DNA of 64,000 nt from assembly GCF_006494775.1 (NCBI RefSeq), contig NZ_CP041146.1, forward strand, positions 4,712,001 to 4,776,000. Reading direction: 5' to 3'. Both the position numbers and the translations under genes were made by a program. Source of the stretch: Nocardioides humi. Its GTDB lineage: Bacteria; Actinomycetota; Actinomycetes; Propionibacteriales; Nocardioidaceae. Each line of letters begins with the position of its first letter. The stretch's first letter is position 1. The notes under the pieces were generated by a model, which saw nothing but the letters and a program-made list of their open reading frames with translations, ran no database searches and was not told the origin of the DNA. Of this stretch, positions 1 to 64,000 are shown piece by piece.

Positions 1-593
1 GTTCTGCGCCGCGCCGGGGAGCTGGAAGCCGACCAGGTCGGCGCCGAGCAGGCCCTCGAGGATCTGGCGCCGCCACGGCAGCTGCTGGAACAGCTCGGCG
101 GGCGGGAACGGGATGTGCAGGTAGAAGCCGATCCGCAGGTCGGGGCGCAGCTCGCGCAGCATCTGCGGCACCAGCTGCAGCTGGTAGTCGTGCACCCACA
201 CGGTCGCGCCGTCGTTGGCGAGCTCGGCGGTGCGCTCGGCGAAGCGCCGGTTGACCTGGACGTAGGTGTCCCACCACTCGCGGTGGAACTCCGGCTTCGC
301 GACGACGTCGTGGTAGAGCGGCCAGAGGGTGCCGTTGGAGAAGCCCTCGTAGTGCTCCTCGATCTCCTCGGCCGACATCGCCAGCGGCACCAGGTCGAGC
401 CCGTCGACCTTGAACGGCTTGAACTTCTGCGTCCCGCCCGGCCAGCCGACCCAGACCCCGTCGTGGGCCCGCATGACCGGCTCGATCGCCGACACCAGCC
501 CCCCGGGGACCGGCGCCAGCGGTTCTTGCCGTTGCGGTCGGTGACACGGTCGACGGGGAGGCGGTTGGCGACGATCACGAGGTCATGGCCCAC
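1..593 (-). CDS. otsA: Trehalose-6-phosphate synthase, partial (runs off window start), one frameshift
   Basis: GT20 enzyme that joins UDP-glucose and glucose-6-phosphate to trehalose-6-phosphate in the cytoplasm. The GTG at 593 is chosen because a stop lies just upstream in frame and the protein then opens with [12 protein letters not shown], the conserved N-terminus with the nucleotide-sugar loop. Further on, [17 protein letters not shown] and FYLHIPFPP are typical OtsA segments. The frame breaks at a run of six C (499-504 on the plus strand): one more base would restore [11 protein letters not shown]. This is probably a sequence error. Only about the first 200 residues are in the window. 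The partner otsB lies at 5016 on the opposite strand. Confidence 0.9.
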
Positions 594-705
594 GTCCCCA
601 CCCTAGTGGTGTCACCGGTGGCGGGGCGGGGTGTCGGGCTGGCCCGACAGCGAGTGTCGTGCTGGCAGGATTCTGTCGACCACTCCCACGGACAACGCTG
701 GACCC

Positions 706-1983
706 ATGACCGAGACCCACGTGCTGAGCCCGCCCCCGCAGCCGCCGACCCGGCGATGGCTGCGCGACACCGGCTACGCCCTCGCCGCCCTCCCGGTGGC
801 GCTGGCGGCCCTGGTCGTCGTGGTCGCCCTCGTCGGCGCCGGCCTGGGGCTGTCGGTGGTCATCGGCGGCGTCTTCGTCCTCGTCGTGGGGGTGTACGCC
901 GCCCGCGGGTTCGCGTACGTCGAGCGTCGGCGCCTGGCCGCGTTGACCGGCCGCGCGGTGCCCGAGCCGGCGTACCTGCGGGCCGGAGCGGGCGACCGCT
1001 TCTGGCGGCGCACCCTCACGCCGCTGCGGGACCCGCAGTCCTGGCTGGACGTCGTGTGGTCGCTGGTCGGCTGGGTCACGGGGACGGCGGCGTTCGTGGT
1101 CGTCGTGACCTGGTGGGCCACCGTGCTGGGCGGGCTCAGCTACTGGCTGTGGTCGTGGTGGGTCCCGCGTGGTGACGACGACACCGGCCTGGCGGAGCTG
1201 ATCGGCCTCGGCGACAGCCGCCGCGCCGACATCGGGCTGATCAGCGCGATCGGCCTGGCCGCGCTGGTGACGCTGCCGTTCGCGCTGCGGCTCGCGGCGG
1301 TGCTGCACGCGAGCCTGGCCTCGGTGCTGCTCACCAGCCGGGCCGAGCTGCAGGGCCGGGTGGCGCGGGTCGAGGAGAGCCGGGAGTCGGCGCACCGGGC
1401 GGAGGCGGAGTCCCTGCGCAAGCTGGAGCGCGACATCCACGACGGCCCGCAGCAGCGGCTGATCCGGCTCGGCATGGACCTGGGCCGCGCCCGGGTGCAG
1501 CTCGCGGACGACCCCGAGAACGCCGCGCGCACCCTCGACGCCGCCGTCGCCCAGACCCGGGAGGCGGTCGAGGAGCTGCGGGCGCTGTCGCGCGGCATCG
1601 CCCCTCCGCTGCTGGTCGACCGGGGCCTGGCGGCCGCCGTGGCCGAGATGGCCGACGGCCAGCCGATCCCGGTGCGGGTCGTCGCCGACGTACCCCCGGA
1701 GCTGCCGCTGGCGGTCGAGACGGCCGCCTACTTCGTGGCGGCGGAGGCGTTGACCAATGTGGTCAAGCACAGCGGCGCCGACCGGGCCGACCTGACGCTC
1801 GGCGTGACCGACGGGCAGCTGCACGTCACCGTCGACGACAACGGCTGCGGCGGCGCGAGCGCGGTGACCGGGCACGGCCTGTCCGGGCTGCGCGAGCGGC
1901 TGGCCGGCGTCGACGGGCAGCTGTTCCTGGCCTCCCCGGCGGGCGGCCCGACCCGGCTGCGCGCGGAGGTGCCCCTGCCGTGA
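706..1983 (+). CDS. Two-component sensor histidine kinase (HisKA_3/NarL class)
   Basis: A 425-residue membrane kinase expected to autophosphorylate and pass phosphate to the regulator 10 bp downstream. The N-terminal 200 residues carry four or more hydrophobic segments (around residues 20-65, 105-145 and 180-205), resembling the actinobacterial putative sensor domain. The dimerisation helix has ERDIHDGPQQRL with His at about residue 245, as in DesK/NarX kinases. A C-terminal HATPase_c follows, with DDNGCGG and GHGLSGLRERL. The ATG at 706 is preferred to in-frame codons from 631 because the upstream residues are not conserved-looking. The signal sensed cannot be deduced. Confidence 0.9.
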   Translation: MTETHVLSPPPQPPTRRWLRDTGYALAALPVALAALVVVVALVGAGLGLSVVIGGVFVLVVGVYAARGFAYVERRRLAALTGRAVPEPAYLRAGAGDRFWRRTLTPLRDPQSWLDVVWSLVGWVTGTAAFVVVVTWWATVLGGLSYWLWSWWVPRGDDDTGLAELIGLGDSRRADIGLISAIGLAALVTLPFALRLAAVLHASLASVLLTSRAELQGRVARVEESRESAHRAEAESLRKLERDIHDGPQQRLIRLGMDLGRARVQLADDPENAARTLDAAVAQTREAVEELRALSRGIAPPLLVDRGLAAAVAEMADGQPIPVRVVADVPPELPLAVETAAYFVAAEALTNVVKHSGADRADLTLGVTDGQLHVTVDDNGCGGASAVTGHGLSGLRERLAGVDGQLFLASPAGGPTRLRAEVPLP

Positions 1984-1993
1984 GGATGGTGGC

Positions 1994-2656
1994 GTGAGGA
2001 TCGTGGTCGCTGACGACTCCGTGCTGCTGCGCGAGGGTCTCCAGCTCCTCCTCGCGGAGGCCGGCCACGAGGTCGTCGCGGCCGTCGGCGACGGCCCGGC
2101 CGTGGTGGGCGCGGTGCTGGAGCACCGGCCGGACCTGGCCATCGTCGACGTCCGGATGCCGCCGAGCCACACCGACGAGGGCCTCCGCGCGGCCGTGGCC
2201 TGCCGGCAGGCGTGGCCGGAGGCGCGGGTGCTGGTGCTGTCGCAGTACGTCGTCGCGTCGTACGCCGACGAGCTGCTCGCGACGGGGGAGGGCGGTGTGG
2301 GCTACCTGCTCAAGGACCGGGTGAGCGAGGTCGGGGAGTTCCTCGACGCGGTCGCCACGGTGCAGGCGGGCGGCACGGTGCTCGACCCGATGGTGGTCAA
2401 GCACCTGATGGGCCGCCGGCGCGACCCGCTGCTCGCGCTCACCCCGCGGGAGTGGGAGGTGCTCGCGCTGATGGCGGAGGGGCGCTCCAACGCCGCCGTC
2501 GCCGACGCCCTCGTCGTCTCGCTGGCCGCGGTCGAGAAGCACACCCAGCGGATCTTCGCCAAGCTCGGCCTGGCCCCCGACGACGACCAGTCGCACCGGC
2601 GGGTGCTGGCCGTGGTGCGCTTCCTGCGCGCGGATCAGCCGGGGTCGCCGGGGTAG
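1994..2656 (+). CDS. LuxR/NarL-family response regulator
   Basis: A 220-residue DNA-binding response regulator, the likely partner of the kinase ending 10 bp upstream. The receiver domain (residues 1-120) has the acidic pair ADD near the start, phospho-acceptor Asp at about 52 in AIVDVRMPP, and Lys in LLKDRV. The C-terminal LuxR helix-turn-helix starts at LTPREWEVLALMAEG and includes AVEKHTQRIFAKLGL. Translation starts at GTG 1994. Its last 22 bp overlap the convergent oxidoreductase gene. Target genes are unknown. Confidence 0.92.
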   Translation: MRIVVADDSVLLREGLQLLLAEAGHEVVAAVGDGPAVVGAVLEHRPDLAIVDVRMPPSHTDEGLRAAVACRQAWPEARVLVLSQYVVASYADELLATGEGGVGYLLKDRVSEVGEFLDAVATVQAGGTVLDPMVVKHLMGRRRDPLLALTPREWEVLALMAEGRSNAAVADALVVSLAAVEKHTQRIFAKLGLAPDDDQSHRRVLAVVRFLRADQPGSPG

Positions 2657-3663
2657 CGGATGCCGACGGCGGCGCGCAGGGCGTCGAGCTGGCGCAGGAC
2701 CAGCAGGGTCTGGGCGTGGGGGACCAGCGGGCTCTCGCGCAGGCCCTCCCGCACGCAGCGGCCCACCTCCGCGATCTCGTTGCCGTAGCCGCGGCCGAGC
2801 ACCGGCAGGTCGCCGGCGAGGACGACCTGCCGGTCGGGCTGCGGGCCGCCGGCGTCGTACGGCGTGAAGACCGCGCGCTCCGGGTGGTGGAAGTTCGGCC
2901 CCACCTCGACCCGGCCGAGGTCGGTGGCGACCGCGGCCTGCCGGGAGGACCACGACGTCATCGACGCGCTCAGCGCGGCCACCGCGCCGCCGGGATAGCG
3001 CCCGGCGATCGCGACGTCGAGGTCGATCCCGCTGGCGGCGAGGCTCGCCACCGCGTCCAGCTCCTCGGCCTCGCCGAGCATCAGGTGGGCGAAGGTCAGC
3101 GGGTAGATGCCCATGTCGAGCAGCGCCCCGCCGCCGAGCTCTGGGGCGAACATCCGGTCGGTGAGCGGCGCGTCGACCCGGAACCCGAGCTCGGCCGTCA
3201 GCTGCAGCGGGCGGCCGAGCCGGCCGCTGCCGAGCTCGGCGCGCAGCTCCCGGATCACCGGGTGGCAGGCCATCCACATCGCCTCCATGAGGAACCGGTC
3301 GTGCTCGCCGGCCAGCCGCACCATCTCCTCGGCGTCGGCGGTGCGCAGGGTCAGCGGCTTCTCGCACAGCACGTGCTTGCCGGCCTCGAAGGCCGCCCGG
3401 GCGCCCTCGAGGTGGAGGGCGTGCGGGGTCGCGACGTAGACGACGTCGACCCCGGGATCGGCGAGCAGCGCGGCGTAGCTGCCGTGGGCGCGGGTCCGCC
3501 CGTCGCCGTACCGGTCGGCGAAGGCCCGGGCCCCCTCCGGCGTCCGGGAGCCGACCGCGGCCACGTGGGCGCCGGGCACCAGGGCGAGGTCGGCGGCGAA
3601 GGTCCGCGCTATCTTGCCGGTGGCCAGGATCCCCCAGCCGAGCGAGTCGGACGTGCCGGTCAT
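2635..3663 (-). CDS. Gfo/Idh/MocA-family NAD(P)-dependent oxidoreductase
   Basis: A 342-residue dehydrogenase with an N-terminal Rossmann fold (WGILATGKIARTF) and the family signature CEKPLTL around residue 100, whose Lys is part of the active site. The C-terminal half is the usual alpha/beta substrate domain with GGGALLDMGIYPL. Such enzymes act on sugars, inositols, diols or bile-pigment-like compounds, and the actual substrate cannot be read from sequence. It is monocistronic and converges on the response regulator with a short overlap. Confidence 0.88.
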   Translation of the reverse strand: MTGTSDSLGWGILATGKIARTFAADLALVPGAHVAAVGSRTPEGARAFADRYGDGRTRAHGSYAALLADPGVDVVYVATPHALHLEGARAAFEAGKHVLCEKPLTLRTADAEEMVRLAGEHDRFLMEAMWMACHPVIRELRAELGSGRLGRPLQLTAELGFRVDAPLTDRMFAPELGGGALLDMGIYPLTFAHLMLGEAEELDAVASLAASGIDLDVAIAGRYPGGAVAALSASMTSWSSRQAAVATDLGRVEVGPNFHHPERAVFTPYDAGGPQPDRQVVLAGDLPVLGRGYGNEIAEVGRCVREGLRESPLVPHAQTLLVLRQLDALRAAVGIRYPGDPG

Positions 3664-3794
3664 GCCCGGACCCTAGGACATGCCGAGGACGTGACCGCCG
3701 CGGCGCGGGCGAATGACATCGTTGTGATTCGCGGGTTAGAGTACGAGTCAGCACACCTGTCGGCCTTCCCACCCCGATGCGTCGAGGAGACCTC

Positions 3795-4097
3795 ATGACC
3801 GCCGAGCGCAGCACCCAGGAGAACGCCGCCGCCGCGGCCGCTCCCGGCAGCCTCAGCGAACGCGACCGCGCGATCCTCGAGTTCGAGCGCCAGTGGTGGA
3901 AGTACGCCGGCGCCAAGGAGAGTGCCGTGCGCGAGCAGTTCGACATGAGCGCCACCCGCTACTACCAGGTGCTCAACGCCCTCATCGACCGTCCCGAGGC
4001 CCTGGAGGCCGACCCGCTGCTGGTGCGGCGGCTCCGGCGGCTGCGCTCCCAGCGCCAGCGGCAGCGGTCGGCGCGGCGCCTGGGCTTCGAGATCTGA
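3795..4097 (+). CDS. DUF3263 domain protein
   Basis: A 100-residue soluble protein of the actinobacterial DUF3263 family. The conserved core is ILEFERQWWKYAGAKESAVREQF followed by SATRYYQVLNALID, which looks like a small helical, possibly DNA-binding, unit. The tail is Arg-rich (RRLRSQRQRQRSARR). The ATG at 3795 is chosen over one six codons earlier because of the GAGGAG ribosome-binding site just before it. It lies 55 bp ahead of a LytR_C gene, an arrangement that is common in actinobacteria. Molecular function is unknown. Confidence 0.85.
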   Translation: MTAERSTQENAAAAAAPGSLSERDRAILEFERQWWKYAGAKESAVREQFDMSATRYYQVLNALIDRPEALEADPLLVRRLRRLRSQRQRQRSARRLGFEI

Positions 4098-4152
4098 CTC
4101 CGTCCAGCCAGCCTCCAGGCTGGCCCGCCCGACCCAGCCCAGAGAGGCGGCC

Positions 4153-4692
4153 ATGACCTTCCCCACCTGGCCCACTCGCAGACACCACCAGCGCGGCGCC
4201 GTCCTGCCGTCCCCCGTGGTGCTGCTCACCATCGTCGCCGTCGCCCTCGCGGCGGTCGCCTTCGTCGCCACCCGCGGCGACGGGCCGGCCGAGCGCGACA
4301 TCTCCGCCACCAAGGCCGCCGCGACGCCCACCGACGCCGAGCCCGCCGACGAGGGCACCGGCCCGAGCGAGACCCCCACCGAGGAGCAGAAGCCGACCCC
4401 CAAGCCCGTGGTCCGCGGCGACCACGCCGTCGTCGTCTTCAACAACACCCGCGTCCGCGGCCTCGCCGCCCGGGTCGCCGAGAAGGTCAAGGCCGCCGGC
4501 TGGCAGGTCGCCGCCACCGACAACTGGTACGGCACCGTCCCCGCCACCACCGTCTACTTCCCCCAGGGCAAGAAGGCAGCCGCCCGCCAGCTCGCCCTCG
4601 ACCTCGGCATCGCCCGGGTCCTCCGCGCGGACGCCGACAGCGACATGAGCTCCACCAACCTGACGGTCATCCTGACCGCCGAGCTCGACTGA
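4153..4692 (+). CDS. LytR C-terminal (LytR_C) domain membrane protein
   Basis: A 179-residue protein with one N-terminal transmembrane segment (about residues 22-42), a Pro/Thr/Glu-rich linker (about 55-90) and a C-terminal LytR_C domain starting near VVVFNNTRVRGLA and ending TNLTVILTAELD. This domain is found at the end of LytR-CpsA-Psr cell-wall ligases and also stands alone in actinobacteria. Here no ligase domain is present, so an extracytoplasmic cell-wall-associated role is an inference. It is likely co-transcribed with the DUF3263 gene. Confidence 0.85.
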   Translation: MTFPTWPTRRHHQRGAVLPSPVVLLTIVAVALAAVAFVATRGDGPAERDISATKAAATPTDAEPADEGTGPSETPTEEQKPTPKPVVRGDHAVVVFNNTRVRGLAARVAEKVKAAGWQVAATDNWYGTVPATTVYFPQGKKAAARQLALDLGIARVLRADADSDMSSTNLTVILTAELD

Positions 4693-4792
4693 GCTGGATG
4701 GCGCGAGCGCGTCGCTCGTCCCTCGCGCCACGCTGCCGCGCACGCAGTCGAGGTCGTCGCGGTGCGGGGCCGACCGGCGGCCAGCGGCCGGC

Positions 4793-4932
4793 GCGGCGAC
4801 AAGCGCCGGCCGTCGTCGGCTCCGGTCGCTCCTCCGTCGCTCCCTGCGCCTCCGCGGCCGACGCGGCGACAAGCGCCGGCCGTCGTCGGCTCCGGTCGCT
4901 CCTCCGTCGCTCCCTGCGCCTCCGCGGCCGAC
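4793..4932 (+). repeat. Perfect 70-bp tandem duplication in the gap before otsB
   Basis: Bases 4793-4862 are repeated exactly at 4863-4932. The unit begins GCGGCGACAAGCGCCGG and ends CCGCGGCCGAC. The 323-bp gap between the LytR_C gene and otsB holds nothing else I can identify apart from GC-rich inverted segments (for example near 4698-4735). The repeat could be a recent replication slippage or a small dispersed element. It does not extend either neighbouring gene. Confidence 0.9.
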
Positions 4933-5015
4933 GTTCCCGCCGCAGCCTTCCCGCCCCGATCGAACGTTCACCCACCCGCCACCTGTCGTCGAGCGTGACG
5001 TGATGGGATAGGCGG

Positions 5016-5864
5016 GTGAGGTTCACGTCCGAGGACGCCGAGAAGCGGTACGACGCCCTGGTGCGCGTCGCGGCCCGGACGGTCGTCGGCCTGGACTTCG
5101 ACGGCACCCTGTCGCCGATCGTCGACGACCCGGCGCGCGCCCACATCCACCCGGACGCGCCCGAGGTGCTGATGGCGCTGGCCGAGGAGGTGGCCGCGAT
5201 CGCGGTGATCACCGGCCGGCCGGCCCGGCAGGCGCTCGACCTCGGCGGGCTGGAGGAGGTCGGCGACGCGCTCGACGCGGCCGGCAAGGAGCTCTTCGTC
5301 TTCGGGCAGTACGGCAACGAGCGGTGGACGTCCAGCCACCGCCGGATCATGGGCGCCCGGCCGCCGCGCGGGCTGGCGACCTTCGAGCGGGACCTGCCCC
5401 GGGCGCTGCGCAGCGCCGGGGCGAGCGACGCGTACGTCGAGGACAAGGGCCTCGCGGTCGCCGTCCACACCCGCCGCCTGGCCGACCCCGAGGGTGCCTT
5501 CGACCGGCTGCTGCCGCCGCTGCGCGAGCTCGCCGACCGGCACGGCCTGGTGCTGGAGCCCGGCAAGGCGGTGATCGAGGTCCGCTCGGCCGGCTCCCAC
5601 AAGGGGATGGTCGTCAACCGGCTCGCCGCCGTGCTCGACGCCGAGGGCTTCCTGTTCGCCGGCGACGACCTCGGCGACGTCGAGGCCTTCGAGGCCGTCG
5701 AGGAGCTCGGCGACCGCGGCCTGGCGGTGCTCCGGGTCTGCTCGGCGTCGAGCGAGGAGAGCGCCCTGATCGCGCTGTCCGACGTGGTCGTGCACGGCCC
5801 GGTCGGCGTGCTGGAGCTGCTCGGCCGGCTGGCGGCCGACGCCCGCGCCCTCCGGGAGGGCTGA
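5016..5864 (+). CDS. otsB: Trehalose-6-phosphate phosphatase
   Basis: A 282-residue HAD-superfamily phosphatase that converts trehalose-6-phosphate to trehalose. Motif I is DFDGTLSPI (nucleophile and acid Asp near residues 28-30), motif II contains AVITGRPARQ, and the late motifs are KAVIEVR, SHKGMVV and GDDLGD. The GTG at 5016 follows a short GGGATAGGC stretch. It completes the OtsAB route with the otsA gene at the left edge, though the two are not co-transcribed. It is spaced only 3 bp from the pse genes, so it may be transcribed with them. Confidence 0.93.
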   Translation: MRFTSEDAEKRYDALVRVAARTVVGLDFDGTLSPIVDDPARAHIHPDAPEVLMALAEEVAAIAVITGRPARQALDLGGLEEVGDALDAAGKELFVFGQYGNERWTSSHRRIMGARPPRGLATFERDLPRALRSAGASDAYVEDKGLAVAVHTRRLADPEGAFDRLLPPLRELADRHGLVLEPGKAVIEVRSAGSHKGMVVNRLAAVLDAEGFLFAGDDLGDVEAFEAVEELGDRGLAVLRVCSASSEESALIALSDVVVHGPVGVLELLGRLAADARALREG

Positions 5865-5867
5865 GCG

Positions 5868-6565
5868 GTGCGCAGCGTGGCGGTGATCCCGGCCCGCGGC
5901 GGCAGCCGGCGGATCCCGCGCAAGAACGTCCGCACCTTCGCCGGGCGGCCGATGCTCGCCTACGCCGTCGAGGTCGCGCTGGCGTCCGGGCTGTTCGAGC
6001 GCGTCGTCGTCAGCACCGACGACGACGAGGTCGCCGACGTCGCCCGCGACCTGGGGGCCGAGGTCCCGTTCCGCCGGCCCCCGGCGATCAGCGACGACCA
6101 CACGCCGATGGCCGAGGTGGTCCTGCACGCCCTCGACGAGCTGGACCGCGCCGGCGAGGAGTACGACGCCGTCTGCACCCTGTTCGCCACCGCCCCTTCC
6201 TGCGGGCCGCCGACCTGGTCGCCGGCCTGCGGCTGCTGGAGGACGGCGCCCCGGCGGCGGTCGCCGTCACGGGCTTCGACTTCCCGATCTTCCGCGCCTT
6301 CGGGCTCAACGACGACGGCGCGCTGCGGCCGCTGTGGCCCGAGCACGCCGGCACCCGGTCACAGGACCTGCCCGAGGCGCTGCACGACGCCGGGCAGTTC
6401 TACTGGACCCGGGTCGAGGTGCTGCGCGCGACCCGGAGCCTGTGGCCCGACGGGATGCGGCCGGTCCGACTGCCCCGGCACCGGGTGCAGGACATCGACG
6501 AGCCCGAGGACTGGGAGCGCGCCGAGTGGATGCACCGCGCGCTCGAAGGAGAGGCGCCGTCGTGA
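5868..6565 (+). CDS. pseF: Pseudaminic acid cytidylyltransferase, one frameshift
   Basis: A CMP-sugar synthetase that activates pseudaminic acid with CTP. It opens with VAVIPARGGSRRIPRKN, the CTP-binding loop, then FAGRPMLAYAV and the FERVVVSTDDDEVA block. After TLFATAP the frame breaks at a C run (6193-6196). One added base gives FLRAADLVAGL and continues to DIDEPEDWERAEWM, the usual C-terminus. The complete product would be about 232 residues, normal for the family. GTG start at 5868. It ends in a GTGA overlap with pseH. Assignment to pseudaminate rather than another nonulosonate rests on the neighbours. Confidence 0.85.
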
Positions 6566-7026
6566 CCGGCGACCTGGCGCTGCGACCGGCCACCGCCGAG
6601 GACGCGGAACGCCTGCTCACGTGGCGCAACGAGCCGGCGACCCGCGCCGCCTCGCTCTCGACCGACGAGATCGACCTGCCGACCCACCGCGCCTGGCTGG
6701 CCGCCCGCCTCCGGGACCCCGACTGCCGGCTCCTGATCGTGGAGCACGACGACGAGCCGGTCGGGCAGGTCCGGCTCGACCGGGGCGGCGCGGACGGCGC
6801 GACGGCCGAGGTCTCGATCGGGCTGGCCGCCGCCGCCCGGGGCCGCGGCGTCGGCACGCGCGCGCTCCGGCTCCTCGAGGAGCCGGCCCGCGCCTGGCCG
6901 GAGGTGCGAGCGCTCACGGCGCGGGTGCGGACCGGGAACGCCGCCTCGGTGCGGGCCTTCCTGGCCGCGGGCTACCACGAGCGGGATCGCGCCGACGACG
7001 TCGTCACGCTGGTCCGCGAGCTCTGA
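6562..7026 (+). CDS. pseH: GNAT acetyltransferase, likely PseH
   Basis: A 154-residue GCN5-type N-acetyltransferase. It has the early LRPATAEDAERLLTWRN segment seen in nonulosonate-pathway acetyltransferases, the acetyl-CoA loop ARGRGVGTRAL near residue 90, and NAASVRAFLAAGY at the C-terminus. In the pathway it would acetylate the 4-amino group of the PseC product. The GTG at 6562 overlaps the pseF stop (GTGA), which fixes the start despite open frame upstream. Enzyme identity is inferred from its position among pse genes. Confidence 0.8.
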   Translation: MTGDLALRPATAEDAERLLTWRNEPATRAASLSTDEIDLPTHRAWLAARLRDPDCRLLIVEHDDEPVGQVRLDRGGADGATAEVSIGLAAAARGRGVGTRALRLLEEPARAWPEVRALTARVRTGNAASVRAFLAAGYHERDRADDVVTLVREL

Positions 7027-7110
7027 CCCGCGCGCGCCCCGCGCGGCGGCCGGGTGGCGCCGTACGTCATGCTGGAGACGCCGTGAGCGAGCCGAAGACG
7101 GAGGGCGGAC

Positions 7111-8157
7111 ATGTTTCAGCTGGGTGATCGCGTGGTCGGGGCCGGCGCACCGCCGCTGCTCGTCTCGGAGATCGGCGCCAACCACGACGGCGACGTCGAC
7201 AAGGCCGAGACCATGGTCCGGGCCCTCGCCGCCCAGGGCGCCGAGGCGATCAAGTTCCAGCTGTACACCGCCGAGGAGCTGGTGGCCGACGCCGACCGGC
7301 CCGTCACCTGGGGGCCGCCCGGCGGCGAGGTGACCGAGGCGATCGGGCCGATGTTCGACCGGCTGGCGCTGCCGCGTGAGGCGGTCCGCGACCTGATGCG
7401 GCTCGGCACCGAGCTGGGCATGATCTCCTTCGCCACGCCGTTCAGCGAGGACGGCATCGACTACCTCGAGCAGGTCGGCGTGCCGGGCTACAAGGTGGCC
7501 GCCTCCGACGTCGGGCACCTGCCGTTCCTGCGGCACATCGCGCAGACCGGCAAGCCGGTCATCCTCTCCCTCGGCAAGTGCACCCTCGGGGAGGCCGAGG
7601 AGGCGATCGACACCCTCCTCGCCCACGGCGCCTCCCAGCTCAGCGTGCTGCACTGCGTCGCGGAGTACCCCGCACCGATCGCGGACATGAACCTGCGCAC
7701 CATCCCGATGCTGCAGACGATGTACCCCGAGATGGCGGTCGGCCTCTCCGACCACTCGATCGGTACGACGTCCGCGGTGGCCGCCGTCGCGCTCGGCGCC
7801 TCGATCGTGGAGAAGCACGTCACCCTGTCGCCGCAGGACGTCGGCCCGGACCACTGGTTCAGCATGGCCATCGACGAGGTGGGCCCGCTCCAGCAGGCGA
7901 TGCACGACGCGCACGCGGCCCTCGGCGTCGCGCGCAAGCAGGTCACGCCCGGCGAGGTCGCCGAGCGTCGCACGGCCATCCGGTCGCTCGTCGTACGACG
8001 CCCGCTCAAGGCCGGCGACCGGCTCCGCGCCGATGACCTCAAGGCGGTCCGTCCCGGCACCGGGCTGCCGCCCCGCTACCTCGAGGTGGTCGACGGCATG
8101 GTGCTCACCCGCGACCTCGCGGCCGACACGCCCGTCACCTGGGACGCGTTCAGGTAG
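7111..8157 (+). CDS. pseI: Pseudaminic acid synthase (NeuB family)
   Basis: A 348-residue enzyme that condenses phosphoenolpyruvate with 2,4-diacetamido-2,4,6-trideoxy-L-altrose. The NeuB barrel shows VSEIGANHDGD, EAIKFQLYTAEE, ISFATPFSEDGIDYLE and VGLSDHSIG. The C-terminal SAF/antifreeze-like domain begins near ERRTAIRSLVVRR and ends in PVTWDAFR. Length fits the family. An ATG at 7111 follows GGAGGGCGG. It overlaps the convergent pseG gene by 8 bp. Confidence 0.9.
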   Translation: MFQLGDRVVGAGAPPLLVSEIGANHDGDVDKAETMVRALAAQGAEAIKFQLYTAEELVADADRPVTWGPPGGEVTEAIGPMFDRLALPREAVRDLMRLGTELGMISFATPFSEDGIDYLEQVGVPGYKVAASDVGHLPFLRHIAQTGKPVILSLGKCTLGEAEEAIDTLLAHGASQLSVLHCVAEYPAPIADMNLRTIPMLQTMYPEMAVGLSDHSIGTTSAVAAVALGASIVEKHVTLSPQDVGPDHWFSMAIDEVGPLQQAMHDAHAALGVARKQVTPGEVAERRTAIRSLVVRRPLKAGDRLRADDLKAVRPGTGLPPRYLEVVDGMVLTRDLAADTPVTWDAFR

Positions 8158-9196
8158 GCGCCGCCGCCAGCGCCTCGAGCGCGGCCGCCGCCCGGGCCCG
8201 CCCGGCCCCGTCGACCAGGCTCCGGCCGGCCTCGCGCATCCGCGCGCGCAGGCCGGCGTCCTCGAGCAGCGCGTCCAGCGCGGCGACGGCGGGCGTCGGG
8301 TCCTGTCGCAGGTCGTCCAGGAGGCCGAGCCCGGCGGCAAGCCCGGCGCCGGTGACCAGCTCGTAGCCCGCCACCTGGTTGTCCACCACGCACACGACCC
8401 CGGCGGCGCTGCCGATGCAGAAGAGCTCGACCAGCGAGGTCCCCGAGGCGCTGAGGACGACGTCCGCACGGGCGACGAGCGCCATCAGGGACGGCGGCGG
8501 CCCGATCACCTCGACCTGCTGTCCCGCCGCCCAGGCGACCCGGTCGAGGGCGTCCCTCGTCTCGGCCCGCGGCGCGACGAAGGTGGCCCGGCACGGCCGC
8601 CCGGTCCGGGCCAGGGCCTCGGCGACGACCGGGCCGGCGCCGAACGCGTCGGTCCCGCCGAAGTAGGCCACCACCCGCGGCCGGTCATCGGGTGGGTCAT
8701 CGGGCGGGTCATCGGCGTCGCGGGGGTCCGCCGAGCGCCAGGCCAGCACCTCGTCGCGGACCAGTGCGTACTCCGGCCCGGCGAGGACGGGCAGCCCGGG
8801 CGCGTAGTCGGCCGCGGAGACGCCGAGGTTCTGGTCGAGGTAGAGGTCGGCCGCCAGGCCGCGCCGGTCGCGGTCCACGATCGCGAGCACCGGCACGGCG
8901 AGCGCCCGCAGCTCCCGGCTCGTCGACGCCGGCAGGGCGTAGGAGTCGAGGACGACCGCGTCCGGGCCGAGGGCGGCCAGCACGGGCAGGACCGCGGCGG
9001 GCTCGCCGTCGTACGGCCGGACGTCGAACCCGCGCTCGCGCACCTGTCCCGCGGCCCAGGGCACGGCGTCGAAGTCGGCGACGAACGCGCACCGGCTCCC
9101 GCGGGCGGCGAGCTCCTCGGCGAGGGCGACGCAGCGCATGACGTGCCCGGTCCCGCGGGTCGGCCCGAGATCGCAGTAGAAGACGATCAGCGACAT
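8150..9196 (-). CDS. pseG: UDP-sugar hydrolase of the pseudaminate pathway
   Basis: A 348-residue GT-B-like hydrolase that removes UDP from the diacetamido sugar before PseI acts. It begins with FYCDLGPTRGTGHVMRC, the glycine-rich start with the His typical of PseG, and has AYFGGTDAFGAGP at the second domain and SASGTSLVELFCIG near the nucleotide site. The linker around residue 165 contains a short acidic repeat (DADDPPDDPPDD). ATG 9196 is used because the upstream in-frame residues look non-coding. It is divergent from pseB, 52 bp apart. Confidence 0.85.
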   Translation of the reverse strand: MSLIVFYCDLGPTRGTGHVMRCVALAEELAARGSRCAFVADFDAVPWAAGQVRERGFDVRPYDGEPAAVLPVLAALGPDAVVLDSYALPASTSRELRALAVPVLAIVDRDRRGLAADLYLDQNLGVSAADYAPGLPVLAGPEYALVRDEVLAWRSADPRDADDPPDDPPDDRPRVVAYFGGTDAFGAGPVVAEALARTGRPCRATFVAPRAETRDALDRVAWAAGQQVEVIGPPPSLMALVARADVVLSASGTSLVELFCIGSAAGVVCVVDNQVAGYELVTGAGLAAGLGLLDDLRQDPTPAVAALDALLEDAGLRARMREAGRSLVDGAGRARAAAALEALAAAPT

Positions 9197-9248
9197 CGCC
9201 GGGGTGCCGGTAGGGCCGCGAGCTGCACGGGATCTAGCATAGGCGTCC

Positions 9249-10238
9249 ATGTCCGAGCTCCAGAACGCGAACCTCCTGATCACGGGGGGCACGGGCTCCT
9301 TCGGCAAGGCGTTCATCCGGTACGCGCTCGACCACCTCGAGCCGGCCCGCCTGGTGATCTACTCGCGCGACGAGCTCAAGCAGTACGAGGTCCGTCAGCT
9401 CTTCGGCGACGACCCGCGGCTGCGCTGGTTCATCGGCGACATCCGCGACGAGCGGCGCCTGGTCCGCGCCATGCACGGCGTCACCCATGTGGTGCACGCG
9501 GCGGCGCTGAAGCAGGTCGACACCGCGGAGTACAACCCGTTCGAGTTCGTGAAGACCAACGTGCTGGGCAGCCAGAACGTCATCGAGGCCGCGATCGACG
9601 CGGGCGTGAAGAAGGTCGTGGCGCTCTCCACCGACAAGGCGTCGAGCCCGATCAACCTCTACGGCGCCACGAAGCTCACCGCCGACAAGCTCTTCATCTC
9701 GGGCAACCACTACGCCGCCGGCTACGACTCGCGGTTCGCCGTCGTCCGCTACGGCAACGTGATGGGCAGCCGCGGCTCGGTGATCCCGTTCTTCCGCCGT
9801 CTCGCGGCCGAGGGGCGTCCGCTGCCGATCACCGACCTGCGCTGCACCCGCTTCTTCATCACGCTCGAGGCCGCCGTGCGCATGGTCGTCGACACCTTCG
9901 ACCTGATGCACGGCGGCGAGCTGCTCGTGCCCCGCATCCCGTCGATGAAGGTCACCGACCTCGCGCACGCGATCGCCCCGGGCGCGGAGCTCGTCGACGT
10001 CGGCCTGCGGCCGGGGGAGAAGCTCCACGAGGAGATGATCAGCCCGGAGGAGGGCCGCCGGGCCGTGGTCGTCCAGGACGGCAAGTACTTCATCATCCAG
10101 CCGGACCTCGCGACGTGGGGCTACGAGCAGCCCGCGGGCGCGGTGCCGGTGCCGCCGGACTTCGCCTACCGGTCGAACACCAACGACCAGTGGTACACCG
10201 CCGAGGAGCTCGCCGGCCTGCTCGACCTGGAGTCCTGA
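9249..10238 (+). CDS. pseB: UDP-N-acetylglucosamine 4,6-dehydratase (inverting)
   Basis: A 329-residue short-chain dehydrogenase/reductase that performs the first pathway step, 4,6-dehydration with C5 epimerisation of UDP-GlcNAc. It has ITGGTGSFGKAF for NADP binding, HAAALKQVDTAEYNP, the catalytic ALSTDKASSPINLYGATK with the Lys-containing triad typical of PseB/FlaA1, and VRYGNVMGSRGS. The stop codon shares a base with the pseC start (TGATG), so the two are translationally coupled. Confidence 0.93.
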   Translation: MSELQNANLLITGGTGSFGKAFIRYALDHLEPARLVIYSRDELKQYEVRQLFGDDPRLRWFIGDIRDERRLVRAMHGVTHVVHAAALKQVDTAEYNPFEFVKTNVLGSQNVIEAAIDAGVKKVVALSTDKASSPINLYGATKLTADKLFISGNHYAAGYDSRFAVVRYGNVMGSRGSVIPFFRRLAAEGRPLPITDLRCTRFFITLEAAVRMVVDTFDLMHGGELLVPRIPSMKVTDLAHAIAPGAELVDVGLRPGEKLHEEMISPEEGRRAVVVQDGKYFIIQPDLATWGYEQPAGAVPVPPDFAYRSNTNDQWYTAEELAGLLDLES

Positions 10239-11362
10239 TGTTCCCCTACGGACGGCAGTCCATCTCCGAGGAGGACGTCGAGGCCGTCGCCGAGGTGCTG
10301 CGGGGCGACTGGCTGACGACGGGGCCCCTCGTCACCGAGCTCGAGCGGGCGATCGGCGAGCTCGCCGGCGGGCACCGGGCGGTCTCCGCGACGTCCGGGA
10401 CCGCGGCCCTCCACATGGCGTACGCCGCCGCCGGGGCCGGTCCCGGCACCGAGGTGGTCTGCCCGCCGATGACCTTCGTCGCCTCCGCGTCGTCGGCCTC
10501 GATCCTCGGCGCGACCCTCGTCTTCGCCGACGTCGACCGCGAGACCGGGCTGATCGACCCGGGCGCCGTCGAGGCGGCCGTCGGTCCGCGGACCCGGGTG
10601 GTCACCGCCGTCGACTACGCCGGCCAGCCCGCCGACTACGACGCGCTGCAGCCGCTGGCCGACGCCGCCGGGGCGCTCACCCTCGCCGACGCCGCCCACT
10701 CGGTCGGGGGCACCTCCCTCGGCCGTCCGGTCGGGGACCTGGCCGACATCACCACCCTGTCCTTCTTCCCGACCAAGAACATGACGACGGGCGAGGGCGG
10801 GGCCGCGGTCTTCAAGGACGGCGACCTCGCCCAGCGCGCCCACGAGTTCCACTTCATCGGGCTGGTCCGCGACCCTGCGCGGTTCCGGATCACCGACGAG
10901 GGCCCGTGGCACCAGGAGGTCCACGAGCTCGGCCTCAACTACCGGCTGACCGACATCGCCTGCGCGCTGGGCCTCTCCCAGCTGCGGCGGCTCGGCGCGT
11001 TCAAGCGCCGGCGGGCCGAGATCGTCGCGCGGTACGACGCCGCACTGGCCGGGATGGACGGCGTGAGCACGCTCGGCCGCCGCGAGGGCGTCGACCCGAC
11101 CTGGCACCTCTACGTCGCGCGGATCCTCGACGGCCGGCGCCGCGAGGTGTTCGAGGCGATGCGGGCCGCGGGCATCGGCGTCCAGGTCAACTACATCCCG
11201 GTCTACTGGCACCCGGTCTACGCCGATCTCGGCTACCGGCGCGGGCTGTGCCCCAACGCCGAGGCGTTCTACGCGGAGCAGCTGTCGCTACCGCTGTTTC
11301 CCGCGATGACCGACGACGACGTCGACCGCGTGGTGGAGGCGCTCGCGGACGCTCTGGCGTGA
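10238..11362 (+). CDS. pseC: PLP-dependent aminotransferase of the pseudaminate pathway
   Basis: A 374-residue DegT/DnrJ/EryC1-family enzyme that transaminates the 4-keto sugar made by PseB. Landmarks are GDWLTTGPLV near the start, TSGTAALHMAYAA, ADAAHSVGG, and SFFPTKNMTTGEGG containing the PLP-binding Lys. NYRLTDIACALGLSQL and YIPVYWHPVY close the substrate site. Coupled to pseB. Its last 75 bp overlap the convergent gene on the other strand. Confidence 0.92.
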   Translation: MFPYGRQSISEEDVEAVAEVLRGDWLTTGPLVTELERAIGELAGGHRAVSATSGTAALHMAYAAAGAGPGTEVVCPPMTFVASASSASILGATLVFADVDRETGLIDPGAVEAAVGPRTRVVTAVDYAGQPADYDALQPLADAAGALTLADAAHSVGGTSLGRPVGDLADITTLSFFPTKNMTTGEGGAAVFKDGDLAQRAHEFHFIGLVRDPARFRITDEGPWHQEVHELGLNYRLTDIACALGLSQLRRLGAFKRRRAEIVARYDAALAGMDGVSTLGRREGVDPTWHLYVARILDGRRREVFEAMRAAGIGVQVNYIPVYWHPVYADLGYRRGLCPNAEAFYAEQLSLPLFPAMTDDDVDRVVEALADALA

Positions 11363-12661
11363 CGGGGGCGGCGCCGGAGCCGGCGTACCCGGCCCGTCGA
11401 CGAGGCGGGTCATGAGGCCGGCGACCCGCTCCGTGGCCCGTCCGTCCACCCCGCCCGCGTGGTAGCGGTCGAGCGACTCCTCGGCCCGGGCCAGGCGGGC
11501 GGCCCGCAGCGCCGGGTCCTCGAGGAGCTCCTGGATCCGGTCCGCCAGGTCGTCGGGCCCGGCCTCGACGATCCCGGACCCCGCGTCGAAGGCGGGCGGC
11601 CCCGCCCGCAGCGCGACACCGGCGAGGTTGACCCCCGGCGTCCGCGCGAGCATGCCCTCGACCAGGTAGTTGGAGTCGACGGCCACCAGCACGTCGGCGG
11701 CCGCGGCCCACTCCTGGGTGTCCTCGGAGGTGTAGCGGAGCTCCAGCGCGCTGTCGGCCGCGGTGAGCGGCTCGACGGCCTCCCGGCCCTTCTCAGAGTT
11801 GCTCGGCCGGTCCTTGACCACGGCGCTGAGCCGGACGCCCCGCGCGGCGAGCTGCTCGCAGGCGCGCAGGAACGCCCGCAGCGTGTCCTCGTGGGCGTTG
11901 CCGGTGTCCAGGGCGGTCAGCCGCCCCGACGAGGTCGTCCCGAACACGACGAGGGGCAGGTCCGGGTCGAGGCCGTGCTTCTCCCGGAGGGACCGGCGGA
12001 TCGCCTCCTTGTCGCGCCGGAGCTCGGCGTACCCGTCCCAGGCGGGGTTCCCGGTGGCGACGATCCGGTCCGGGGCGATGCCGAGGTCGAGGTAGCCCTC
12101 GGCGCCCCGCTCGCCGTACACCGCCAGCACGTCGGCCATCAGGTGCGCGTGCACGGTGTAGGGATCCACCAGCGCCAGGGAGTGCGCGAGGTGCAGGCTC
12201 GGCAGGCGGCGGGCGCGCGCCCAGGCGAAGGCCACCTTGCTCGCCGGCAGGAGGTCCTCGCTGCCCACCATGAGGCGGAGGTCGTACGTCGCCCGCGCCA
12301 TCACCAGCCCCTGGAGGACAGCCGCGGGGGCGGGAAGGTCCTCGTGGACCCGGCGGCGGACCAGCTCGCGCAGCCGGTCGGCCGCCGCGGGGTCGAGCCC
12401 GCCGGGCAGCCAGTCGCCGGTGTCGAGGTGGGCGTCGAGGTCGGCGACCGCCTCGCCGATCCGGATGTCCTGCCGGCGCCTCAGCGGGACGAGCTGGTCG
12501 AGGACGACGACCTCGGCGCCGCGCCGGTCGGCGATCGTGCGCAGCAGGGGAGTGGCGCCCGCCCCGGGGGTGAGCAGGACGTCGGCCGGACGCTCGGCGA
12601 GGAACCGGTCGAGGGCCGGGAGGTGCTTGTCCCACAGCAGGGACACGACGGCGGTGGCCAT
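11288..12661 (-). CDS. Putative GT-B glycosyltransferase-like protein in the pse locus
   Basis: A 457-residue protein with no family I can name confidently. The N-terminal part (VVSLLWDKHLPALDRFL) and the C-terminal half (VFGTTSSGRLTALDTG, AAADVLVAVDSNYLVEGML, PDDLADRIQELLEDP) have the pattern of a two-domain GT-B transferase that binds a nucleotide near the carboxyl half. No signal peptide or membrane segment is seen. ATG 12661 shares a base with the stop of the next gene (TGATG), so both are coupled. Lying beside six pse genes, it is a candidate pseudaminyltransferase or surface-glycan enzyme by inference. Confidence 0.6.
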   Translation of the reverse strand: MATAVVSLLWDKHLPALDRFLAERPADVLLTPGAGATPLLRTIADRRGAEVVVLDQLVPLRRRQDIRIGEAVADLDAHLDTGDWLPGGLDPAAADRLRELVRRRVHEDLPAPAAVLQGLVMARATYDLRLMVGSEDLLPASKVAFAWARARRLPSLHLAHSLALVDPYTVHAHLMADVLAVYGERGAEGYLDLGIAPDRIVATGNPAWDGYAELRRDKEAIRRSLREKHGLDPDLPLVVFGTTSSGRLTALDTGNAHEDTLRAFLRACEQLAARGVRLSAVVKDRPSNSEKGREAVEPLTAADSALELRYTSEDTQEWAAAADVLVAVDSNYLVEGMLARTPGVNLAGVALRAGPPAFDAGSGIVEAGPDDLADRIQELLEDPALRAARLARAEESLDRYHAGGVDGRATERVAGLMTRLVDGPGTPAPAPPPSRQSVRERLHHAVDVVVGHRGKQR

Positions 12662-13530
12662 CACGGCTCCTCGGGGAAGCGGTGGAAGTGGTGGGTGAGC
12701 AGGTCGCCCACCAGCTGGTAGTCGGCCGCCAGGGTGAGGTCCACCCCGCGGCGCAGGCGTCCCTCGCAGCCCTGCGCCCACCCGCGCATCAGCGCCGTCG
12801 CCTCGGCGTCGGCGGTGCGCGCGGCCCGCCACTCGGCGTACTCCGCCGCGTGGGGCGGGGTGAGGAGGGAGTCCACGGGGACCGCGTGATCCAGCCGCTC
12901 GGCCTGCTCCAGCAGCGCGAAGGCCAGGTAGCGGGCGCGGGGCGAGGCGAGCAGCGGGGCGAGGTCGTCGCCGCCGACCTGCTCCAGCGCCGACGCGAGG
13001 GTCCGCCGGGACCAGGGCCCGTGCGGGCGGCCGGCCGCGGATCCTCGGCCCGCGCGCCGCTCCAGGACGAGCAGCAGGCGGTGCGTCGCTCCCAGCGGCA
13101 GCCCGGCCACGACGGTCCGCTCGAGGAGGTCGACCAGGGCCGCGAGGCGGGGGTCCTCGGGGAGCCAGGACAGGAGCCGGCGCCATGCGTGGGTCCGTTC
13201 GAGCGCCGCGAGGGGGGTGGGCTGGTCCGCCGGACCGCCGAGCAGCAGCCCGTACGGCACCGCGTCGACGACGTCCAGCCGGGCCGCGCCCGCGGCCGCG
13301 CCGAGGGCGTCCGGGCTCGGCGGGCCGGCCCAGGTCGCGAGCACCCGGGCCCCGGCCGGCAGGCGCCGGGTACGACGCCGCAGCGACCGGGCCCAGGACC
13401 CTCCCTGGCCCAGGTCGGTCAGCACGACGGCGCCGTCGGTCCGGTGTCGCTCGACCACGGCGTCCCGCAGCGCCTGCGCCGTGCCGGGCGGCGTCGGGTC
13501 GGGCGCGGATCCCGCGACTACGTCTCCCAC
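12661..13530 (-). CDS. Unknown 289-residue protein coupled to the glycosyltransferase-like gene
   Basis: I do not recognise this protein. It is rich in Ala, Arg and Leu, with no signal peptide. The N-terminal third (AVVLTDLGQGGSWARSL, PAGARVLATWAGPP) could be a Rossmann-like or methyltransferase-like fold, and the rest is mainly helical (WRRLLSWLPEDPRLAALVDLLER, RYLAFALLEQAERL). Its stop overlaps the start of the downstream glycosyltransferase-like gene, and the two are read away from the thrC riboswitch. A role in surface glycan assembly is only suggested by context. Confidence 0.55.
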   Translation of the reverse strand: MGDVVAGSAPDPTPPGTAQALRDAVVERHRTDGAVVLTDLGQGGSWARSLRRRTRRLPAGARVLATWAGPPSPDALGAAAGAARLDVVDAVPYGLLLGGPADQPTPLAALERTHAWRRLLSWLPEDPRLAALVDLLERTVVAGLPLGATHRLLLVLERRAGRGSAAGRPHGPWSRRTLASALEQVGGDDLAPLLASPRARYLAFALLEQAERLDHAVPVDSLLTPPHAAEYAEWRAARTADAEATALMRGWAQGCEGRLRRGVDLTLAADYQLVGDLLTHHFHRFPEEP

Positions 13531-13638
13531 GCGCGGAGACTATCCACGGCCCCCAGTGCGTTCAACATGTGGACGTCCATCTCGGAATCCGGGACCCCGA
13601 TTGAGGGCAATCACCGGATAGCCCCTAGGCTGTGCGTG

Positions 13639-13781
13639 CTCATCCAGAGGGACTGAGGGAACGGCCCTGAGAAGTCCCGGCAACCGCCGCGAACTCCCGT
13701 CGTGCCACCTGCGTGCAGGGGTCGGCGTCGCGGAAACGGTGCCAAATCCGACCCGGGCGAGAGCCGCGCGGGACAGATGAG
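13639..13781 (+). promoter_or_regulatory. SAM-I (S-box) riboswitch upstream of thrC
   Basis: The leader shows the SAM-I consensus in order: outer stem CTCATC (13639-13644) pairing with GATGAG (13776-13781), then GAGGGACTGAGGGAACGGCCC, the GAAGTCCCGGCAACC segment, GGTGCCAAATCCGACCC, and the closing GACAGATGAG. The ribosome-binding site GAAGGAGG follows directly, so ligand binding may mask translation initiation as well as affect transcription. S-adenosylmethionine would repress thrC and the sulfur carrier behind it, which ties this unit to methionine supply. Confidence 0.92.
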
Positions 13782-13793
13782 AAGGAGGAATCC

Positions 13794-15077
13794 ATGAGCG
13801 CCGTTGTGACCGAGTCCGAGACGACGACCACGACCCGGCCGGGGCTGCGCGAGGGCGCGTTCGGCAACGCCACCGCCCTCTCCTGTCGCGAGTGCGGCCA
13901 CCAGGTCGCCCTGGGCCCGTTCTACGCGTGTCCGGAGTGCTTCGGTCCGTTGGAGATCTCCTACGCCTTCCCGGCCGTGACCCGCGAGGAGATCGAGGCC
14001 GGCCCCCGCAACATCTGGCGCTACAAGGCGCTGCTGCCGGTCCCGACCGACATCGAGACCAGCCCCAACACCGAGCCCGGCTTCACCCGCCTGCTCGAGG
14101 CGAGGAACCTCGCCGCCGAGCTCGGCATCGCCAAGCTCTGGGTCAAGGACGACTCGACCAACCCCACGAACTCCTTCAAGGACCGCGTCGTCGCCTGCGC
14201 GCTGAGCGCCGCCCGCGAGCTGGGCGCGACGACCTTCGCCTGCCCCTCGACCGGCAACCTCGCCAACGCCGTGGCCGCGGCCGGCGCCCGCGCCGGGATC
14301 AAGACGGTCGTCTTCATCCCGAGCAACCTGGAGACGCCGAAGCAGGTCAACTCCGCGATCTTCACCGAGAACCTCGTCGCCGTCGACGGCAACTACGACG
14401 ACGTCAACAAGCTCGCCTCCGAGATCGCCGGCGAGGAGGAGGGCTGGGCGTTCGTCAACGTCAACGTGCGGCCCTACTACGCCGAGGGGTCCAAGACCCT
14501 GGGCTACGAGATCGCCGAGCAGCTCGGCTGGCGGCTGCCCGACCAGATCGTGATCCCGGTCGCCTCCGGCTCCCAGCTCACCAAGGTCGACAAGGCCTTC
14601 CAGGAGCTGATCAAGCTCGGCCTGGTCGAGGACAAGCCCTACCGGGTCTTCGGGGCCCAGGCCGAGGGCTGCGGCCCGGTCGCGACCGCCTACAAGGCCG
14701 GCGTCGACGCGATCCGCCCGGTCAAGCCGGACACCATCGCCAAGAGCCTGGCCATCGGCAACCCCGCCGACGGCATCTACGTCCTCGACATCGCCCGTCG
14801 CACCGGCGGCGCCGTCGAGGAGGTCACCGACGAGGAGATCCGCGCCGGCATCGTGCTGCTCGCCCGCACCGAGGGCATCTTCACCGAGACCGCCGGCGGC
14901 ACGACGCTCGCCGTCACCAAGAAGCTGGTCGAGTCCGGCCAGCTCGACCCGAGCCTCGAGACCGTTGTCATCAACACCGGCCACGGCCTGAAGACCCTCG
15001 ACGCGGTCTCCGGCCAGGTCGGCGCCGCGGCCACCATCCCTCCGACCTACAGCGCCTTCAAGGCGACCGGCCTCTGA
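13794..15077 (+). CDS. thrC: Threonine synthase (or related phosphohomoserine-acting PLP enzyme)
   Basis: A 427-residue fold-type II PLP enzyme. The N-terminus carries a rubredoxin-like zinc knuckle (CRECGHQVALGPFYACPEC), seen in the actinobacterial/archaeal ThrC class. PLP Lys lies in NPTNSFKDRVV, and the phosphate loop is near CPSTGNLANAVAAAG. Known family reaction: O-phosphohomoserine to threonine. The SAM riboswitch in front and the coupled sulfur-carrier gene behind suggest a possible sulfhydrylase role in homocysteine formation instead. ATG 13794 is set by GGAGG eight bases upstream. Confidence 0.88.
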   Translation: MSAVVTESETTTTTRPGLREGAFGNATALSCRECGHQVALGPFYACPECFGPLEISYAFPAVTREEIEAGPRNIWRYKALLPVPTDIETSPNTEPGFTRLLEARNLAAELGIAKLWVKDDSTNPTNSFKDRVVACALSAARELGATTFACPSTGNLANAVAAAGARAGIKTVVFIPSNLETPKQVNSAIFTENLVAVDGNYDDVNKLASEIAGEEEGWAFVNVNVRPYYAEGSKTLGYEIAEQLGWRLPDQIVIPVASGSQLTKVDKAFQELIKLGLVEDKPYRVFGAQAEGCGPVATAYKAGVDAIRPVKPDTIAKSLAIGNPADGIYVLDIARRTGGAVEEVTDEEIRAGIVLLARTEGIFTETAGGTTLAVTKKLVESGQLDPSLETVVINTGHGLKTLDAVSGQVGAAATIPPTYSAFKATGL

Positions 15078-15118
15078 GCCCCACCCACCAGCAAGAACCC
15101 CAGGCAGAAGGAACCTCC

Positions 15119-15397
15119 ATGGCAGTCAGCGTCCGGATCCCCACCATCCTCCGCACCTACACCGGCGGCGACTCCGAGGTGAGCGCCACCGGCGCCACCC
15201 TGGCGGAGATCCTCGACGACCTCGACGCCAACTACTCCGGCATCAAGGGCCGGATCCTCGACGAGGACGGCAAGCTGCGCCGCTTCGTCAACGTCTACGT
15301 CAACAACGACGACGTGCGCTTCGAGCAGGAGCTCGCCACGCCCACCCCCGACGGCGCCGAGGTCTCGGTGATCCCCGCGGTCGCCGGCGGCTGCTGA
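15119..15397 (+). CDS. MoaD/ThiS-type sulfur carrier protein, CysO-like
   Basis: A 92-residue ubiquitin-fold protein close in pattern to mycobacterial CysO (SVRIPTILRTYTGG, DLDANYSGIKGRI, KLRRFVNVYVNNDDVRF). Sulfur carriers of this family are thiocarboxylated at a C-terminal Gly-Gly. Here the protein ends AVAGGC, so one Cys follows the diglycine and would have to be removed, for instance by a JAMM/Mec-type peptidase, before activation. It starts 41 bp after thrC with ribosome-binding site AGAAGGAAC and shares the SAM riboswitch. Confidence 0.85.
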   Translation: MAVSVRIPTILRTYTGGDSEVSATGATLAEILDDLDANYSGIKGRILDEDGKLRRFVNVYVNNDDVRFEQELATPTPDGAEVSVIPAVAGGC

Positions 15398-15398
15398 G

Positions 15399-16604
15399 TC
15401 ATCCCCGCCGCTCGCGCAGGTGGGCGGCCTCGGCCTCGTTCCCGCACTGCGCCAGCGCGGTGTCGTAGGCCAGCCGCGCCTCCTCGGGCCGGCCCAGCCG
15501 GGCCAGCAGCTCCGCGCGTACGGCGGGCAGCCGGTGCCCCGGCAGCGCGACGCCGTCGAGCGCGGCCAGCCCGGCCGCCGGCCCGTCCCGCTCGGCGATC
15601 GCGACCGCCCGGTTGAGGCGCACGACCGGCGACTCGCGCAGGGCCAGCAGCTCGTCGTACCGGTCGACGATGCGGTCCCAGCGGGTCTCGCCGGCGGTGA
15701 CGGCGATGGCGTGCTCGGCGGCGATCAGCGCCTGGAGCAGGTACGGCGCCGGGGGCGCGGCGACCAGCGGGCGCAGCAGGTCGAGCGCCTCGAGCGCCTC
15801 GTCGTGGTGCCAGCGGGTGCGGTCCTGGTCGGGCAGCAGCACCAGCCGGCCGTCGACCGCGCGGGCGTCGCGGCGGGCGTGCTGGAGGACCATCAGGGCG
15901 AGCAGGGCGTCCAGCTCGTCGTACCTCTCCGGCAGCACGGAGCGCAGCACCCGCACCAGCCGCACCGCCTCGCCGGCCACGTCGGCGCGGAGCACGTCGG
16001 CGCCCGATCCGGGCGCGTACCCGCTGGTGAACGCCAGGTAGGCCACGTCGGCGACGGCGTCGACCCGGGCGCCCAGCTCCCCCGGAGGAGGTACGACGAA
16101 GGCCGCGCCCGCCAGCCGACGGCGGGCCCGGGTCAGCCGGGCCGCCATGGTCGCGGTCGGCACCAGGAACAGGCGCGCGACGTCCTCCGTCGCGACGCCG
16201 AGCACCAGACGCAGGGTGAGCGCGGCCGACGCCTCGCGGGACAGCGACGGATGGGCGCACAGGAGCACCAGGCGCAGCCGCTCGTCCATCACGGCCTCTC
16301 CTTCCGGCGGCGCGGCCAGCATCCGCTGCGCCTGCTGCTGCAGGGACGCCTCCACCTCCAGCAGCGGCACCTTCCGGGCCGCGACCGCCTCCGTGCGCAG
16401 CGCGTCGGTGATCCGGCGGCGGGCCGTGGTCAGCAGCCAGCCCTGCGGGTTCGCCGGAGCGCCGGTCTCCGGCCAGGTGCGGGCGGCCGCCTCGAACGCG
16501 TCCGCCAGGCCGTCCTCGGCGAGGTCGACCCGGCGGCACCACGCGGCGAGCAGGGCCAGCAGCCGGCCCCACTCGTCGCGCAGGACGCGCTCGAGCCGCT
16601 CCAC
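15399..16604 (-). CDS. ECF sigma factor, ECF42-like with C-terminal extension
   Basis: A 401-residue sigma factor. Region 2 lies in about residues 1-80 (DAFEAAARTWPETGAPANPQGWL is typical of this group) and region 4 in about 110-165 (TLRLVLGVATEDVARLFLVPTATMAARLTRARRRL). The long C-terminal extension (about 190-400) is the TPR-like domain of ECF42 proteins, with YLAFTSGYAPG and PYLLQALIAAEHA. ECF42 genes are usually linked to a YCII/DGPF gene rather than an anti-sigma factor, as here. It converges on the sulfur-carrier gene with a one-base gap. Confidence 0.9.
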   Translation of the reverse strand: MERLERVLRDEWGRLLALLAAWCRRVDLAEDGLADAFEAAARTWPETGAPANPQGWLLTTARRRITDALRTEAVAARKVPLLEVEASLQQQAQRMLAAPPEGEAVMDERLRLVLLCAHPSLSREASAALTLRLVLGVATEDVARLFLVPTATMAARLTRARRRLAGAAFVVPPPGELGARVDAVADVAYLAFTSGYAPGSGADVLRADVAGEAVRLVRVLRSVLPERYDELDALLALMVLQHARRDARAVDGRLVLLPDQDRTRWHHDEALEALDLLRPLVAAPPAPYLLQALIAAEHAIAVTAGETRWDRIVDRYDELLALRESPVVRLNRAVAIAERDGPAAGLAALDGVALPGHRLPAVRAELLARLGRPEEARLAYDTALAQCGNEAEAAHLRERRG

Positions 16605-16613
16605 TGCGGGGGG

Positions 16614-16970
16614 CTACTCCGGGGCCGCCAGGCAGGCGCGCACCTCGACCGTGTCGCCGGTGCGGGCCAGGATCGCGCAGAGCTCCAGCAGGTCGTCGAG
16701 GTCGTCGCTCTCGACGACGTAGAAGCCGCCGAGCTGCTCGACCGACTCGACGTACGGGCCCTCGGTCAGGACGGTCCCGTCGCCGCTGGGCCGCACGACC
16801 CGGGCGGTGCGCGAGCTGTCCAGCTGCGCACCGCCGGTGATCCGGTGGCCGCGCTCCTCCAGCAGCCGGCTGAACTCGCCGTGCTGGTCGTACATCGCGG
16901 CCTGCTCCGCGGGGCTCGCTGCCTCCCAGGCCTTCTCGTCGCCGGTCAGCAGTACGACGTACTCGGTCAT
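16614..16970 (-). CDS. YCII-related (DGPF) domain protein, partner of the ECF42 sigma factor
   Basis: A 118-residue YCII-family protein: MTEYVVLLTGDEKAWEAASP at the start, then GGAQLDSSRTARVV, VLTEGPYVESVEQLGGFYVVE (the DGPF-type motif in variant form) and a helical end. These proteins are conserved beside ECF42 sigma genes and are thought to be targets or modulators. It is 9 bp upstream of the sigma gene on the same strand, so the two form an operon. The exact function is unknown. Confidence 0.87.
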   Translation of the reverse strand: MTEYVVLLTGDEKAWEAASPAEQAAMYDQHGEFSRLLEERGHRITGGAQLDSSRTARVVRPSGDGTVLTEGPYVESVEQLGGFYVVESDDLDDLLELCAILARTGDTVEVRACLAAPE

Positions 16971-17045
16971 CGCCGATCATCTCCTCAGGGGTGGTGGTGA
17001 GTCTGTCACCCCGATGACGGGCGAGGAACCGCCGGATCGACAGGC

Positions 17046-18644
17046 TCAGCCCAGCAATTGCGCCGCCAGCGCCGCGCTGGCCGGGTAGTCGACCTTGCTC
17101 ACCGGCGTGCGAGGCACCTCGTCGACGAAGAGCACCGTCTTGGGCACCTTGTAGTTGGAGATGAGCGCCCGGCAGTGCGCGCGCACGTCGTCCTCGGTGA
17201 GGGCGGTGCCGTCGCGGCGCTGCACCAGGGCGGTGACCTGCTGGCCCCAGCGCTCGTGCGGGGTGCCGACGACGACCGCGTCGAAGACGTCGTCGTGGCG
17301 CAGCAGCACCGCCTCGACTTCCTCGGGGTGGACCTTCTCGCCGCCGGTGTTGATGCACACCGAGCCGCGGCCCAGCACGGTCACCGAGCCGTCCTCCTCG
17401 CGGCGGGCGAAGTCGCCGGGGATCGCCCAGCGCACGCCGTCGATCTCCTTGAAGGTGGCGGCCGTCTTGACCGGGTCCTTGTAGTAGCCGAGCGGGACCG
17501 GGCCGGAGCGGCCGAGCATCCCGTCGACGCCGACCGGGCACGGCTTCAGGTCGGGGTCGAAGACCTCCACCTGGTCGGTGACGGTGAACCGCGGCGCGCT
17601 CTGGCCGCCGTCGGTGCCGTCGTCGATCCGGGACCCGGTGGCGCCGGACTCCGAGGCGCCGTAGGAGTCGAGGATGAACCTCCCCGGCAGCGCGCGGCGG
17701 ATCTCCTCTCGTACGCCGTCCGAGAGCGGCGCCGCGCCGTTGGACACCGCCGCCAGGCTGGACAGGTCCCACCGGTCCGGCTCGGCGAGGATCGCCTCCG
17801 CGACCGGGCGGCCCATCGCGTCGCCGAGGAAGGTCAGCGAGACCACCTTCGCCCTCTCCACGAGGTCGAGGATCTTGACCGGGTCGAAGTGCGGCTCGGT
17901 GTAGAGCGCGACGGTCTGGCCCGCCACGTGGCCGTTGCCCAGGATCCACTGGCTCCCGCCGTGCATCATCGGGCCGCAGGCCAGCAGCACCATCGGGCTC
18001 TCGACCGCCCTGGCCTCCTCGACCAGCTGCTCGACCGAGTCCAGCGGCGCGCCGTACCGCGCGGCGTTGAGGGCGGCGCGGATCAGGTCCTCGTTGCGCC
18101 AGACCACGCCCTTGGGGTTGCCGGTGGTGCCGCCCGTGTAGAGGACGTAGTGGTCGTCGGCGCTGCGTCCGGTGATGCTCCGCTCGGGGGACGCGGCGGC
18201 CAGGGCGGCGTCGTACTCCTCGCCGAGGACGATGGTGGTCCGCAGGGCCGGGGTGTCGAGCTCGGCGAGCGCGTCGACGTACTCGGGGGCGACGATGGCG
18301 GCCACGCAGTCGGCGTTGTCGTAGAGGTAGGCGAGCTCGTCGCGGAGGTACTTGTAGTTGATGTTGATCGGGACCGCCCGCGCCTTGAGGCAGCCGTAGA
18401 GCGCGTCGATCCACTCGATCCGGTTGGTGGAGTGCACCGCGACGTGCTCGCCGGGCCGGATGCCGAGGCCGACGAGATGGTTGGCCAGCCGGGTGGAGCG
18501 CTCGTCGATCTCGGCGAAGGTCCAGACCCGGTCGCCGGTGTGGACGGCGGCGCGGTCGGGGAGGCCGTCGGCCATCGCCTCGAGCACGTCGGCCAGGTTG
18601 ATCGGGCGCGGGGTGGTCTGCGTGGTCGGTGTGGTGGGGGTCAC
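17046..18644 (-). CDS. Acyl-CoA synthetase (FadD-type, AMP-forming)
   Basis: A 532-residue adenylate-forming ligase that activates a carboxylic acid with ATP and CoA. The P-loop-like motif is VLYTGGTTGNPKGVVW, with DSYGASESG as motif A5, PGDFARREEDGSVTVLGR as A7-A8, and VPRTPVSKVDYPA near the end containing the catalytic Lys. The sequence resembles actinobacterial FadD enzymes for steroid or branched substrates, but the substrate is not certain. A KstR-like operator lies 20 bp upstream of the ATG, which would fit steroid catabolism control. Confidence 0.85.
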   Translation of the reverse strand: MTPTTPTTQTTPRPINLADVLEAMADGLPDRAAVHTGDRVWTFAEIDERSTRLANHLVGLGIRPGEHVAVHSTNRIEWIDALYGCLKARAVPININYKYLRDELAYLYDNADCVAAIVAPEYVDALAELDTPALRTTIVLGEEYDAALAAASPERSITGRSADDHYVLYTGGTTGNPKGVVWRNEDLIRAALNAARYGAPLDSVEQLVEEARAVESPMVLLACGPMMHGGSQWILGNGHVAGQTVALYTEPHFDPVKILDLVERAKVVSLTFLGDAMGRPVAEAILAEPDRWDLSSLAAVSNGAAPLSDGVREEIRRALPGRFILDSYGASESGATGSRIDDGTDGGQSAPRFTVTDQVEVFDPDLKPCPVGVDGMLGRSGPVPLGYYKDPVKTAATFKEIDGVRWAIPGDFARREEDGSVTVLGRGSVCINTGGEKVHPEEVEAVLLRHDDVFDAVVVGTPHERWGQQVTALVQRRDGTALTEDDVRAHCRALISNYKVPKTVLFVDEVPRTPVSKVDYPASAALAAQLLG

Positions 18645-18663
18645 AGTGGACAGCCTGCCAAAC

Positions 18664-18677
18664 TAGAACGCGTTCTC
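18664..18677. promoter_or_regulatory. KstR-like TetR operator between fadD and osmC genes
   Basis: The sequence TAGAACGCGTTCTC fits the KstR pattern TNNAACNNGTTNNA at every fixed position except the last base. It is an inverted repeat centred on GAACGCGTTC and lies between divergent fadD (starts 18644) and the OsmC gene (starts 18686), where it could control both. KstR represses cholesterol catabolism genes in mycobacteria and rhodococci. Binding here is inferred from the motif alone. Confidence 0.55.
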
Positions 18678-18685
18678 GCTACAGA

Positions 18686-19165
18686 ATGGGACAGGTGACC
18701 GACCACCACTACGCGCTCGACCTGGCCTGGCAGGGCAACCGCGGCACCGGGACCAGCGGCTACCGCGACTACGACCGCGACGTCCGCCTCACCGCCGCCG
18801 GCAAGCCCGACCTGCTCGGCTCCGCCGACCCGACCTTCCGCGGCGACGCGAGCCGCTGGAACCCCGAGGAGCTGCTGCTCGCCGCGCTCGCCCAGTGCCA
18901 CCTGCTGTCGTACCTCCACTCGGCGGTCAGCCACGGCGTCGTCGTGGTGGCGTACGACGACAGCCCGGTCGGCACCATGGCGCAGATCGGGCAGGGCGGC
19001 CGGTTCACCTCGGTCACGCTGCGCCCCCGGGTCACCGTCGCCGACGCCGGCATGGTCGAGACCGCGCGGGAGATCCACGCCGAGGCGAGCCGGAACTGCT
19101 TCATCGCCGCGTCGGTGAGCTTCCCCGTCGGCCACGAGCCGGTGATCGAGGTCGCAGCGGGCTGA
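18686..19165 (+). CDS. OsmC/Ohr-family peroxiredoxin-like protein
   Basis: A 159-residue protein of the OsmC family, thiol-dependent hydroperoxide reductases. The two expected cysteines are in LAQCHLLSYL and SRNCFIAASVSFPV, and the Arg/Glu region is NPEELLLAAL. The ATG at 18686 is chosen; a GTG at 18695 is an equally possible start because it is followed directly by the conserved THH-like opening. It is transcribed divergently from the acyl-CoA synthetase and shares the operator region. Confidence 0.85.
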   Translation: MGQVTDHHYALDLAWQGNRGTGTSGYRDYDRDVRLTAAGKPDLLGSADPTFRGDASRWNPEELLLAALAQCHLLSYLHSAVSHGVVVVAYDDSPVGTMAQIGQGGRFTSVTLRPRVTVADAGMVETAREIHAEASRNCFIAASVSFPVGHEPVIEVAAG

Positions 19166-19223
19166 CACCCGCGCGCCACCGGCCCGCCACGATCCGTTCA
19201 GGATCGTCTGGTTCAAAGCAGCC

Positions 19224-20063
19224 ATGAGCCGCGCCCGCACCGCCCTGGTCGCCGCCGGCGTGGTCCTCGCCGGCGTGGGCGTGACGACGGGCGGCGGGCG
19301 CGAGCTGCTGCGGCGGCAGGCGGCGATCGCGCGGGCCCGGATCGGCAAGCCGCTGGGCGAGGACGCGATCCCGGCGGACAAGGTGTGGAAGAGGAAGTCG
19401 TACGACGGCCCGCCGCTCCACCTGCTCGTCCTGGGCGACTCGATCGCCGCCGGGCTGGGGGCCGAGCGACCGAAGGACACCCTCGGCGCGCGGATCGCCC
19501 GTGGTCTCGCGGGCGAGCTGCGGCGGCCGGTGGCCCTGCGGACGGCGGCGGTCGTCGGCTCGGAGAGCTCGGCGCTGGCCGGACAGCTGGACGGGCTGAC
19601 CGGCGGCTACCACGCCGACGTCGCGGTGATCGTGGTCGGCGGCAACGACGTCACCCACCGGGTGCCCACGGCGACCGCCGCGGCCCTGTTGGAGGAGGCC
19701 GTGGTCCGGCTGCGCACGCAGGGGACCGAGGTCGTGGTCGGCACCTGCCCGGACCTCGGGGCGCTCCGGCCGGTCCCGCAGCCGCTGCGCTCGCTGGGCT
19801 CGCGGATGTCGCGCCAGCTGGCCGTGGCGCAGGCGGAGGTCGCCGTACGCAACGGGGCGCACGCGGTCTCGCTCGCCCACGTCGTCGGGCCCTTCTTCAT
19901 CACCAACCCCGACGAGATGTTCAGCCTGGACCGGTTCCACCCGAGCGCTCTGGGCTACAAGCGCACCGCCAAGGCGCTGCTGCCGTCGGTGCTGCTGGCG
20001 CTCGGGCACGCGGAGCGGGTGCCGTTCGGACACACCGCCCCGCCTCCTAGTCTCGAGCCGTGA
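19224..20063 (+). CDS. SGNH/GDSL-family hydrolase, exported or membrane-anchored
   Basis: A 279-residue lipase/esterase-like hydrolase. Catalytic blocks are LVLGDSIAAGLGAE (Ser), IVVGGNDVTHRV (oxyanion Asn) and FSLDRFHPSALGY (Asp and His). The N-terminus (RTALVAAGVVLAGVGVTTGGG) is one hydrophobic segment after basic residues, so it is either a signal peptide or an anchor. Likely substrates are acyl or acetyl esters, possibly on the cell envelope. It overlaps the next gene by 4 bp. Confidence 0.85.
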   Translation: MSRARTALVAAGVVLAGVGVTTGGGRELLRRQAAIARARIGKPLGEDAIPADKVWKRKSYDGPPLHLLVLGDSIAAGLGAERPKDTLGARIARGLAGELRRPVALRTAAVVGSESSALAGQLDGLTGGYHADVAVIVVGGNDVTHRVPTATAAALLEEAVVRLRTQGTEVVVGTCPDLGALRPVPQPLRSLGSRMSRQLAVAQAEVAVRNGAHAVSLAHVVGPFFITNPDEMFSLDRFHPSALGYKRTAKALLPSVLLALGHAERVPFGHTAPPPSLEP

Positions 20064-20926
20064 CCTCCGTCCTGCTCGCGACCTTCGACCTGATGCCCGA
20101 CGGCGAGCCCGGCGGCGCCGCGCTGACCGAGGCCCTCGCCGCCCGCGGGATCGAGGCGCGGTGGGTGTGCTGGGACGACCTGACGGTCGACTGGGCCGCC
20201 GCCGACCTGGTGGCGGTGCGCTCGACCTGGGACTACCACCGTCGGCTGCCGGCCTTCCTCGCCTGGGCGCGGGAGGTCGCGGCCGTGACGACGCTGCTCA
20301 ACGGAGCCGAGGTGTTCGCCTGGAACGCCGACAAGGCCTATCTCGCGGAGCTCGCCGCCGTCGTACCCGCCGTCCCGGTCGTCCCCACGACCACCCTCGA
20401 CGACACCGACCTCGCCGGCGGGCTGGCCGCGGCGCTCGGGCGCTGGGGGAGCGTGGTCGTCAAGCCGCGCACGGGTGCCGGCGGCGTGGGCGTCGTGGTC
20501 GTCGAGAGCATCGCCGACCCACGGCTCGAGGGCCTGGTCGCCGGGCCGTGGATCGCCCAGCCGCTCGTCGACTCGGTGCGCACGACGGGCGAGTCCTCGG
20601 TCTACGTCCTCGACGGCGTCGCGGTCGCCCAGGTCGACAAGGTCGCGGCCGCGGGCGAGGTCCGGGTCCACGAGCTCTACGGCGGCCGCAGCGAGCCGGT
20701 CGCGCTCGACCCGGCGCGCGCGGCGGTCGCGGCGGACGCCGTACGCACGGTGGCGGCGCGGCGGGACGCGGACCTGGCGTACGCGCGGGTCGACCTGATG
20801 TCCTGGGAGGGGCGCTGGGTGGTCAGCGAGCTGGAGCTGATCGAGCCCGGCCTGTACCTCGACGTCGAGCCGGCCAACGCCGAGCGCTTCGCGGCCCTCG
20901 TCGCGGGGCGGCTGGGACGGTCCTGA
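20060..20926 (+). CDS. ATP-grasp domain protein
   Basis: A 288-residue protein with an ATP-grasp fold like glutathione synthetase/RimK. The N-terminal part has VRSTWDYHRRLPAFLAW, a motif of a widespread uncharacterised ATP-grasp group. ATP binding is at VVVKPRTGAGGVGV, and metal ligands lie in WVVSELELIEPGLYL. Such enzymes join a carboxylate to an amine or thiol. The substrate is unknown. It is translationally coupled to the SGNH hydrolase by a GTGA overlap. Confidence 0.8.
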   Translation: MTSVLLATFDLMPDGEPGGAALTEALAARGIEARWVCWDDLTVDWAAADLVAVRSTWDYHRRLPAFLAWAREVAAVTTLLNGAEVFAWNADKAYLAELAAVVPAVPVVPTTTLDDTDLAGGLAAALGRWGSVVVKPRTGAGGVGVVVVESIADPRLEGLVAGPWIAQPLVDSVRTTGESSVYVLDGVAVAQVDKVAAAGEVRVHELYGGRSEPVALDPARAAVAADAVRTVAARRDADLAYARVDLMSWEGRWVVSELELIEPGLYLDVEPANAERFAALVAGRLGRS

Positions 20927-20938
20927 ACCGGGTTCCTC

Positions 20939-20965
20939 CTTGCACTCGCCATGGTCGAGTGCTAA
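20939..20965. promoter_or_regulatory. CIRCE element 1 (HrcA operator)
   Basis: The left arm CTTGCACTC (20939-20947), a 9-base spacer and the right arm GAGTGCTAA (20957-20965) match the CIRCE consensus TTAGCACTC-N9-GAGTGCTAA at 7 of 9 and 9 of 9 positions. It is the distal of two operators before groEL and indicates HrcA heat-shock repression. Confidence 0.9.
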
Positions 20966-20973
20966 ACATGGCG

Positions 20974-22657
<1,684 letters not shown>

Positions 22658-22683
22658 GTCCACCGCTTTCTCAGCAACACTCG

Positions 22684-22711
22684 CAGGGCCCTCGCTTCGG
22701 CGGGGGCCCTG
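22684..22711 (+). terminator. Hairpin terminator after groEL
   Basis: CAGGGCCCTCGC (22684-22695), loop TTCG, and GCGGGGGCCCTG form a stem of 12 pairs with one G-T pair. It lies 27 bases after the groEL stop and is followed by only a short T-poor stretch, so it is likely an actinobacterial-type terminator. It also marks the left limit of the accessory segment. Confidence 0.75.
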
Positions 22712-22855
22712 TGGCACTATTTCGGCCTGACGACCGGGTTGGGTCGAGCCTCAGCCTCTTGTCGACAGACTCTTGTGCGGAACGCTGAGGCGTGCTGCCT
22801 GCGAAATTCCCGGTGCGGCGTGCGGCCTCAAACGCGGCGCTATGTCGCGGTCGCG

Positions 22856-23125
22856 TCAGCGACCAGGGTGATACTCGCCTGTCAGGTACCGGATGAATCG
22901 GTCAGCACGATCGATATACGTGTGGACCGTGTTCTCGCTCAGGCCAGCTTCGCGAAGATCTCGCTCGAACTCGCCAAGGCTGGTCCTCAGTTCTGTCGTC
23001 GTCCAGATTCTGTCCATGAGCATCAGCGTGGATGTAAACACTGGGGGCTTGTATAGTGCATCGACCCAGGCGAACGATTCGGCAACCTCGCGGCGATGAC
23101 GCGCCGGCAAGCGGCGGAAGGACAC
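22856..23125 (-). CDS. Small protein with tyrosine-recombinase N-terminal (SAM-like) domain
   Basis: An 89-codon frame starting at GTG 23125 (an internal ATG at 23017 would give 53 residues). The C-terminal part, RTSLGEFERDLREAGLSENTV then HTYIDRADRFIRYLTG, is the pattern of the core-binding domain of phage integrases. No catalytic domain follows: the frame stops right after EYHPGR. It may be a stand-alone domain protein or an integrase remnant. Either reading marks the region between groEL and the next genes as mobile-element-related. Confidence 0.45.
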   Translation of the reverse strand: MSFRRLPARHRREVAESFAWVDALYKPPVFTSTLMLMDRIWTTTELRTSLGEFERDLREAGLSENTVHTYIDRADRFIRYLTGEYHPGR

Positions 23126-23218
23126 AGCCGTCCGCGCCGGCGGTGCAGAAAGTGTCGGACGTCCCTCCTAGCCTCCAGGCGTCGCCAAGTCGGCGGCGAG
23201 CAGAAATAGGAGTAACCC

Positions 23219-23374
23219 GTGAAGGTTTCGGCTTACCACTCCAGCAACAAGTCCGACCCGGACGTCTATCACGACCACAGCGACTGTCCCACCGGTCAGC
23301 AGATTCCCTCGTACGACAAGGTCAGCGGCACCGGCGGTTTCCCGCGCTGCAAGCAGTGCGTTGATAAGGGGTGA
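23219..23374 (+). CDS. 51-residue Cys/His-rich small protein
   Basis: A short GTG-started frame with a good ribosome-binding site (TAGGAGTAACC). The product contains HDHSDCPTGQQIP and later GGFPRCKQC, so a His/Cys pair and a CxxC pair could bind one zinc ion. The GTGGF-type loop precedes the CxxC. Small proteins of this look occur in actinobacterial genomes without known function. It is the only gene in the 23.13-23.54 kb stretch, where base composition is lower in GC than the flanks. Confidence 0.6.
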   Translation: MKVSAYHSSNKSDPDVYHDHSDCPTGQQIPSYDKVSGTGGFPRCKQCVDKG

Positions 23375-23540
23375 CCGTTTGGCGCTGGGGCCCGGTGAGC
23401 CCCTGACGCGGTGTCGACGTGAGCGCTATGGGCGGCAGGGTGATGTCGACCGGAGTAAGCGCGGTTCATGGAACGACGTCTCGACACGCCCAAAGTTCAT
23501 TTGAGCACACCTGGGACTGGATTCGTGTACGGTTCGGTAC

Positions 23541-24401
23541 GTGAGTGAACAGGACAAGGTGATCGGCAGTCTCCGGCGGGGTCGCATCCTGGACGGCGTC
23601 CGGTGGGCCTTCTGGTCAGCTGCAGCCGGCGTGGCCGAGGACTTCCGTCCCGGGAAAGGCTATGACGAGGGCTGGTGTGGCTTCAGTCGGCACACCCTGC
23701 TGCGGGACCGGCTCGATCGCGTGTTCTCGCTCGGCCCATACTTTATCCAGCCGGACGCTGACCCACGCGAGAATCTCGACGTCCTCTTCGAAGCCATTCC
23801 TGAGGGCGAGCGCCAGACATTCCCCTTCATCAAGCCCGGGTCTGTCGACCGGGCAGACCTGAACGGCAGCCCGGGTTGGAGATACAAGGGACGCCGGCTG
23901 CTCATCGCCTCGATACCTCACGACGACATCGACGACATCGCGTGGCAGCGCCGATCGGCGACGAAGCAGCTGGTTGCATCTCAACCCGACCCGGATGTGG
24001 AGCAGGACAGCCTGCTGCATCGGCTCGCAGCTGAGGGCGACAAGGCGGCGCAAGCGATGGTCGCGGCGCTAGAGGCGGCGACCCCTCTCGACATCCCCAC
24101 TTTTCTGATCGGCCACGGCGATGACCTGATTGGCAGTGGTCGCCAGCGTCTGATCGTGGGTCGTCCACAACTGCATGCCCGAGAGCCGTGGGCCTGGATT
24201 CACAACCTCCTCACCACACCGCCGCCAACCACCGGAGGGCTCAAGCCGCCGGCGACCTCGCCCGACCCGACGCAGGCTCCTGACGCGCAGGTCAGGCTGC
24301 GGCAGCGTTCGGAGACGCTGAAGACCTCGAACGGTGACAGTGCACCCAGCGACGCGACCGTGGCAATGCGAGCACCGCAGCGCCGACGTGACCAGGCGTG
24401 A
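23541..24401 (+). CDS. Unknown 286-residue protein coupled to an XRE-ImmA/IrrE gene
   Basis: I do not recognise this family. The first 200 residues look folded and conserved-like: ILDGVRWAFWSAAAGVAEDF, YDEGWCGFSRHTLLRDRLDRVF, FPFIKPGSVDRADLNGSPGW and LLIASIPHDDIDD. The last 75 are Pro/Thr-rich and probably disordered (TTPPPTTGGLKPPATSP). No signal peptide or membrane segment is seen. GTG 23541 start. The stop overlaps the next start (GTGA), so the two proteins are made together. In such pairs the partner of an ImmA/IrrE protein is often a toxin or a protease target, but that is inference. Confidence 0.65.
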   Translation: MSEQDKVIGSLRRGRILDGVRWAFWSAAAGVAEDFRPGKGYDEGWCGFSRHTLLRDRLDRVFSLGPYFIQPDADPRENLDVLFEAIPEGERQTFPFIKPGSVDRADLNGSPGWRYKGRRLLIASIPHDDIDDIAWQRRSATKQLVASQPDPDVEQDSLLHRLAAEGDKAAQAMVAALEAATPLDIPTFLIGHGDDLIGSGRQRLIVGRPQLHAREPWAWIHNLLTTPPPTTGGLKPPATSPDPTQAPDAQVRLRQRSETLKTSNGDSAPSDATVAMRAPQRRRDQA

Positions 24402-25558
24402 GCGGCAACTACACGGCCAGAGACGCAGCTGCCTTGTTCGACGGCAGCCGGCTCACTTTGGCGCGTCAGCTAGCTGGACTACGCAAGAACGAACTCGCCC
24501 GCATCGTCGATGTGACCGCGACCGCAGTGGCAGCGTGGGAGTCCGGACGGTCGAAGCCAAACCCAGGTAACGTCGCGAACCTGTCACTCGGGCTCGGTGT
24601 CGACCCCGGATTCTTCGTCGCTCGACCCGTCGACCAGGCAGCTGGAACCACAACACCGCACTTTCGATCACTGCGGTCGACCAGTCAGATGATGCGCGAC
24701 CAGGCCCATTCGTACGGACAGGTTGCCGTCGAGGTCGCAGCTGCCCTTGAGGTCCACGCCGAACTGCCCGAGATCGATGTCCCCCGCTACCCCGTCAGTG
24801 TTGAGGACCCGATCGAAGCTGTCGACGAGGCTGCCCGTCACGCTCGGAAGGCATGGAACATGGCGCCGGGGCGGGCGCCACACCTGATCCGATTGCTTGA
24901 GAACCATGGCGTACTTGTCGTCTTCAGCCCGTCGGCCTCAGCCAGTCTGGATGCGTTCTCCTTCGATTCCACGGTCCGACCAGTGGTGATCCTCAACCCG
25001 ATCAAGCGCGACTTCTACCGTCAACGCTTCGACGTTGCTCATGAGCTCGGCCACCTGGTCATGCACGCTGATGCCGATCCCGGGTCCAAGATCGTCGAAG
25101 ATCAGGCGCACCGGTTCGCTTCTGAGTTCCTTCTCCCTGCGACGGATATCGAGCCCGAACTCCCCAAAGGACTCAACAAGGGCACCTGGGTTCGGCTCAG
25201 CCAGCTCAAGGAGCAGTGGGGGGTCTCGATGGCCTCCTTGCTCTATCGGGCGAAGGTGCTAGGCACCCTTTCCGACTCGTCGTATCGGAATGCGATGGTC
25301 ACAATGACCCAACGGGGCTGGCGGCGAGCGGAACCAGGATTGATCGCGAGCATCGAGCAACCGTCGCTGCTGCCCGCGACCGTCGAACTGCTGAGCTCGG
25401 CTGGCATCGATGTCGACGACATCCAAACTCAATGTCGCGTACCGGTGAGGCTGTTCGAGACCATCACCTCCCGCGCTCCAGGCCCCATTCAGGAAGTGGC
25501 CGACCCGAGCGAGGCGGCCGCAGGCAACCGGAACATAACGTCGCTGCTGAGATTCTGA
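24398..25558 (+). CDS. XRE-family regulator fused to ImmA/IrrE metallopeptidase
   Basis: A 386-residue protein with an N-terminal helix-turn-helix (about residues 10-65: LTLARQLAGLRKNELARIVDVT, AVAAWESGRSKPNPGNV) and a central DUF955/ImmA zinc peptidase with FDVAHELGHLVMHAD. The HELGH motif lies at about residues 215-219, and the third ligand Glu is in HRFASEFLLP. ImmA/IrrE proteins cleave repressors or antitoxins after a signal. The C-terminal 130 residues include LKEQWGVSMASLLYRA and are typical. Coupled to the upstream unknown gene. Codon use is less GC-biased than core genes. Confidence 0.88.
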   Translation: MSGNYTARDAAALFDGSRLTLARQLAGLRKNELARIVDVTATAVAAWESGRSKPNPGNVANLSLGLGVDPGFFVARPVDQAAGTTTPHFRSLRSTSQMMRDQAHSYGQVAVEVAAALEVHAELPEIDVPRYPVSVEDPIEAVDEAARHARKAWNMAPGRAPHLIRLLENHGVLVVFSPSASASLDAFSFDSTVRPVVILNPIKRDFYRQRFDVAHELGHLVMHADADPGSKIVEDQAHRFASEFLLPATDIEPELPKGLNKGTWVRLSQLKEQWGVSMASLLYRAKVLGTLSDSSYRNAMVTMTQRGWRRAEPGLIASIEQPSLLPATVELLSSAGIDVDDIQTQCRVPVRLFETITSRAPGPIQEVADPSEAAAGNRNITSLLRF

Positions 25559-25770
25559 CCACTCCAAATCGATGAGGTCGGACCGTCATGATGACCTCCG
25601 CCAGGCACGGCGGGCGGGATTGCCCAGCGGTCCCTTTAGCGTCGCTGAACACCGTCACAAGGGAGTCGGGCAGGCGCGTCATAGTGGGCGGTCTGACGCG
25701 ATGAGTCGACTGACCTACGAGCCGTGAGCCCGTGCCCGAACATCCGGAAGGTGACGCTGCAACGCCGAAG

Positions 25771-27252
25771 TCATGTCGTGTCGAGGAGTTCGACCCGGAG
25801 GTTGGCCGGGTTCGGGTAGGTCTCGCCGAGGATGGTGCCGTCGGGGGCGCGGAGCAGATCAATGCGAGCGGTGCCGCGAGGGGTGACCATGCGGGCGAGG
25901 CCGTGAGGGGTGATCCAGCGGTAGGCGGCGAGGCCGAGTTGGCGCACCTGGTAGCCACCGCCTCCGGCGGGGAGGCGGGCGTGGGTCTTGATCCGATGGT
26001 GCCTGCGGGTCAGTGGGGCGGCGTTGGCGTCGCCGGTCTGGTGGGGTGGGCCGCCGCGGGTTGGTGGGACGTAGGGGGTGGCGTGGTCCAGGTCGAGTCG
26101 GCCGGTGAGGCCGGCGCCGTTGGTGGAGTGGGGGAACACGTCGCCGCACATGCGCTGGATCGCCCGCTCCCGGACGACGGTGGGGTGCTCATAGGCGTTC
26201 ACGTTGCTGACGCCGGCCAGGTCGAGCACGGGCCGCAGGGAGATGTCGCGGCGGCCCAGGAGCTCGGCCAGCTGCTCGAGCAGGAAGGGCCCCAGCCCCT
26301 CGACCCGGGCCACACCCGGAAGGACGCCGGCCAGCGCGAGGGCGGAGAGGTGGACGTGCACGATCGCCCTGCGGGTCCGGGCCGGCTTGCGCGGCGCGGC
26401 TGACGCGGTCTCGTCGGAAGGGAACGGCTCGTGGAGGCCGTCGAGGAAGGCGGCCGCGGCGTGGGGGTTGGCCAGCAGGGTCAGGGCCTGGGCCCGCAAT
26501 TGGGACCGGGTGGCGGGCTGCTCGTCGCCGGCCAGGTCCTGGTTCGCGTCGAGGGCGTCGGCGAGATCGTCGATGACGGCGTCCAGCTCGACCGCCGCGC
26601 CGGCGGGCAGCCTCGCGGCGAGACGGCGGGTGGCGGCCTCGCCTCCACCGACGGCGCTCGGGTCGAGGATGTCGCCGGGGCGGGCGTGGGAGAGCCAGCA
26701 CCCGGTCTTGGCGGCATCGACGGCGACCCGCGCCTGATGGGCGGCCAAGTCGGCCTCGATCACCTTGGCCTCGGCGATCCGCAGGATCCGGCCCGGGGAC
26801 TCGTCGACAGCCGCCGCCACGGCGGTGTCGACCAGCCGCACCGCGTCGGGGTCCAGCTCCCGCGTCATCGACGCGACCTTGCGTGCCAGCCACACCGGCA
26901 TCCGCAGGTCGAGCACGTGGCGCCACACCAGCGGGAGCCGGTGGCGCAGGTCCAGCGCGGCGGCCGCGAGGTGCTGCACTCCGATGTGGCCGGCCCGGAA
27001 GGCGATCGCGAGCTCGGCGAGGCACAGCTCGGCGACCTCGGGTGTGCCGTCACCGCCGAGCCGGACCAGGCGGTCCCCGCCCCTCGCTACGGGTACGGCG
27101 TCGGGCCGGGCCTGCGGGTCGTCGCCGTGGCGGTCGCACCACTCCAGGACCAGGAGCAGCTGGTCGACCTCGGCCCGGCGCCGCGCGGACAGGTTGGACT
27201 CGGCGACGGCCAGCAGTTCCGCTGCGGTCAACTCTCGGAGGTCCAGGTCCAT
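25771..27252 (-). CDS. DUF222 (13E12-type) HNH endonuclease family protein, Cys-less HNH
   Basis: A 493-residue protein. Residues about 30-330 are the helical DUF222 region (LAELAIAFRAGHIGVQHLAAA, LARKVASMTRELDPDAVRLVD), and the end holds an HNH domain: LTGRLDLDHATPYVPP, NAAPLTRRHHRIKTHARLP. The HNH His and Asp are kept, but the usual zinc cysteines (CxxPHC and PCNLxxLC positions) are replaced, leaving FPHSTNGAG and APLTRRHH. Members of this family are spread widely in actinobacterial genomes and behave like mobile elements. ATG at 27252. 212 bp without a gene separate it from the ImmA gene. Confidence 0.82.
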   Translation of the reverse strand: MDLDLRELTAAELLAVAESNLSARRRAEVDQLLLVLEWCDRHGDDPQARPDAVPVARGGDRLVRLGGDGTPEVAELCLAELAIAFRAGHIGVQHLAAAALDLRHRLPLVWRHVLDLRMPVWLARKVASMTRELDPDAVRLVDTAVAAAVDESPGRILRIAEAKVIEADLAAHQARVAVDAAKTGCWLSHARPGDILDPSAVGGGEAATRRLAARLPAGAAVELDAVIDDLADALDANQDLAGDEQPATRSQLRAQALTLLANPHAAAAFLDGLHEPFPSDETASAAPRKPARTRRAIVHVHLSALALAGVLPGVARVEGLGPFLLEQLAELLGRRDISLRPVLDLAGVSNVNAYEHPTVVRERAIQRMCGDVFPHSTNGAGLTGRLDLDHATPYVPPTRGGPPHQTGDANAAPLTRRHHRIKTHARLPAGGGGYQVRQLGLAAYRWITPHGLARMVTPRGTARIDLLRAPDGTILGETYPNPANLRVELLDTT

Positions 27253-27298
27253 GTGCCTAGTGGATCACCAGGGTCCGACACAACCCCTGCCACCTGCC

Positions 27299-27949
27299 TC
27301 AGGGCACCCGGACCAGACAGCTCGTCGGCGTCGCGAACGGCCGGAGCAGCGGATCGTCCCCCTCGGGTACGTCGAGCAGGCCCGCGAGCATGCCGCCGTG
27401 CAGCGCACACACCAGCTCCTGGTGGGAGTCGACGAGCTCGCGGAACGGGCAGTTGAGCAGGTGGATCTCGCGGGGGCGGCGTACCGGCCGCGGCTCGGGG
27501 TCGAATCCCATCTCGGCGAGGACGGCGACCGCGGCGCCCGGTGTCGTACGACGGCCGCGGGAGCGCGCCGCGGCCAGCCGCGTGCCCCAGGCGCGGCCGG
27601 CGGCGTGGGCCGCCTCGGCCGGGTCGGGCGCGGTCGCGGCGAGGTCCTCGACGAGCACGTCGGCGAGCAGCCGGTAGTTGCGTTGGCCGCTGCGCGTCCC
27701 CTGCGGGGTGGGAAGGTAGACAGCGCGCGGGCGGCCCTTGCCGCCCGTCGGCCGGGACTCGTGCAGGACGAGGCCGGCGTCCTCCAGGGCGGTGGCGTGG
27801 AATCGCACGGTGTTGGGGTGGAGATCCAGGCCGGTCGCCAGGTCGTCGACGGTCACCGGCGCCGCGGCGGTGCGGATCGCGACCAGCACCCGGCCGCGGG
27901 TGCCGGTCACCTCGCTGTGGGGAGTGCCGACCGCGGAGGGAAGGGCCAT
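27299..27949 (-). CDS. HTH transcriptional regulator with C-terminal Cys cluster
   Basis: A 216-residue regulator with an N-terminal winged helix (TRGRVLVAIRTAAAPVTVDDLATGLDLHPNTVRFHATALEDAG, residues about 10-55) like ArsR/SufR-type proteins. The C-terminal domain contains HLLNCPFRELVDSH, ELVCALHGGML and TSCLVRVP: three Cys plus His in the order seen in SufR-like proteins that bind an Fe-S cluster, here offered as inference. ATG 27949 is used; ATGs at 27958 and 27970 are alternatives. It is divergent from the DUF2249 gene across an inverted repeat. Confidence 0.75.
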   Translation of the reverse strand: MALPSAVGTPHSEVTGTRGRVLVAIRTAAAPVTVDDLATGLDLHPNTVRFHATALEDAGLVLHESRPTGGKGRPRAVYLPTPQGTRSGQRNYRLLADVLVEDLAATAPDPAEAAHAAGRAWGTRLAAARSRGRRTTPGAAVAVLAEMGFDPEPRPVRRPREIHLLNCPFRELVDSHQELVCALHGGMLAGLLDVPEGDDPLLRPFATPTSCLVRVP

Positions 27950-27967
27950 AGGTCCCATTTTATACAA

Positions 27968-27995
27968 CATGACTGTGAATTAATCTCGAGTCATG
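27968..27995. promoter_or_regulatory. Inverted repeat between the HTH regulator and the DUF2249 gene
   Basis: CATGACT (27968-27974) and AGTCATG (27989-27995) form a perfect 7-bp inverted repeat with a 14-base AT-rich spacer. The right arm overlaps the DUF2249 ATG and the left arm touches the most upstream possible regulator ATG. It is a plausible autoregulatory operator for the Cys-containing regulator. Confidence 0.45.
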
Positions 27996-28274
27996 AACGA
28001 GCTGCCCCTGAGTGATGTGTCCGGCGACTGCGGCTGCGAGGAGGAGCACGGCGATCCGGTCCTCGACGTGCGTCCGGTGCCCCACGCGATCCGTCATGCG
28101 ACCGTGTTCGGCGCGCTGAGCGCCATCCGGTCGGGCCGGGCGATGGTGCTGGTGGCGCCGCACGACCCGCTGCCGCTGCTGGCGCAGATCGCCGACCGCG
28201 AGAACGGCGCCATCGAGGTCAGCTACCTCCAGCGCGGTCCGGAGGCCTGGCGGCTGCGCCTGGCACGCCGGTGA
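27993..28274 (+). CDS. DUF2249 domain protein
   Basis: A 93-residue protein with the DUF2249 pattern: VLDVRPVPHAIRHATVFGAL, GRAMVLVAPHDPLPLLAQI, ENGAIEVSYLQRGPEAWRLRL. The His in APHDPLPLL is conserved in this family, which is often linked to denitrification, hemerythrin-like or molybdenum-enzyme genes. The N-terminus adds DCGCEEEH, a possible metal-binding motif. Function is unknown. It is divergent from a putative Fe-S regulator and 128 bp before a cupin gene and the maturation genes for a molybdenum hydroxylase. Confidence 0.8.
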   Translation: MNELPLSDVSGDCGCEEEHGDPVLDVRPVPHAIRHATVFGALSAIRSGRAMVLVAPHDPLPLLAQIADRENGAIEVSYLQRGPEAWRLRLARR

Positions 28275-28402
28275 CCACGAGGCGTCCGGCCGCCCGGACG
28301 CTGCCCGGACGCTGCCCGCCCGAGCACGGCCTTGCGCGGAAGGCCGAAGATGGCAGGATCACCCGGAGCGGCCGCGGGCCGCGAGCAGAGGAGGGCTTCA
28401 GC

Positions 28403-28729
28403 ATGGACGGCACATCTCTGACCGCACTGGCGGAGCAGCAGCTCGAGACCGCGCGCGAGGCCCACAGCGGCCGCGCCGCCGTCACCGTGTACGGCGGCCA
28501 CGAGCATCGGCTGCGGCAGACGCTCATCGCGCTGCGGGCGGGCACGCGTCTCGGCGAGCACGACGCGCCGGAGGAGGCGACCCTGCAGGTCCTCGACGGC
28601 GAGGTCGCGCTCCACGCGGGCTCCCAGGTGTGGAACGGAAGCGCGGGCGACCACCTCACGATCCCGCCGCAGCGCCACGACCTCGAGGCGCTGACCGACG
28701 CCGCGGTCTTGCTCACGGTCGCCACCTGA
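28403..28729 (+). CDS. Cupin-domain protein
   Basis: A 108-residue single-domain cupin: ETAREAHSGRAAVTVYGGHEHRLRQTLIAL, then GEHDAPEEATLQVLDGEVALHAG and GDHLTIPPQRHDLEALTDAAVLL. The H-x-H and E positions of motif 1 are partly kept and the His in motif 2 is PQRHDL. ATG 28403 is preferred over in-frame codons back to 28271 because of GAGGAGGG just upstream. The ligand or reaction is unknown. It is followed within 30 bp by the MobA-like gene, so it may belong to that operon. Confidence 0.75.
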   Translation: MDGTSLTALAEQQLETAREAHSGRAAVTVYGGHEHRLRQTLIALRAGTRLGEHDAPEEATLQVLDGEVALHAGSQVWNGSAGDHLTIPPQRHDLEALTDAAVLLTVAT

Positions 28730-28758
28730 GCACCGGATGAGCACCGGATGAGCCTCAC

Positions 28759-29352
28759 GTGAGCACCGTGCGCGGCCTCCTCCTCGCCGCCGGCGCGGGG
28801 ACCCGGATGGGCATGCCGAAGGCCCTGGTCCGCGACGACGACGGCCGGTCCTGGCTGACCCGGTCGGTCCAGGTGCTGCGCGACGGCGGCTGTGCCGGTG
28901 TGACGGTGGTCCTCGGCGCGGCCGCCGACGAGGCAGAGGGGGTGCTGGCCGACGGCCCGGCCGACCTCGCCGCCGTCGAGGTCGTCCGCGCGCACGCGTG
29001 GGAGGCGGGCATGGGCGCGTCCCTGCGCGCCGGACTCCGGATCCTCGCCGACCACGACGGGGACGCCGCGCTGATCCACCTCGTCGACCTCCCCGACGTG
29101 ACCGCGGAGGTCGTCGCCCGGGTCCTCGCCGAGGGCGCGGGCAGCGGCACCGCGGCGCTCGCCCGGGCGTCGTACGACGGCGTGCCGGGCCACCCGGTCC
29201 TGCTGGGCCGCGACCACTGGGAGCCGGTCGCCGAGAGCGCGGCGGGGGACCGGGGCGCCCGGGAGTACCTCGCCGCCCACGACCCGCTGCTGATCGAGTG
29301 CGGCGACCTCGCCACCGGAGCAGACGTCGATCACCGACGCAATCCCCGTTGA
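28759..29352 (+). CDS. MobA-like nucleotidyltransferase (molybdenum cofactor cytidylyl-/guanylyltransferase)
   Basis: A 197-residue NTP transferase: GLLLAAGAGTRMGMPKALV is the nucleotide-binding loop, followed by VVLGAAADEAEGVL, WEAGMGASLRAGL and HLVDLPDVTAEVV with the metal-binding Asp. The family (MocA/MobA) adds CMP or GMP to molybdopterin. Next to MoxR, VWA and XdhC genes, a role in making the MCD form of the cofactor for a xanthine-oxidase-family enzyme is likely. GTG 28759 start. Confidence 0.83.
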   Translation: MSTVRGLLLAAGAGTRMGMPKALVRDDDGRSWLTRSVQVLRDGGCAGVTVVLGAAADEAEGVLADGPADLAAVEVVRAHAWEAGMGASLRAGLRILADHDGDAALIHLVDLPDVTAEVVARVLAEGAGSGTAALARASYDGVPGHPVLLGRDHWEPVAESAAGDRGAREYLAAHDPLLIECGDLATGADVDHRRNPR

Positions 29353-29405
29353 CATTGGCAACACTTGCCAACCTCACGCCAACGACCGCCCCCTAGCCTG
29401 GGTGC

Positions 29406-30284
29406 ATGGACACCCGCGTCGCCGATCTCGCGCGCCGGCTGGAGGAGACCGGCTACCTCTGTGACGACGAGCTGGCGACGGTGCTCTTCCTGTCGCTCGA
29501 GATGTCCCGGCCGCTGCTCCTGGAGGGCGAGCCCGGGACGGGCAAGACCGCGCTGGCGGAGGCGATCGCGGAGGCGCTCGACCAGCCGCTGATCCGGTTG
29601 CAGTGCTACGAGGGGATCGACGCCACGCAGGCGCTCTACGACTGGGACTTCCCGCGCCAGATCCTGCACCTGCGCGCCCTGGAGGCGCTGTCCGGCGGCA
29701 GCCGCGGCGACGTCGAGGAGGCCGAGAAGAGCCTGTACGACGAGCGGTTCCTCCTGGCGCGACCGGTGCTGGCCGCGCTGCAGCAGAGCCCGGCGGTGCT
29801 GCTCATCGACGAGGTGGACCGTGCCGACGACGAGTTCGAGGCGTTCCTCCTGGAGGTGCTCTCGACCTTCCAGGTGACCATCCCCGAGCTCGGCACCGTC
29901 CAGGCGGCCACGCCGCCCACCGTCGTCCTGACCTCCAACCGCACCCGTGAGCTGCACGACGCGCTCAAGCGCCGCTGCCTCTACCACTGGATCGACCACC
30001 CGGGCCTGGAGCGCGAGGTGGCGATCGTGCGTCGCCGGGCGCCGGAGGTGAGCGCGGCCCTGGCCCGGCAGGTGGTCGAGGTGGTCCAGCAGCTGCGCGC
30101 CGGCGGCGACCTGCTCAAGCCGCCCGGCGTGGCCGAGACCCTCGACTGGGCGCGCGCCCTGCAGCACCTCGGCACCGCCGAGCTCGACGTCGAGAGCGCG
30201 GCGAGGACCCTCGGCGCGCTGGTGAAGTACCGCGACGACGCCGAGCGGGTGCGCGCCGCGCTCGAGCGGATGCTGGCGCGATGA
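29406..30284 (+). CDS. MoxR-family AAA+ ATPase (CoxD-like)
   Basis: A 292-residue ATPase with Walker A LLEGEPGTGKTALAEAIA, Walker B VLLIDEVDRADDEFEAFLLE, sensor PPTVVLTSNRTRELHDALKRRC. The extension near QALYDWDFPRQILHLR is typical of CoxD, which helps insert sulfur/copper in CO-dehydrogenase-type enzymes. It overlaps the VWA gene by 4 bp (ATGA), so the two proteins probably act as a MoxR-VWA chaperone pair. Confidence 0.88.
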   Translation: MDTRVADLARRLEETGYLCDDELATVLFLSLEMSRPLLLEGEPGTGKTALAEAIAEALDQPLIRLQCYEGIDATQALYDWDFPRQILHLRALEALSGGSRGDVEEAEKSLYDERFLLARPVLAALQQSPAVLLIDEVDRADDEFEAFLLEVLSTFQVTIPELGTVQAATPPTVVLTSNRTRELHDALKRRCLYHWIDHPGLEREVAIVRRRAPEVSAALARQVVEVVQQLRAGGDLLKPPGVAETLDWARALQHLGTAELDVESAARTLGALVKYRDDAERVRAALERMLAR

Positions 30285-31471
30285 CCGACTTCTTGACCGG
30301 CTCTGACGCTTCTCGCCCGTTGCAACGGCCAGGAAGCGCAGGAATCACCGCTGAAGAGGTGATTCCTGCCCACGACGCCGACGAGATCCTGCTCGGCTTC
30401 GCGACCGCGCTCCGGGCAGCGGGGGTGCCGGTGACCCAGGACCGCACCCGGGCCTACCTGGACGCCGTGGCGCTCGTCGGCATCGGCGACCGCACGGCGA
30501 CCCGCGCGGCGGGGCGCGCCACGCTCTGCGCGACGCCGGAGGACCTCGAGCGCCACGACCGGGTCTTCGACGAGTGGTTCCACCGCGACGTCGTCACCCC
30601 GACGAGCAGGCCGCGGACCGTCCAGCCCCAGCCGGCCGCGGCGCTCCTGCCCGACGACCAGGACACGACAGCGACGGCGGGCCAGGACGACGACCCGGTG
30701 CGGGCCGCGGCCAGCGCCGCCGAGGTGCTGCGGCATCGCGACGTCGCGACCCTCGATCCGGTCGAGCGGGCCCGGCTCGCGGCGATGTTCGCGACGCTGC
30801 CGGTCCGGCTGCCGTGGCGGCCGACCGCGCGCCGTACCCCGCACCGGCGGGGCGACGTCGACGCGTCCCGCACACTGCGCGCGAGCCTGCGCCGGATGGG
30901 GGAGCCGGCCGAGATCCACCGCCGCCGGCGCACGACCCGCCCCCGGCGCGTGGTGCTGCTGATCGACGTGTCCGGCTCGATGAGCGGGTACGCCGACGCG
31001 CTGCTCCGCCTCGCCCACCGGGTCACGCAGGCCGGACCCGACCGGGTCGAGGTGTTCAGCCTCGGCACCCGGCTGACCCACCTCACCCGTGCACTGCGGC
31101 GCCGCGACCCGGACCGCGCGATCGCGGCGGCGGGCGACGTCGTACCGGACTGGTCCGGCGGCACCCGGCTCGGCGAGACGCTCCGGGCGTTCCTCGACCG
31201 GCACGGCCGTCGCGGGATGGCGAGGGGCGCCGTGGTGGTCGTCTTCAGCGACGGCTGGGAGCGTGGGGACGCCGCGTTGCTGGCCGAGCAGGTCGACCGG
31301 CTGCGCCGCATCGCGCACCGGGTGATCTGGGTCAACCCGCACCGCGGCAAGGACGGCTACGCCCCGGTGCAGCAGGGGATCGTCGCCGTCCTGCCCCATG
31401 TCGACGCGTTCCTGGCCGGCCACTCGCTGGCGACCTTCGACGCGCTGCTCGAGGAGGTCGGCCATGCGTGA
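30281..31471 (+). CDS. VWA-domain protein (CoxE-like)
   Basis: A 396-residue protein. The C-terminal half is a von Willebrand A domain with MIDAS motif LIDVSGSMSGYADALL and later GGTRLGETLRAFL and VVFSDGWERGD. The N-terminal half (ILLGFATALRAAGVPVTQDRTRAYLDA, RHDRVFDEWFH) matches CoxE proteins. It works with the MoxR ATPase in maturing molybdenum hydroxylases. Its last 8 bases overlap the XdhC gene. Confidence 0.87.
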   Translation: MTDFLTGSDASRPLQRPGSAGITAEEVIPAHDADEILLGFATALRAAGVPVTQDRTRAYLDAVALVGIGDRTATRAAGRATLCATPEDLERHDRVFDEWFHRDVVTPTSRPRTVQPQPAAALLPDDQDTTATAGQDDDPVRAAASAAEVLRHRDVATLDPVERARLAAMFATLPVRLPWRPTARRTPHRRGDVDASRTLRASLRRMGEPAEIHRRRRTTRPRRVVLLIDVSGSMSGYADALLRLAHRVTQAGPDRVEVFSLGTRLTHLTRALRRRDPDRAIAAAGDVVPDWSGGTRLGETLRAFLDRHGRRGMARGAVVVVFSDGWERGDAALLAEQVDRLRRIAHRVIWVNPHRGKDGYAPVQQGIVAVLPHVDAFLAGHSLATFDALLEEVGHA

Positions 31472-32582
31472 GGTCCTGCCCCAGCTGCTGCGGTGGTGGG
31501 AGGCCGGGGAGACGGTCGGGATGGGCACCGTCGTGGCCACCTTCCGCTCCGCCCCACGGCCGCCGGGCGCCTCGATGCTGGTCGGGCCGGACGCGTCCGC
31601 GGTCGGCTCGGTCTCCGGCGGCTGCGTGGAGGGCGCGGTCTACGACCTGGCCCAGGAGGTCATCACCTCCGGCACGCCGACCCTGCAGCGCTACGGCGTC
31701 TCCGACGACGACGCCTTCGCGGTCGGCCTCACCTGCGGCGGCATCCTCGACGTCTACGTCGAGAAGGTGAACCGGCAGACCTTCCCCGAGCTCGGCGAGA
31801 TCGCCGTCGACATCGAGGACGGACGGCCGGTGGCGGTGGCCACCGTCGTCGACCATCCCGACCCGTCGTACGTCGGCCGGCGGATGGTCGTGCGTCCCGA
31901 GCAGGCGCCGGCGGGCACCCTCGGCAGTCCTCGCATCGACGCCGCGGTGCACGACGACGCGCTCGGCCTGCTGGCATCGGGTCACCACGGCACGCTGACC
32001 TACGGCCCCGACGGCGAGCGGCGCGGCGAGGGGATGCGGGTGTTCGTGTGGGCGTTCGCGCCGGCGCCGCGGATGCTGGTCTTCGGCGCGATCGACTTCG
32101 CCGCGGCGGTGGCGCGGGTCGGCGGCTTCCTGGGCTACCACGTGACGGTCTGCGACGCGCGGCCCGTGTTCGCCACGACCAGCCGGTTTCCGGGGGCCGA
32201 CGAGGTCGTCGTGGAGTGGCCGCACCGCTATCTCGCCGCGGAGCAGGAGGCGGGGCGGATCGACGCCCGCACGGTGATCACCGTGCTGACCCACGACCCG
32301 AAGTTCGACGTGCCGCTGCTGGAGGTGGCGCTGCGGCTGCCCGAGGTCGGGTACGTCGGCGCGATGGGCTCGCGCCGTACCCACGAGGACCGGATCGAGC
32401 GTCTCCGCGAGGCCGGCCTCACCGACGTCGAGCTGGCCGGCCTGCGCAGCCCGATCGGCCTCGACCTCGGCGCCCGCACGCCCGAGGAGACCGCGATCAG
32501 CATCGCCGCCGAGATCGTCGCCGGCCGCTGGGGCGGCTCGGGGGAGCCGCTCGGCGTGCTCTCGGGCCGCATCCACGCCTGA
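31464..32582 (+). CDS. XdhC/CoxI-family molybdenum cofactor chaperone
   Basis: A 372-residue protein with an N-terminal XdhC/CoxI segment (VGMGTVVATFRSAPRPPGASML, SVSGGCVEGAVYDLAQEV, VGLTCGGILDVYVE) and a C-terminal Rossmann-like domain (MLVFGAIDFAAAVARVGGFLGYHVTVCDARP, VGYVGAMGSRRTHEDR, IGLDLGARTPEE). XdhC binds Moco, supports its sulfuration and delivers it to xanthine dehydrogenase-type enzymes. ATG 31464 lies inside the VWA gene end. No hydroxylase subunit genes follow in the window. Confidence 0.9.
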   Translation: MREVLPQLLRWWEAGETVGMGTVVATFRSAPRPPGASMLVGPDASAVGSVSGGCVEGAVYDLAQEVITSGTPTLQRYGVSDDDAFAVGLTCGGILDVYVEKVNRQTFPELGEIAVDIEDGRPVAVATVVDHPDPSYVGRRMVVRPEQAPAGTLGSPRIDAAVHDDALGLLASGHHGTLTYGPDGERRGEGMRVFVWAFAPAPRMLVFGAIDFAAAVARVGGFLGYHVTVCDARPVFATTSRFPGADEVVVEWPHRYLAAEQEAGRIDARTVITVLTHDPKFDVPLLEVALRLPEVGYVGAMGSRRTHEDRIERLREAGLTDVELAGLRSPIGLDLGARTPEETAISIAAEIVAGRWGGSGEPLGVLSGRIHA

Positions 32583-32696
32583 GACGCCTCTATCCACAGC
32601 CCCGCGACCCTTCTTTGACATCGCCGCCGCCCTGAGGTCGACTGTGCCTGCCCATCTTGAGATGGGCATACCCACACGACATCTCGGGAGTCCATC

Positions 32697-33173
32697 ATGA
32701 GAAGAAGCACGTCCGGCGGCGTCAAGAGACTGATCGGCGGACCGGTGGTGACGGCGGCGCTCGTCATCGCCGGCACCGCGGTCCCGGCCCTCGCGTCCCC
32801 CTACTACTCGGCGGCCAGTCCGCTCAAGGCGATCCAGAACGGGAAGTCCCAGGCCGAGTCGTTCGGGAGCTTCTCGATCCGCAACCTCTCCTACGCCCGC
32901 AACGACTACAGCTACCGCGATCCCCGGCCCGGCGGCGACAAGGTCTACGTCGAGACCTTCTACGACTGGTACCTCGGCGCCACGCTCAGGTCGCAGATCG
33001 GCACCGACACCAGCCCGAAGTACAACAAGGCGGCCTGGACGGCCAGCGCCGACCAGCACGAGCTGCGCGGCGGCGGCAACGGGGTCCGGATCAGGACGAA
33101 CGTGTGCGAGGACCACGGTGTCCTGATCAAGGACCCGTGCAGCGTCAAGCCGACCCAGTTCTTCAACTACTGA
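32697..33173 (+). CDS. Unknown secreted 158-residue protein
   Basis: A short exported protein. Residues 1-33 form a signal peptide (basic start, hydrophobic GGPVVTAALVIAGTAVPALA, cleavage after ALA-S). The mature part has SFGSFSIRNLSYARNDYSYRD, FYDWYLGATLRSQIG and two Cys (VCEDHGV, DPCSVKPTQ) that could form a disulfide. No known domain is recognised. It is followed 13 bp later by an ABC transporter operon and could be part of the same transcript. A 114-bp gap before it may hold the promoter. Confidence 0.7.
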   Translation: MRRSTSGGVKRLIGGPVVTAALVIAGTAVPALASPYYSAASPLKAIQNGKSQAESFGSFSIRNLSYARNDYSYRDPRPGGDKVYVETFYDWYLGATLRSQIGTDTSPKYNKAAWTASADQHELRGGGNGVRIRTNVCEDHGVLIKDPCSVKPTQFFNY

Positions 33174-33185
33174 GGACGGTGCGGG

Positions 33186-33911
33186 TTGTCGCTCTCGGTC
33201 GCCTGCAGCCATGAGTACGGCGCCGGGAGGCCCGCGCTCGTCGAGGTCGACCTCACGCTGCGGGCGGGGGTCACCGGCCTGCTCGGCGTCAACGGTGCGG
33301 GGAAGACCACCCTGCTCCGGGTGATGTCGGGCGGGCTGAGGCCGAGCGTGGGGGACGCGGCCGTCGACGGGACGTCCCTGTACGGCCGCCGCCGGCGGCA
33401 GGCGCTGTCCCGGGTCGGATACCTGCCGCAGCACTTCGACGCGCCCCGGCGCGCGAAGGTCGGGGACGTGCTGCGCTATCTCGGCTGGATGCGGGGTCTC
33501 GACACCGCCCGGGCGAGGGCGGCCGCCGACCGCCTGCTGGAGGTCGTGGGCCTGGCCGACCGGGCGGACGCGCCGATGGGGTCGCTGTCGGGCGGCATGA
33601 AGCGGCGCGTGGGCTTCGCGCAGAGCCTGATGGCCGACCCCGAGGTGCTGCTCCTGGACGAGCCCACCACCGGGCTCGACCCCGAGCAGCGCGCGGCCAT
33701 GCGCGCCGTGATCGCCGCGCAGGAGCGAGCGGGCGTGACCGTGGTCAGCAGCCACCTGATCGAGGACATCTCGACCCTGGCCGACCGCCTGATCGTCCTC
33801 GAGCAGGGCCGGGTGCTGTTCGACGACAGCATGGAGGCCTTCCGGAGGACGGCCGAGGGGACCGACGAGGAGCGCTTCCTGCGGCTGCTGACCACGGAGC
33901 GCCGCTCATGA
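33186..33911 (+). CDS. ABC transporter ATP-binding protein
   Basis: A 241-residue ATPase with Walker A LGVNGAGKTTLLR, Q-loop GYLPQHFDAP, signature GSLSGGMKRRVGFAQSL, Walker B VLLLDEPTTGLDPEQ, and H-loop VVSSHLIED. Pattern fits drug/antibiotic-type exporters with separate membrane subunits. The start is a TTG at 33186, 13 bp after the secreted-protein gene. It overlaps the permease gene by 4 bp (ATGA). Confidence 0.9.
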   Translation: MSLSVACSHEYGAGRPALVEVDLTLRAGVTGLLGVNGAGKTTLLRVMSGGLRPSVGDAAVDGTSLYGRRRRQALSRVGYLPQHFDAPRRAKVGDVLRYLGWMRGLDTARARAAADRLLEVVGLADRADAPMGSLSGGMKRRVGFAQSLMADPEVLLLDEPTTGLDPEQRAAMRAVIAAQERAGVTVVSSHLIEDISTLADRLIVLEQGRVLFDDSMEAFRRTAEGTDEERFLRLLTTERRS

Positions 33912-35179
33912 GGCGCGGCCGGCTGTGGTGGTCGGGGCGCGACGGCGCGCTCCTCGTCGGGCTGTGCCTGGTCGCGGGCGTCCTCTTCATGCTCCTGGCC
34001 GGCGTGCCGTGGCTGGGGTCGTGGAAGATGGCGCTCGACTGGGCGAGCGGGAGCGCCATGCTGATCGGGCCGGTCGTGGCCGGCCTGACGGCGTGGCGCT
34101 ACTCCAGGATCGCCGGGCTCGGCCTCGCCGCGCTGGCCGGCCAGACGCCACGCGGGACGCGCGCCTGGCTGGCGCCGGCTGTGGTGACCTGGTCGGTCGC
34201 CTGCGGGGCGGTGCTGCTGATCGCGGTCGTGGCCACCTCGCTCGCCCTCCTCCACGGCTCGGTCGCGGCTCCGCGCCAGGCGGTGGTCCTGGTCCTGGGG
34301 TGCAGCGTCCTCGCCGCCCAGGTGCTGGTCGGGGCCTTCGCCGGGACCCGGTTCCCCGGTCCCTGGGCGCCGCCGGTCGCGGCCGTGCTGGTGTTCTGCC
34401 TGACCACCTTCTCCTCGACCGCGATGATCCCGGAGACCTTCCGTACGGGCGGCGTCACGGGCCCGCTGGTGGGGGAGGTCTACGTCCCCTCGACGATCCT
34501 CGCCCAGGCGAGCGTGGCGCTGGCCCTGGCCGCGATCCTGCTCCACGGCGTGCGGAGCCGGATCGCCCCCACAGTGAGCCGCGCGACAGCTGTGACGACC
34601 GCGCTGGCGGTGGCGCTGGGCGCGGTGTGCTGGGCCGGCGGCGCGGCGAGCGCCGAGCGCTACCGCTTCGTGCCGGTTCCGCTGGTCTGCGACGACGGCG
34701 GGCGGCCCGAGGTCTGCGTGGCCCGGGAGACCAGTCGCCCGCTGTCCGCCCTGGCCGCCGCGCTCCGGGAGGCGGCCGCACCGCTGCGCGCCGCCCACGT
34801 CGACCTGCCGGCCCGCTGGGAGCCGGAGCTCCCGCTGCGACCCCACCCCGAGGGCGCCGGCGTCCTCACGTTCTTCGACGACGGCGAGACGAGCGGCGGC
34901 GCCGACCGCGCCGCCGTCCTGGCCTCCCTGGCCGCGCCGGCCGCCTGCGCCGAGCTCCGCAGCAGCAGCCCCGACCTGACGGCGCTCCAGGCCCAGGCGG
35001 TCCTGACCCGCTGGCTCGACCTGGCGAGCCGCCCCGGGCGCTCCGACGGTGGCGAGCTCGACACCTGGCTGGTCACCGACGAGGCCACGGCGTGGGCGGC
35101 CCGGTCCTACGCCGCCCTGTCGTCCTGCTCCCTGGCCGACCTGCGCCTGCCGGCGGCGGCGCCCCGCTGGGGAGGGTGA
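33908..35179 (+). CDS. ABC transporter membrane protein
   Basis: A 423-residue membrane protein, the likely permease for the ATPase upstream. About six hydrophobic segments lie in the first 260 residues (LLVGLCLVAGVLFMLLAGV, MLIGPVVAGLTAW, ACGAVLLIAVVATSLALL, VLVLGCSVLAAQVLVGAFAG, ILAQASVALALAAILL, ALAVALGAVCWAGGAAS). The C-terminal 160 residues are soluble and rich in Ala and Glu, with several Cys (ACAELRSSSPD, SSCSLADL). Substrate unknown. The end overlaps the next gene's likely GTG start. Confidence 0.75.
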   Translation: MRRGRLWWSGRDGALLVGLCLVAGVLFMLLAGVPWLGSWKMALDWASGSAMLIGPVVAGLTAWRYSRIAGLGLAALAGQTPRGTRAWLAPAVVTWSVACGAVLLIAVVATSLALLHGSVAAPRQAVVLVLGCSVLAAQVLVGAFAGTRFPGPWAPPVAAVLVFCLTTFSSTAMIPETFRTGGVTGPLVGEVYVPSTILAQASVALALAAILLHGVRSRIAPTVSRATAVTTALAVALGAVCWAGGAASAERYRFVPVPLVCDDGGRPEVCVARETSRPLSALAAALREAAAPLRAAHVDLPARWEPELPLRPHPEGAGVLTFFDDGETSGGADRAAVLASLAAPAACAELRSSSPDLTALQAQAVLTRWLDLASRPGRSDGGELDTWLVTDEATAWAARSYAALSSCSLADLRLPAAAPRWGG

Positions 35180-35702
35180 CCCGATCGTCCTCTTCCTGCG
35201 CGCCCACGGGTTCCACGTCACGATGCCGATCGCCCTGGTGCTCGGCGCCTGCCTGCACCTCGTGCCGACCGTGCGCATCGCCGTCCCGACCCTGCCGAGC
35301 GCGGTCCTGGTCGGGCTGCTGGTCCCGGGGACGGTCACCCTGCTGCTCGGCTGGACGGTGGTCGATCGATGGCCGACCGGCGAGCTCGCGCTCGCCCGCC
35401 AGGGCCGGCGGATCACGGCCGCACGCATCGGCGCGACGATCGCCGTCTGCCTGGTCGCGGCCGCGGTGGCGAGCGCCGGACACGACCGCAACGCGATCGC
35501 GGGGACCTGCTGGCTGCTGGCCGTCGCGCTGCTCGTCGACCTGCTGGTGGCCGGCTCCTGGTGGATCGGGGTGATCGTCGGGCAGGTCGTGATGCTGCAG
35601 GCCGACTACCGGCAGCTGCCCTGGGCGGAGGTGCTCACCTCCCCCTGGTGGGCCGTCCCCGCCCTCGCGGCGGCGCTGGCCGCCACCGTGCTGCGGGAGT
35701 GA
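35176..35702 (+). CDS. Small membrane protein of the ABC operon, one frameshift near the start
   Basis: A protein of about 175 residues with four to five hydrophobic segments (MPIALVLGACLHLVPTV, AVLVGLLVPGTVTLLLGWTV, IGATIAVCLVAAAVASAG, CWLLAVALLVDLLVAGSWWIG, WAVPALAAALAATVL). In the raw sequence the open frame has no start before ATG 35223. If one C is restored in the run at 35180-35182, the GTG at 35176 (overlapping the previous stop as GTGA) gives MTPIVLFLRAHGF in frame. This is likely the second membrane subunit of the ABC system. Confidence 0.65.
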
Positions 35703-35732
35703 CCCACGTCACTCCGGGAGTAGGGTTCGGTC

Positions 35733-36971
35733 ATGGACGAGCTCGACCAGCGCCGGCGCCTGGCGCTGGCCGCCTGGACCAGCTGGATCGAGGAGGGCGA
35801 CGGGGCCGCGGCCTCGGTCCGGCCCGAGATCCTCGACAGCTGGGTGCGCTCGGGCGCCTCCGTCGCCCGCGACGTCGGCCACGCCCCGCTGGCCGACGAG
35901 TCCGAGACCCGGTCCTTCTGGCAGGGCTCGCCCCTCCAGATCGCCGTGGAGCGGGTCGAGGAGGAGCTGCGTCGTACCGCCGAGGACGGCGACCTCGTCC
36001 TCGCCGTCACCGATCCCGACACCCGCGTGCTGTGGACGTACGGCGGCCGCGTGATGCGCCGCAAGGCCGAGACGGTCAACTTCGTGCCCAGCGCGCGCTG
36101 GGACGACCGGTCCGTCGGCACCAACGCCCTCGACCTCGCCAACCGGCTGGACCGGCCGTCGATGGTGTTCAGCGCCGAGCACTACGCGCCGATCGTGCAC
36201 AACTGGGTCTGCTGGGCCGCGCCGCTGCACGACCCGGTCAGCGGCGCCAAGCTGGGTGTCCTCGACATCTCGACCACCTGGGACCGCACCCACCCGATCG
36301 GGCTCGCGACCGCCCGGGTGCTCGCCCGGCTCGTCGAGCAGGCGCTGCCGCGCACCCACCAGTACGCCGGTGACCCGGCCGCCGAGGACATCGTCGAGCC
36401 CGGCCTGGTGCTGAGCCTGCTCGGGACCGCCGAGGCCCGGGTCGACGGCCAGCGGCTGCTGCTCAACCGCCGCCAGACCGAGATCCTCTCCCTGCTGGCG
36501 CTGCACCCCGACGGGCTCTCCCTCGACCAGCTCCACGCGATGCTCTACGGCGACCACGCGGTCACCTTCTCCACCCTCAAGGCCGAGGTCTCCCACCTGC
36601 GGCAGGCGCTGGCCGGCCAGCTCGCCTCGCGTCCCTACCGGCTGCTGATGCCGATCGCCACCGACGTCGACCACGTGCTGACCCTGCTGCGCCGCGGCGA
36701 CGTCGCCACCGCCGTCGACGCGTACGGCGGCGACCTGCTGCCCGGCACCGACAGCCCGGCGCTCGTCGAGATGGGGGAGTACGTCGCCGTCGCCGTCCGC
36801 GAGGCGCTGCTCGGCGACCCGCAGCCCGATGCCGTGCTGCGCTACAGCGAGCTGGCGCCGTACGACACGGCGGTGCTGGAGGCCTGCCTGGCCCAGCTGG
36901 AGGGCGAGGGCCGGCTGCGGCACCCCGCGATCCCGCTGATCAAGGCGCGGCTCGCGGTCGCCGACGCCTGA
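35733..36971 (+). CDS. GAF-domain transcriptional regulator
   Basis: A 412-residue regulator. Residues about 70-200 form a GAF-like sensor (VLAVTDPDTRVLWTYGGRVM, NFVPSARWDDRSVGTNALDLA, HNWVCWAAPLHDPVSGAKLGVLDIST), as in AcoR-type activators. The C-terminal part has a winged-helix section (LLLNRRQTEILSLLALHPDGL, STLKAEVSHLRQALA) without a sigma54 AAA domain. Proteins of this shape often control alcohol or aldehyde dehydrogenase genes in actinobacteria. Here the nearby target is not obvious. Confidence 0.75.
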   Translation: MDELDQRRRLALAAWTSWIEEGDGAAASVRPEILDSWVRSGASVARDVGHAPLADESETRSFWQGSPLQIAVERVEEELRRTAEDGDLVLAVTDPDTRVLWTYGGRVMRRKAETVNFVPSARWDDRSVGTNALDLANRLDRPSMVFSAEHYAPIVHNWVCWAAPLHDPVSGAKLGVLDISTTWDRTHPIGLATARVLARLVEQALPRTHQYAGDPAAEDIVEPGLVLSLLGTAEARVDGQRLLLNRRQTEILSLLALHPDGLSLDQLHAMLYGDHAVTFSTLKAEVSHLRQALAGQLASRPYRLLMPIATDVDHVLTLLRRGDVATAVDAYGGDLLPGTDSPALVEMGEYVAVAVREALLGDPQPDAVLRYSELAPYDTAVLEACLAQLEGEGRLRHPAIPLIKARLAVADA

Positions 36972-36980
36972 GGGTCCCGC

Positions 36981-38138
36981 TCAGCTGTCGAGCCAGGCGC
37001 GGATCTCGTCGTTGTGCTGCCCGAGGGTCGGCGGCGCGACGTGCTGCTCGCGCCCGCCGGCGTACGCGTTGTCGTCGAAGCGCAGCGTCGGGCCCGGGAG
37101 CTGGACGGCGCCGAGCGTGGCGTGGTCGACGTCGATGAGCAGGCCCTGGGAGCGGGTCTGCTCCCAGTCGTAGACGTCGTCGAGGGTGCGCACCTTGCCT
37201 GCGGGGACGCCGGCGCCGTCGAGCCGCGCGAGCGCCTCCTCGGCGGTCAGCTCGGCCAGCACGCTCTCGACCAGCGCGATGGTCCGGTCCCGGTGGGTGA
37301 CGCGCTCCGGGTTGGTGGCGAGGCCGGGCTCGGCGGGGTCGATGCCGAACTCGGCGGCGAAGGCCTGCCACAGCTTCTCCGAGCCGCAGGCGATCTGCAC
37401 CGGCGCGGTCGCCGTGGCGAACATGCCGTAGGGCGCGATCGAGGGGTGGTGGCCGCCGGCCAGGCCGGGGACCTCCTTCGCGACCGTCCACTTGGTGCCC
37501 TGGAAGGCGTGGACGCCGACCATGCCGGCGAGCAGGGAGGTGCGGACCACGCGGCCGCGGCCGGTGCGCTCGCGCTCGTAGAGGGCCGACACGACGCCGT
37601 ACGCACCGTTCATGCCGGCCAGCAGGTCGGCGATCGGCACGCCGACCTTGGTCGGCTCGGTCAGCCCGGTCAGCGACATCAGGCCGCCCTCGCCCTGTGC
37701 GATCTGGTCGAAGCCGGAGCGCTGCGCCTCGGGGCCGTCGTGGCCGAAGCCGGTGATCTGCAGGACGACCAGCCGCGGGTTGAGCTCGTGCAGGCGGGAG
37801 ACCGGGAAGCCGAGCCGGTCCAGCACGCCGACCCGGAAGTTCTCCATCAGCACGTCGGCGCGCTCGACCAGCCGGGCCAGCACGTCCTGGTCGGCGGGGT
37901 CCTTGAGGTCGAGGGTGATCGACTCCTTGTTGCGGTTCGCCGAGAGGAAGTACGTCGACTCCCGCTGCCCCTCCGTGGGCTCCACGAACGGCGGGCCCCA
38001 GGTCCGGGTGTCGTCGCCGGTCGGGCTCTCGACCTTGATCACCCGGGCCCCCAGGTCGCCCAGCATCATCGCCGCATGGGGGCCGGCGAGGGCGCGGGTG
38101 AGGTCGAGGACCAGGACGTCGTCGAGAGGCGCGGACAT
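36981..38138 (-). CDS. CaiB/BaiF-family CoA-transferase
   Basis: A 385-residue class III CoA-transferase: VLVLDLTRALAGPHAAMMLGDLGARVIKVESP and FLSANRNKESITLDLKDP are the CoA-binding start. The catalytic Asp lies in VRTSLLAGMVGVHAF-like context before it in GFDQIAQGEGGLMSLTG and VPIADLLAG. The family moves CoA between carboxylic acids such as carnitine, succinate or bile acids; the substrate here is unknown. ATG 38138 is preferred over 38183. It is on the same strand, 79 bp from a MaoC hydratase. Confidence 0.88.
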   Translation of the reverse strand: MSAPLDDVLVLDLTRALAGPHAAMMLGDLGARVIKVESPTGDDTRTWGPPFVEPTEGQRESTYFLSANRNKESITLDLKDPADQDVLARLVERADVLMENFRVGVLDRLGFPVSRLHELNPRLVVLQITGFGHDGPEAQRSGFDQIAQGEGGLMSLTGLTEPTKVGVPIADLLAGMNGAYGVVSALYERERTGRGRVVRTSLLAGMVGVHAFQGTKWTVAKEVPGLAGGHHPSIAPYGMFATATAPVQIACGSEKLWQAFAAEFGIDPAEPGLATNPERVTHRDRTIALVESVLAELTAEEALARLDGAGVPAGKVRTLDDVYDWEQTRSQGLLIDVDHATLGAVQLPGPTLRFDDNAYAGGREQHVAPPTLGQHNDEIRAWLDS

Positions 38139-38217
38139 GCTGTCGACGCTATTGACGACAGCAGGCCCGGAACATGGCAGCAATTGCCAAGGCGTCCGCG
38201 CCCGGATTGGGCATTCC

Positions 38218-38670
38218 TCAGGGCAGCAGGAGCACCACGGTCTCCGCGACCGCGGCGGGCTTGTCCTCGCCCTCGATCTCGATGACGTGCTTGAGGGTGA
38301 GCTGGTAGCCGCTGGCGAGCTCGGTGACCTCGGCCAGGGTGACGGTGAGCCGGATCCGCCTGCCGACCAGCACCGGGTTCGGGAAGCGCACCTTGTTGAT
38401 GCCGTAGTTCAGCTTGGCGCCCGGGGTCTCCAGGCCGAAGATCGACTGGCCGAGCCAGGGGATCAGCGACAGGGTGAGGTAGCCGTGGGCGATGGTGCCG
38501 CCGAACGGGCCCTCCTTCGCGCGCTCGACGTCGACGTGGATCCACTGGTGGTCGCCGGTCGCCTCGGCGAACCGGTCCACCCGCTCCTGGGTGATCTCGA
38601 CCCAGTCGCCGGTGCCGAGGACCTCCCCGCTGGCGGCGATCAGCTCGTCGAAGGTGGTGAAGACCCGCAT
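38218..38670 (-). CDS. MaoC-like (R)-specific enoyl-CoA hydratase
   Basis: A 150-residue hotdog-fold hydratase. The active-site segment is [18 protein letters not shown] with the catalytic Asp and His, then [16 protein letters not shown] and [14 protein letters not shown]. It hydrates trans-2-enoyl-CoA esters. It is upstream of the CoA-transferase on the same strand, suggesting a shared acyl-CoA degradation route. It is divergent from the adenosine deaminase gene with a 59-bp gap. Confidence 0.9.
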
Positions 38671-38729
38671 GGTGTGCTCCTGGTGTCGATGGCTGCGCCG
38701 ATGTCGGCGGAAGCGGTAAGAATGCGGTC

Positions 38730-39824
38730 ATGGAACCTACACGTGGCCTGCCCGAGGACCTGCTGCGGGCGGCACCCAAGGTGCTGCTCCACGACCACCT
38801 CGACGGCGGGCTGCGGCCGGCCACGATCGTCGAGCTCGCCGCCGGGATCGGGCATGCGCTCCCCGAGACCGGCGCCGACGCGCTCGCGCAGTGGTTCGCG
38901 GAGGCCGCCGACTCCGGCTCCCTCGAGCGCTACCTGGAGACCTTCGCCCACACCGTCGGCGTCATGCAGACCGCGGAGGCGCTGACCCGGGTGGCCCGGG
39001 AGTGCGTCGAGGACCTCGCCGCCGACGGCGTCGTGTACGCCGAGATCCGCTACGCCCCCGAGCTCCACGTCGAGGCCGGCCTCGGGCTCGAGGAGGTCGT
39101 CGCCGCCGTCCAGCAGGGCTTCGAGGAGGGCATGGCGGCGGCCGACGGGCGGATCATCGTGCGCCACCTGCTCACCGCCATGCGCCAGGCCGCCCGGGCC
39201 ATGGAGATCGCCGAGCTCGCCATCGCCTGGCGCGACCGCGGCGTCGTGGGCTTCGACATCGCCGGCCCCGAGGCGGGCTACCCGCCGACCCGGTTCATCG
39301 ACGCGTTCGAGTACCTCCAGCGCGAGAACTCCCACTTCACCATCCACGCCGGCGAGGGCTTCGGCCTGCCGTCGATCTGGGAGGCGGTGCAGTGGTGCGG
39401 CGCCGACCGGCTCGGCCACGGCGTGCGGATCGTCGACGACATCACCGTGCCCGTCGATGGGGACGACGGCGTCCCCCGGCTCGGCCGACTGGCGTCGTAC
39501 ATCCGGGACAAGCGGATCCCGCTCGAGATGTGCCCGTCCTCCAATGTGCAGACCGGCGCCGCGCCGTCGCTCGCGGAGCACCCGATCCGGCTGCTGGCCT
39601 CGCTGCGGTTCCGGGTCACCGTCAACACCGACAACCGGCTGATGAGCGGCACGACCCTGAGCCGGGAGTTCGGGCTGCTCGCCGAGACGTTCGGCTACGG
39701 CTGGGCCGAGATGGAGTGGCTGACGGTCAACGCCATGAAGTCCGCGTTCATCCCCTACGACGAGCGGTACCGGCTGATCACCGAGACCATCAAGCCCTGG
39801 TACGCCGAGCAGCCGGCCCGCTGA
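38730..39824 (+). CDS. add: Adenosine deaminase
   Basis: A 364-residue zinc enzyme that converts adenosine or deoxyadenosine to the inosine form. The motifs are [14 protein letters not shown] (first metal His pair, with D in place of the more common second residue), [15 protein letters not shown] (metal His and catalytic Glu), [21 protein letters not shown] and [16 protein letters not shown]. Length is normal. With deoC, the mutase and the small kinase nearby, it points to nucleoside salvage. Its stop lies 6 bp from a convergent gene. Confidence 0.93.
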
Positions 39825-39829
39825 CCCCG

Positions 39830-40348
39830 CTAGACCACGAACCAGAAGTGGCTCCAGCCGGCGACGTCGACCCGGTGCTCGGCCCACTGCCGCTCCCGGA
39901 CCGGCACCAGCCGGCCGCGCGCCGGGTCGAACACCTCGACGCCGCCCTCGATCTCGCCCACCGCCAGCACCACGTGGCGCGGCAGCCACCGGTTGCCGAC
40001 GTAGACGCCGACCGGGCGGCTGCGCAGCTGCTCGCGCAGGACGTCGTACCCGATCTCGGGGCGGGGCCGCACGAACACCGTCGCGACGGGCTGGTCGGTG
40101 AGGGCGCGCAGCGCGTTGGCCACCGCCCACGGAGGGGTGCCGAGCGCGCGCGGCCACGGCACCTGGAACCGGTCGCGCGGGCTGCGCGACGACGTGAGCA
40201 TCCGGTGCTCGCCGGTGATGTCGGCGGGCGCGTCGTCGGGGCGCCAGGACGTCAGGAGCGCCCGCGCGCCGAGCACGCTCGCCGCGCCGCAGCTGCGGGC
40301 GTCGGGCTGCCGCAGCCGGGCCGGGTCGAGGTCAGCGGGCCACCGCAT
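39830..40348 (-). CDS. Putative C39-like cysteine peptidase fold protein
   Basis: A 172-residue protein with the pattern of papain-like C39 domains: QPDARSCGAASVLGARAL (Cys at about residue 20), WLPRHVVLAVGEIEGG (His at about 125) and VFDPARGRLVPV (Asp following). No signal peptide or membrane segment is visible, so it would act in the cytosol or be an inactive relative. The gene overlaps the end of the upstream kinase gene by 17 bp, so both are likely expressed together. Function is inferred from the Cys-His-Asp spacing only. Confidence 0.55.
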   Translation of the reverse strand: MRWPADLDPARLRQPDARSCGAASVLGARALLTSWRPDDAPADITGEHRMLTSSRSPRDRFQVPWPRALGTPPWAVANALRALTDQPVATVFVRPRPEIGYDVLREQLRSRPVGVYVGNRWLPRHVVLAVGEIEGGVEVFDPARGRLVPVRERQWAEHRVDVAGWSHFWFVV

Positions 40349-40976
40349 GCTCGCCCTCCTGGTCGGCGTACCGCTCGCGCAGTTCCGCGAACGCCCGGTC
40401 GCCGGTCGCGACCCGGCAGCCCACCGCGCTCGCGCGCCGGACGATCTGCCGCTGGGCGCGGGCCAGCGCGAGGCCGCGTCGTACCAGCACCAGGGGCGGC
40501 TTGCGGCGCTCCCGCAGGTCGCGGGTCAGCCGGCGCCAGTAGGTCACCGTGGGGTGCTGGGTGATGCAGTACGCCGCCGCGAGGATCCCCGCTCGCCGGC
40601 ACTCCTCGACGATCTCGGCCGCGAAGATCCCCTCCGCGCAGAACCGGGTCGCGCCGCCGAGATCGAGGCGCTGGGCGCTGGTCCGCCGGCTCTCCGAGAT
40701 CGAGTAGACCGGCACCTCCGTCGCGCCCGTCGTACACAGCTCGCGCAGCGCGGCGAACGCGTCCTCGTGGTTCCAGGTGCCGGGGTGGTCCCAGTCGGTA
40801 AGGCCGGCGTTCGCGCCCTCGGTGATCAGCGGCAGCCCGGCCTCGTCGCCGTCGCGGTAGAAGTCGTCGAGCCGCAGGGTCGGCCAGCCGAACGCCTTCG
40901 CGAGCCGCCCGGCGAGCCGGGACTTGCCCGATCCGGACGGGCCGGCGAGCACGATCACGCGGGCACGGGCGGTCAT
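40332..40976 (-). CDS. Uridine-kinase-like P-loop ATPase
   Basis: A 214-residue P-loop kinase: VIVLAGPSGSGKSRLAGRLA is Walker A, RLDDFYRDGDEAGLP and TDWDHPGTWNHEDAF match uridine kinase/phosphoribulokinase-type proteins, and VTYWRRLTRDLRERRKPP is the lid region. The likely role is phosphorylation of a nucleoside or similar metabolite. ATG 40976. The gene end overlaps the C39-like gene. Confidence 0.8.
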   Translation of the reverse strand: MTARARVIVLAGPSGSGKSRLAGRLAKAFGWPTLRLDDFYRDGDEAGLPLITEGANAGLTDWDHPGTWNHEDAFAALRELCTTGATEVPVYSISESRRTSAQRLDLGGATRFCAEGIFAAEIVEECRRAGILAAAYCITQHPTVTYWRRLTRDLRERRKPPLVLVRRGLALARAQRQIVRRASAVGCRVATGDRAFAELRERYADQEGEHAVAR

Positions 40977-41169
40977 GGGGGTCGAGTCTGCCGTACCGGC
41001 CGCGGCGGGGCGACTTCGCGGTTCGTGCGGCGCTCGTTGGGGGTCTCGACAGCATCTCTGGTTGCGTCTGGAGCCGTTGTTCGTCCACACCCCCGGGATC
41101 GGGTTTCGCCTGTCCACAGGCGGGTCTGCTCGTTTCGTGGTGTCGGAGGTCGGTGGGAGAATCTGTGTC

Positions 41170-42458
41170 ATGGATCTCGGAACCCGGCCCCGTACGACGG
41201 CAGCACTGCTGTCCGAGCTGCGCGCGGGTGTCCTGGAGCGCGACGCGCTCGTGGTCCGGGAGTGGGCCGGGATCGTGGAGTGGGCCGGCGAGCACGTCGT
41301 CGCAACGCCGGAGGGTGCGGCGACGATCACCGACGGGTTTCTCGATACGGGGGTCCCGATCGCGGGGGATGGGGCGCCGCTGGTGTCGGAGTTCGCGCTC
41401 ATGGAACTCGTCGCCGTGTTGGGACGCTCGCCCGATGGTGGGCGGGCCTATGTGGGGCGGGTCATCGAGTGCGCCTGGCGGCTCCCGACCGTCTATGCCG
41501 CCGTGATGGCGGGTCGGCTCACCCCGTGGCGGGCCGAGCGGATCGCGGACCTCACCCACGCCTTGAACGCCGACGCGGCCGGGTTCGTGGACCGGCAGCT
41601 CGTCCACGCCTCCGGGGTCGGGTGGGCCCAGTTGGACCGGCTCATCGCCGAAGCGATCCTCCGGTTCGACCCCGAACGCGCCGAAGCCGAGCGCGCGACG
41701 GCTGCGGACCAGCGCTATGTGGAGGTCGGGGACCCCGACACCCACGGCAACACCCATGGGATCGTGCACCTCTCCGGGGTCCTCGACGCTGCTGATGGGC
41801 GTGATCTGGATGTTGCGATCGCCCGCCGCGCCCGCCTGCTCGGGACCTCGGCAACGACGCTCCGCTCGATGTGCGCCGCTCGGTCGCGCTCGGCGAGTTG
41901 GCCCGGGCGGACCTCACCCTCGATCTGGAGGGTTCGCCGGGCCGCAAAGCGATCGTGAACGTCCACATCACCGACACCACCCTGACCGGCGTGAACCCCG
42001 TCGGCAGATGGGAAGACCAGCAGGTCCCCGTGTCGAGTGAGCAGATCCGCGAGTGGCTCGGCTCCGCCTCGACCGTGATCGTGCGACCGGTGATCGATCT
42101 GGCCGACCACGTGCCTGTGGACTCCTACGAGATCCCCGAGCGCCACCGCGTCCAGGTCGCTCTGCGCGACCATGCGTGTCGGTTCCCCCACTGCACCAGA
42201 CCGGCCACCCGCTGCGACCTCGACCACGCCCGACCCTACGGCGAGGGCGGGCCTACCTGTCCGTGCAACGAGGTGGCCCTGTGCAGACGCCATCACCGGG
42301 CGAAGACCCACTCCGCGTGGTCCTACGACATCGTGATGCCCGGCTCCTACATCTGGATCAGCCCCAACGGCTTCACCTTCCGTGTCGACCACCGAGGCAC
42401 CCACCCCATCCACCACGCGACCGACCCCGCCGGCGACCCAGCGCCACCCGACGAGTAG
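41170..42458 (+). CDS. 13E12-family HNH endonuclease protein, one frameshift
   Basis: A DUF222/13E12 repeat-type protein of about 430 residues. The first part runs TAALLSELRAGVLERDALVVREWAG to VAIARRARLLG. After a G run (41842-41844) the frame shifts; one base restores DLGNDAPLDVRRSVALGELAR. The HNH domain at the end is canonical: CRFPHCTRPATRCDLDHARPY, GEGGPTCPCNEVALCRRHHRAKTHSAW, with all four zinc Cys, unlike the copy at 25771. These genes recur through actinobacterial genomes. The 193-bp gap upstream shows no feature. Confidence 0.82.
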
Positions 42459-42758
42459 CCACCCCGCCCCGCACCCCGCACCCCGCACACCCGACGGTTG
42501 CGGGGATGCAGGCGTGTCCAGACCCGATTCTCAGCACTGCGATCCCACGACTCCCGCAACCAAAGGCCGACGACCACCAACGACCCGACCCCCGACAGCG
42601 GCGATCAACCAACCACCGTGACCCCCAGCGGCCCGCAACCACGTTATCGGTCAATCAAAGACCCGGCACCGAGCAGACCGCCCAAGAATCAGATCAGCGA
42701 GCCCTCCGTCGCAACGCCGCGTCGAGCGCGGCCATGAGCACCGCGGGCCGCCAGCGGC
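42459..42758. other. 300-bp gap without a gene
   Basis: Between the 13E12 gene and the short aldehyde dehydrogenase gene nothing convincing is coded. The stretch has short CCCCGCACC-type repeats near 42464-42490 and is somewhat less GC-rich than its surroundings towards 42640. Short open frames on both strands there lack recognisable motifs. It may be decayed mobile-element sequence. Confidence 0.5.
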
Positions 42759-43627
42759 TCAGATCCCGATCGGATGCCAGACCGTCTTCTGCTCGACGAA
42801 GTCCGTCATCGCGGCCAGTCCCGGCTCGGCGGCCCAGTCCGGCTCGGCGTCGGGCGCGCGGCGTACCCGCTTGAGGTTGTCGGCCGCCGCGACCTCCAGC
42901 GACGTGGCCAGGTCAGCGGAACCCGCGACCCCGGAGAGGTCGATGGCGTTGACGTCCATGTGCGCGGCCAGCCAGGGCCCGAGGACAGCGGCGTCGCCGG
43001 TGAGGATGTTGACCACTCCGCCGGGTACGTCGGACGTCGCGAGCACCTCGGAGAAGGTGACGGCCGGCAGCGGCCGGTCGTAGGACGACACCACGACGGC
43101 GACATTGCCCGTCACGATCACCGGCGCTACTACGGAGACCAGCCCCAGCAGGGACGACGACTGCGGCGCCAGCACGCCCACCACGCCGGTGGGCTCGGGG
43201 GCGGTGTGGTTGAAGAACGGCCCGGCGACCGGGTTGGCGTTGCCGATGACCTGGGCGAGCTTGTCGGCCCAGCCGGCGTACCAGACGAGGCGGTCGACGG
43301 CCGCGTCCACCTGCGCCCGCGCAGCGGCGGCGGAGGCGCCCTCGGACTGGCGCACCGCGTCCTCGAACTGGGGACGGCGGTCCTCCATGACCTCGGCGAT
43401 GCGGTAGACGACCTGTCCCCGGTTGTAGGCGGTCCGGCCCGCCCACGGCCCGAAGGCCTTGCGGGCGGCCACGACGGCGTCGCGGACGTCCTTGCGGGAG
43501 GCGAGGGCGGCGTTGGCCACGAACTTCCCCTTCGCGTCGAGCACCTCGTAGGAGTGCCCGGACTCGGAGCGGGGAAGGCCCCGCCGATGTAGAGCTTGTA
43601 CGTCTTGCGCACGTCGATGCGAGCCAT
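42759..43627 (-). CDS. Short aldehyde-dehydrogenase-like protein lacking the catalytic half, one frameshift
   Basis: A protein of about 289 residues related to the N-terminal, NAD-binding part of aldehyde dehydrogenases: RKTYKLYIGGAFP, AARKAFGPWAGRTAYNRGQVVYR, WYAGWADKLAQVIGN, GVVGVLAPQSSSLL. The frame breaks after FP at a G run (43571-43574); one more base gives SESGHSYEVLDAKG. It stops soon after SGVAGSADLATSLE and keeps neither the ELGGK Glu nor the catalytic Cys. Complete at EQKTVWHPIGI. It is coupled to the full enzyme gene by an overlapping TGATG-type junction and may be its partner subunit. Confidence 0.75.
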
Positions 43628-45066
43628 CAGGCCTCCGCCTCCTTCAGGTACGCCGCCAGGCCCTGCCGGCCGCCCTCACGGCCGTAGCCCGACTCCTTGT
43701 AGCCGCCGAAGGGGCTGGCCGGGTCGAACTTGTTGAACGTGTTGGCCCACACCACGCCCGCCCGCAGCTGGGAGGCCATGTGCAGGATCCGGGAGCCCTT
43801 CTCGGTCCACACACCCGCCGAGAGACCGTACGGCGTGTTGTTGGCCTTCTCGATCGCCTCGGCCGGGGTGCGGAAGGTCAGCACGGACAGCACCGGTCCG
43901 AAGACCTCCTCGCGCGCGATCCGGTGCGCCTGGGTGACGCCGGTGAAGACCGTCGGCGGGAACCAGAAGCCGGACGACGGCAGCTCGCATGCCGGCGCCC
44001 AGCGCTCGGCACCCTCGGACTCGCCGATGTCGGAGAGCTCGCGGATCCGGGCGAGCTGCTCGGAGGAGTTGATCGCGCCGATGTCGGTGTTCTTGTCGAG
44101 CGGGTCGCCGACGCGCAGCGTGCCCATCCGGCGCTTGAGCCGCGAGAGCACCTCGTCGGCCACCGACTCCTGCACGAGCAGCCGCGAGCCGGCGCAGCAG
44201 ACGTGGCCCTGGTTGAAGAAGATGCCGCCGACGATGCCCTCGACCGCCTGGTCGATGGGGGCGTCGTCGAAGACGACATTGGCGGCCTTGCCGCCGAGCT
44301 CCAGGGTGACCTTCTTCGAGGAGCCCGCGACGGCGCGCGCGATCGCCTTGCCGACGTCGGTCGAACCGGTGAACGCGACCTTGTCGACGTCCGGGTGCGA
44401 CACCACGGCCTGGCCCGTCCCACCGGCGCCGGTGACGATGTTGACGACGCCGGGCGGCAGGTCGGCCTGCTGGCAGATCTCGGCGAACAGCAGCGCCGTC
44501 AGGGGAGTGGTCTCGGCGGGCTTCAGTACGACGGTGTTGCCGCACGCCAGCGCCGGCGCGACCTTCCACGCCAGCATGAGCAGCGGGAAGTTCCACGGGA
44601 TGACCTGGCCCGCGACACCGAGCGGCTGCGGGCTCGGACCCAGCCCGGCATAGGAGAGCTTGTCGGCCCAGCCGGCGTAGTAGAAGAAGTGCGCGGCCAC
44701 GACGGGTACGTCGACGTCGCGGCTCTCCTTGATCGGCTTGCCGTTGTCGATCGACTCCAGGACCGCGAGCTCGCGGCCGCGCTCCTGGATGATCCGGGCG
44801 ATCCGGAACAGGTACTTGGCCCGCTCCTTGCCCGACATCCGCGACCAGCCTCGGAACGCGCGACGGGCGGCGCGCACCGCGAGGTCGACGTCCGCCTCGG
44901 ACGCCTCGGCGACCTCGGCGAGGGTCTCCTCGGTGGCGGGGTTGATCGTCTTGAACGACGTCCCGCGGCCGTCGACGAACTCGCCGTCGACGAACAGGCC
45001 GTAGGACGGCTTGATGTCGACGATGCTCCGGGACTCCGGAGCCGGTGCGTACTCGAAGGAGGCCAT
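43627..45066 (-). CDS. Aldehyde dehydrogenase
   Basis: A 479-residue NAD(P)-dependent aldehyde dehydrogenase. It has GQVIPWNFPLLMLAWKVAPAL, FTGSTDVGKAIARAVA, VTLELGGKAANVVFDDA (general base Glu) and FFNQGHVCCAGSRLLVQ (nucleophile Cys), plus EVFGPVLSVL and ASPFGGYKESGYGREGG. Between deoC and the short relative, it may oxidise acetaldehyde released by DeoC. ATG 45066 is 5 bp after deoC's stop, so deoC, this gene and the short one form an operon. Confidence 0.93.
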   Translation of the reverse strand: MASFEYAPAPESRSIVDIKPSYGLFVDGEFVDGRGTSFKTINPATEETLAEVAEASEADVDLAVRAARRAFRGWSRMSGKERAKYLFRIARIIQERGRELAVLESIDNGKPIKESRDVDVPVVAAHFFYYAGWADKLSYAGLGPSPQPLGVAGQVIPWNFPLLMLAWKVAPALACGNTVVLKPAETTPLTALLFAEICQQADLPPGVVNIVTGAGGTGQAVVSHPDVDKVAFTGSTDVGKAIARAVAGSSKKVTLELGGKAANVVFDDAPIDQAVEGIVGGIFFNQGHVCCAGSRLLVQESVADEVLSRLKRRMGTLRVGDPLDKNTDIGAINSSEQLARIRELSDIGESEGAERWAPACELPSSGFWFPPTVFTGVTQAHRIAREEVFGPVLSVLTFRTPAEAIEKANNTPYGLSAGVWTEKGSRILHMASQLRAGVVWANTFNKFDPASPFGGYKESGYGREGGRQGLAAYLKEAEA

Positions 45067-45071
45067 GCGAA

Positions 45072-46055
45072 TCAGTCCAGGGTGAAGTAGTCGGGACCGC
45101 TGTAGCGGCCGGTGGTCATCTTGGTGCGCTGCATCAGCAGGTCGTTGAGCAGCGTCGAGGCGCCGAACCGGAACCAGTCCGGGTCGAGCCAGTCGTCGCC
45201 CGCGATCTCGTTGACCATCACGAGGTACTTGATCGCGTCCTTGGCGGTGCGGATGCCGCCCGCGGGCTTCACGCCGATCTGGACGCCGGTGGCCTCGCGG
45301 AAGTCGCGGACCGCCTCGAGCATCACCAGGGTGACCGGCAGGGTCGCCGCCGGCTGCACCTTGCCGGTGGAGGTCTTGATGAAGTCGGCGCCGGCCAGCA
45401 TCGCCAGCCACGACGCGCGGCGTACGTTGTCGTAGGTCTGCAGCTCGCCGGTCTCGAAGATCACCTTGAGGTGGGCGTGCGAGCCGTTGGGACGGGCGCA
45501 GGCCTCGCGGGTGGCGACGATCTCGTCGAAGACCTGGAGGTAGCGCCCGGCCAGGAAGGCGCCCCGGTCGATCACCATGTCGATCTCGTCGGCTCCGTTG
45601 GCCACCGCGTCGCGGGTGTCGGCCAGCTTGACGTCCATCGAGGCCCGTCCGCTGGGGAAGGCCGTCGCGACCGCGGCGACGTTCACCTGCGAGCCGACGA
45701 TGGACTTCACCTCGCCGACCAGGTCGCCGTAGACGCAGACGGCGGCGACCGACGGGCAGGTCGGGTCGGCCGGGTCGGGGCGCAGCGCCTTGCTGGCCAG
45801 CGCCCGCACCTTGCCGGGGGTGTCCTGGCCCTCGAGCGTGGTGAGGTCGACCATCCGGATCGCGAGGTCGAGCGCCCACGCCTTGGCGGTGGTCTTGATC
45901 GAGCGGGTCCCGAGACCGGCGGCGCGCGCCTCGGCGCCGACCTGGTCGACGCCGGGCAGGCCGTGCAGGAACCGGCGCAGCGAGGCATCGCTCGCCGTCA
46001 CCTCGGAGTACGCCGCGAGTCCCGGAGCGGGATCGGCGGGGGCGGTGGTCGGCAT
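45072..46055 (-). CDS. deoC: Deoxyribose-phosphate aldolase
   Basis: A 327-residue class I aldolase that splits 2-deoxyribose-5-phosphate into glyceraldehyde-3-phosphate and acetaldehyde. The core has DLTTLEGQDTPGKV, VCVYGDLVGEVKSIVG, EIDMVIDRGAFLAGRY, HLKVIFETGELQTY, ADFIKTSTGKVQPAA (Schiff-base Lys) and GVKPAGGIRTAKDA. It is longer than E. coli DeoC owing to an N-terminal extension of about 60 residues, as in actinobacteria. First gene of the deoC-ALDH-ALDH operon. Confidence 0.93.
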   Translation of the reverse strand: MPTTAPADPAPGLAAYSEVTASDASLRRFLHGLPGVDQVGAEARAAGLGTRSIKTTAKAWALDLAIRMVDLTTLEGQDTPGKVRALASKALRPDPADPTCPSVAAVCVYGDLVGEVKSIVGSQVNVAAVATAFPSGRASMDVKLADTRDAVANGADEIDMVIDRGAFLAGRYLQVFDEIVATREACARPNGSHAHLKVIFETGELQTYDNVRRASWLAMLAGADFIKTSTGKVQPAATLPVTLVMLEAVRDFREATGVQIGVKPAGGIRTAKDAIKYLVMVNEIAGDDWLDPDWFRFGASTLLNDLLMQRTKMTTGRYSGPDYFTLD

Positions 46056-46079
46056 CTGCCCAGCATAGGGTTCGCAGGT

Positions 46080-46652
46080 GTGAGGAACGAAGGTGTCGAG
46101 AAGGTCGAGCGGTACAGCTCGGGTGGTCTGGTCGTCGGCCTGATCGGCGTGGGCCTGGTGGTGGTCGTGCTCGGCTACGGCCTGCTCGACGCCGAGGCCG
46201 GCTTCGCGCCGTGGGCCTATCCGCTCTGCCTCCTCCTCGGCGTCCTCGCCTGGGCGGTCCTGATCCGGCCGGCCCTGCGACTGCACCGCGACGAGGTCGA
46301 GCTGCGCAACGTGCTGCACACCCGCTGGGTGCCGTTCGCGCTGATCACCTCGGTGGAGATCAGCCAGGTGACGATCGTGCGGGTCGGCGAGGAGCGGTAC
46401 GTCGGCAGCGGGTTCGGCCGCACCCGCCGTACTCTCCGGCGCGACGAGACCGCCCCCGACGACGCGCCGCTGGAGAGGCGGTCCACGGCCTGGCTGATCG
46501 AGGACCGGATCCGGCGCCGGTCCGTGGCGGCCCGCGACCCGGCCACCAGCTCGCTCGGGGAGCACGAGGTCCGGCACGCGTGGGCCTGGCCGGAGATCAT
46601 CGCGCTGGGCGTGCTCGCCGTCGCGACCGTCGTGCTCGCCCTCGTGGCCTGA
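46080..46652 (+). CDS. Membrane protein with PH-like domain
   Basis: A 190-residue protein with two N-terminal membrane segments (GGLVVGLIGVGLVVVVLGYGLL and WAYPLCLLLGVLAWAVLIRPAL), a bacterial PH-like central part (LRLHRDEVELRNVLHTRWVPFALITSVEISQVTIVRV) and one C-terminal segment (EIIALGVLAVATVVLALVA). GTG 46080 is set by the first conserved residues and the gap of 24 bp from divergent deoC. It is common in actinobacteria; the function is unknown. Confidence 0.7.
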   Translation: MRNEGVEKVERYSSGGLVVGLIGVGLVVVVLGYGLLDAEAGFAPWAYPLCLLLGVLAWAVLIRPALRLHRDEVELRNVLHTRWVPFALITSVEISQVTIVRVGEERYVGSGFGRTRRTLRRDETAPDDAPLERRSTAWLIEDRIRRRSVAARDPATSSLGEHEVRHAWAWPEIIALGVLAVATVVLALVA

Positions 46653-46682
46653 CCGTTTCGGCTCGCTCGTAGGCTGCCTCGC

Positions 46683-47213
46683 ATGCAGATCCCTGCCCGG
46701 CTCGCCGCCGCTGCCCTCCTGTCCCTGGCCGTCCTCGCCACGAGCGCCTGCGGCGACTCCGACGAGAAGGCCTCCGACCAGCCGGCCGGCGACGCGCCCG
46801 CGGCCGAGTGCACGATCGACGACATCGCCGTCGAGGGCGACTTCGGCAGCGCGCCGACGATCACGATCCCCGACGACTGCACGCCGCCGAGCACCCTGCT
46901 GAGCAAGGACCTCGTCACCGGCAGCGGCCCGGCCGCGGAGGCGGGCGACACGGTCGAGACCAACTACCACCTGGTGACCTGGTCCGACAAGCAGGTGCTG
47001 GACAGCTCCTTCGAGCGGGGGCAGACCTTCCCGCTGGAGAACCTCGGCAGCGCCCCGGTCATCGACGGCTGGAACCAGGGCCTGATCGGCGTCCAGGAGG
47101 GCACCCGCCGCCTGCTGGTCATCCCGCCGGACCTGGGCTACGGCCAGGGCGGCAACGGCGTCGCCCCCGACGAGACCCTCGTGTTCGTCGTCGACGCGGT
47201 CTCCGTCAGCTGA
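46683..47213 (+). CDS. FKBP-type peptidyl-prolyl isomerase lipoprotein
   Basis: A 176-residue exported lipoprotein. The signal peptide ends in the lipobox LATSAC with Cys at about residue 22, followed by an acidic linker. The FKBP domain occupies about residues 75-176: GDTVETNYHLVTWSDKQVLDSSFERG, VIDGWNQGLIGVQEGTRRLLVIPPDLGYG, ETLVFVVDAVSV. It would help proteins fold outside the membrane. It is 3 bp from the end of the convergent mutase gene. Confidence 0.9.
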   Translation: MQIPARLAAAALLSLAVLATSACGDSDEKASDQPAGDAPAAECTIDDIAVEGDFGSAPTITIPDDCTPPSTLLSKDLVTGSGPAAEAGDTVETNYHLVTWSDKQVLDSSFERGQTFPLENLGSAPVIDGWNQGLIGVQEGTRRLLVIPPDLGYGQGGNGVAPDETLVFVVDAVSVS

Positions 47214-47216
47214 GCG

Positions 47217-48910
47217 TCAGATCCCCGCGGCTGCGGCGATGTCGGTGCGCAGGGCGGTGAGCCGCGTGGCCGCCTCCGTGCGCGCGGTCGCGACGTCGCC
47301 GTCGACGACGGGCACGACGACCTCGAGGTAGCACTTGAGCTTCGGCTCGGTCCCGCTGGGGCGTACGACGACGCGACTGCCGTCCTCGGTGCGGTAGCGC
47401 AGCCCGTCGGTGGGCGGCAGGTCCGGCGATCCGGTGGCGAGATCGTTCGCGGTCGTGACCGGGGAGCCGCCGAGCGTGGCGGGCGGGGCGCTGCGCAGCC
47501 GCTCCATCGCGGCGGCGATCTCGCCGAGGTCGGTGACCCGCACGGACAGCTGGTCGGTCGCGTACAGGCCGTACTCGACCGCGATGGCGTCGAGCAGGTC
47601 GAGCAGGGTGCGGCCCGCCGCCTTGGCCTCGGCCGCGATCTCGCACAGCAGCAGCGCGGCGGAGACGCCGTCCTTGTCGGAGACGTGGGCCGGGTCGACG
47701 CAGTAGCCCAGCGCCTCCTCGTAGCCGAACACGAGGTCGGGCAGCCGGCCGATCCACTTGAAGCCGGTCAGCGTCTCGGCGTACCGCTGCCCGTGCGCCT
47801 CGGCCATCGCCCCGAGCAGCGAGGACGACACGATCGACGTGGCGTAGACGCCCGAGCGGCCGGCGCGGAGCAGATGGTCGGCCAGCAGCGCGCCGACCTC
47901 GTCGCCGCGCAGCATCCGCCAGCCGCCGGCGCCGGCATCCGGCACCGCCGCGGCGCAGCGGTCCGCGTCGGGGTCGTTGGCGACGACGATGTCCGCGCCG
48001 GTCCGCTCGGCGAGGGCGACGGCGCGGTCGATGGCGCCGGGCTCCTCGGGTTGGGGAAGGCGACGGTGGGGAAGTCCGGGTCCGGCGCCTCCTGCTCGGC
48101 CACGACCTGCGGGGTGGCGAAGCCGGCGTTCTCCAGCACGGTCGGCAGCGCGCCCCCGCCGACGCCGTGCAGCGGCGTGTAGACGATCGCCAGGTCCCGC
48201 GGCCCGTCGCCCGCGAGGCCGGCGACGGTGTCGAGATAGGAGTCCACGATGCCGTCGTCCAGGACCCGGCCGCCGGTGCTCTCCAGCGGCACCCGCGGCA
48301 CCGACTCCAGGCTGCCGACCGCGGCGATCCGCGCGGCGATCTCGCTGTCGGCCGGGGGGACGATCTGGCTCCCGTCGCCGAGATAGACCTTGTAGCCGTT
48401 GTCCTGCGGCGGGTTGTGGCTCGCGGTGACCATGACGCCGGCCGCGCAGCCCAGCTCGCGGATCGCGAACGCCAGCAGCGGCGTCGGCAGCGGCCGGGGG
48501 AGCAGCAGCGGCTTGAGCCCGGCGCCCGCCATCACCTCGGCCGTGTCGCGGGCGAACACGTCGGACTTGTGCCGGGCGTCGTACCCGATCACGACGGGGG
48601 TCCCGGGCGTCGTCCCCGTGTCGAGGAGGTACGCCGCCAGGCCGGCCGCCGCGCGGATCACGACGATCCGGTTCATCCGGTTGGGCCCGGCGCCGAGCGC
48701 GCCGCGCAGTCCCGCCGTACCGAACTCCAGGGTGCCGCGGAAGCGGTCGGCGAGGTCGGCGCCCGCGTCGGCGTCGCCCGCCTCGACCGCCGCGATCACC
48801 CGGATCAGCTCGTCGCGCGTGTGCTCGTCGGGGTCCTCGGCGAGCCAGGACTGGGCCCGGGTGAGCAGGACGTCGGTGTCAGGCGTGGTCACCGGGCCAC
48901 CGTAGGGCAT
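47217..48910 (-). CDS. Phosphohexomutase (phosphoglucomutase/phosphomannomutase), one frameshift
   Basis: An alpha-D-phosphohexomutase of about 564 residues that shifts phosphate between C1 and C6 (or C5 for pentoses). It has FGTAGLRGALGAGPNRMN, active-site Ser in VMVTASHNPPQDNGYKVY, metal loop VVANDPDADRCAAA, FGYEEALGYCVDP and RPSGTEPKLKCY. The frame breaks in the middle at a G run (48048-48050); one base restores AFPNPEEPGAIDRAV. ATG 48910 or GTG 48892 can be the start. In actinobacteria this gene often lies by deoC, where it may interconvert pentose phosphates. Confidence 0.85.
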
Positions 48911-48924
48911 CGCCCTCGTCCCGG

Positions 48925-49917
<993 letters not shown>

Positions 49918-49924
49918 GTCCACC

Positions 49925-49955
49925 AGCCAAGCCCTTGGAGCGCGCTCCAGGTCAA
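49925..49955 (-). promoter_or_regulatory. MerR-type promoter/operator for the aldo/keto reductase
   Basis: On the minus strand TTGACC (49955-49950) and TTGGCT (49930-49925) are separated by 19 bases. The spacer holds the perfect palindrome TGGAGCGCGCTCCA (49936-49949). The long spacer and central dyad are hallmarks of promoters activated by MerR proteins that twist DNA. The -35 box overlaps the stop codon of the merR gene itself. Confidence 0.8.
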
Positions 49956-50344
49956 GCGCTGCGCTCGGCCGGCCCGTACAGACGGTCCTCGTAGATGTCG
50001 ATCTTGTGGTCGATCGCCCCGAGGTGCGCCGTCACCTCGGCGAGCTGGCGCAGCACCTCCTCGCGGTGCGCGCGGAGCAGGCCCAGCCGCTCGGCCTCGT
50101 TGCCGTCGCCGGATCGGACCAGGTCGGCGTACCGGCGGACGTCGCGGATCGGCATGCCCGTCGCGCGCAGCCGGGTGACCAGCTCGATCCAGCGCAGGTC
50201 GGGCTCGGCGTAGCGACGGTGGCCGCTGGCGGAGCGGGGGACCGGGCGCAGGAGCAGCCCGTCCCGCTCGTAGTAGCGCAGGGTGTCGGCCGTCAGGCCC
50301 AGCGTGTCGGCGGCCTCGGCGATGGTGTGTCCGGTGCTCGGCAT
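49952..50344 (-). CDS. MerR-family transcriptional regulator
   Basis: A 130-residue regulator: [33 protein letters not shown] helix-turn-helix start ([12 protein letters not shown]), wing [15 protein letters not shown], then a long dimerisation helix [28 protein letters not shown]. No effector-binding Cys is present, so it is not a metal or SoxR-like [2Fe-2S] type. It controls the aldo/keto reductase through the palindromic spacer just downstream. ATG 50344. Confidence 0.9.
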
Positions 50345-50378
50345 GACCTCAGTGTGGCGCGGACGCCATGATGGTGGG

Positions 50379-50825
50379 GTGCTCCGGTCGTTCACGTTCA
50401 CCGACTCGTGGGCGGTCGCGGCGCCGCCGGCCGCCGTGGCGGAGGTGCTCACCGATCTGGAGAGCTACCCGCGCTGGTGGCCGCAGGTGCGCGCCGTCGC
50501 GAGACTCGGACCCGACACGGCCTGGGTGTGCTGCCGCTCGACGCTGCCCTACACGCTCGACCTCGTCCTCGACGCCGTCAGCCGGACGCCTCCCGTCGTC
50601 GAGGTGGCGGTCAGCGGCGATCTCGACGGGTTCGCGCGGTTCACGCTCGTGCCCGCCGGCGAGGGGACCCGGCTCGACTTCCGCCAGGAGGTGTCGGTGC
50701 GGGGCGCGCTCGCCCTGGCGTCGTACGTCGTGCGTCCGGTGCTGGTCTGGAACCACGCCCGGATGATGGCGGGCTGCCGCGCCGGCCTCGCGGGGGAGGT
50801 CGGCGGGCGTCAGGCGGCGCGGTAG
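50379..50825 (+). CDS. SRPBCC/polyketide-cyclase-like protein
   Basis: A 148-residue START-like fold protein: SFTFTDSWAVAAPPAAVAEVLTDLESYPRWWPQV is the classic opening, and FTLVPAGEGTRLDFRQEVSV and LVWNHARMMAGCRAGLAG close the lipid-type cavity. GTG 50379. Ligand unknown. It ends overlapping the convergent heme oxygenase gene by 16 bp. Confidence 0.8.
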   Translation: MLRSFTFTDSWAVAAPPAAVAEVLTDLESYPRWWPQVRAVARLGPDTAWVCCRSTLPYTLDLVLDAVSRTPPVVEVAVSGDLDGFARFTLVPAGEGTRLDFRQEVSVRGALALASYVVRPVLVWNHARMMAGCRAGLAGEVGGRQAAR

Positions 50826-51484
50826 CGCTCGATCTGGCCGCCGAGCTCGTCGAACAGGGCCTGGTTGAGGCTGAACACCGCACGCACCTCGTCGACGATC
50901 CGGGCGACCTCCTCGGGGGTGAGGTCGAGCGCGTCGAGGCGGGCGCGGTAGCCGTCCTTGTAGGGCTTCGGCTTCGGGATCGCGGGGAAGTCGTAGAAGC
51001 TCACGCCGGTGCCCTCGGGCAGGTCGAACGTGCGCTGCAGGACCCGGCCGATCACCTGGCCGCCGGAGAGGTCGCCGAGGTAGCGCGTGTAGTGGTGCGC
51101 GACGAGCAGGCCGCCCCACGCGGCGCCGGCGCGGATCCGCTCGACGTACGCCGTCGCGGCGGGGGAGTCGATGCTCTCCGGGTCGACGCCGGGGGCCCAG
51201 TGGGCGAGGTCGGCGTCGATGGCGGCGAGCCGGTCCAGCGCGGCGTCGTGGACGGCGGCGACGATCGGGTCGGCCTGGTGGGCGGCGACGACGTCCTCCA
51301 GCGCGGCGTAGACGCGGCGCAGGCGGAGCAGCAGGTCGGCGTACGCCTCGGTGGTGAGCTTGCCCTCGAGCAGCTCGGACATGAACGTCGACCCCTCGGC
51401 CGCCTCGTGCTCGGCGCGCGAGCCCTCGCGCATGGCCGTGGAGAGGGTCAGGTCCTCGTCGCGGACGGTGGTGGCGACGGACAT
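50810..51484 (-). CDS. hmuO: Heme oxygenase (HmuO type)
   Basis: A 224-residue heme oxygenase that opens the heme ring to biliverdin, CO and iron. The axial His is in MREGSRAEHEAAEGSTFM (about residue 26), and the distal helix has HHYTRYLGDLSGGQVIGRVLQ. GVSFYDFPAIPKPKPYKDGY is typical. It ends the import route encoded further right. A DtxR/IdeR-like box lies 90 bp upstream, so iron limitation likely induces it. Confidence 0.93.
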   Translation of the reverse strand: MSVATTVRDEDLTLSTAMREGSRAEHEAAEGSTFMSELLEGKLTTEAYADLLLRLRRVYAALEDVVAAHQADPIVAAVHDAALDRLAAIDADLAHWAPGVDPESIDSPAATAYVERIRAGAAWGGLLVAHHYTRYLGDLSGGQVIGRVLQRTFDLPEGTGVSFYDFPAIPKPKPYKDGYRARLDALDLTPEEVARIVDEVRAVFSLNQALFDELGGQIERYRAA

Positions 51485-51574
51485 GAGGGCGGCTCCTTGG
51501 AGAGGCGAATGACAACTTGCTGACTAAGTGTCAAGAAAATGGGGGCCGCCTGTCAATACGCCGCGCGCACTTTG

Positions 51575-51590
51575 CTTAGGTTCACCTAAG
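51575..51590. promoter_or_regulatory. DtxR/IdeR-like iron box upstream of hmuO
   Basis: CTTAGGTTCACCTAAG is a perfect inverted repeat with 7-base arms and a 2-base centre. It matches the core of the DtxR/IdeR operator (TTAGGTTAGSCTAACCTAA) well. It sits between the hmuO start (51484) and the end of the tetR gene, and so should serve hmuO. Confidence 0.75.
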
Positions 51591-51621
51591 TTTAACGCGT
51601 CGTGCGCGGCGGCGACAGGGG

Positions 51622-52188
51622 TCAGCCCATGTGGCCGAGGCCGCGGAGCACGAACTCCTCGACCGAGGCGACAGGCAGCTGGCGGGTCGCCAGCGCGGCG
51701 TGCAGGAGGGAGATCGCGGACTTGCGGTCCGAGACCCGGAAGGCGCCCTCGGCGATGCCCTCGTCGAGGATCTCGGAGAGCACCTCCTCGACCGCCGCGA
51801 CGTGGTCGTGGATCTTCTCCATCGCCTCCTCGGAGAGGAGGTGGTAGAGGATCCCGCCCATCCCGGTGTGGAACTGCTGGCCCGCCTGCAGCTGGTGGCG
51901 CAGGTAGACCCGGATCTTCGCCACCGGGTCGGGCACCAGGTCGAGGTCGCGGCGCAGGTCCGCGAGGTAGTGCTGGGTCTCCTCCGTGGCGAAGGCGACC
52001 ACGACCGCCTCCTTGTCGCGGAAGTGGTGGTAGATCGCGGTCCGCCCGATGTCGGCGCGAGCGGCGATCTGCGCCATGGTGATCGCGTCGAAGCTGCGCT
52101 CGTCCATCAGCGTCGCGAAGGCGTCGAAGATCCTCCGCCGGACCAGGTCACGGTGGGCGGGGACGGTCTCAGCGGCGATCTTCGGCAC
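51622..52188 (-). CDS. TetR-family transcriptional regulator
   Basis: A 188-residue regulator: FDAFATLMDERSFDAITMAQIAARADIGRTAIYHHFRDKEAVVV is the DNA-binding helix-turn-helix, and the rest is the ligand-binding all-helix domain (IRVYLRHQLQAGQQFHTG, VEEVLSEILDEGIAEG). It lies between hmuO and the heme-uptake operon, so it may act on either. No heme-binding motif is evident. ATG 52188. Confidence 0.87.
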   Translation of the reverse strand: MPKIAAETVPAHRDLVRRRIFDAFATLMDERSFDAITMAQIAARADIGRTAIYHHFRDKEAVVVAFATEETQHYLADLRRDLDLVPDPVAKIRVYLRHQLQAGQQFHTGMGGILYHLLSEEAMEKIHDHVAAVEEVLSEILDEGIAEGAFRVSDRKSAISLLHAALATRQLPVASVEEFVLRGLGHMG

Positions 52189-52234
52189 GTAAGGATCCTA
52201 GAGCGAGATTTCATCTGATGATTGGAAACGGTGA

Positions 52235-52268
52235 CGGGGTGTGTCCGCCACGTGGCGGACACACCCCG
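52235..52268. terminator. Perfect 34-bp palindrome ending the heme-uptake operon
   Basis: Two 17-base arms (52235-52251 and 52252-52268, beginning CGGGGTGTGTCCGCC) pair without mismatch and without a loop. It lies 14 bases beyond the stop of the last operon gene and 46 bases before the tetR start. A strong hairpin can form in the minus-strand transcript. The T-run expected for a classic terminator is absent. It could also act as a binding site. Confidence 0.75.
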
Positions 52269-52282
52269 CGAGAGGCAAGGGC

Positions 52283-54001
52283 CTACTTCTTGGACTTCTT
52301 GCCCTTCACCTTCACCTTGGTGACCGACGAACCGCCGGGGTAGGTGACGGTGACCTTGTGCTTGCCCTTCTTGAGCTTGGGCAGCGCCACGGTGGTGGTG
52401 CCGGAGGCGTCGATGGTGACCGTGATGGTCTTGGTGGCCTTCTTCTTGGCCTTCTTGCCCTTCGGCTTGGGCTTGACCTGCTTGACGACGACCGTCACCT
52501 GCTGCCCGGTCAGACCGGTGGACGCGATCGTCACCGAGCCCTTCTTGCCCTTCTTGTTGGGCTGCTTGGCGACCGCCACTGTGGCAACCGGGGCCGGCTG
52601 GGGTTGCGGCGTCACGGTGGTGAAGGTGATCGGTGTGTAGGTCTCATAGAGTGCCTGCGTGGCCCCGGCGCCGGGATAGGTGTAGATGCCGTAGTTGACC
52701 AAGCTGGCGTCGGTGGCGGCGGCATCGATGGCGGCCTTGTCGATGGTGAGAGTGGCCTCGAAGGTTCCGTCAGGGTTGAGCACTATGGCGCCGTCCTCGG
52801 GGCCGCCGACCGCGTCGACATATTCCTCGGTGACCGCCCACTGCACGGAACTGTTGACGCGGGTTGATCCGGCGGCGCCGTCGGAGGGCTTCCAGTTCTC
52901 GGCGAATTTGCCGAACACCACGTACGCGCCGCCAGGTCGGCCACAGGGGAGGAAGGGAGGCGGACCCCCGGGGCAGATCGGTGCTCTGATCGCCTCGGCC
53001 AGGTCAGGATCGAAGCCGGTACCGGTCACGGTGACTTCGTGTTGGCCGGACGCCGAGAACTCGGTGGCCGACACGGTGACCTGTGGCCTCGGGATGACCA
53101 CCTCGAAGGGCAGCGCGACCTTCCCGGGGTCGATGGACAGGCCGCTGGAGTACCAGTACGAGCCCTGACCGGTGCTCTGCTGGAAGTCGGTGAAGCTCTG
53201 CGGGAAGGAGCCCCAGTAGGCGCCGGTGGTCGCCTGCGGCGAGCCAGCGTAGCCGGTGTCGTCGATGTCGACGCCGAGGTACTCCGGCGTACCGACAATG
53301 CCGTCCTCGGTGACGTCGAGCGCGTTCTCGGCGAAGTCGGCCAGGGTCACCGGCGTCTCGGGCAGCGCGACCCACTGGGTCATGTCGTCCATGTCCGTGC
53401 CGTAGCCGCTGAGAGTCGCGGTGAGCTCGCCGGAGCCGTCGGCGTCGACCGTCAGCTCCGGATCGGAGAGATACCAGAACGTGGCTCCGTTGTAGTAGAC
53501 GACCGTCGCGTCGCCCTCCCACTGGATGGACGCGGTACCGGCCTCCGGATCGAGGGTGCCCTCGCCGTTGTCGATCACGATCTGGTGGTCGGAGTACACG
53601 GTCGAGGTCGGCGGCGAGATCGTCGTGCCGGTCGCACTGGTGTTGCGCTCGGCCCACGACGTCGTCGCGTACGTGCCGTCCGCCTGCTTCTTCTCGATGC
53701 GGACGTTGCCGGACTCGGCGGCCCAGCCTGCGGGCTTGCCGTTGCCCCAGGCGGTGCCGTCGCCGTTGAGGAACTGGCCGCCCTCCTCCGGGTTCCCGAG
53801 CTTGCCGGCGGAGAAGAAGTTGAAGCCGAAGAAGGCAGCGTTGTTGGACTCGTTGTTGATCCCCCAGCGGAACTGGGCGTTGTCGACCTCGATCGGATCG
53901 GCGTGCGCGGCGGGCGCGGTGGCCACGCCGAGGACGGACAGTCCGGTGGCGGTGAGGGCGGCGGCGGCGAAGCCGGCGATCCCTCTACGTGGGCTCTTCA
54001 T
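52283..54001 (-). CDS. Secreted HtaA-domain heme-binding protein with Lys-rich tail
   Basis: A 572-residue exported protein. A signal peptide (residues 1-35: RRGIAGFAAAALTATGLSVLGV, then AHADP) precedes an HtaA domain (about 37-235: VDNAQFRWGINNESNNAAFF, SGLSIDPGKVALP), then a second beta domain (VTVSATEFSASGQHEVTVTG) and a C-terminal Ig-like part. The tail is extremely Lys-rich (KQVKPKPKGKKAKKKATKT, KVKVKGKKSKK), which may hold it to anionic wall polymers. HtaA domains bind heme in corynebacteria. ATG 54001 overlaps the upstream stop (ATGA). Confidence 0.85.
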   Translation of the reverse strand: MKSPRRGIAGFAAAALTATGLSVLGVATAPAAHADPIEVDNAQFRWGINNESNNAAFFGFNFFSAGKLGNPEEGGQFLNGDGTAWGNGKPAGWAAESGNVRIEKKQADGTYATTSWAERNTSATGTTISPPTSTVYSDHQIVIDNGEGTLDPEAGTASIQWEGDATVVYYNGATFWYLSDPELTVDADGSGELTATLSGYGTDMDDMTQWVALPETPVTLADFAENALDVTEDGIVGTPEYLGVDIDDTGYAGSPQATTGAYWGSFPQSFTDFQQSTGQGSYWYSSGLSIDPGKVALPFEVVIPRPQVTVSATEFSASGQHEVTVTGTGFDPDLAEAIRAPICPGGPPPFLPCGRPGGAYVVFGKFAENWKPSDGAAGSTRVNSSVQWAVTEEYVDAVGGPEDGAIVLNPDGTFEATLTIDKAAIDAAATDASLVNYGIYTYPGAGATQALYETYTPITFTTVTPQPQPAPVATVAVAKQPNKKGKKGSVTIASTGLTGQQVTVVVKQVKPKPKGKKAKKKATKTITVTIDASGTTTVALPKLKKGKHKVTVTYPGGSSVTKVKVKGKKSKK

Positions 54002-55486
54002 CGGGTTCCTTTCAGGTGTTTCATCAGGGGTGTGGACACGGTGATCCCGACCGCCCCGAGCAACAGGAGGGATCCGAGCACCCACTCCCAGGCCTGTCCC
54101 GACCCGTCGGACGGGTCACCTGAGGTGGGGAGGACGTGAGGGCATAGGCGACCGGCGGCTCGTAGCGCGCGGGGCCTGTGGCGAGGTCCGGCGCACCCGC
54201 GGCGGCAGCGGCGGCGAACGGCTGCGTGGGCAGGGCCGGGCCGGCGGGCTGGGCGACGGGGAAGGACGGCGCGGCCGGCTGGGTGGCCGGCGGCTCCTTG
54301 CCGGCCTTGTTCTTCGGCTGCTTGGTCGTGGCGCCGGGGTTGACCACCGGCGTCTCGGGCGCGAGGGGGACCGGGAGTCCCAGCTGATGCTGATCCGCTT
54401 GGGGACCTTGAACTTGTCGCTGCTGCCGCCCGAGGAGTACCAGTACGCCGCCGAGCCGACCTTCTCCATGAACGCGAGATACGACGTCGGGGGATCGTTC
54501 GGGAAGGCGCCCCAGGCGTCGCCGGTGCGGACCTGCGCGGTGCCGTTCGCAGGGGCGTCGTAGGTGACGCCGAGATACTTCGCGACGGCGGTGAAGCCCT
54601 TCGCCGCCCCGAGCTCGGCGGTGCCGACGCCTTGCAGGTCGGCGAGGGTCACCGGCGTGGGAGCAACGGGCTGCCACTTGGTCATGTCCTCCATCGAGCT
54701 GGCGAACCCGGAGGCCGTGGCGGTGATGGTCGCCGAGGTCGGCGTCACGGTCAGGACCGGGTTGGCAACGCTGAAGAACGACATGCCGGAGTAGTAGAAG
54801 ACGGTGAACGACCCGGTCCACGAGATCGTCGCGGTGCCCGCTGCGGGATCGACCTGGCCGGTGCCGCCGGTGATGACCACGTTGTGGCTGCTGAAGATCG
54901 CGACGCCGGTGCCGCCGAGCGGCTCACCGTCGGGGCCGGTCTTCAGACCGGCGAAGGTGGCCGGGAGGGCGGCGCCGGAGGAGTCGATCTTCTCGATCCG
55001 CACGTTGCCGCTCTGCGCCAGCCACGCGGTGGCGCCGGTGCTGCGCCACCTGCCGTTGTCGTCGATCGTCTGGCCCCCGCTGCCGGGGTCGGGTGCGGTG
55101 CCCGCAGAGAGGAAGTTGTAGGTGCCCGGGGCGAAGGCGTTGTTGTTGCTCTCGTCGTTGACGCCCCAGCGGAAGACCGCGTCGGACACCGTGAACGGAC
55201 CGTCGTCCGGCTCGTCGGTGGGCTGATCCGTCGGGTCGTCCGTCGGGTCGTCCGTCGGGTCGTCCGTGGGATCGTCCGTGGGATCGTCGCTGGGGTCGTC
55301 CGTCGGGTCGTCGCTCGGATCCGCCGTCGCCGTGGTGGTCGTGCTCTCGTCCGCGGGTACGACGCCGGCGGTGTCGGTCCCCTCGGCGGCGGTCGCCGCC
55401 GAGAGCAGCGCGCCGGCGCCGAGGACGGCGCAGCACACGGCCAGCAGGATCGCGGCGACCCGGGTCCGGGTGGAGGCGGAGATCAT
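53998..55486 (-). CDS. Membrane/wall-anchored HtaA-domain protein, two frameshifts
   Basis: About 495 residues when repaired. A signal peptide (VAAILLAVCCAVLGAGALLSAATAAEG) is followed by Asp-Pro-Thr-Asp repeats (about residues 55-90) and an HtaA domain (VSDAVFRWGVNDESNNNAF to SSDKFKVPKRISISWDSRSP). A Pro/Ala linker follows, then LPTSG, a hydrophobic segment (WVLGSLLLLGAVGITVSTPL) and a short basic end. The frame breaks at G runs 54365-54369 and 54139-54141. One base at each restores the reading, ending at the stop that overlaps the next gene's ATG. Probably displayed outside the cell to relay heme. Confidence 0.78.
55225..55323 (-). repeat. 12-bp repeats coding for an Asp-Pro-Thr-Asp spacer
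   Basis: About eight copies of a 12-base unit (minus-strand GACGACCCGACG and close variants) encode DPTD/DPSD repeats in the HtaA-domain protein. The stretch likely forms a stiff acidic spacer that lifts the domain away from its anchor. Copy number may vary between strains. Confidence 0.8.
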
Positions 55487-56670
55487 GCCGTCGCTCCCAC
55501 GGCCGGGGGACCGGGACGTCGCCGGCGCCGGTGCAGCAGCAGGCGCAGGCCGAGGCCCAGCAGGGCGAGCAGGAACAGGCAGGCGGCGGCGACCAGGAAG
55601 ATCCGGGCCGCGCCGGGGCCGTCGTCGTCAGCGACGGCCTGGCTCGGGGCGGCCTGGTCGGCGGGCCGCACCGCGAACCGCTCCGAGGCCTGGGCGCCCG
55701 TCGCCGCGCCGGTCAGCCGCAGCTCGTGCGTGCCGGGCTCGAGGTCGGCGGGCAGCGGCAGGATGCCGGCGACCTCGCCGGAGGGCCCGGCGACCATCGG
55801 CCCGATGCCGGCCCGGCCGTCGTCGAGCACGCCGAGGACCTGCTCACCCGGCCGGAAGCCGGTGGCGGTGAAGGCCAGCGTGTTGCCCACCTTGGCCGTC
55901 AGCCGGTCGGTGGTCAGCTTGGGTGCGCCCGCCGCGGCCGCGGCCGGAGCCTCGGCCTCGGGGGCCGCCGCGGCGTCGGGCGCCTCCTCCTGGGCCTGCT
56001 CCGGCGCTGCCGCCTCCGGGGTGTCGGTGCTCGCCTGGCCCTGGTCGGCCGGCGCGGCGCCGTACACGGTGGTGAACCTGACCGGGGTGAAGGTCTCGTT
56101 GGCGGGGTTCTTGACGCCGTGCGCGCCGATCGTGATGACGCCGCAGGTGACCTTGGTGCAGTCGACCGTGGAGACCTTGCCGGTGCGGTCGACGCTCTGG
56201 AAGGTCGGCCCGGGCACGGTCAGCTTGATCCGGAAGGAGCCGTTCTTGTTGAGGATCGCGTTGGCCTCGCTGGCGGTCGAGCTGCCGGGGAAGGCGATGA
56301 ACTTCAGGTAGCCCTGGTTCTGCGCGGCGTTCTCCGCGTCCGGGATGTAGCGGTAGTCCTCGCCGGTGACGCCGCCCTTGGAGGGCTTCCAGCTCCCGCT
56401 GCCGGGGTTCTTCACCCAGCCGAACATCAGGTAGACGCCGCCGAAGCCGCCCTTGACGACCTGGAAGCCGCTGCCGTTGATGGTCAGCTCGGTGCGGTAC
56501 TTCGTGTCGGCGGCGGACGTGCCCTGGTCGTTGGTCACCGTGATCCGCGCGGCGGCCGACGCGGGCGCGGTGGTGGCGACGGCCAGCCCGGTGACGAGCG
56601 TGGCGGCCAGCAGGGTCAGGGCGAGCAGGCGTCCGATCAGGCGGTGGACGCGAGGAAGGTGGCTTCTCAT
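55483..56670 (-). CDS. Exported, membrane-anchored surface protein of the heme operon
   Basis: A 395-residue protein with signal peptide (LIGRLLALTLLAATLVTGLAV, cleavage near ASAA), an Ig-like domain (VTNDQGTSAADTKYRTELTINGSGF, VYLMFGWVKNPGSG, CTKVTCGVITIGAHG), an Ala/Glu/Pro-rich linker (about residues 215-260), a second small domain (VGNTLAFTATGFRPGEQVLG) and a C-terminal anchor (IFLVAAACLFLLALLGLGLRLLL then HRRRRR). It has no HtaA domain. It overlaps hmuV by 4 bp (ATGA), so it is made with the transporter. A co-receptor or scaffold role is inference. Confidence 0.72.
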   Translation of the reverse strand: MRSHLPRVHRLIGRLLALTLLAATLVTGLAVATTAPASAAARITVTNDQGTSAADTKYRTELTINGSGFQVVKGGFGGVYLMFGWVKNPGSGSWKPSKGGVTGEDYRYIPDAENAAQNQGYLKFIAFPGSSTASEANAILNKNGSFRIKLTVPGPTFQSVDRTGKVSTVDCTKVTCGVITIGAHGVKNPANETFTPVRFTTVYGAAPADQGQASTDTPEAAAPEQAQEEAPDAAAAPEAEAPAAAAAGAPKLTTDRLTAKVGNTLAFTATGFRPGEQVLGVLDDGRAGIGPMVAGPSGEVAGILPLPADLEPGTHELRLTGAATGAQASERFAVRPADQAAPSQAVADDDGPGAARIFLVAAACLFLLALLGLGLRLLLHRRRRRPGPPAVGATA

Positions 56671-57467
56671 GCGGTCTCCTCCCGAGAGACGAGGGCACGC
56701 CGGTCGGCGAGGACCAGCAGGTCGCCGGTGACCGGGTGCGCGACGACGTCGATGGGGTGGTCGTAGACGAGGCTCAGCAGCGGCGCCGTGAAGACCTCGG
56801 AGGGCGTGCCCTCGGCGGTGACCCGGCCGTGGTGGAGCAGCGCGACCCGGTCGGACCACGCGGCCGCCAGGCTCAGGTCGTGGAGTACGACGACGACGGC
56901 CGCGCCGGCGGTGGCCTGCGCGCGGGCGTGGGCGAGCACCGCCTCCTGGTGCCCGATGTCGAGCGCGGCGGTCGGCTCGTCGAGGAGCAGGACGCCGGTG
57001 CGCTGGGCCAGCACGCGGGCGAAGGAGGTCCGGCCCTTCTCGCCGCCGGAGAGCAGCCCGAAGGGCTGGCCGGCGAGCCGCTCGATGTCGGCGGTGGCCA
57101 TCGCCTCGGCCACCACGCGCTCGTCGTCGTCCTCCTCCGGGCAGCCGCGCCACGGCGAGCGGCCCATCCGGACGACGTCGACCGCCGGGAACGGGAACGA
57201 GATCCGGTGCTCCTGGGTGAGCACGGCCCGCTTGCGGGACATCTCGCGGAGCTTCCAGGTGCTCAGCGGGCGGTCCTCGAGCAGGACCTCGCCCTTGTCG
57301 GGCGAGATGTCCCCGGCCAGGACCGAGAGGAGCGTGGACTTGCCGGCGCCGTTGGGGCCGACGAGCGCGAGCACCTCGCGACGGCGCACGTCGAGGTCGA
57401 CGTCGTCGAGGATCGGCCGGCGGCCGTAGCTGAGGGTGACGCCGCGGGCGGCGAGGGCGGCGCTCAT
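56667..57467 (-). CDS. hmuV: Heme ABC transporter ATP-binding protein
   Basis: A 266-residue ATPase energising HmuU. Walker A is LVGPNGAGKSTLLSVLAG, Q-loop VLTQEHRISFPFP, signature GLLSGGEKGRTSFARVLAQ, Walker B VLLLDEPTAALDI, H-loop VVVVLHDLSLAAAW. The RISFPFPAVDVV stretch is common in HmuV. ATG 57467 overlaps the hmuU stop (ATGA). Part of the six-gene operon read leftwards. Confidence 0.93.
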   Translation of the reverse strand: MSAALAARGVTLSYGRRPILDDVDLDVRRREVLALVGPNGAGKSTLLSVLAGDISPDKGEVLLEDRPLSTWKLREMSRKRAVLTQEHRISFPFPAVDVVRMGRSPWRGCPEEDDDERVVAEAMATADIERLAGQPFGLLSGGEKGRTSFARVLAQRTGVLLLDEPTAALDIGHQEAVLAHARAQATAGAAVVVVLHDLSLAAAWSDRVALLHHGRVTAEGTPSEVFTAPLLSLVYDHPIDVVAHPVTGDLLVLADRRALVSREETA

Positions 57468-58585
57468 GCCCAGCCTCCCGCCGTACGACGGGTCCGGCGC
57501 AGCAGCCAGAAGAAGAACGGCCCGCCGACCAGCGAGGTGAGCATGCCGAGCGGCAGGTCGGTGTAGGCGATGAAGGTGCGCGCGACGGTGTCGGCGCAGA
57601 TCAGCACCAGCGCCCCGGCGAGGAAGGAGGCGATGAGCAGCACCCGGTGGCCCGGGCCGGTGACCATGCGCACCAGGTGGGGGACGACGAGCCCGACGAA
57701 GGCCACGATGCCGCAGAAGCTGACCGCGGCGGCGGTGAGCAGCGCGACCACGACGATGAGCACGATGCGCAGCGCCTCGACGTTGACGCCGAGGTGGCGC
57801 GCGGAGCGCTCGCCGAGGGCGAGCAGGTCGAGGCTGCGGGCGCAGGCGATCGCGATCACGACCCCGACCGCGGCGAGCGGCGCGACCACGACGACATAGG
57901 CCCAGCGGCTGCCGTTGAGGCTGCCCAGCTGCCAGAACACGATCGACTCGCGGGCCTGGGTGTCGCCCAGGAACATCAGCAGGGCGAGCAGGGCGCCGGC
58001 GACGGCGTTGACCGCGATGCCGGTGAGCACGAGGGTGACGACCTCGGTCCGGCCGTCGGAGCGGGACAGCGCGTAGACCAGCAGCGTGGTGGCGAGACCG
58101 CCGATGAACGCGCACACCGGGATCGACCAGTCGCCGGCGAAGCGCAGGCTGAACACGATCGCGGCGCCGGCGGCCACCGCGGCGCCCGAGGAGACGCCGA
58201 CGACGCTCGGCTCGGCGAGCGGGTTGCCGAAGACGCCCTGCATGGCGGCGCCGGCGACGGCCAGGGAGCCGCCGACGATCACCGCCATCGCGATCCGGGA
58301 GAAGCGGACGTTCCACAGGGTGTACTCGCCGCGCGGATGGCTGGGCAGTGGACCGACGTCCAGCCCGACCCGGTGGGCGATCGAGCCGAGGATCTCGTTG
58401 AGGGGGATGGTCAGCTGGCCCGAGCCGCCGGCGACCAGGGTCGCGCCGACGAGGGCGACGACCAGCCCCGACATGAGGAGTACGACGCGGCGCCGGCGCT
58501 TGCGGTCGAGCGCGGCGGTGCCGTCGGTGGCGCGGGTCGGCGCCTGCTCCCCGCGCAGGGTCGGTCGCGGGACGGTCGCCGTCAC
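57464..58585 (-). CDS. hmuU: Heme ABC transporter permease (FecCD family)
   Basis: A 373-residue permease with about ten hydrophobic segments, starting at RVVLLMSGLVVALVGATLVAGG. FecCD hallmarks are WNVRFSRIAMAVIVGGSLAVAG, MQGVFGNPLAEPSVVGVSSGA and GIVAFVGLVVPHLVRMVTG. It forms the membrane channel with HmuV and takes heme from HmuT. Overlaps hmuT at the 5' end by 4 bp. Confidence 0.93.
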   Translation of the reverse strand: MTATVPRPTLRGEQAPTRATDGTAALDRKRRRRVVLLMSGLVVALVGATLVAGGSGQLTIPLNEILGSIAHRVGLDVGPLPSHPRGEYTLWNVRFSRIAMAVIVGGSLAVAGAAMQGVFGNPLAEPSVVGVSSGAAVAAGAAIVFSLRFAGDWSIPVCAFIGGLATTLLVYALSRSDGRTEVVTLVLTGIAVNAVAGALLALLMFLGDTQARESIVFWQLGSLNGSRWAYVVVVAPLAAVGVVIAIACARSLDLLALGERSARHLGVNVEALRIVLIVVVALLTAAAVSFCGIVAFVGLVVPHLVRMVTGPGHRVLLIASFLAGALVLICADTVARTFIAYTDLPLGMLTSLVGGPFFFWLLRRTRRTAGGWA

Positions 58586-59709
58586 AGCCGGTCCTCGGCC
58601 GGCAGGCTGTCGGGCGCGTAGAGCGCGACGGCCAGCGCGTTGAGGACGTCGGCCGTGCGGGGGCCGAAGCTGAGGATCTGGGAGTCGTCCATCGCGACGA
58701 CCCGCTTGTTCTCGCCCGCGGGCGTCTGCGCCAGCGCAGGGAACTGCTTGAGCAGCCCGTCGACGCCGCCCACCGACTCCAGGCCCTTGCTCATCATGAC
58801 CACGACGTCGGGCTGGGACTTGATCAGCCCCTCGTCGTTGATCGGCTTCATCCCCTCCCAGCCGATCTCGCTGCTGACGTCGTACCCGCCCACGGCGGTG
58901 ATCAGCGCGTCCGCACCGGAGTTGCGGCCGAACATGTAGTAGACGTTGGCCTGGCCGCGGACGTAGAGGAAGATCGTGCGCAGCTGGCCGGTGACGTCCT
59001 GGGGCGCGACCTGCGCGATCTGCGCGCGCATGTCCTTGGCCTCCTTCTCGATCCGCGCGCCGAGCTGCTGGCCCTGCTCGGGCACGCCGAGCGCGTCGGC
59101 GACCTGCTGGGTGAGGGAGGACAGGTTCTCCAGGTTGCGCTCGGCGTCGACGACCACGACGGGGATGCCGGCGTCGCGCACCTGCAGGACGACGTCCCAG
59201 GGGCCGAGCGAGGTGTCGGTGATGAGGACCGTCGGGTCCAGCTCGAGGATCGCCTCGGCGTTGAGCTCGTGCCCGTTCTGCGTGACCAGGGGACGGTCCT
59301 GGATCTCCTCGTACGCCGACGACACGTCGCGGCCGACGATGTTGTCGCCGAGGCCGAGCTCGAAGACGGTCTGCGACAGGGTGCCGTAGATGTCGAGCGC
59401 CAGGATCCGGCTGGCGTCCGTGACGGTCACCTTCGTGCCCTGGACGTCGGTCACGGTGGCGGGCAGCTGGGGAGTGGGGTCGTCCTCGACCGGCCGGATC
59501 TCGGGGGCGGGCAGGTTGACGTCGACGGCGCCCTGCCAGGAGCGCGGGTCCGGCAGCGGGGTCACGTCGGCGATCGAGGGCACGGCGGTGCCCGGCCTCT
59601 CCTCGCCGTGTCCCTTCGCCCCGTCGAGCACGGGTCCGCAGGCCGTGAGTGCCAGCGCGGTCAGGGCGACGGCGAGCGTGCGGAACGGGCGGGACGTGCG
59701 GGGGACCAT
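58582..59709 (-). CDS. hmuT: Heme-binding lipoprotein of the ABC importer
   Basis: A 375-residue substrate-binding lipoprotein. The signal peptide ends in LTAC (Cys near residue 24), and the periplasmic-binding-protein fold follows: ASRILALDIYGTLSQTVFELG, DNIVGRDVSSAYEEI, QNGHELNAEAILELDPTVLI. A Tyr in YVRGQANVYYMFGRN lies in the cleft region where heme ligands are expected. First gene of the operon. A DtxR/IdeR-like box lies 55 bp upstream. Confidence 0.92.
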   Translation of the reverse strand: MVPRTSRPFRTLAVALTALALTACGPVLDGAKGHGEERPGTAVPSIADVTPLPDPRSWQGAVDVNLPAPEIRPVEDDPTPQLPATVTDVQGTKVTVTDASRILALDIYGTLSQTVFELGLGDNIVGRDVSSAYEEIQDRPLVTQNGHELNAEAILELDPTVLITDTSLGPWDVVLQVRDAGIPVVVVDAERNLENLSSLTQQVADALGVPEQGQQLGARIEKEAKDMRAQIAQVAPQDVTGQLRTIFLYVRGQANVYYMFGRNSGADALITAVGGYDVSSEIGWEGMKPINDEGLIKSQPDVVVMMSKGLESVGGVDGLLKQFPALAQTPAGENKRVVAMDDSQILSFGPRTADVLNALAVALYAPDSLPAEDRL

Positions 59710-59763
59710 GCGCTGCTCTTTGCTGTCAGAGTGTCAACATCTCGGGCGTCCTGACGATAACAC

Positions 59764-59782
59764 AGAGCTTAGGCTCACCTAA
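59764..59782. promoter_or_regulatory. DtxR/IdeR-like iron box upstream of hmuT
   Basis: On the plus strand the 19-mer ends GCTTAGGCTCACCTAA, with perfect TTAGG and CCTAA arms. It agrees with the TWAGGTWAGSCTWACCTWA consensus at 15 of 19 positions by eye. It lies 55 bases before the hmuT start and should repress the six-gene operon when iron is plentiful. Confidence 0.78.
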
Positions 59783-59882
59783 TTGGCGACGAGTATGTGC
59801 AGTTCAGAGAGGCATTTCAAGCAGGGTGCAGTGGCCGAGAGGTGCTGACGAATTGTCAGCGCCCCTTGACGGCCCTGGGCAA

Positions 59883-59901
59883 TTCGGTAAGGCTTACCTT
59901 A
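59883..59901. promoter_or_regulatory. DtxR/IdeR-like iron box upstream of the neocarzinostatin-like gene
   Basis: TTCGGTAAGGCTTACCTTA matches TWAGGTWAGSCTWACCTWA at 18 of 19 positions, the best box in the window. It precedes the rightward gene pair (starts 60114 and 60713), with a leader of about 200 bases in which I see no other feature. Divergent hmuT has its own box 100 bases away. Confidence 0.85.
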
Positions 59902-60113
59902 TCTCGGATGCCGGTTCGAAGCCAGTCGGCGACGCCCTGCCCCGGGAGTCGAGGCCGCGCGGCGCCATCGCCGTGGCGGGGACCGGGGCGCCGAACTTTT
60001 CGCAGGGAACAGCGCCCCGGCCGACCCCACGGCCTCCCGGACCGCGCGTGAGCGCGGTCGAACGTGGAACTGGCCATGCGGTCGGTTCCGATCCTAGTGA
60101 AAGGTCGAGAACC

Positions 60114-60628
60114 ATGAAGAAGTCCGTCGAGGGCGGTACGACGATGGCGCCCGCGCGCGTCAGCGCCCCCCAGCCGAAGGCTCGTCCACTGGCCCTGCTC
60201 CTCGCCGTGGTCGCGGCGCTCGGTGTGGTCGGCCTCACGGCCGGAGCGGCCGCGGCCGCGACGTCGGTCAGCCAGACCACCAACCTGGTCGACGGCCAGA
60301 GCGTCACCGTCACCGGCACCGGCCTCACGCCGAGCACCCCGCACAAGATCGGGGTGTGCACCCAGGAGACCTACCTCGGCATCCCCGCCTGCGACGAGGG
60401 CGTTCCGGTGACCACCGACGCCAGCGGCAGCTTCTCGCTGAGCGTCACCGTGCACAAGACCAACACCAACATCCACAAGACGGCGCTGCCGTTCCCGCTC
60501 AACGTCCCGCAGCCGGCCACCTTCACCTGCAAGGGTCGTCGGGCGCGCAGTGCGAGCTGCTGATCACCGAGCACCCGACCGGTGGCATGAAGACCACCGT
60601 CGGCACCTACGCGATCACCTTCCAGTGA
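60114..60628 (+). CDS. Secreted neocarzinostatin-like protein, one frameshift
   Basis: About 170 residues when repaired. An N-terminal signal segment (LALLLAVVAALGVVGLTAGAAAAA) precedes a domain patterned like neocarzinostatin apoprotein: TNLVDGQSVTVTGTGLTP, KIGVCTQETYLGIPACDEG (first Cys pair), DASGSFSLSVTVHK, FTCKG...QCELLITEHP (second Cys pair), TTVGTYAITFQ. The frame breaks at a G run (60533-60535), where one base restores SSGAQCELL. An iron box lies upstream. The fold binds small hydrophobic ligands in antibiotic producers, so heme or another porphyrin is a possible ligand here (inference). Confidence 0.75.
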
Positions 60629-60712
60629 CCGCCTGATCCCTCCCGGGCGGCCGGTCCTGCCCGGCCGCCCCACCGGGCCGCCCGCTCCTCGTCGTCCAGA
60701 AAGCCGTCGCTC

Positions 60713-63700
60713 ATGTCTCGTCCGTCCCGTCCCGCCCGGCTGTGGTCGCCCGCGCTGGCACTCGCCCTGCTCCTCTCCGGCCTGCTGGTCGCCACGGCGC
60801 CGGCGCCCGTCGCGCACGCGGCGCCGACCCAGGTCACCGAAGGCTCGGTGACCTGGGGCATCAAGCAGTCCTGGCGCAGCTATGTCGGGCCCTGCAACGA
60901 GACGACGGGGGCGGCTCCTGCGCGGGCGGCGGCGTGACCGTCGCCTCCGCCACGCCGAGCGGGCTCCCCGAGGCCTGGCGCTTCCCGGTGGAGTCCGGCG
61001 AGTTCGACGCCGACACCGACACCACCACCCTCGACCTCGGCGGCTATGTGCACTTCCGCGGGTACTTCGACTACCCGGTGGCCGGCAAGTGGGGTCTCGA
61101 CACCAGGTTCAGCGACCTGCGGCTGGTCATCTCCCCCGAGGAGCAGGTGCTCCGCGGCACGCACACCGGCTACCTCCGCGAGGACCCGGGCGGCGAGCTG
61201 TACGAGGACGTCGACGTGGTGCTCGCCAGGCTGGACATCGCGACCGGCACCAGCACCTTCGGGCCGCCCACCACCTCCCTGGCGGGCGTCCAGACCGTGG
61301 CCGGGCCGGGCCTGAGCGTCTACGGCGAGGGCACCGTCCTCGACGACATCGCGATCGACTACGAGGGCCCCGGCGGCCTGCCCGACCTGACCGAGCACTT
61401 CGACGCACCGGGGGTGCCGGCGCTCGAGCCGGCCGCGGCGTACTCCCTGGGCTACAAGGGCACGGGCGACGAGCTCCGCCGGCTGCTCGTCTCGGGTGAC
61501 GGCGCCACGCTCTTCGCCTTCACGCGCCTCGACGGCGCCGCGGAGGTCACGGTCCGGGCCCTGGACGCCGCGACCATGACGCCGGTCGGCCACCCCTTCA
61601 CCTACCGAGCCTCGCCGGCCGGCGACCGCCTGTACCGGTTCGCGATCGACCCGGCCACCGACACGCTGTTCTTCCTCACCGCGAACGGCGGCGAGCCGGT
61701 CGAGGGAGACGCCTCGGGCCGTGGCGTGGAGAACGTGGTCCACAGCCTCACCTTCGACGGCACGGACTTCACCGAGGGCACGGTCGGCCGGCTCCGGGAC
61801 AGCCAGGTCACGTCCCAGTCCGACGGGACGAAGAGCGTCCACCAGGTCTTCGTCAGCGCGTTGACCTGGAACCCGGTCGCCGAGGAGCTGCTCGTCGCCC
61901 AGGCGATCCCCAGCGCCCAGCGCCCCGACATCCACACCAGCGACGACCTGTACCGGTTCACCCGCGACGGCAGCGGCTGGACGCGGGCGGCGACGCCGTT
62001 CCGGATGCCCGACAGCGGAGGGGAGTGGGGCGACGCGACCGAGCCCATCGAGAGCCCCGTCTCGACCATCAACGACTACGCGGAGAACCTCGCCGTGCTC
62101 GGCGACGGCTCCTACGTGATCGCCACCGGCGAGTCGCCCGAGATCAGGTACGACGACAGCGGGAGCGCCCACTACATGGGCGCCCTGCACCTGCGATTCG
62201 GCGCCGACGGGGCGGCGACGGTGGCCGAGATCGCCGACACCGTGCTGCGGCCGTACTTCGGGGGCTTCTACTACAGCGGCTACACGGCGGTCCGCTCGCT
62301 GCCCGACGGCCGGGCCGTCCTGCACGGCAACGGCGGCTCCCTGGACGACATCGCCTGGGTGGGCCTCGACGGCGCCGGTGCGGCGGTCACGGGCGCGACG
62401 GTGGTCGGCACGGACGTCTATCCGCCCTACGAGCTCTCGTCGATCGGCGGCTCGGTCGCCTATGCGCCGGTGCTCGGAGGCCTCTGGGTCGCCGACGAGG
62501 GCGACAGCGACGGCGAGTACCTGCACTACTACGACGGCACGACCGACGTGACCGGCTTCAAGATCCGCAAGTTCGCCGACTACCAGTTCGGCCACAACCA
62601 GATCCACGCCTTGCCCGACGGGTCGGTCGTGGTGCCGATGACCGACTTCGACGCGCCCGGGCAGCCGAACGGCTGGCTCCGGCTCGAGCTCCTGGGGGTC
62701 ACGCCGAAGGTGACCACGCAGCCGGATTCGGTGGCGGTCGAGCTGGGGCGGGACCAGGCGACCCGGCCGGTGACGTTCACGGCGGCGGTGGACGCCGGCA
62801 TCGCGGACGAGTACGGCAGCGACCTGCAGTGGCAGGTGCGGGCGGCGGGGGCCGCCACGTTCACCGACGTCGCGGGCGCCACCTCGGCCACCCTCGAGGT
62901 GACGGCCTCCCCGGAGACCGCCGGATCGGCGTACCGGCTCCGGGTGAGCAATGCGGCAGGCACCGTCGTCTCCGACGAGGCGTCGTTGGCGGTGACCTAT
63001 CCGCCGCGCTTCACGCTGGACGCGCGGAACGTGTCGGTGACCGAGGGCAGCGACGCCCAGCTCCTGGTCGACTCGATCGCCAGCCCGGAGCACACCGTCA
63101 CCTGGCAGCGGCGGGTCGGTGGCTACTGGACCGACATCGCGGAGGACGACGAGAACTTCGTGGTCGCCACCGAGGGCGGCCGGTCCGTGCTGACCGTGGT
63201 CGACACCAATGTGGACCAGTCGGGCTCGGTCTTCCGGGCGAAGCTGAGGAACGACCTCGGGATCACCACGGCGCCGCCGTGCGGCTGACGGTCGGCCCGA
63301 GGCTGTCGGTCCCGGCCGAGGGGCTGTCGCTGGACGGGGTCGTGCTGGAGTGGTCGGGGTCGGAGGAGCTGCAGGCGGCGCCGCCGTTCGGGTCGTCGAA
63401 CTACCTCTCCGCCGGGATCTCCGACGGCGACGAGGCCACGTACCGGCAGTCCGAGGGCGAGGTGGAGGTCGTCCACGTCACCGGCGGCGGGAGCGAGTCC
63501 GCGGCGTCGTACGCCACGCGGGCGGCGCAGGTCGGCGGCGGCGTCACCCAGCTGGTCCGGCTCTCCGGCGGCGCGGCCGAGGTCGCGGCCGACGGCTCGG
63601 CGACGGTGGAGTGGAGCGGCACGTGGAGCGTGAACTTCTACGACGGGCTGGTGCCGTTCTGGCTGTCCGACCCGGTGCTGACGGTCGATCCCGACGGGAC

Positions 63701-64000
63701 GGGGACGCTGACCGCCGACGTGGACGGCTACGGCTCGACCATGGAGAGCCCGGAGCAGCGCTCGCCGCTGGACGAGGTCGAGGACGTCACCATCGCCACC
63801 TTCGGCGGGGTCGAGGTCGACCCGGCCGGCGTGGTGAGGATCGATCCCGACTACGCCGGGGTCGAGGCCGACGTCCCTGACGGGTTCACGCCGCAGAACC
63901 GGGTGAACCCGGGGTGGGGCGCCTGGCCGCAGGGGTTCGTGGACTTCCACTTCGCGACCGGCCTGTCGTCGTACTGGTACTCCTCGGGCGGCGCGGCGGA
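60713..64000 (+). CDS. Very large secreted HtaA-domain protein, partial (runs off window end), two frameshifts
   Basis: More than 1,090 residues. A signal peptide (LWSPALALALLLSGLLVATAP, AHAAP) is followed by HtaA domain 1 (VTEGSVTWGIKQSWRSYV to about residue 215). A long region of repeated beta motifs comes next (about 225-660: LRRLLVSGDGATLFAFTRL, RFAIDPATDTLFFLTANG, VLGDGSYVIATGESPE), propeller-like. Two Ig-like domains follow (VTTQPDSVAVELGRD, FTLDARNVSVTEGSD), then a second HtaA domain that continues past the window. Frames break at a G run (60907-60911) and near 63279; one base each restores GGGSCAGGG and APPVRLTVGP. Likely an outermost heme-capture protein under the iron box at 59883. 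Confidence 0.8.

Follow-up and report, generated by a model that had tools for sequence, protein, structure and literature searches.

A SAM-I riboswitch, metM and metO form one unit

The window analyzed here, a stretch of 64,000 nucleotides from the single-contig, 6.22-Mb genome of Nocardioides humi, carries on its + strand a SAM-I (S-box) riboswitch aptamer at 13637..13783, followed by two genes. The aptamer is complete, spanning model positions 1–108 of RF00162 (score 70.9 bits, gathering score 44.4, E 1.4e-14), and a Shine-Dalgarno (SD) sequence, GGAGGA, is read at 13784..13789 (+), immediately downstream of the 3′ strand of the P1 helix. The first gene, metM (13794..15077, +), encodes a ThrC-family PLP enzyme of 427 aa, assigned by profile matches, alignment and tree. 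The second, metO (15119..15397, +), encodes a ThiS/MoaD-like sulfur carrier of 92 aa with a Gly-Gly-Cys C-terminus, assigned by its Pfam ThiS match and tree. Riboswitch, metM and metO form one unit, with 41 bases between the two genes. The original prediction, which had placed a SAM-I element before a threonine synthase homolog and a CysO-like carrier, was borne out by the RF00162, PALP/TIGR00260 and ThiS matches, and its coordinates were correct. From sequence comparison we are confident that the locus is a Nocardioides-type metM-metO operon and a member of the MetM/MetO family. Its closest named relatives are mostly Nocardioides, at no more than 90% identity, very near genomes possibly being omitted from this comparison.

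The next frame (15399–16604), convergent with metO, encodes a sigma-70-type factor with DUF6596 and is adjoined by a YCII-domain protein (16614–16970, −). Upstream, window positions 8150–11362 hold frames that resemble, by eye, pseudaminic-acid-type sugar genes: PseB-like (9249–10238), a PseC-like aminotransferase within 8033–11362, and PseG-like (8150–9316, −).

To place the locus among relatives, we used the named loci (the best 80 of 536 confirmed stretches) and an even sample of 128 genomes of the class, requested at a completeness of 90% or more. MetM, scored at ≥57% identity, is present in 93 of the 128; a 94th genome (G007) was dropped, its match being 39%. RF00162 precedes metM in 80/80 named loci and lies just upstream of metM, above the gathering score, in 93/93 MetM genomes. 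A search of the N. humi genome at E ≤ 0.001 gives no RF00162 match besides the element upstream of metM.

GGAGGA starts at the base after the aptamer end, and we count ten bases between the aptamer and the ATG at 13794. Of 81 loci (the 80 named plus the window), 77 have their start codon 7–19 bases past the aptamer end; in the other 4, the start as picked lies 6 bases ahead of that end. A permissive motif places the beginning of an SD-like stretch no more than 12 nt from the aptamer end in 63/81 loci, and it found none in the remaining 18. Given the spacing of start codon and SD after the aptamer, control of translation through P1 closure is likely in the window, and the SD beside P1 is likely a translational expression platform. 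At high SAM, P1 would close and metM translation would be blocked. The 174-nt leader folds weakly better than its shuffles (z −1.95; 8/200 shuffles fold equally well), and we dropped any mechanism based on this single fold. In the computed fold of window positions 13637–13810, the partner of the 5′ P1 strand is the start-codon region and not the other strand of P1, maybe by chance.

The weakest SAM-I elements before metM occur in one genus (G085, G095 and G115; 46.8–49.1 bits against the gathering score of 44.4), which also has MetX and MetY; these aptamers are perhaps decaying. Three MetM-negative genomes (G002, G021 and G056) have a SAM-I match about 0.1–3.5 kb from metY, on the opposite strand in G021 and below the gathering score in G002.

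MetM is separate from the housekeeping threonine synthase

MetM matches PALP at 232 bits and TIGR00260 (thrC) at 258.4 bits, above the cut-off of 167.1; against PRK08197 it scores 288.8 bits, under the cut-off of 303. Alignment identifies Lys129 as the Schiff-base lysine, and the solved structures nearest by sequence are 6cgq (E 5e-50), 2zsj, 1uim and 2d1f. Among the best 120 of 7998 homologs, those bearing a name are called threonine synthase, reach up to 93% identity and come nearly all from Nocardioides or kin; MetM of Streptomyces albulus was not seen among these 120.

The score above the thrC cut-off and the names of these best 120 relatives are what an ordinary second threonine synthase, under SAM control by chance, would give. 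The genome has a separate candidate for that role. Another thrC, whose presence the original prediction had raised as a check, was found at 448236–449213 of the genome, between thrB (TIGR00191, 214 bits) and a frame called homoserine-dehydrogenase-like from its translation; its product is 34% identical to that of metM, and its presence favors the homocysteine reading. At least two thrC-family matches occur in all 93 MetM genomes, so that each has another one besides MetM. The 35 MetM-negative genomes have one such match in 31 cases and two in 4 (G003, G007, G071 and G122), which shows that a thrC duplicate alone does not imply MetM.

In a tree computed by a quick method, with SH-aLRT as the only support measure, the 93 MetM sequences and the 20 ThrC sequences are each set off by a supported branch (SH-aLRT 98 and 99); a further homolog, THIRD_G008, sits on a very long branch. 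MetM has an N-terminal extension with four cysteines (C31, C34, C46 and C49, as CxxC...CxxC) that is absent from the 20 ThrC in the alignment. Relative to Thermus thermophilus ThrC, T88, S155, R160 and N188 are not kept and are replaced by L, N, Y and S, respectively; N157 is changed to R and Q164 to S, and K61 is kept. Some of these six changed positions are presumably substrate-binding positions of ThrC, and the changes might alter the binding of O-phosphohomoserine or abolish it. MetM and ThrC thus share the family, the PLP lysine and the expected substrate, O-phosphohomoserine, but differ in clade, CxxC pairs, active-site residues and SAM control.

A homolog from Microcystis, 51.6% identical to S. 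albulus MetM and located beside a MetO-like gene, is reported to act both as a threonine synthase and as a threonine deaminase and to give only an unidentified peak near methionine (PMC12172450). These activities caution against blanket transfer of function and would suit a MetM that makes threonine, or one that mainly deaminates it. The Microcystis locus, according to the same paper (PMC12172450), lacks a SAM riboswitch, whereas MetM is linked to SAM and to MetX absence, and N. humi has an IlvA-like gene (L003); we therefore consider it extremely improbable that MetM is chiefly a threonine deaminase. An ordinary threonine synthase is also very unlikely and was rejected because the genome has a second thrC, MetM and ThrC form separate clades, active-site residues differ and MetM is over-represented where MetX is absent (see below); SAM-I in 93/93 genomes points the same way. 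The common annotation should be corrected accordingly: these “threonine synthase” relatives make up a separate SAM-controlled clade, found in 93/128 genomes of the class.

MetO is distinct from CysO and probably needs trimming

MetO matches Pfam ThiS at 61.6 bits and ends in ...PAVAGGC. A carrier gene follows metM in 65/80 named loci (the best 80 of 536); among the other 15, L092 ends inside metM. Within the class, MetM of G004 and G060 is cut by contig ends, which leaves 91 assessable loci, and MetO lies directly downstream of metM in 68 of them, sometimes overlapping the metM stop.

CysO and CysM are a ubiquitin-like carrier and a fold-type II PLP enzyme, the same two kinds of protein as MetO and MetM. 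The carrier had been described as CysO-like in the original prediction, and in sequence this holds: MetO is 58% identical to the CysO of the same genome, and the structure nearest to it is 3dwg chain C, which we take to be CysO. It is nevertheless separate from that CysO. The genome has a complete mec-cysO-cysM cluster at about 1148.0–1149.9 kb, with CysO at 1148986–1149255, and metO adjoins metM behind the SAM riboswitch instead of clustering with cysM and mec. In the carrier tree, built on only 91 columns and leaving out CysO_G019, MetO (68 sequences) and CysO (9) form separate groups with a support of 99. It is thus highly improbable that MetO serves cysteine synthesis as another CysO and sits beside MetM incidentally; the carrier tree and the presence of a cysteine cluster elsewhere led us to reject this role.

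Both carriers of the genome extend past Gly-Gly, MetO by C and CysO by AR, so that both apparently have to lose these residues before activation and sulfur loading. MetO tails in the class set end in GG in 51/68 cases, GGC in 15, GGA in 1 and GGCA in 1; those of the named set end in GG in 53/65 and otherwise in 11, with one open. The genome has one Prok-JAB (JAMM) match, which is Mec of the cysteine cluster, and Mec probably trims the terminal Cys of MetO.

The route that we propose would run at low SAM. A JAMM peptidase, for example Mec, would probably remove the terminal Cys; activation of the trimmed carrier and its sulfuration would then yield a thiocarboxylate at the C-terminus. Carrier activation in the MetM/MetO pathway requires an E1-like (MoeZ/MoeB-type) enzyme. 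MetM would bind O-phosphohomoserine made by ThrB on PLP-Lys129, eliminate phosphate and take the carrier sulfur at the gamma carbon, after which hydrolysis would free homocysteine for methionine.

Relation to known pathways

In Streptomyces, MetM (Hasebe et al. 2024) converts O-phosphohomoserine to homocysteine, metO is a gene of the sulfur-carrier family, a SAM riboswitch precedes metM, and methionine auxotrophy is thereby prevented in S. albulus, as summarized in PMC12172450. The window resembles the S. albulus system, as described there, in the ThrC-like PLP enzyme, the carrier-family metO and the upstream SAM riboswitch. It differs in keeping metX, metY and metB; its MetO ends in GGC, a feature stated for the window and not from comparison with the S. 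albulus sequences. Two Streptomyces loci (L087 and L095, both outside the MetM/ThrC tree) have the same gene order and 65–66% identity to the window MetM. Judged via these two loci and not via the S. albulus protein, the window MetM appears orthologous to Streptomyces MetM. Thiocarboxylated MetO is reportedly the sulfur donor, a finding ascribed to Hasebe et al. 2024 (AEM 90:e01247-24).

The original prediction had O-phosphohomoserine and carrier sulfur meeting on the ThrC homolog to yield homocysteine, which in substance matches Streptomyces MetM/MetO and is predicted for the window as well. The idea was right but already in print: the implied novelty of an actinobacterial ThrC route does not hold, since this route was published for S. 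albulus in 2024 (Hasebe et al.). The pathway is known from Streptomyces, and the window adds one more member. Judging by its sequence, the ThrC-labeled gene with its carrier and SAM switch is very probably a second homocysteine route of N. humi.

A protein thiocarboxylate is the sulfur donor for an amino acid in the CysO-type route, and Wolinella succinogenes uses one for methionine, according to PMC6225789. The CysO/CysM/Mec system of the Mycobacterium tuberculosis type thus shares with the window a protein-thiocarboxylate sulfur donor (predicted in the window), although MetO and CysO fall in separate clades. The acceptor in Wolinella is a MetY-type sulfhydrylase acting on O-acetylhomoserine, with the carrier gene beside it, whereas the acceptor in the window is a ThrC homolog. 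Adjacency of carrier and metY of the Wolinella type was not found in N. humi, where metY (5168491–5169753 of the genome) lies about 0.44 Mb from metM, beside metX (5169819–5170853).

MetM is over-represented in genomes without MetX

The genome of N. humi also has metB, encoding cystathionine gamma-synthase (PRK07811, 657 bits). With metX, metY and metB present, the operon is not the sole route to homocysteine in this genome, and MetM/MetO would work alongside them.

Across the class we counted MetX at E ≤ 1e-50 and MetY at E 1e-110. No MetX match passes the TIGR01392 cut-off in the 128 genomes or in 14 controls, so that MetX presence rests on the E-value threshold; MetX of N. humi passes PRK00175 (447 against 331 bits). 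MetX is present in 72/128 genomes. MetX-less genomes hold MetM in 52 of 56 cases and genomes with MetX in 41 of 72, and the cross-table (both 41, MetM only 52, MetX only 31, neither 4) gives a Fisher p of 3e-6 that ignores kinship. Of the 52 genomes with MetM and without MetX, 51 also lack a MetY match. Many of the 52 are drafts, in which absence is weaker than in complete genomes; G016, G054, G082 and G117 are single contigs. On the MetM tree the MetX state changes at least 22 times, which is of some help without amounting to a formal test of the association. As the search covered MetX and MetY, the lack of both does not mean that a genome lacks every other route, such as one through MetA (homoserine O-succinyltransferase) or the DUF39-type route. 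Metabolic models that predict methionine auxotrophy for MetX-less actinobacteria would probably err on those MetM genomes (52 of 93) that have no MetX match.

Within the window's genus (7 genomes), four have both routes, two only MetM/MetO and one only MetX/MetY. In this last genome (G079) no riboswitch match was found, and its single carrier match is at CysO-like identity (57%). Two interchangeable routes to one product would leave such a pattern, and the genus is a natural test of why a cell keeps two homocysteine routes.

MetM loci without MetO

MetO is not found behind metM in 23 of the 91 assessable loci, and the carrier is therefore not universal. Fifteen of these loci are in genomes with MetX and MetY and eight in genomes with neither (G008, G015, G019, G029, G044, G046, G072 and G082; also L203–L209). 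G082 is a single contig, and the other seven are drafts of 130–430 contigs, 93–100% complete. MetO is missing behind metM in several actinobacterial lineages, with no fewer than 4 changes of its state on the MetM tree, and independent pairs (15 on supported branches, with MetO differing in about one) gave no link between MetO loss and MetX presence.

These loci bear on whether MetM is a homocysteine synthase that works with free sulfide or any carrier, MetO being accessory or meant for another enzyme. Such an enzyme could dispense with MetO, as in the 23 loci, eight of them in genomes without MetX and MetY matches. MetM of these eight genomes keeps all 17 key residues checked, as do 90/91 assessable MetM overall; of 152 positions with 97% conservation among MetO-bearing MetM, 6 drop to 60% or less in MetO-less ones. 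Against this stand the position of MetO directly behind metM, at times overlapping its stop, in 68/91 loci, and the role of MetO as sulfur donor reported in Streptomyces. We regard this alternative as unlikely and retain MetO as the predicted sulfur donor of MetM in the window.

For the eight genomes lacking MetO, MetX and MetY, the simplest reading is that the CysO thiocarboxylate, or sulfide, serves MetM. Each has a single carrier match at E 1e-6; in seven, the MetO search led to CysO of a mec-cysO-cysM cluster, and the match of G015 fell outside this check. CysO as the only close carrier found in the seven suggests one carrier for cysteine and homocysteine. Our tentative proposal, which we hold to be possible though doubtful, is that the need of MetM for MetO is not constant and that CysO in these lineages feeds both cysteine and homocysteine synthesis. 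If true, the two amino acids would be tied to one thiocarboxylate pool, and the MetO-less lineages raise the question whether cysteine and methionine synthesis share a carrier. No title from an aimed literature search, which left out most subscription papers, deals with a ThrC-like homocysteine synthase supplied by CysO.

In G008, G029 and G044, a short frame that looks by eye like a cold-shock protein lies 159–200 bases past metM. Among the frames listed for the 23 MetO-less loci, six look like GroEL.
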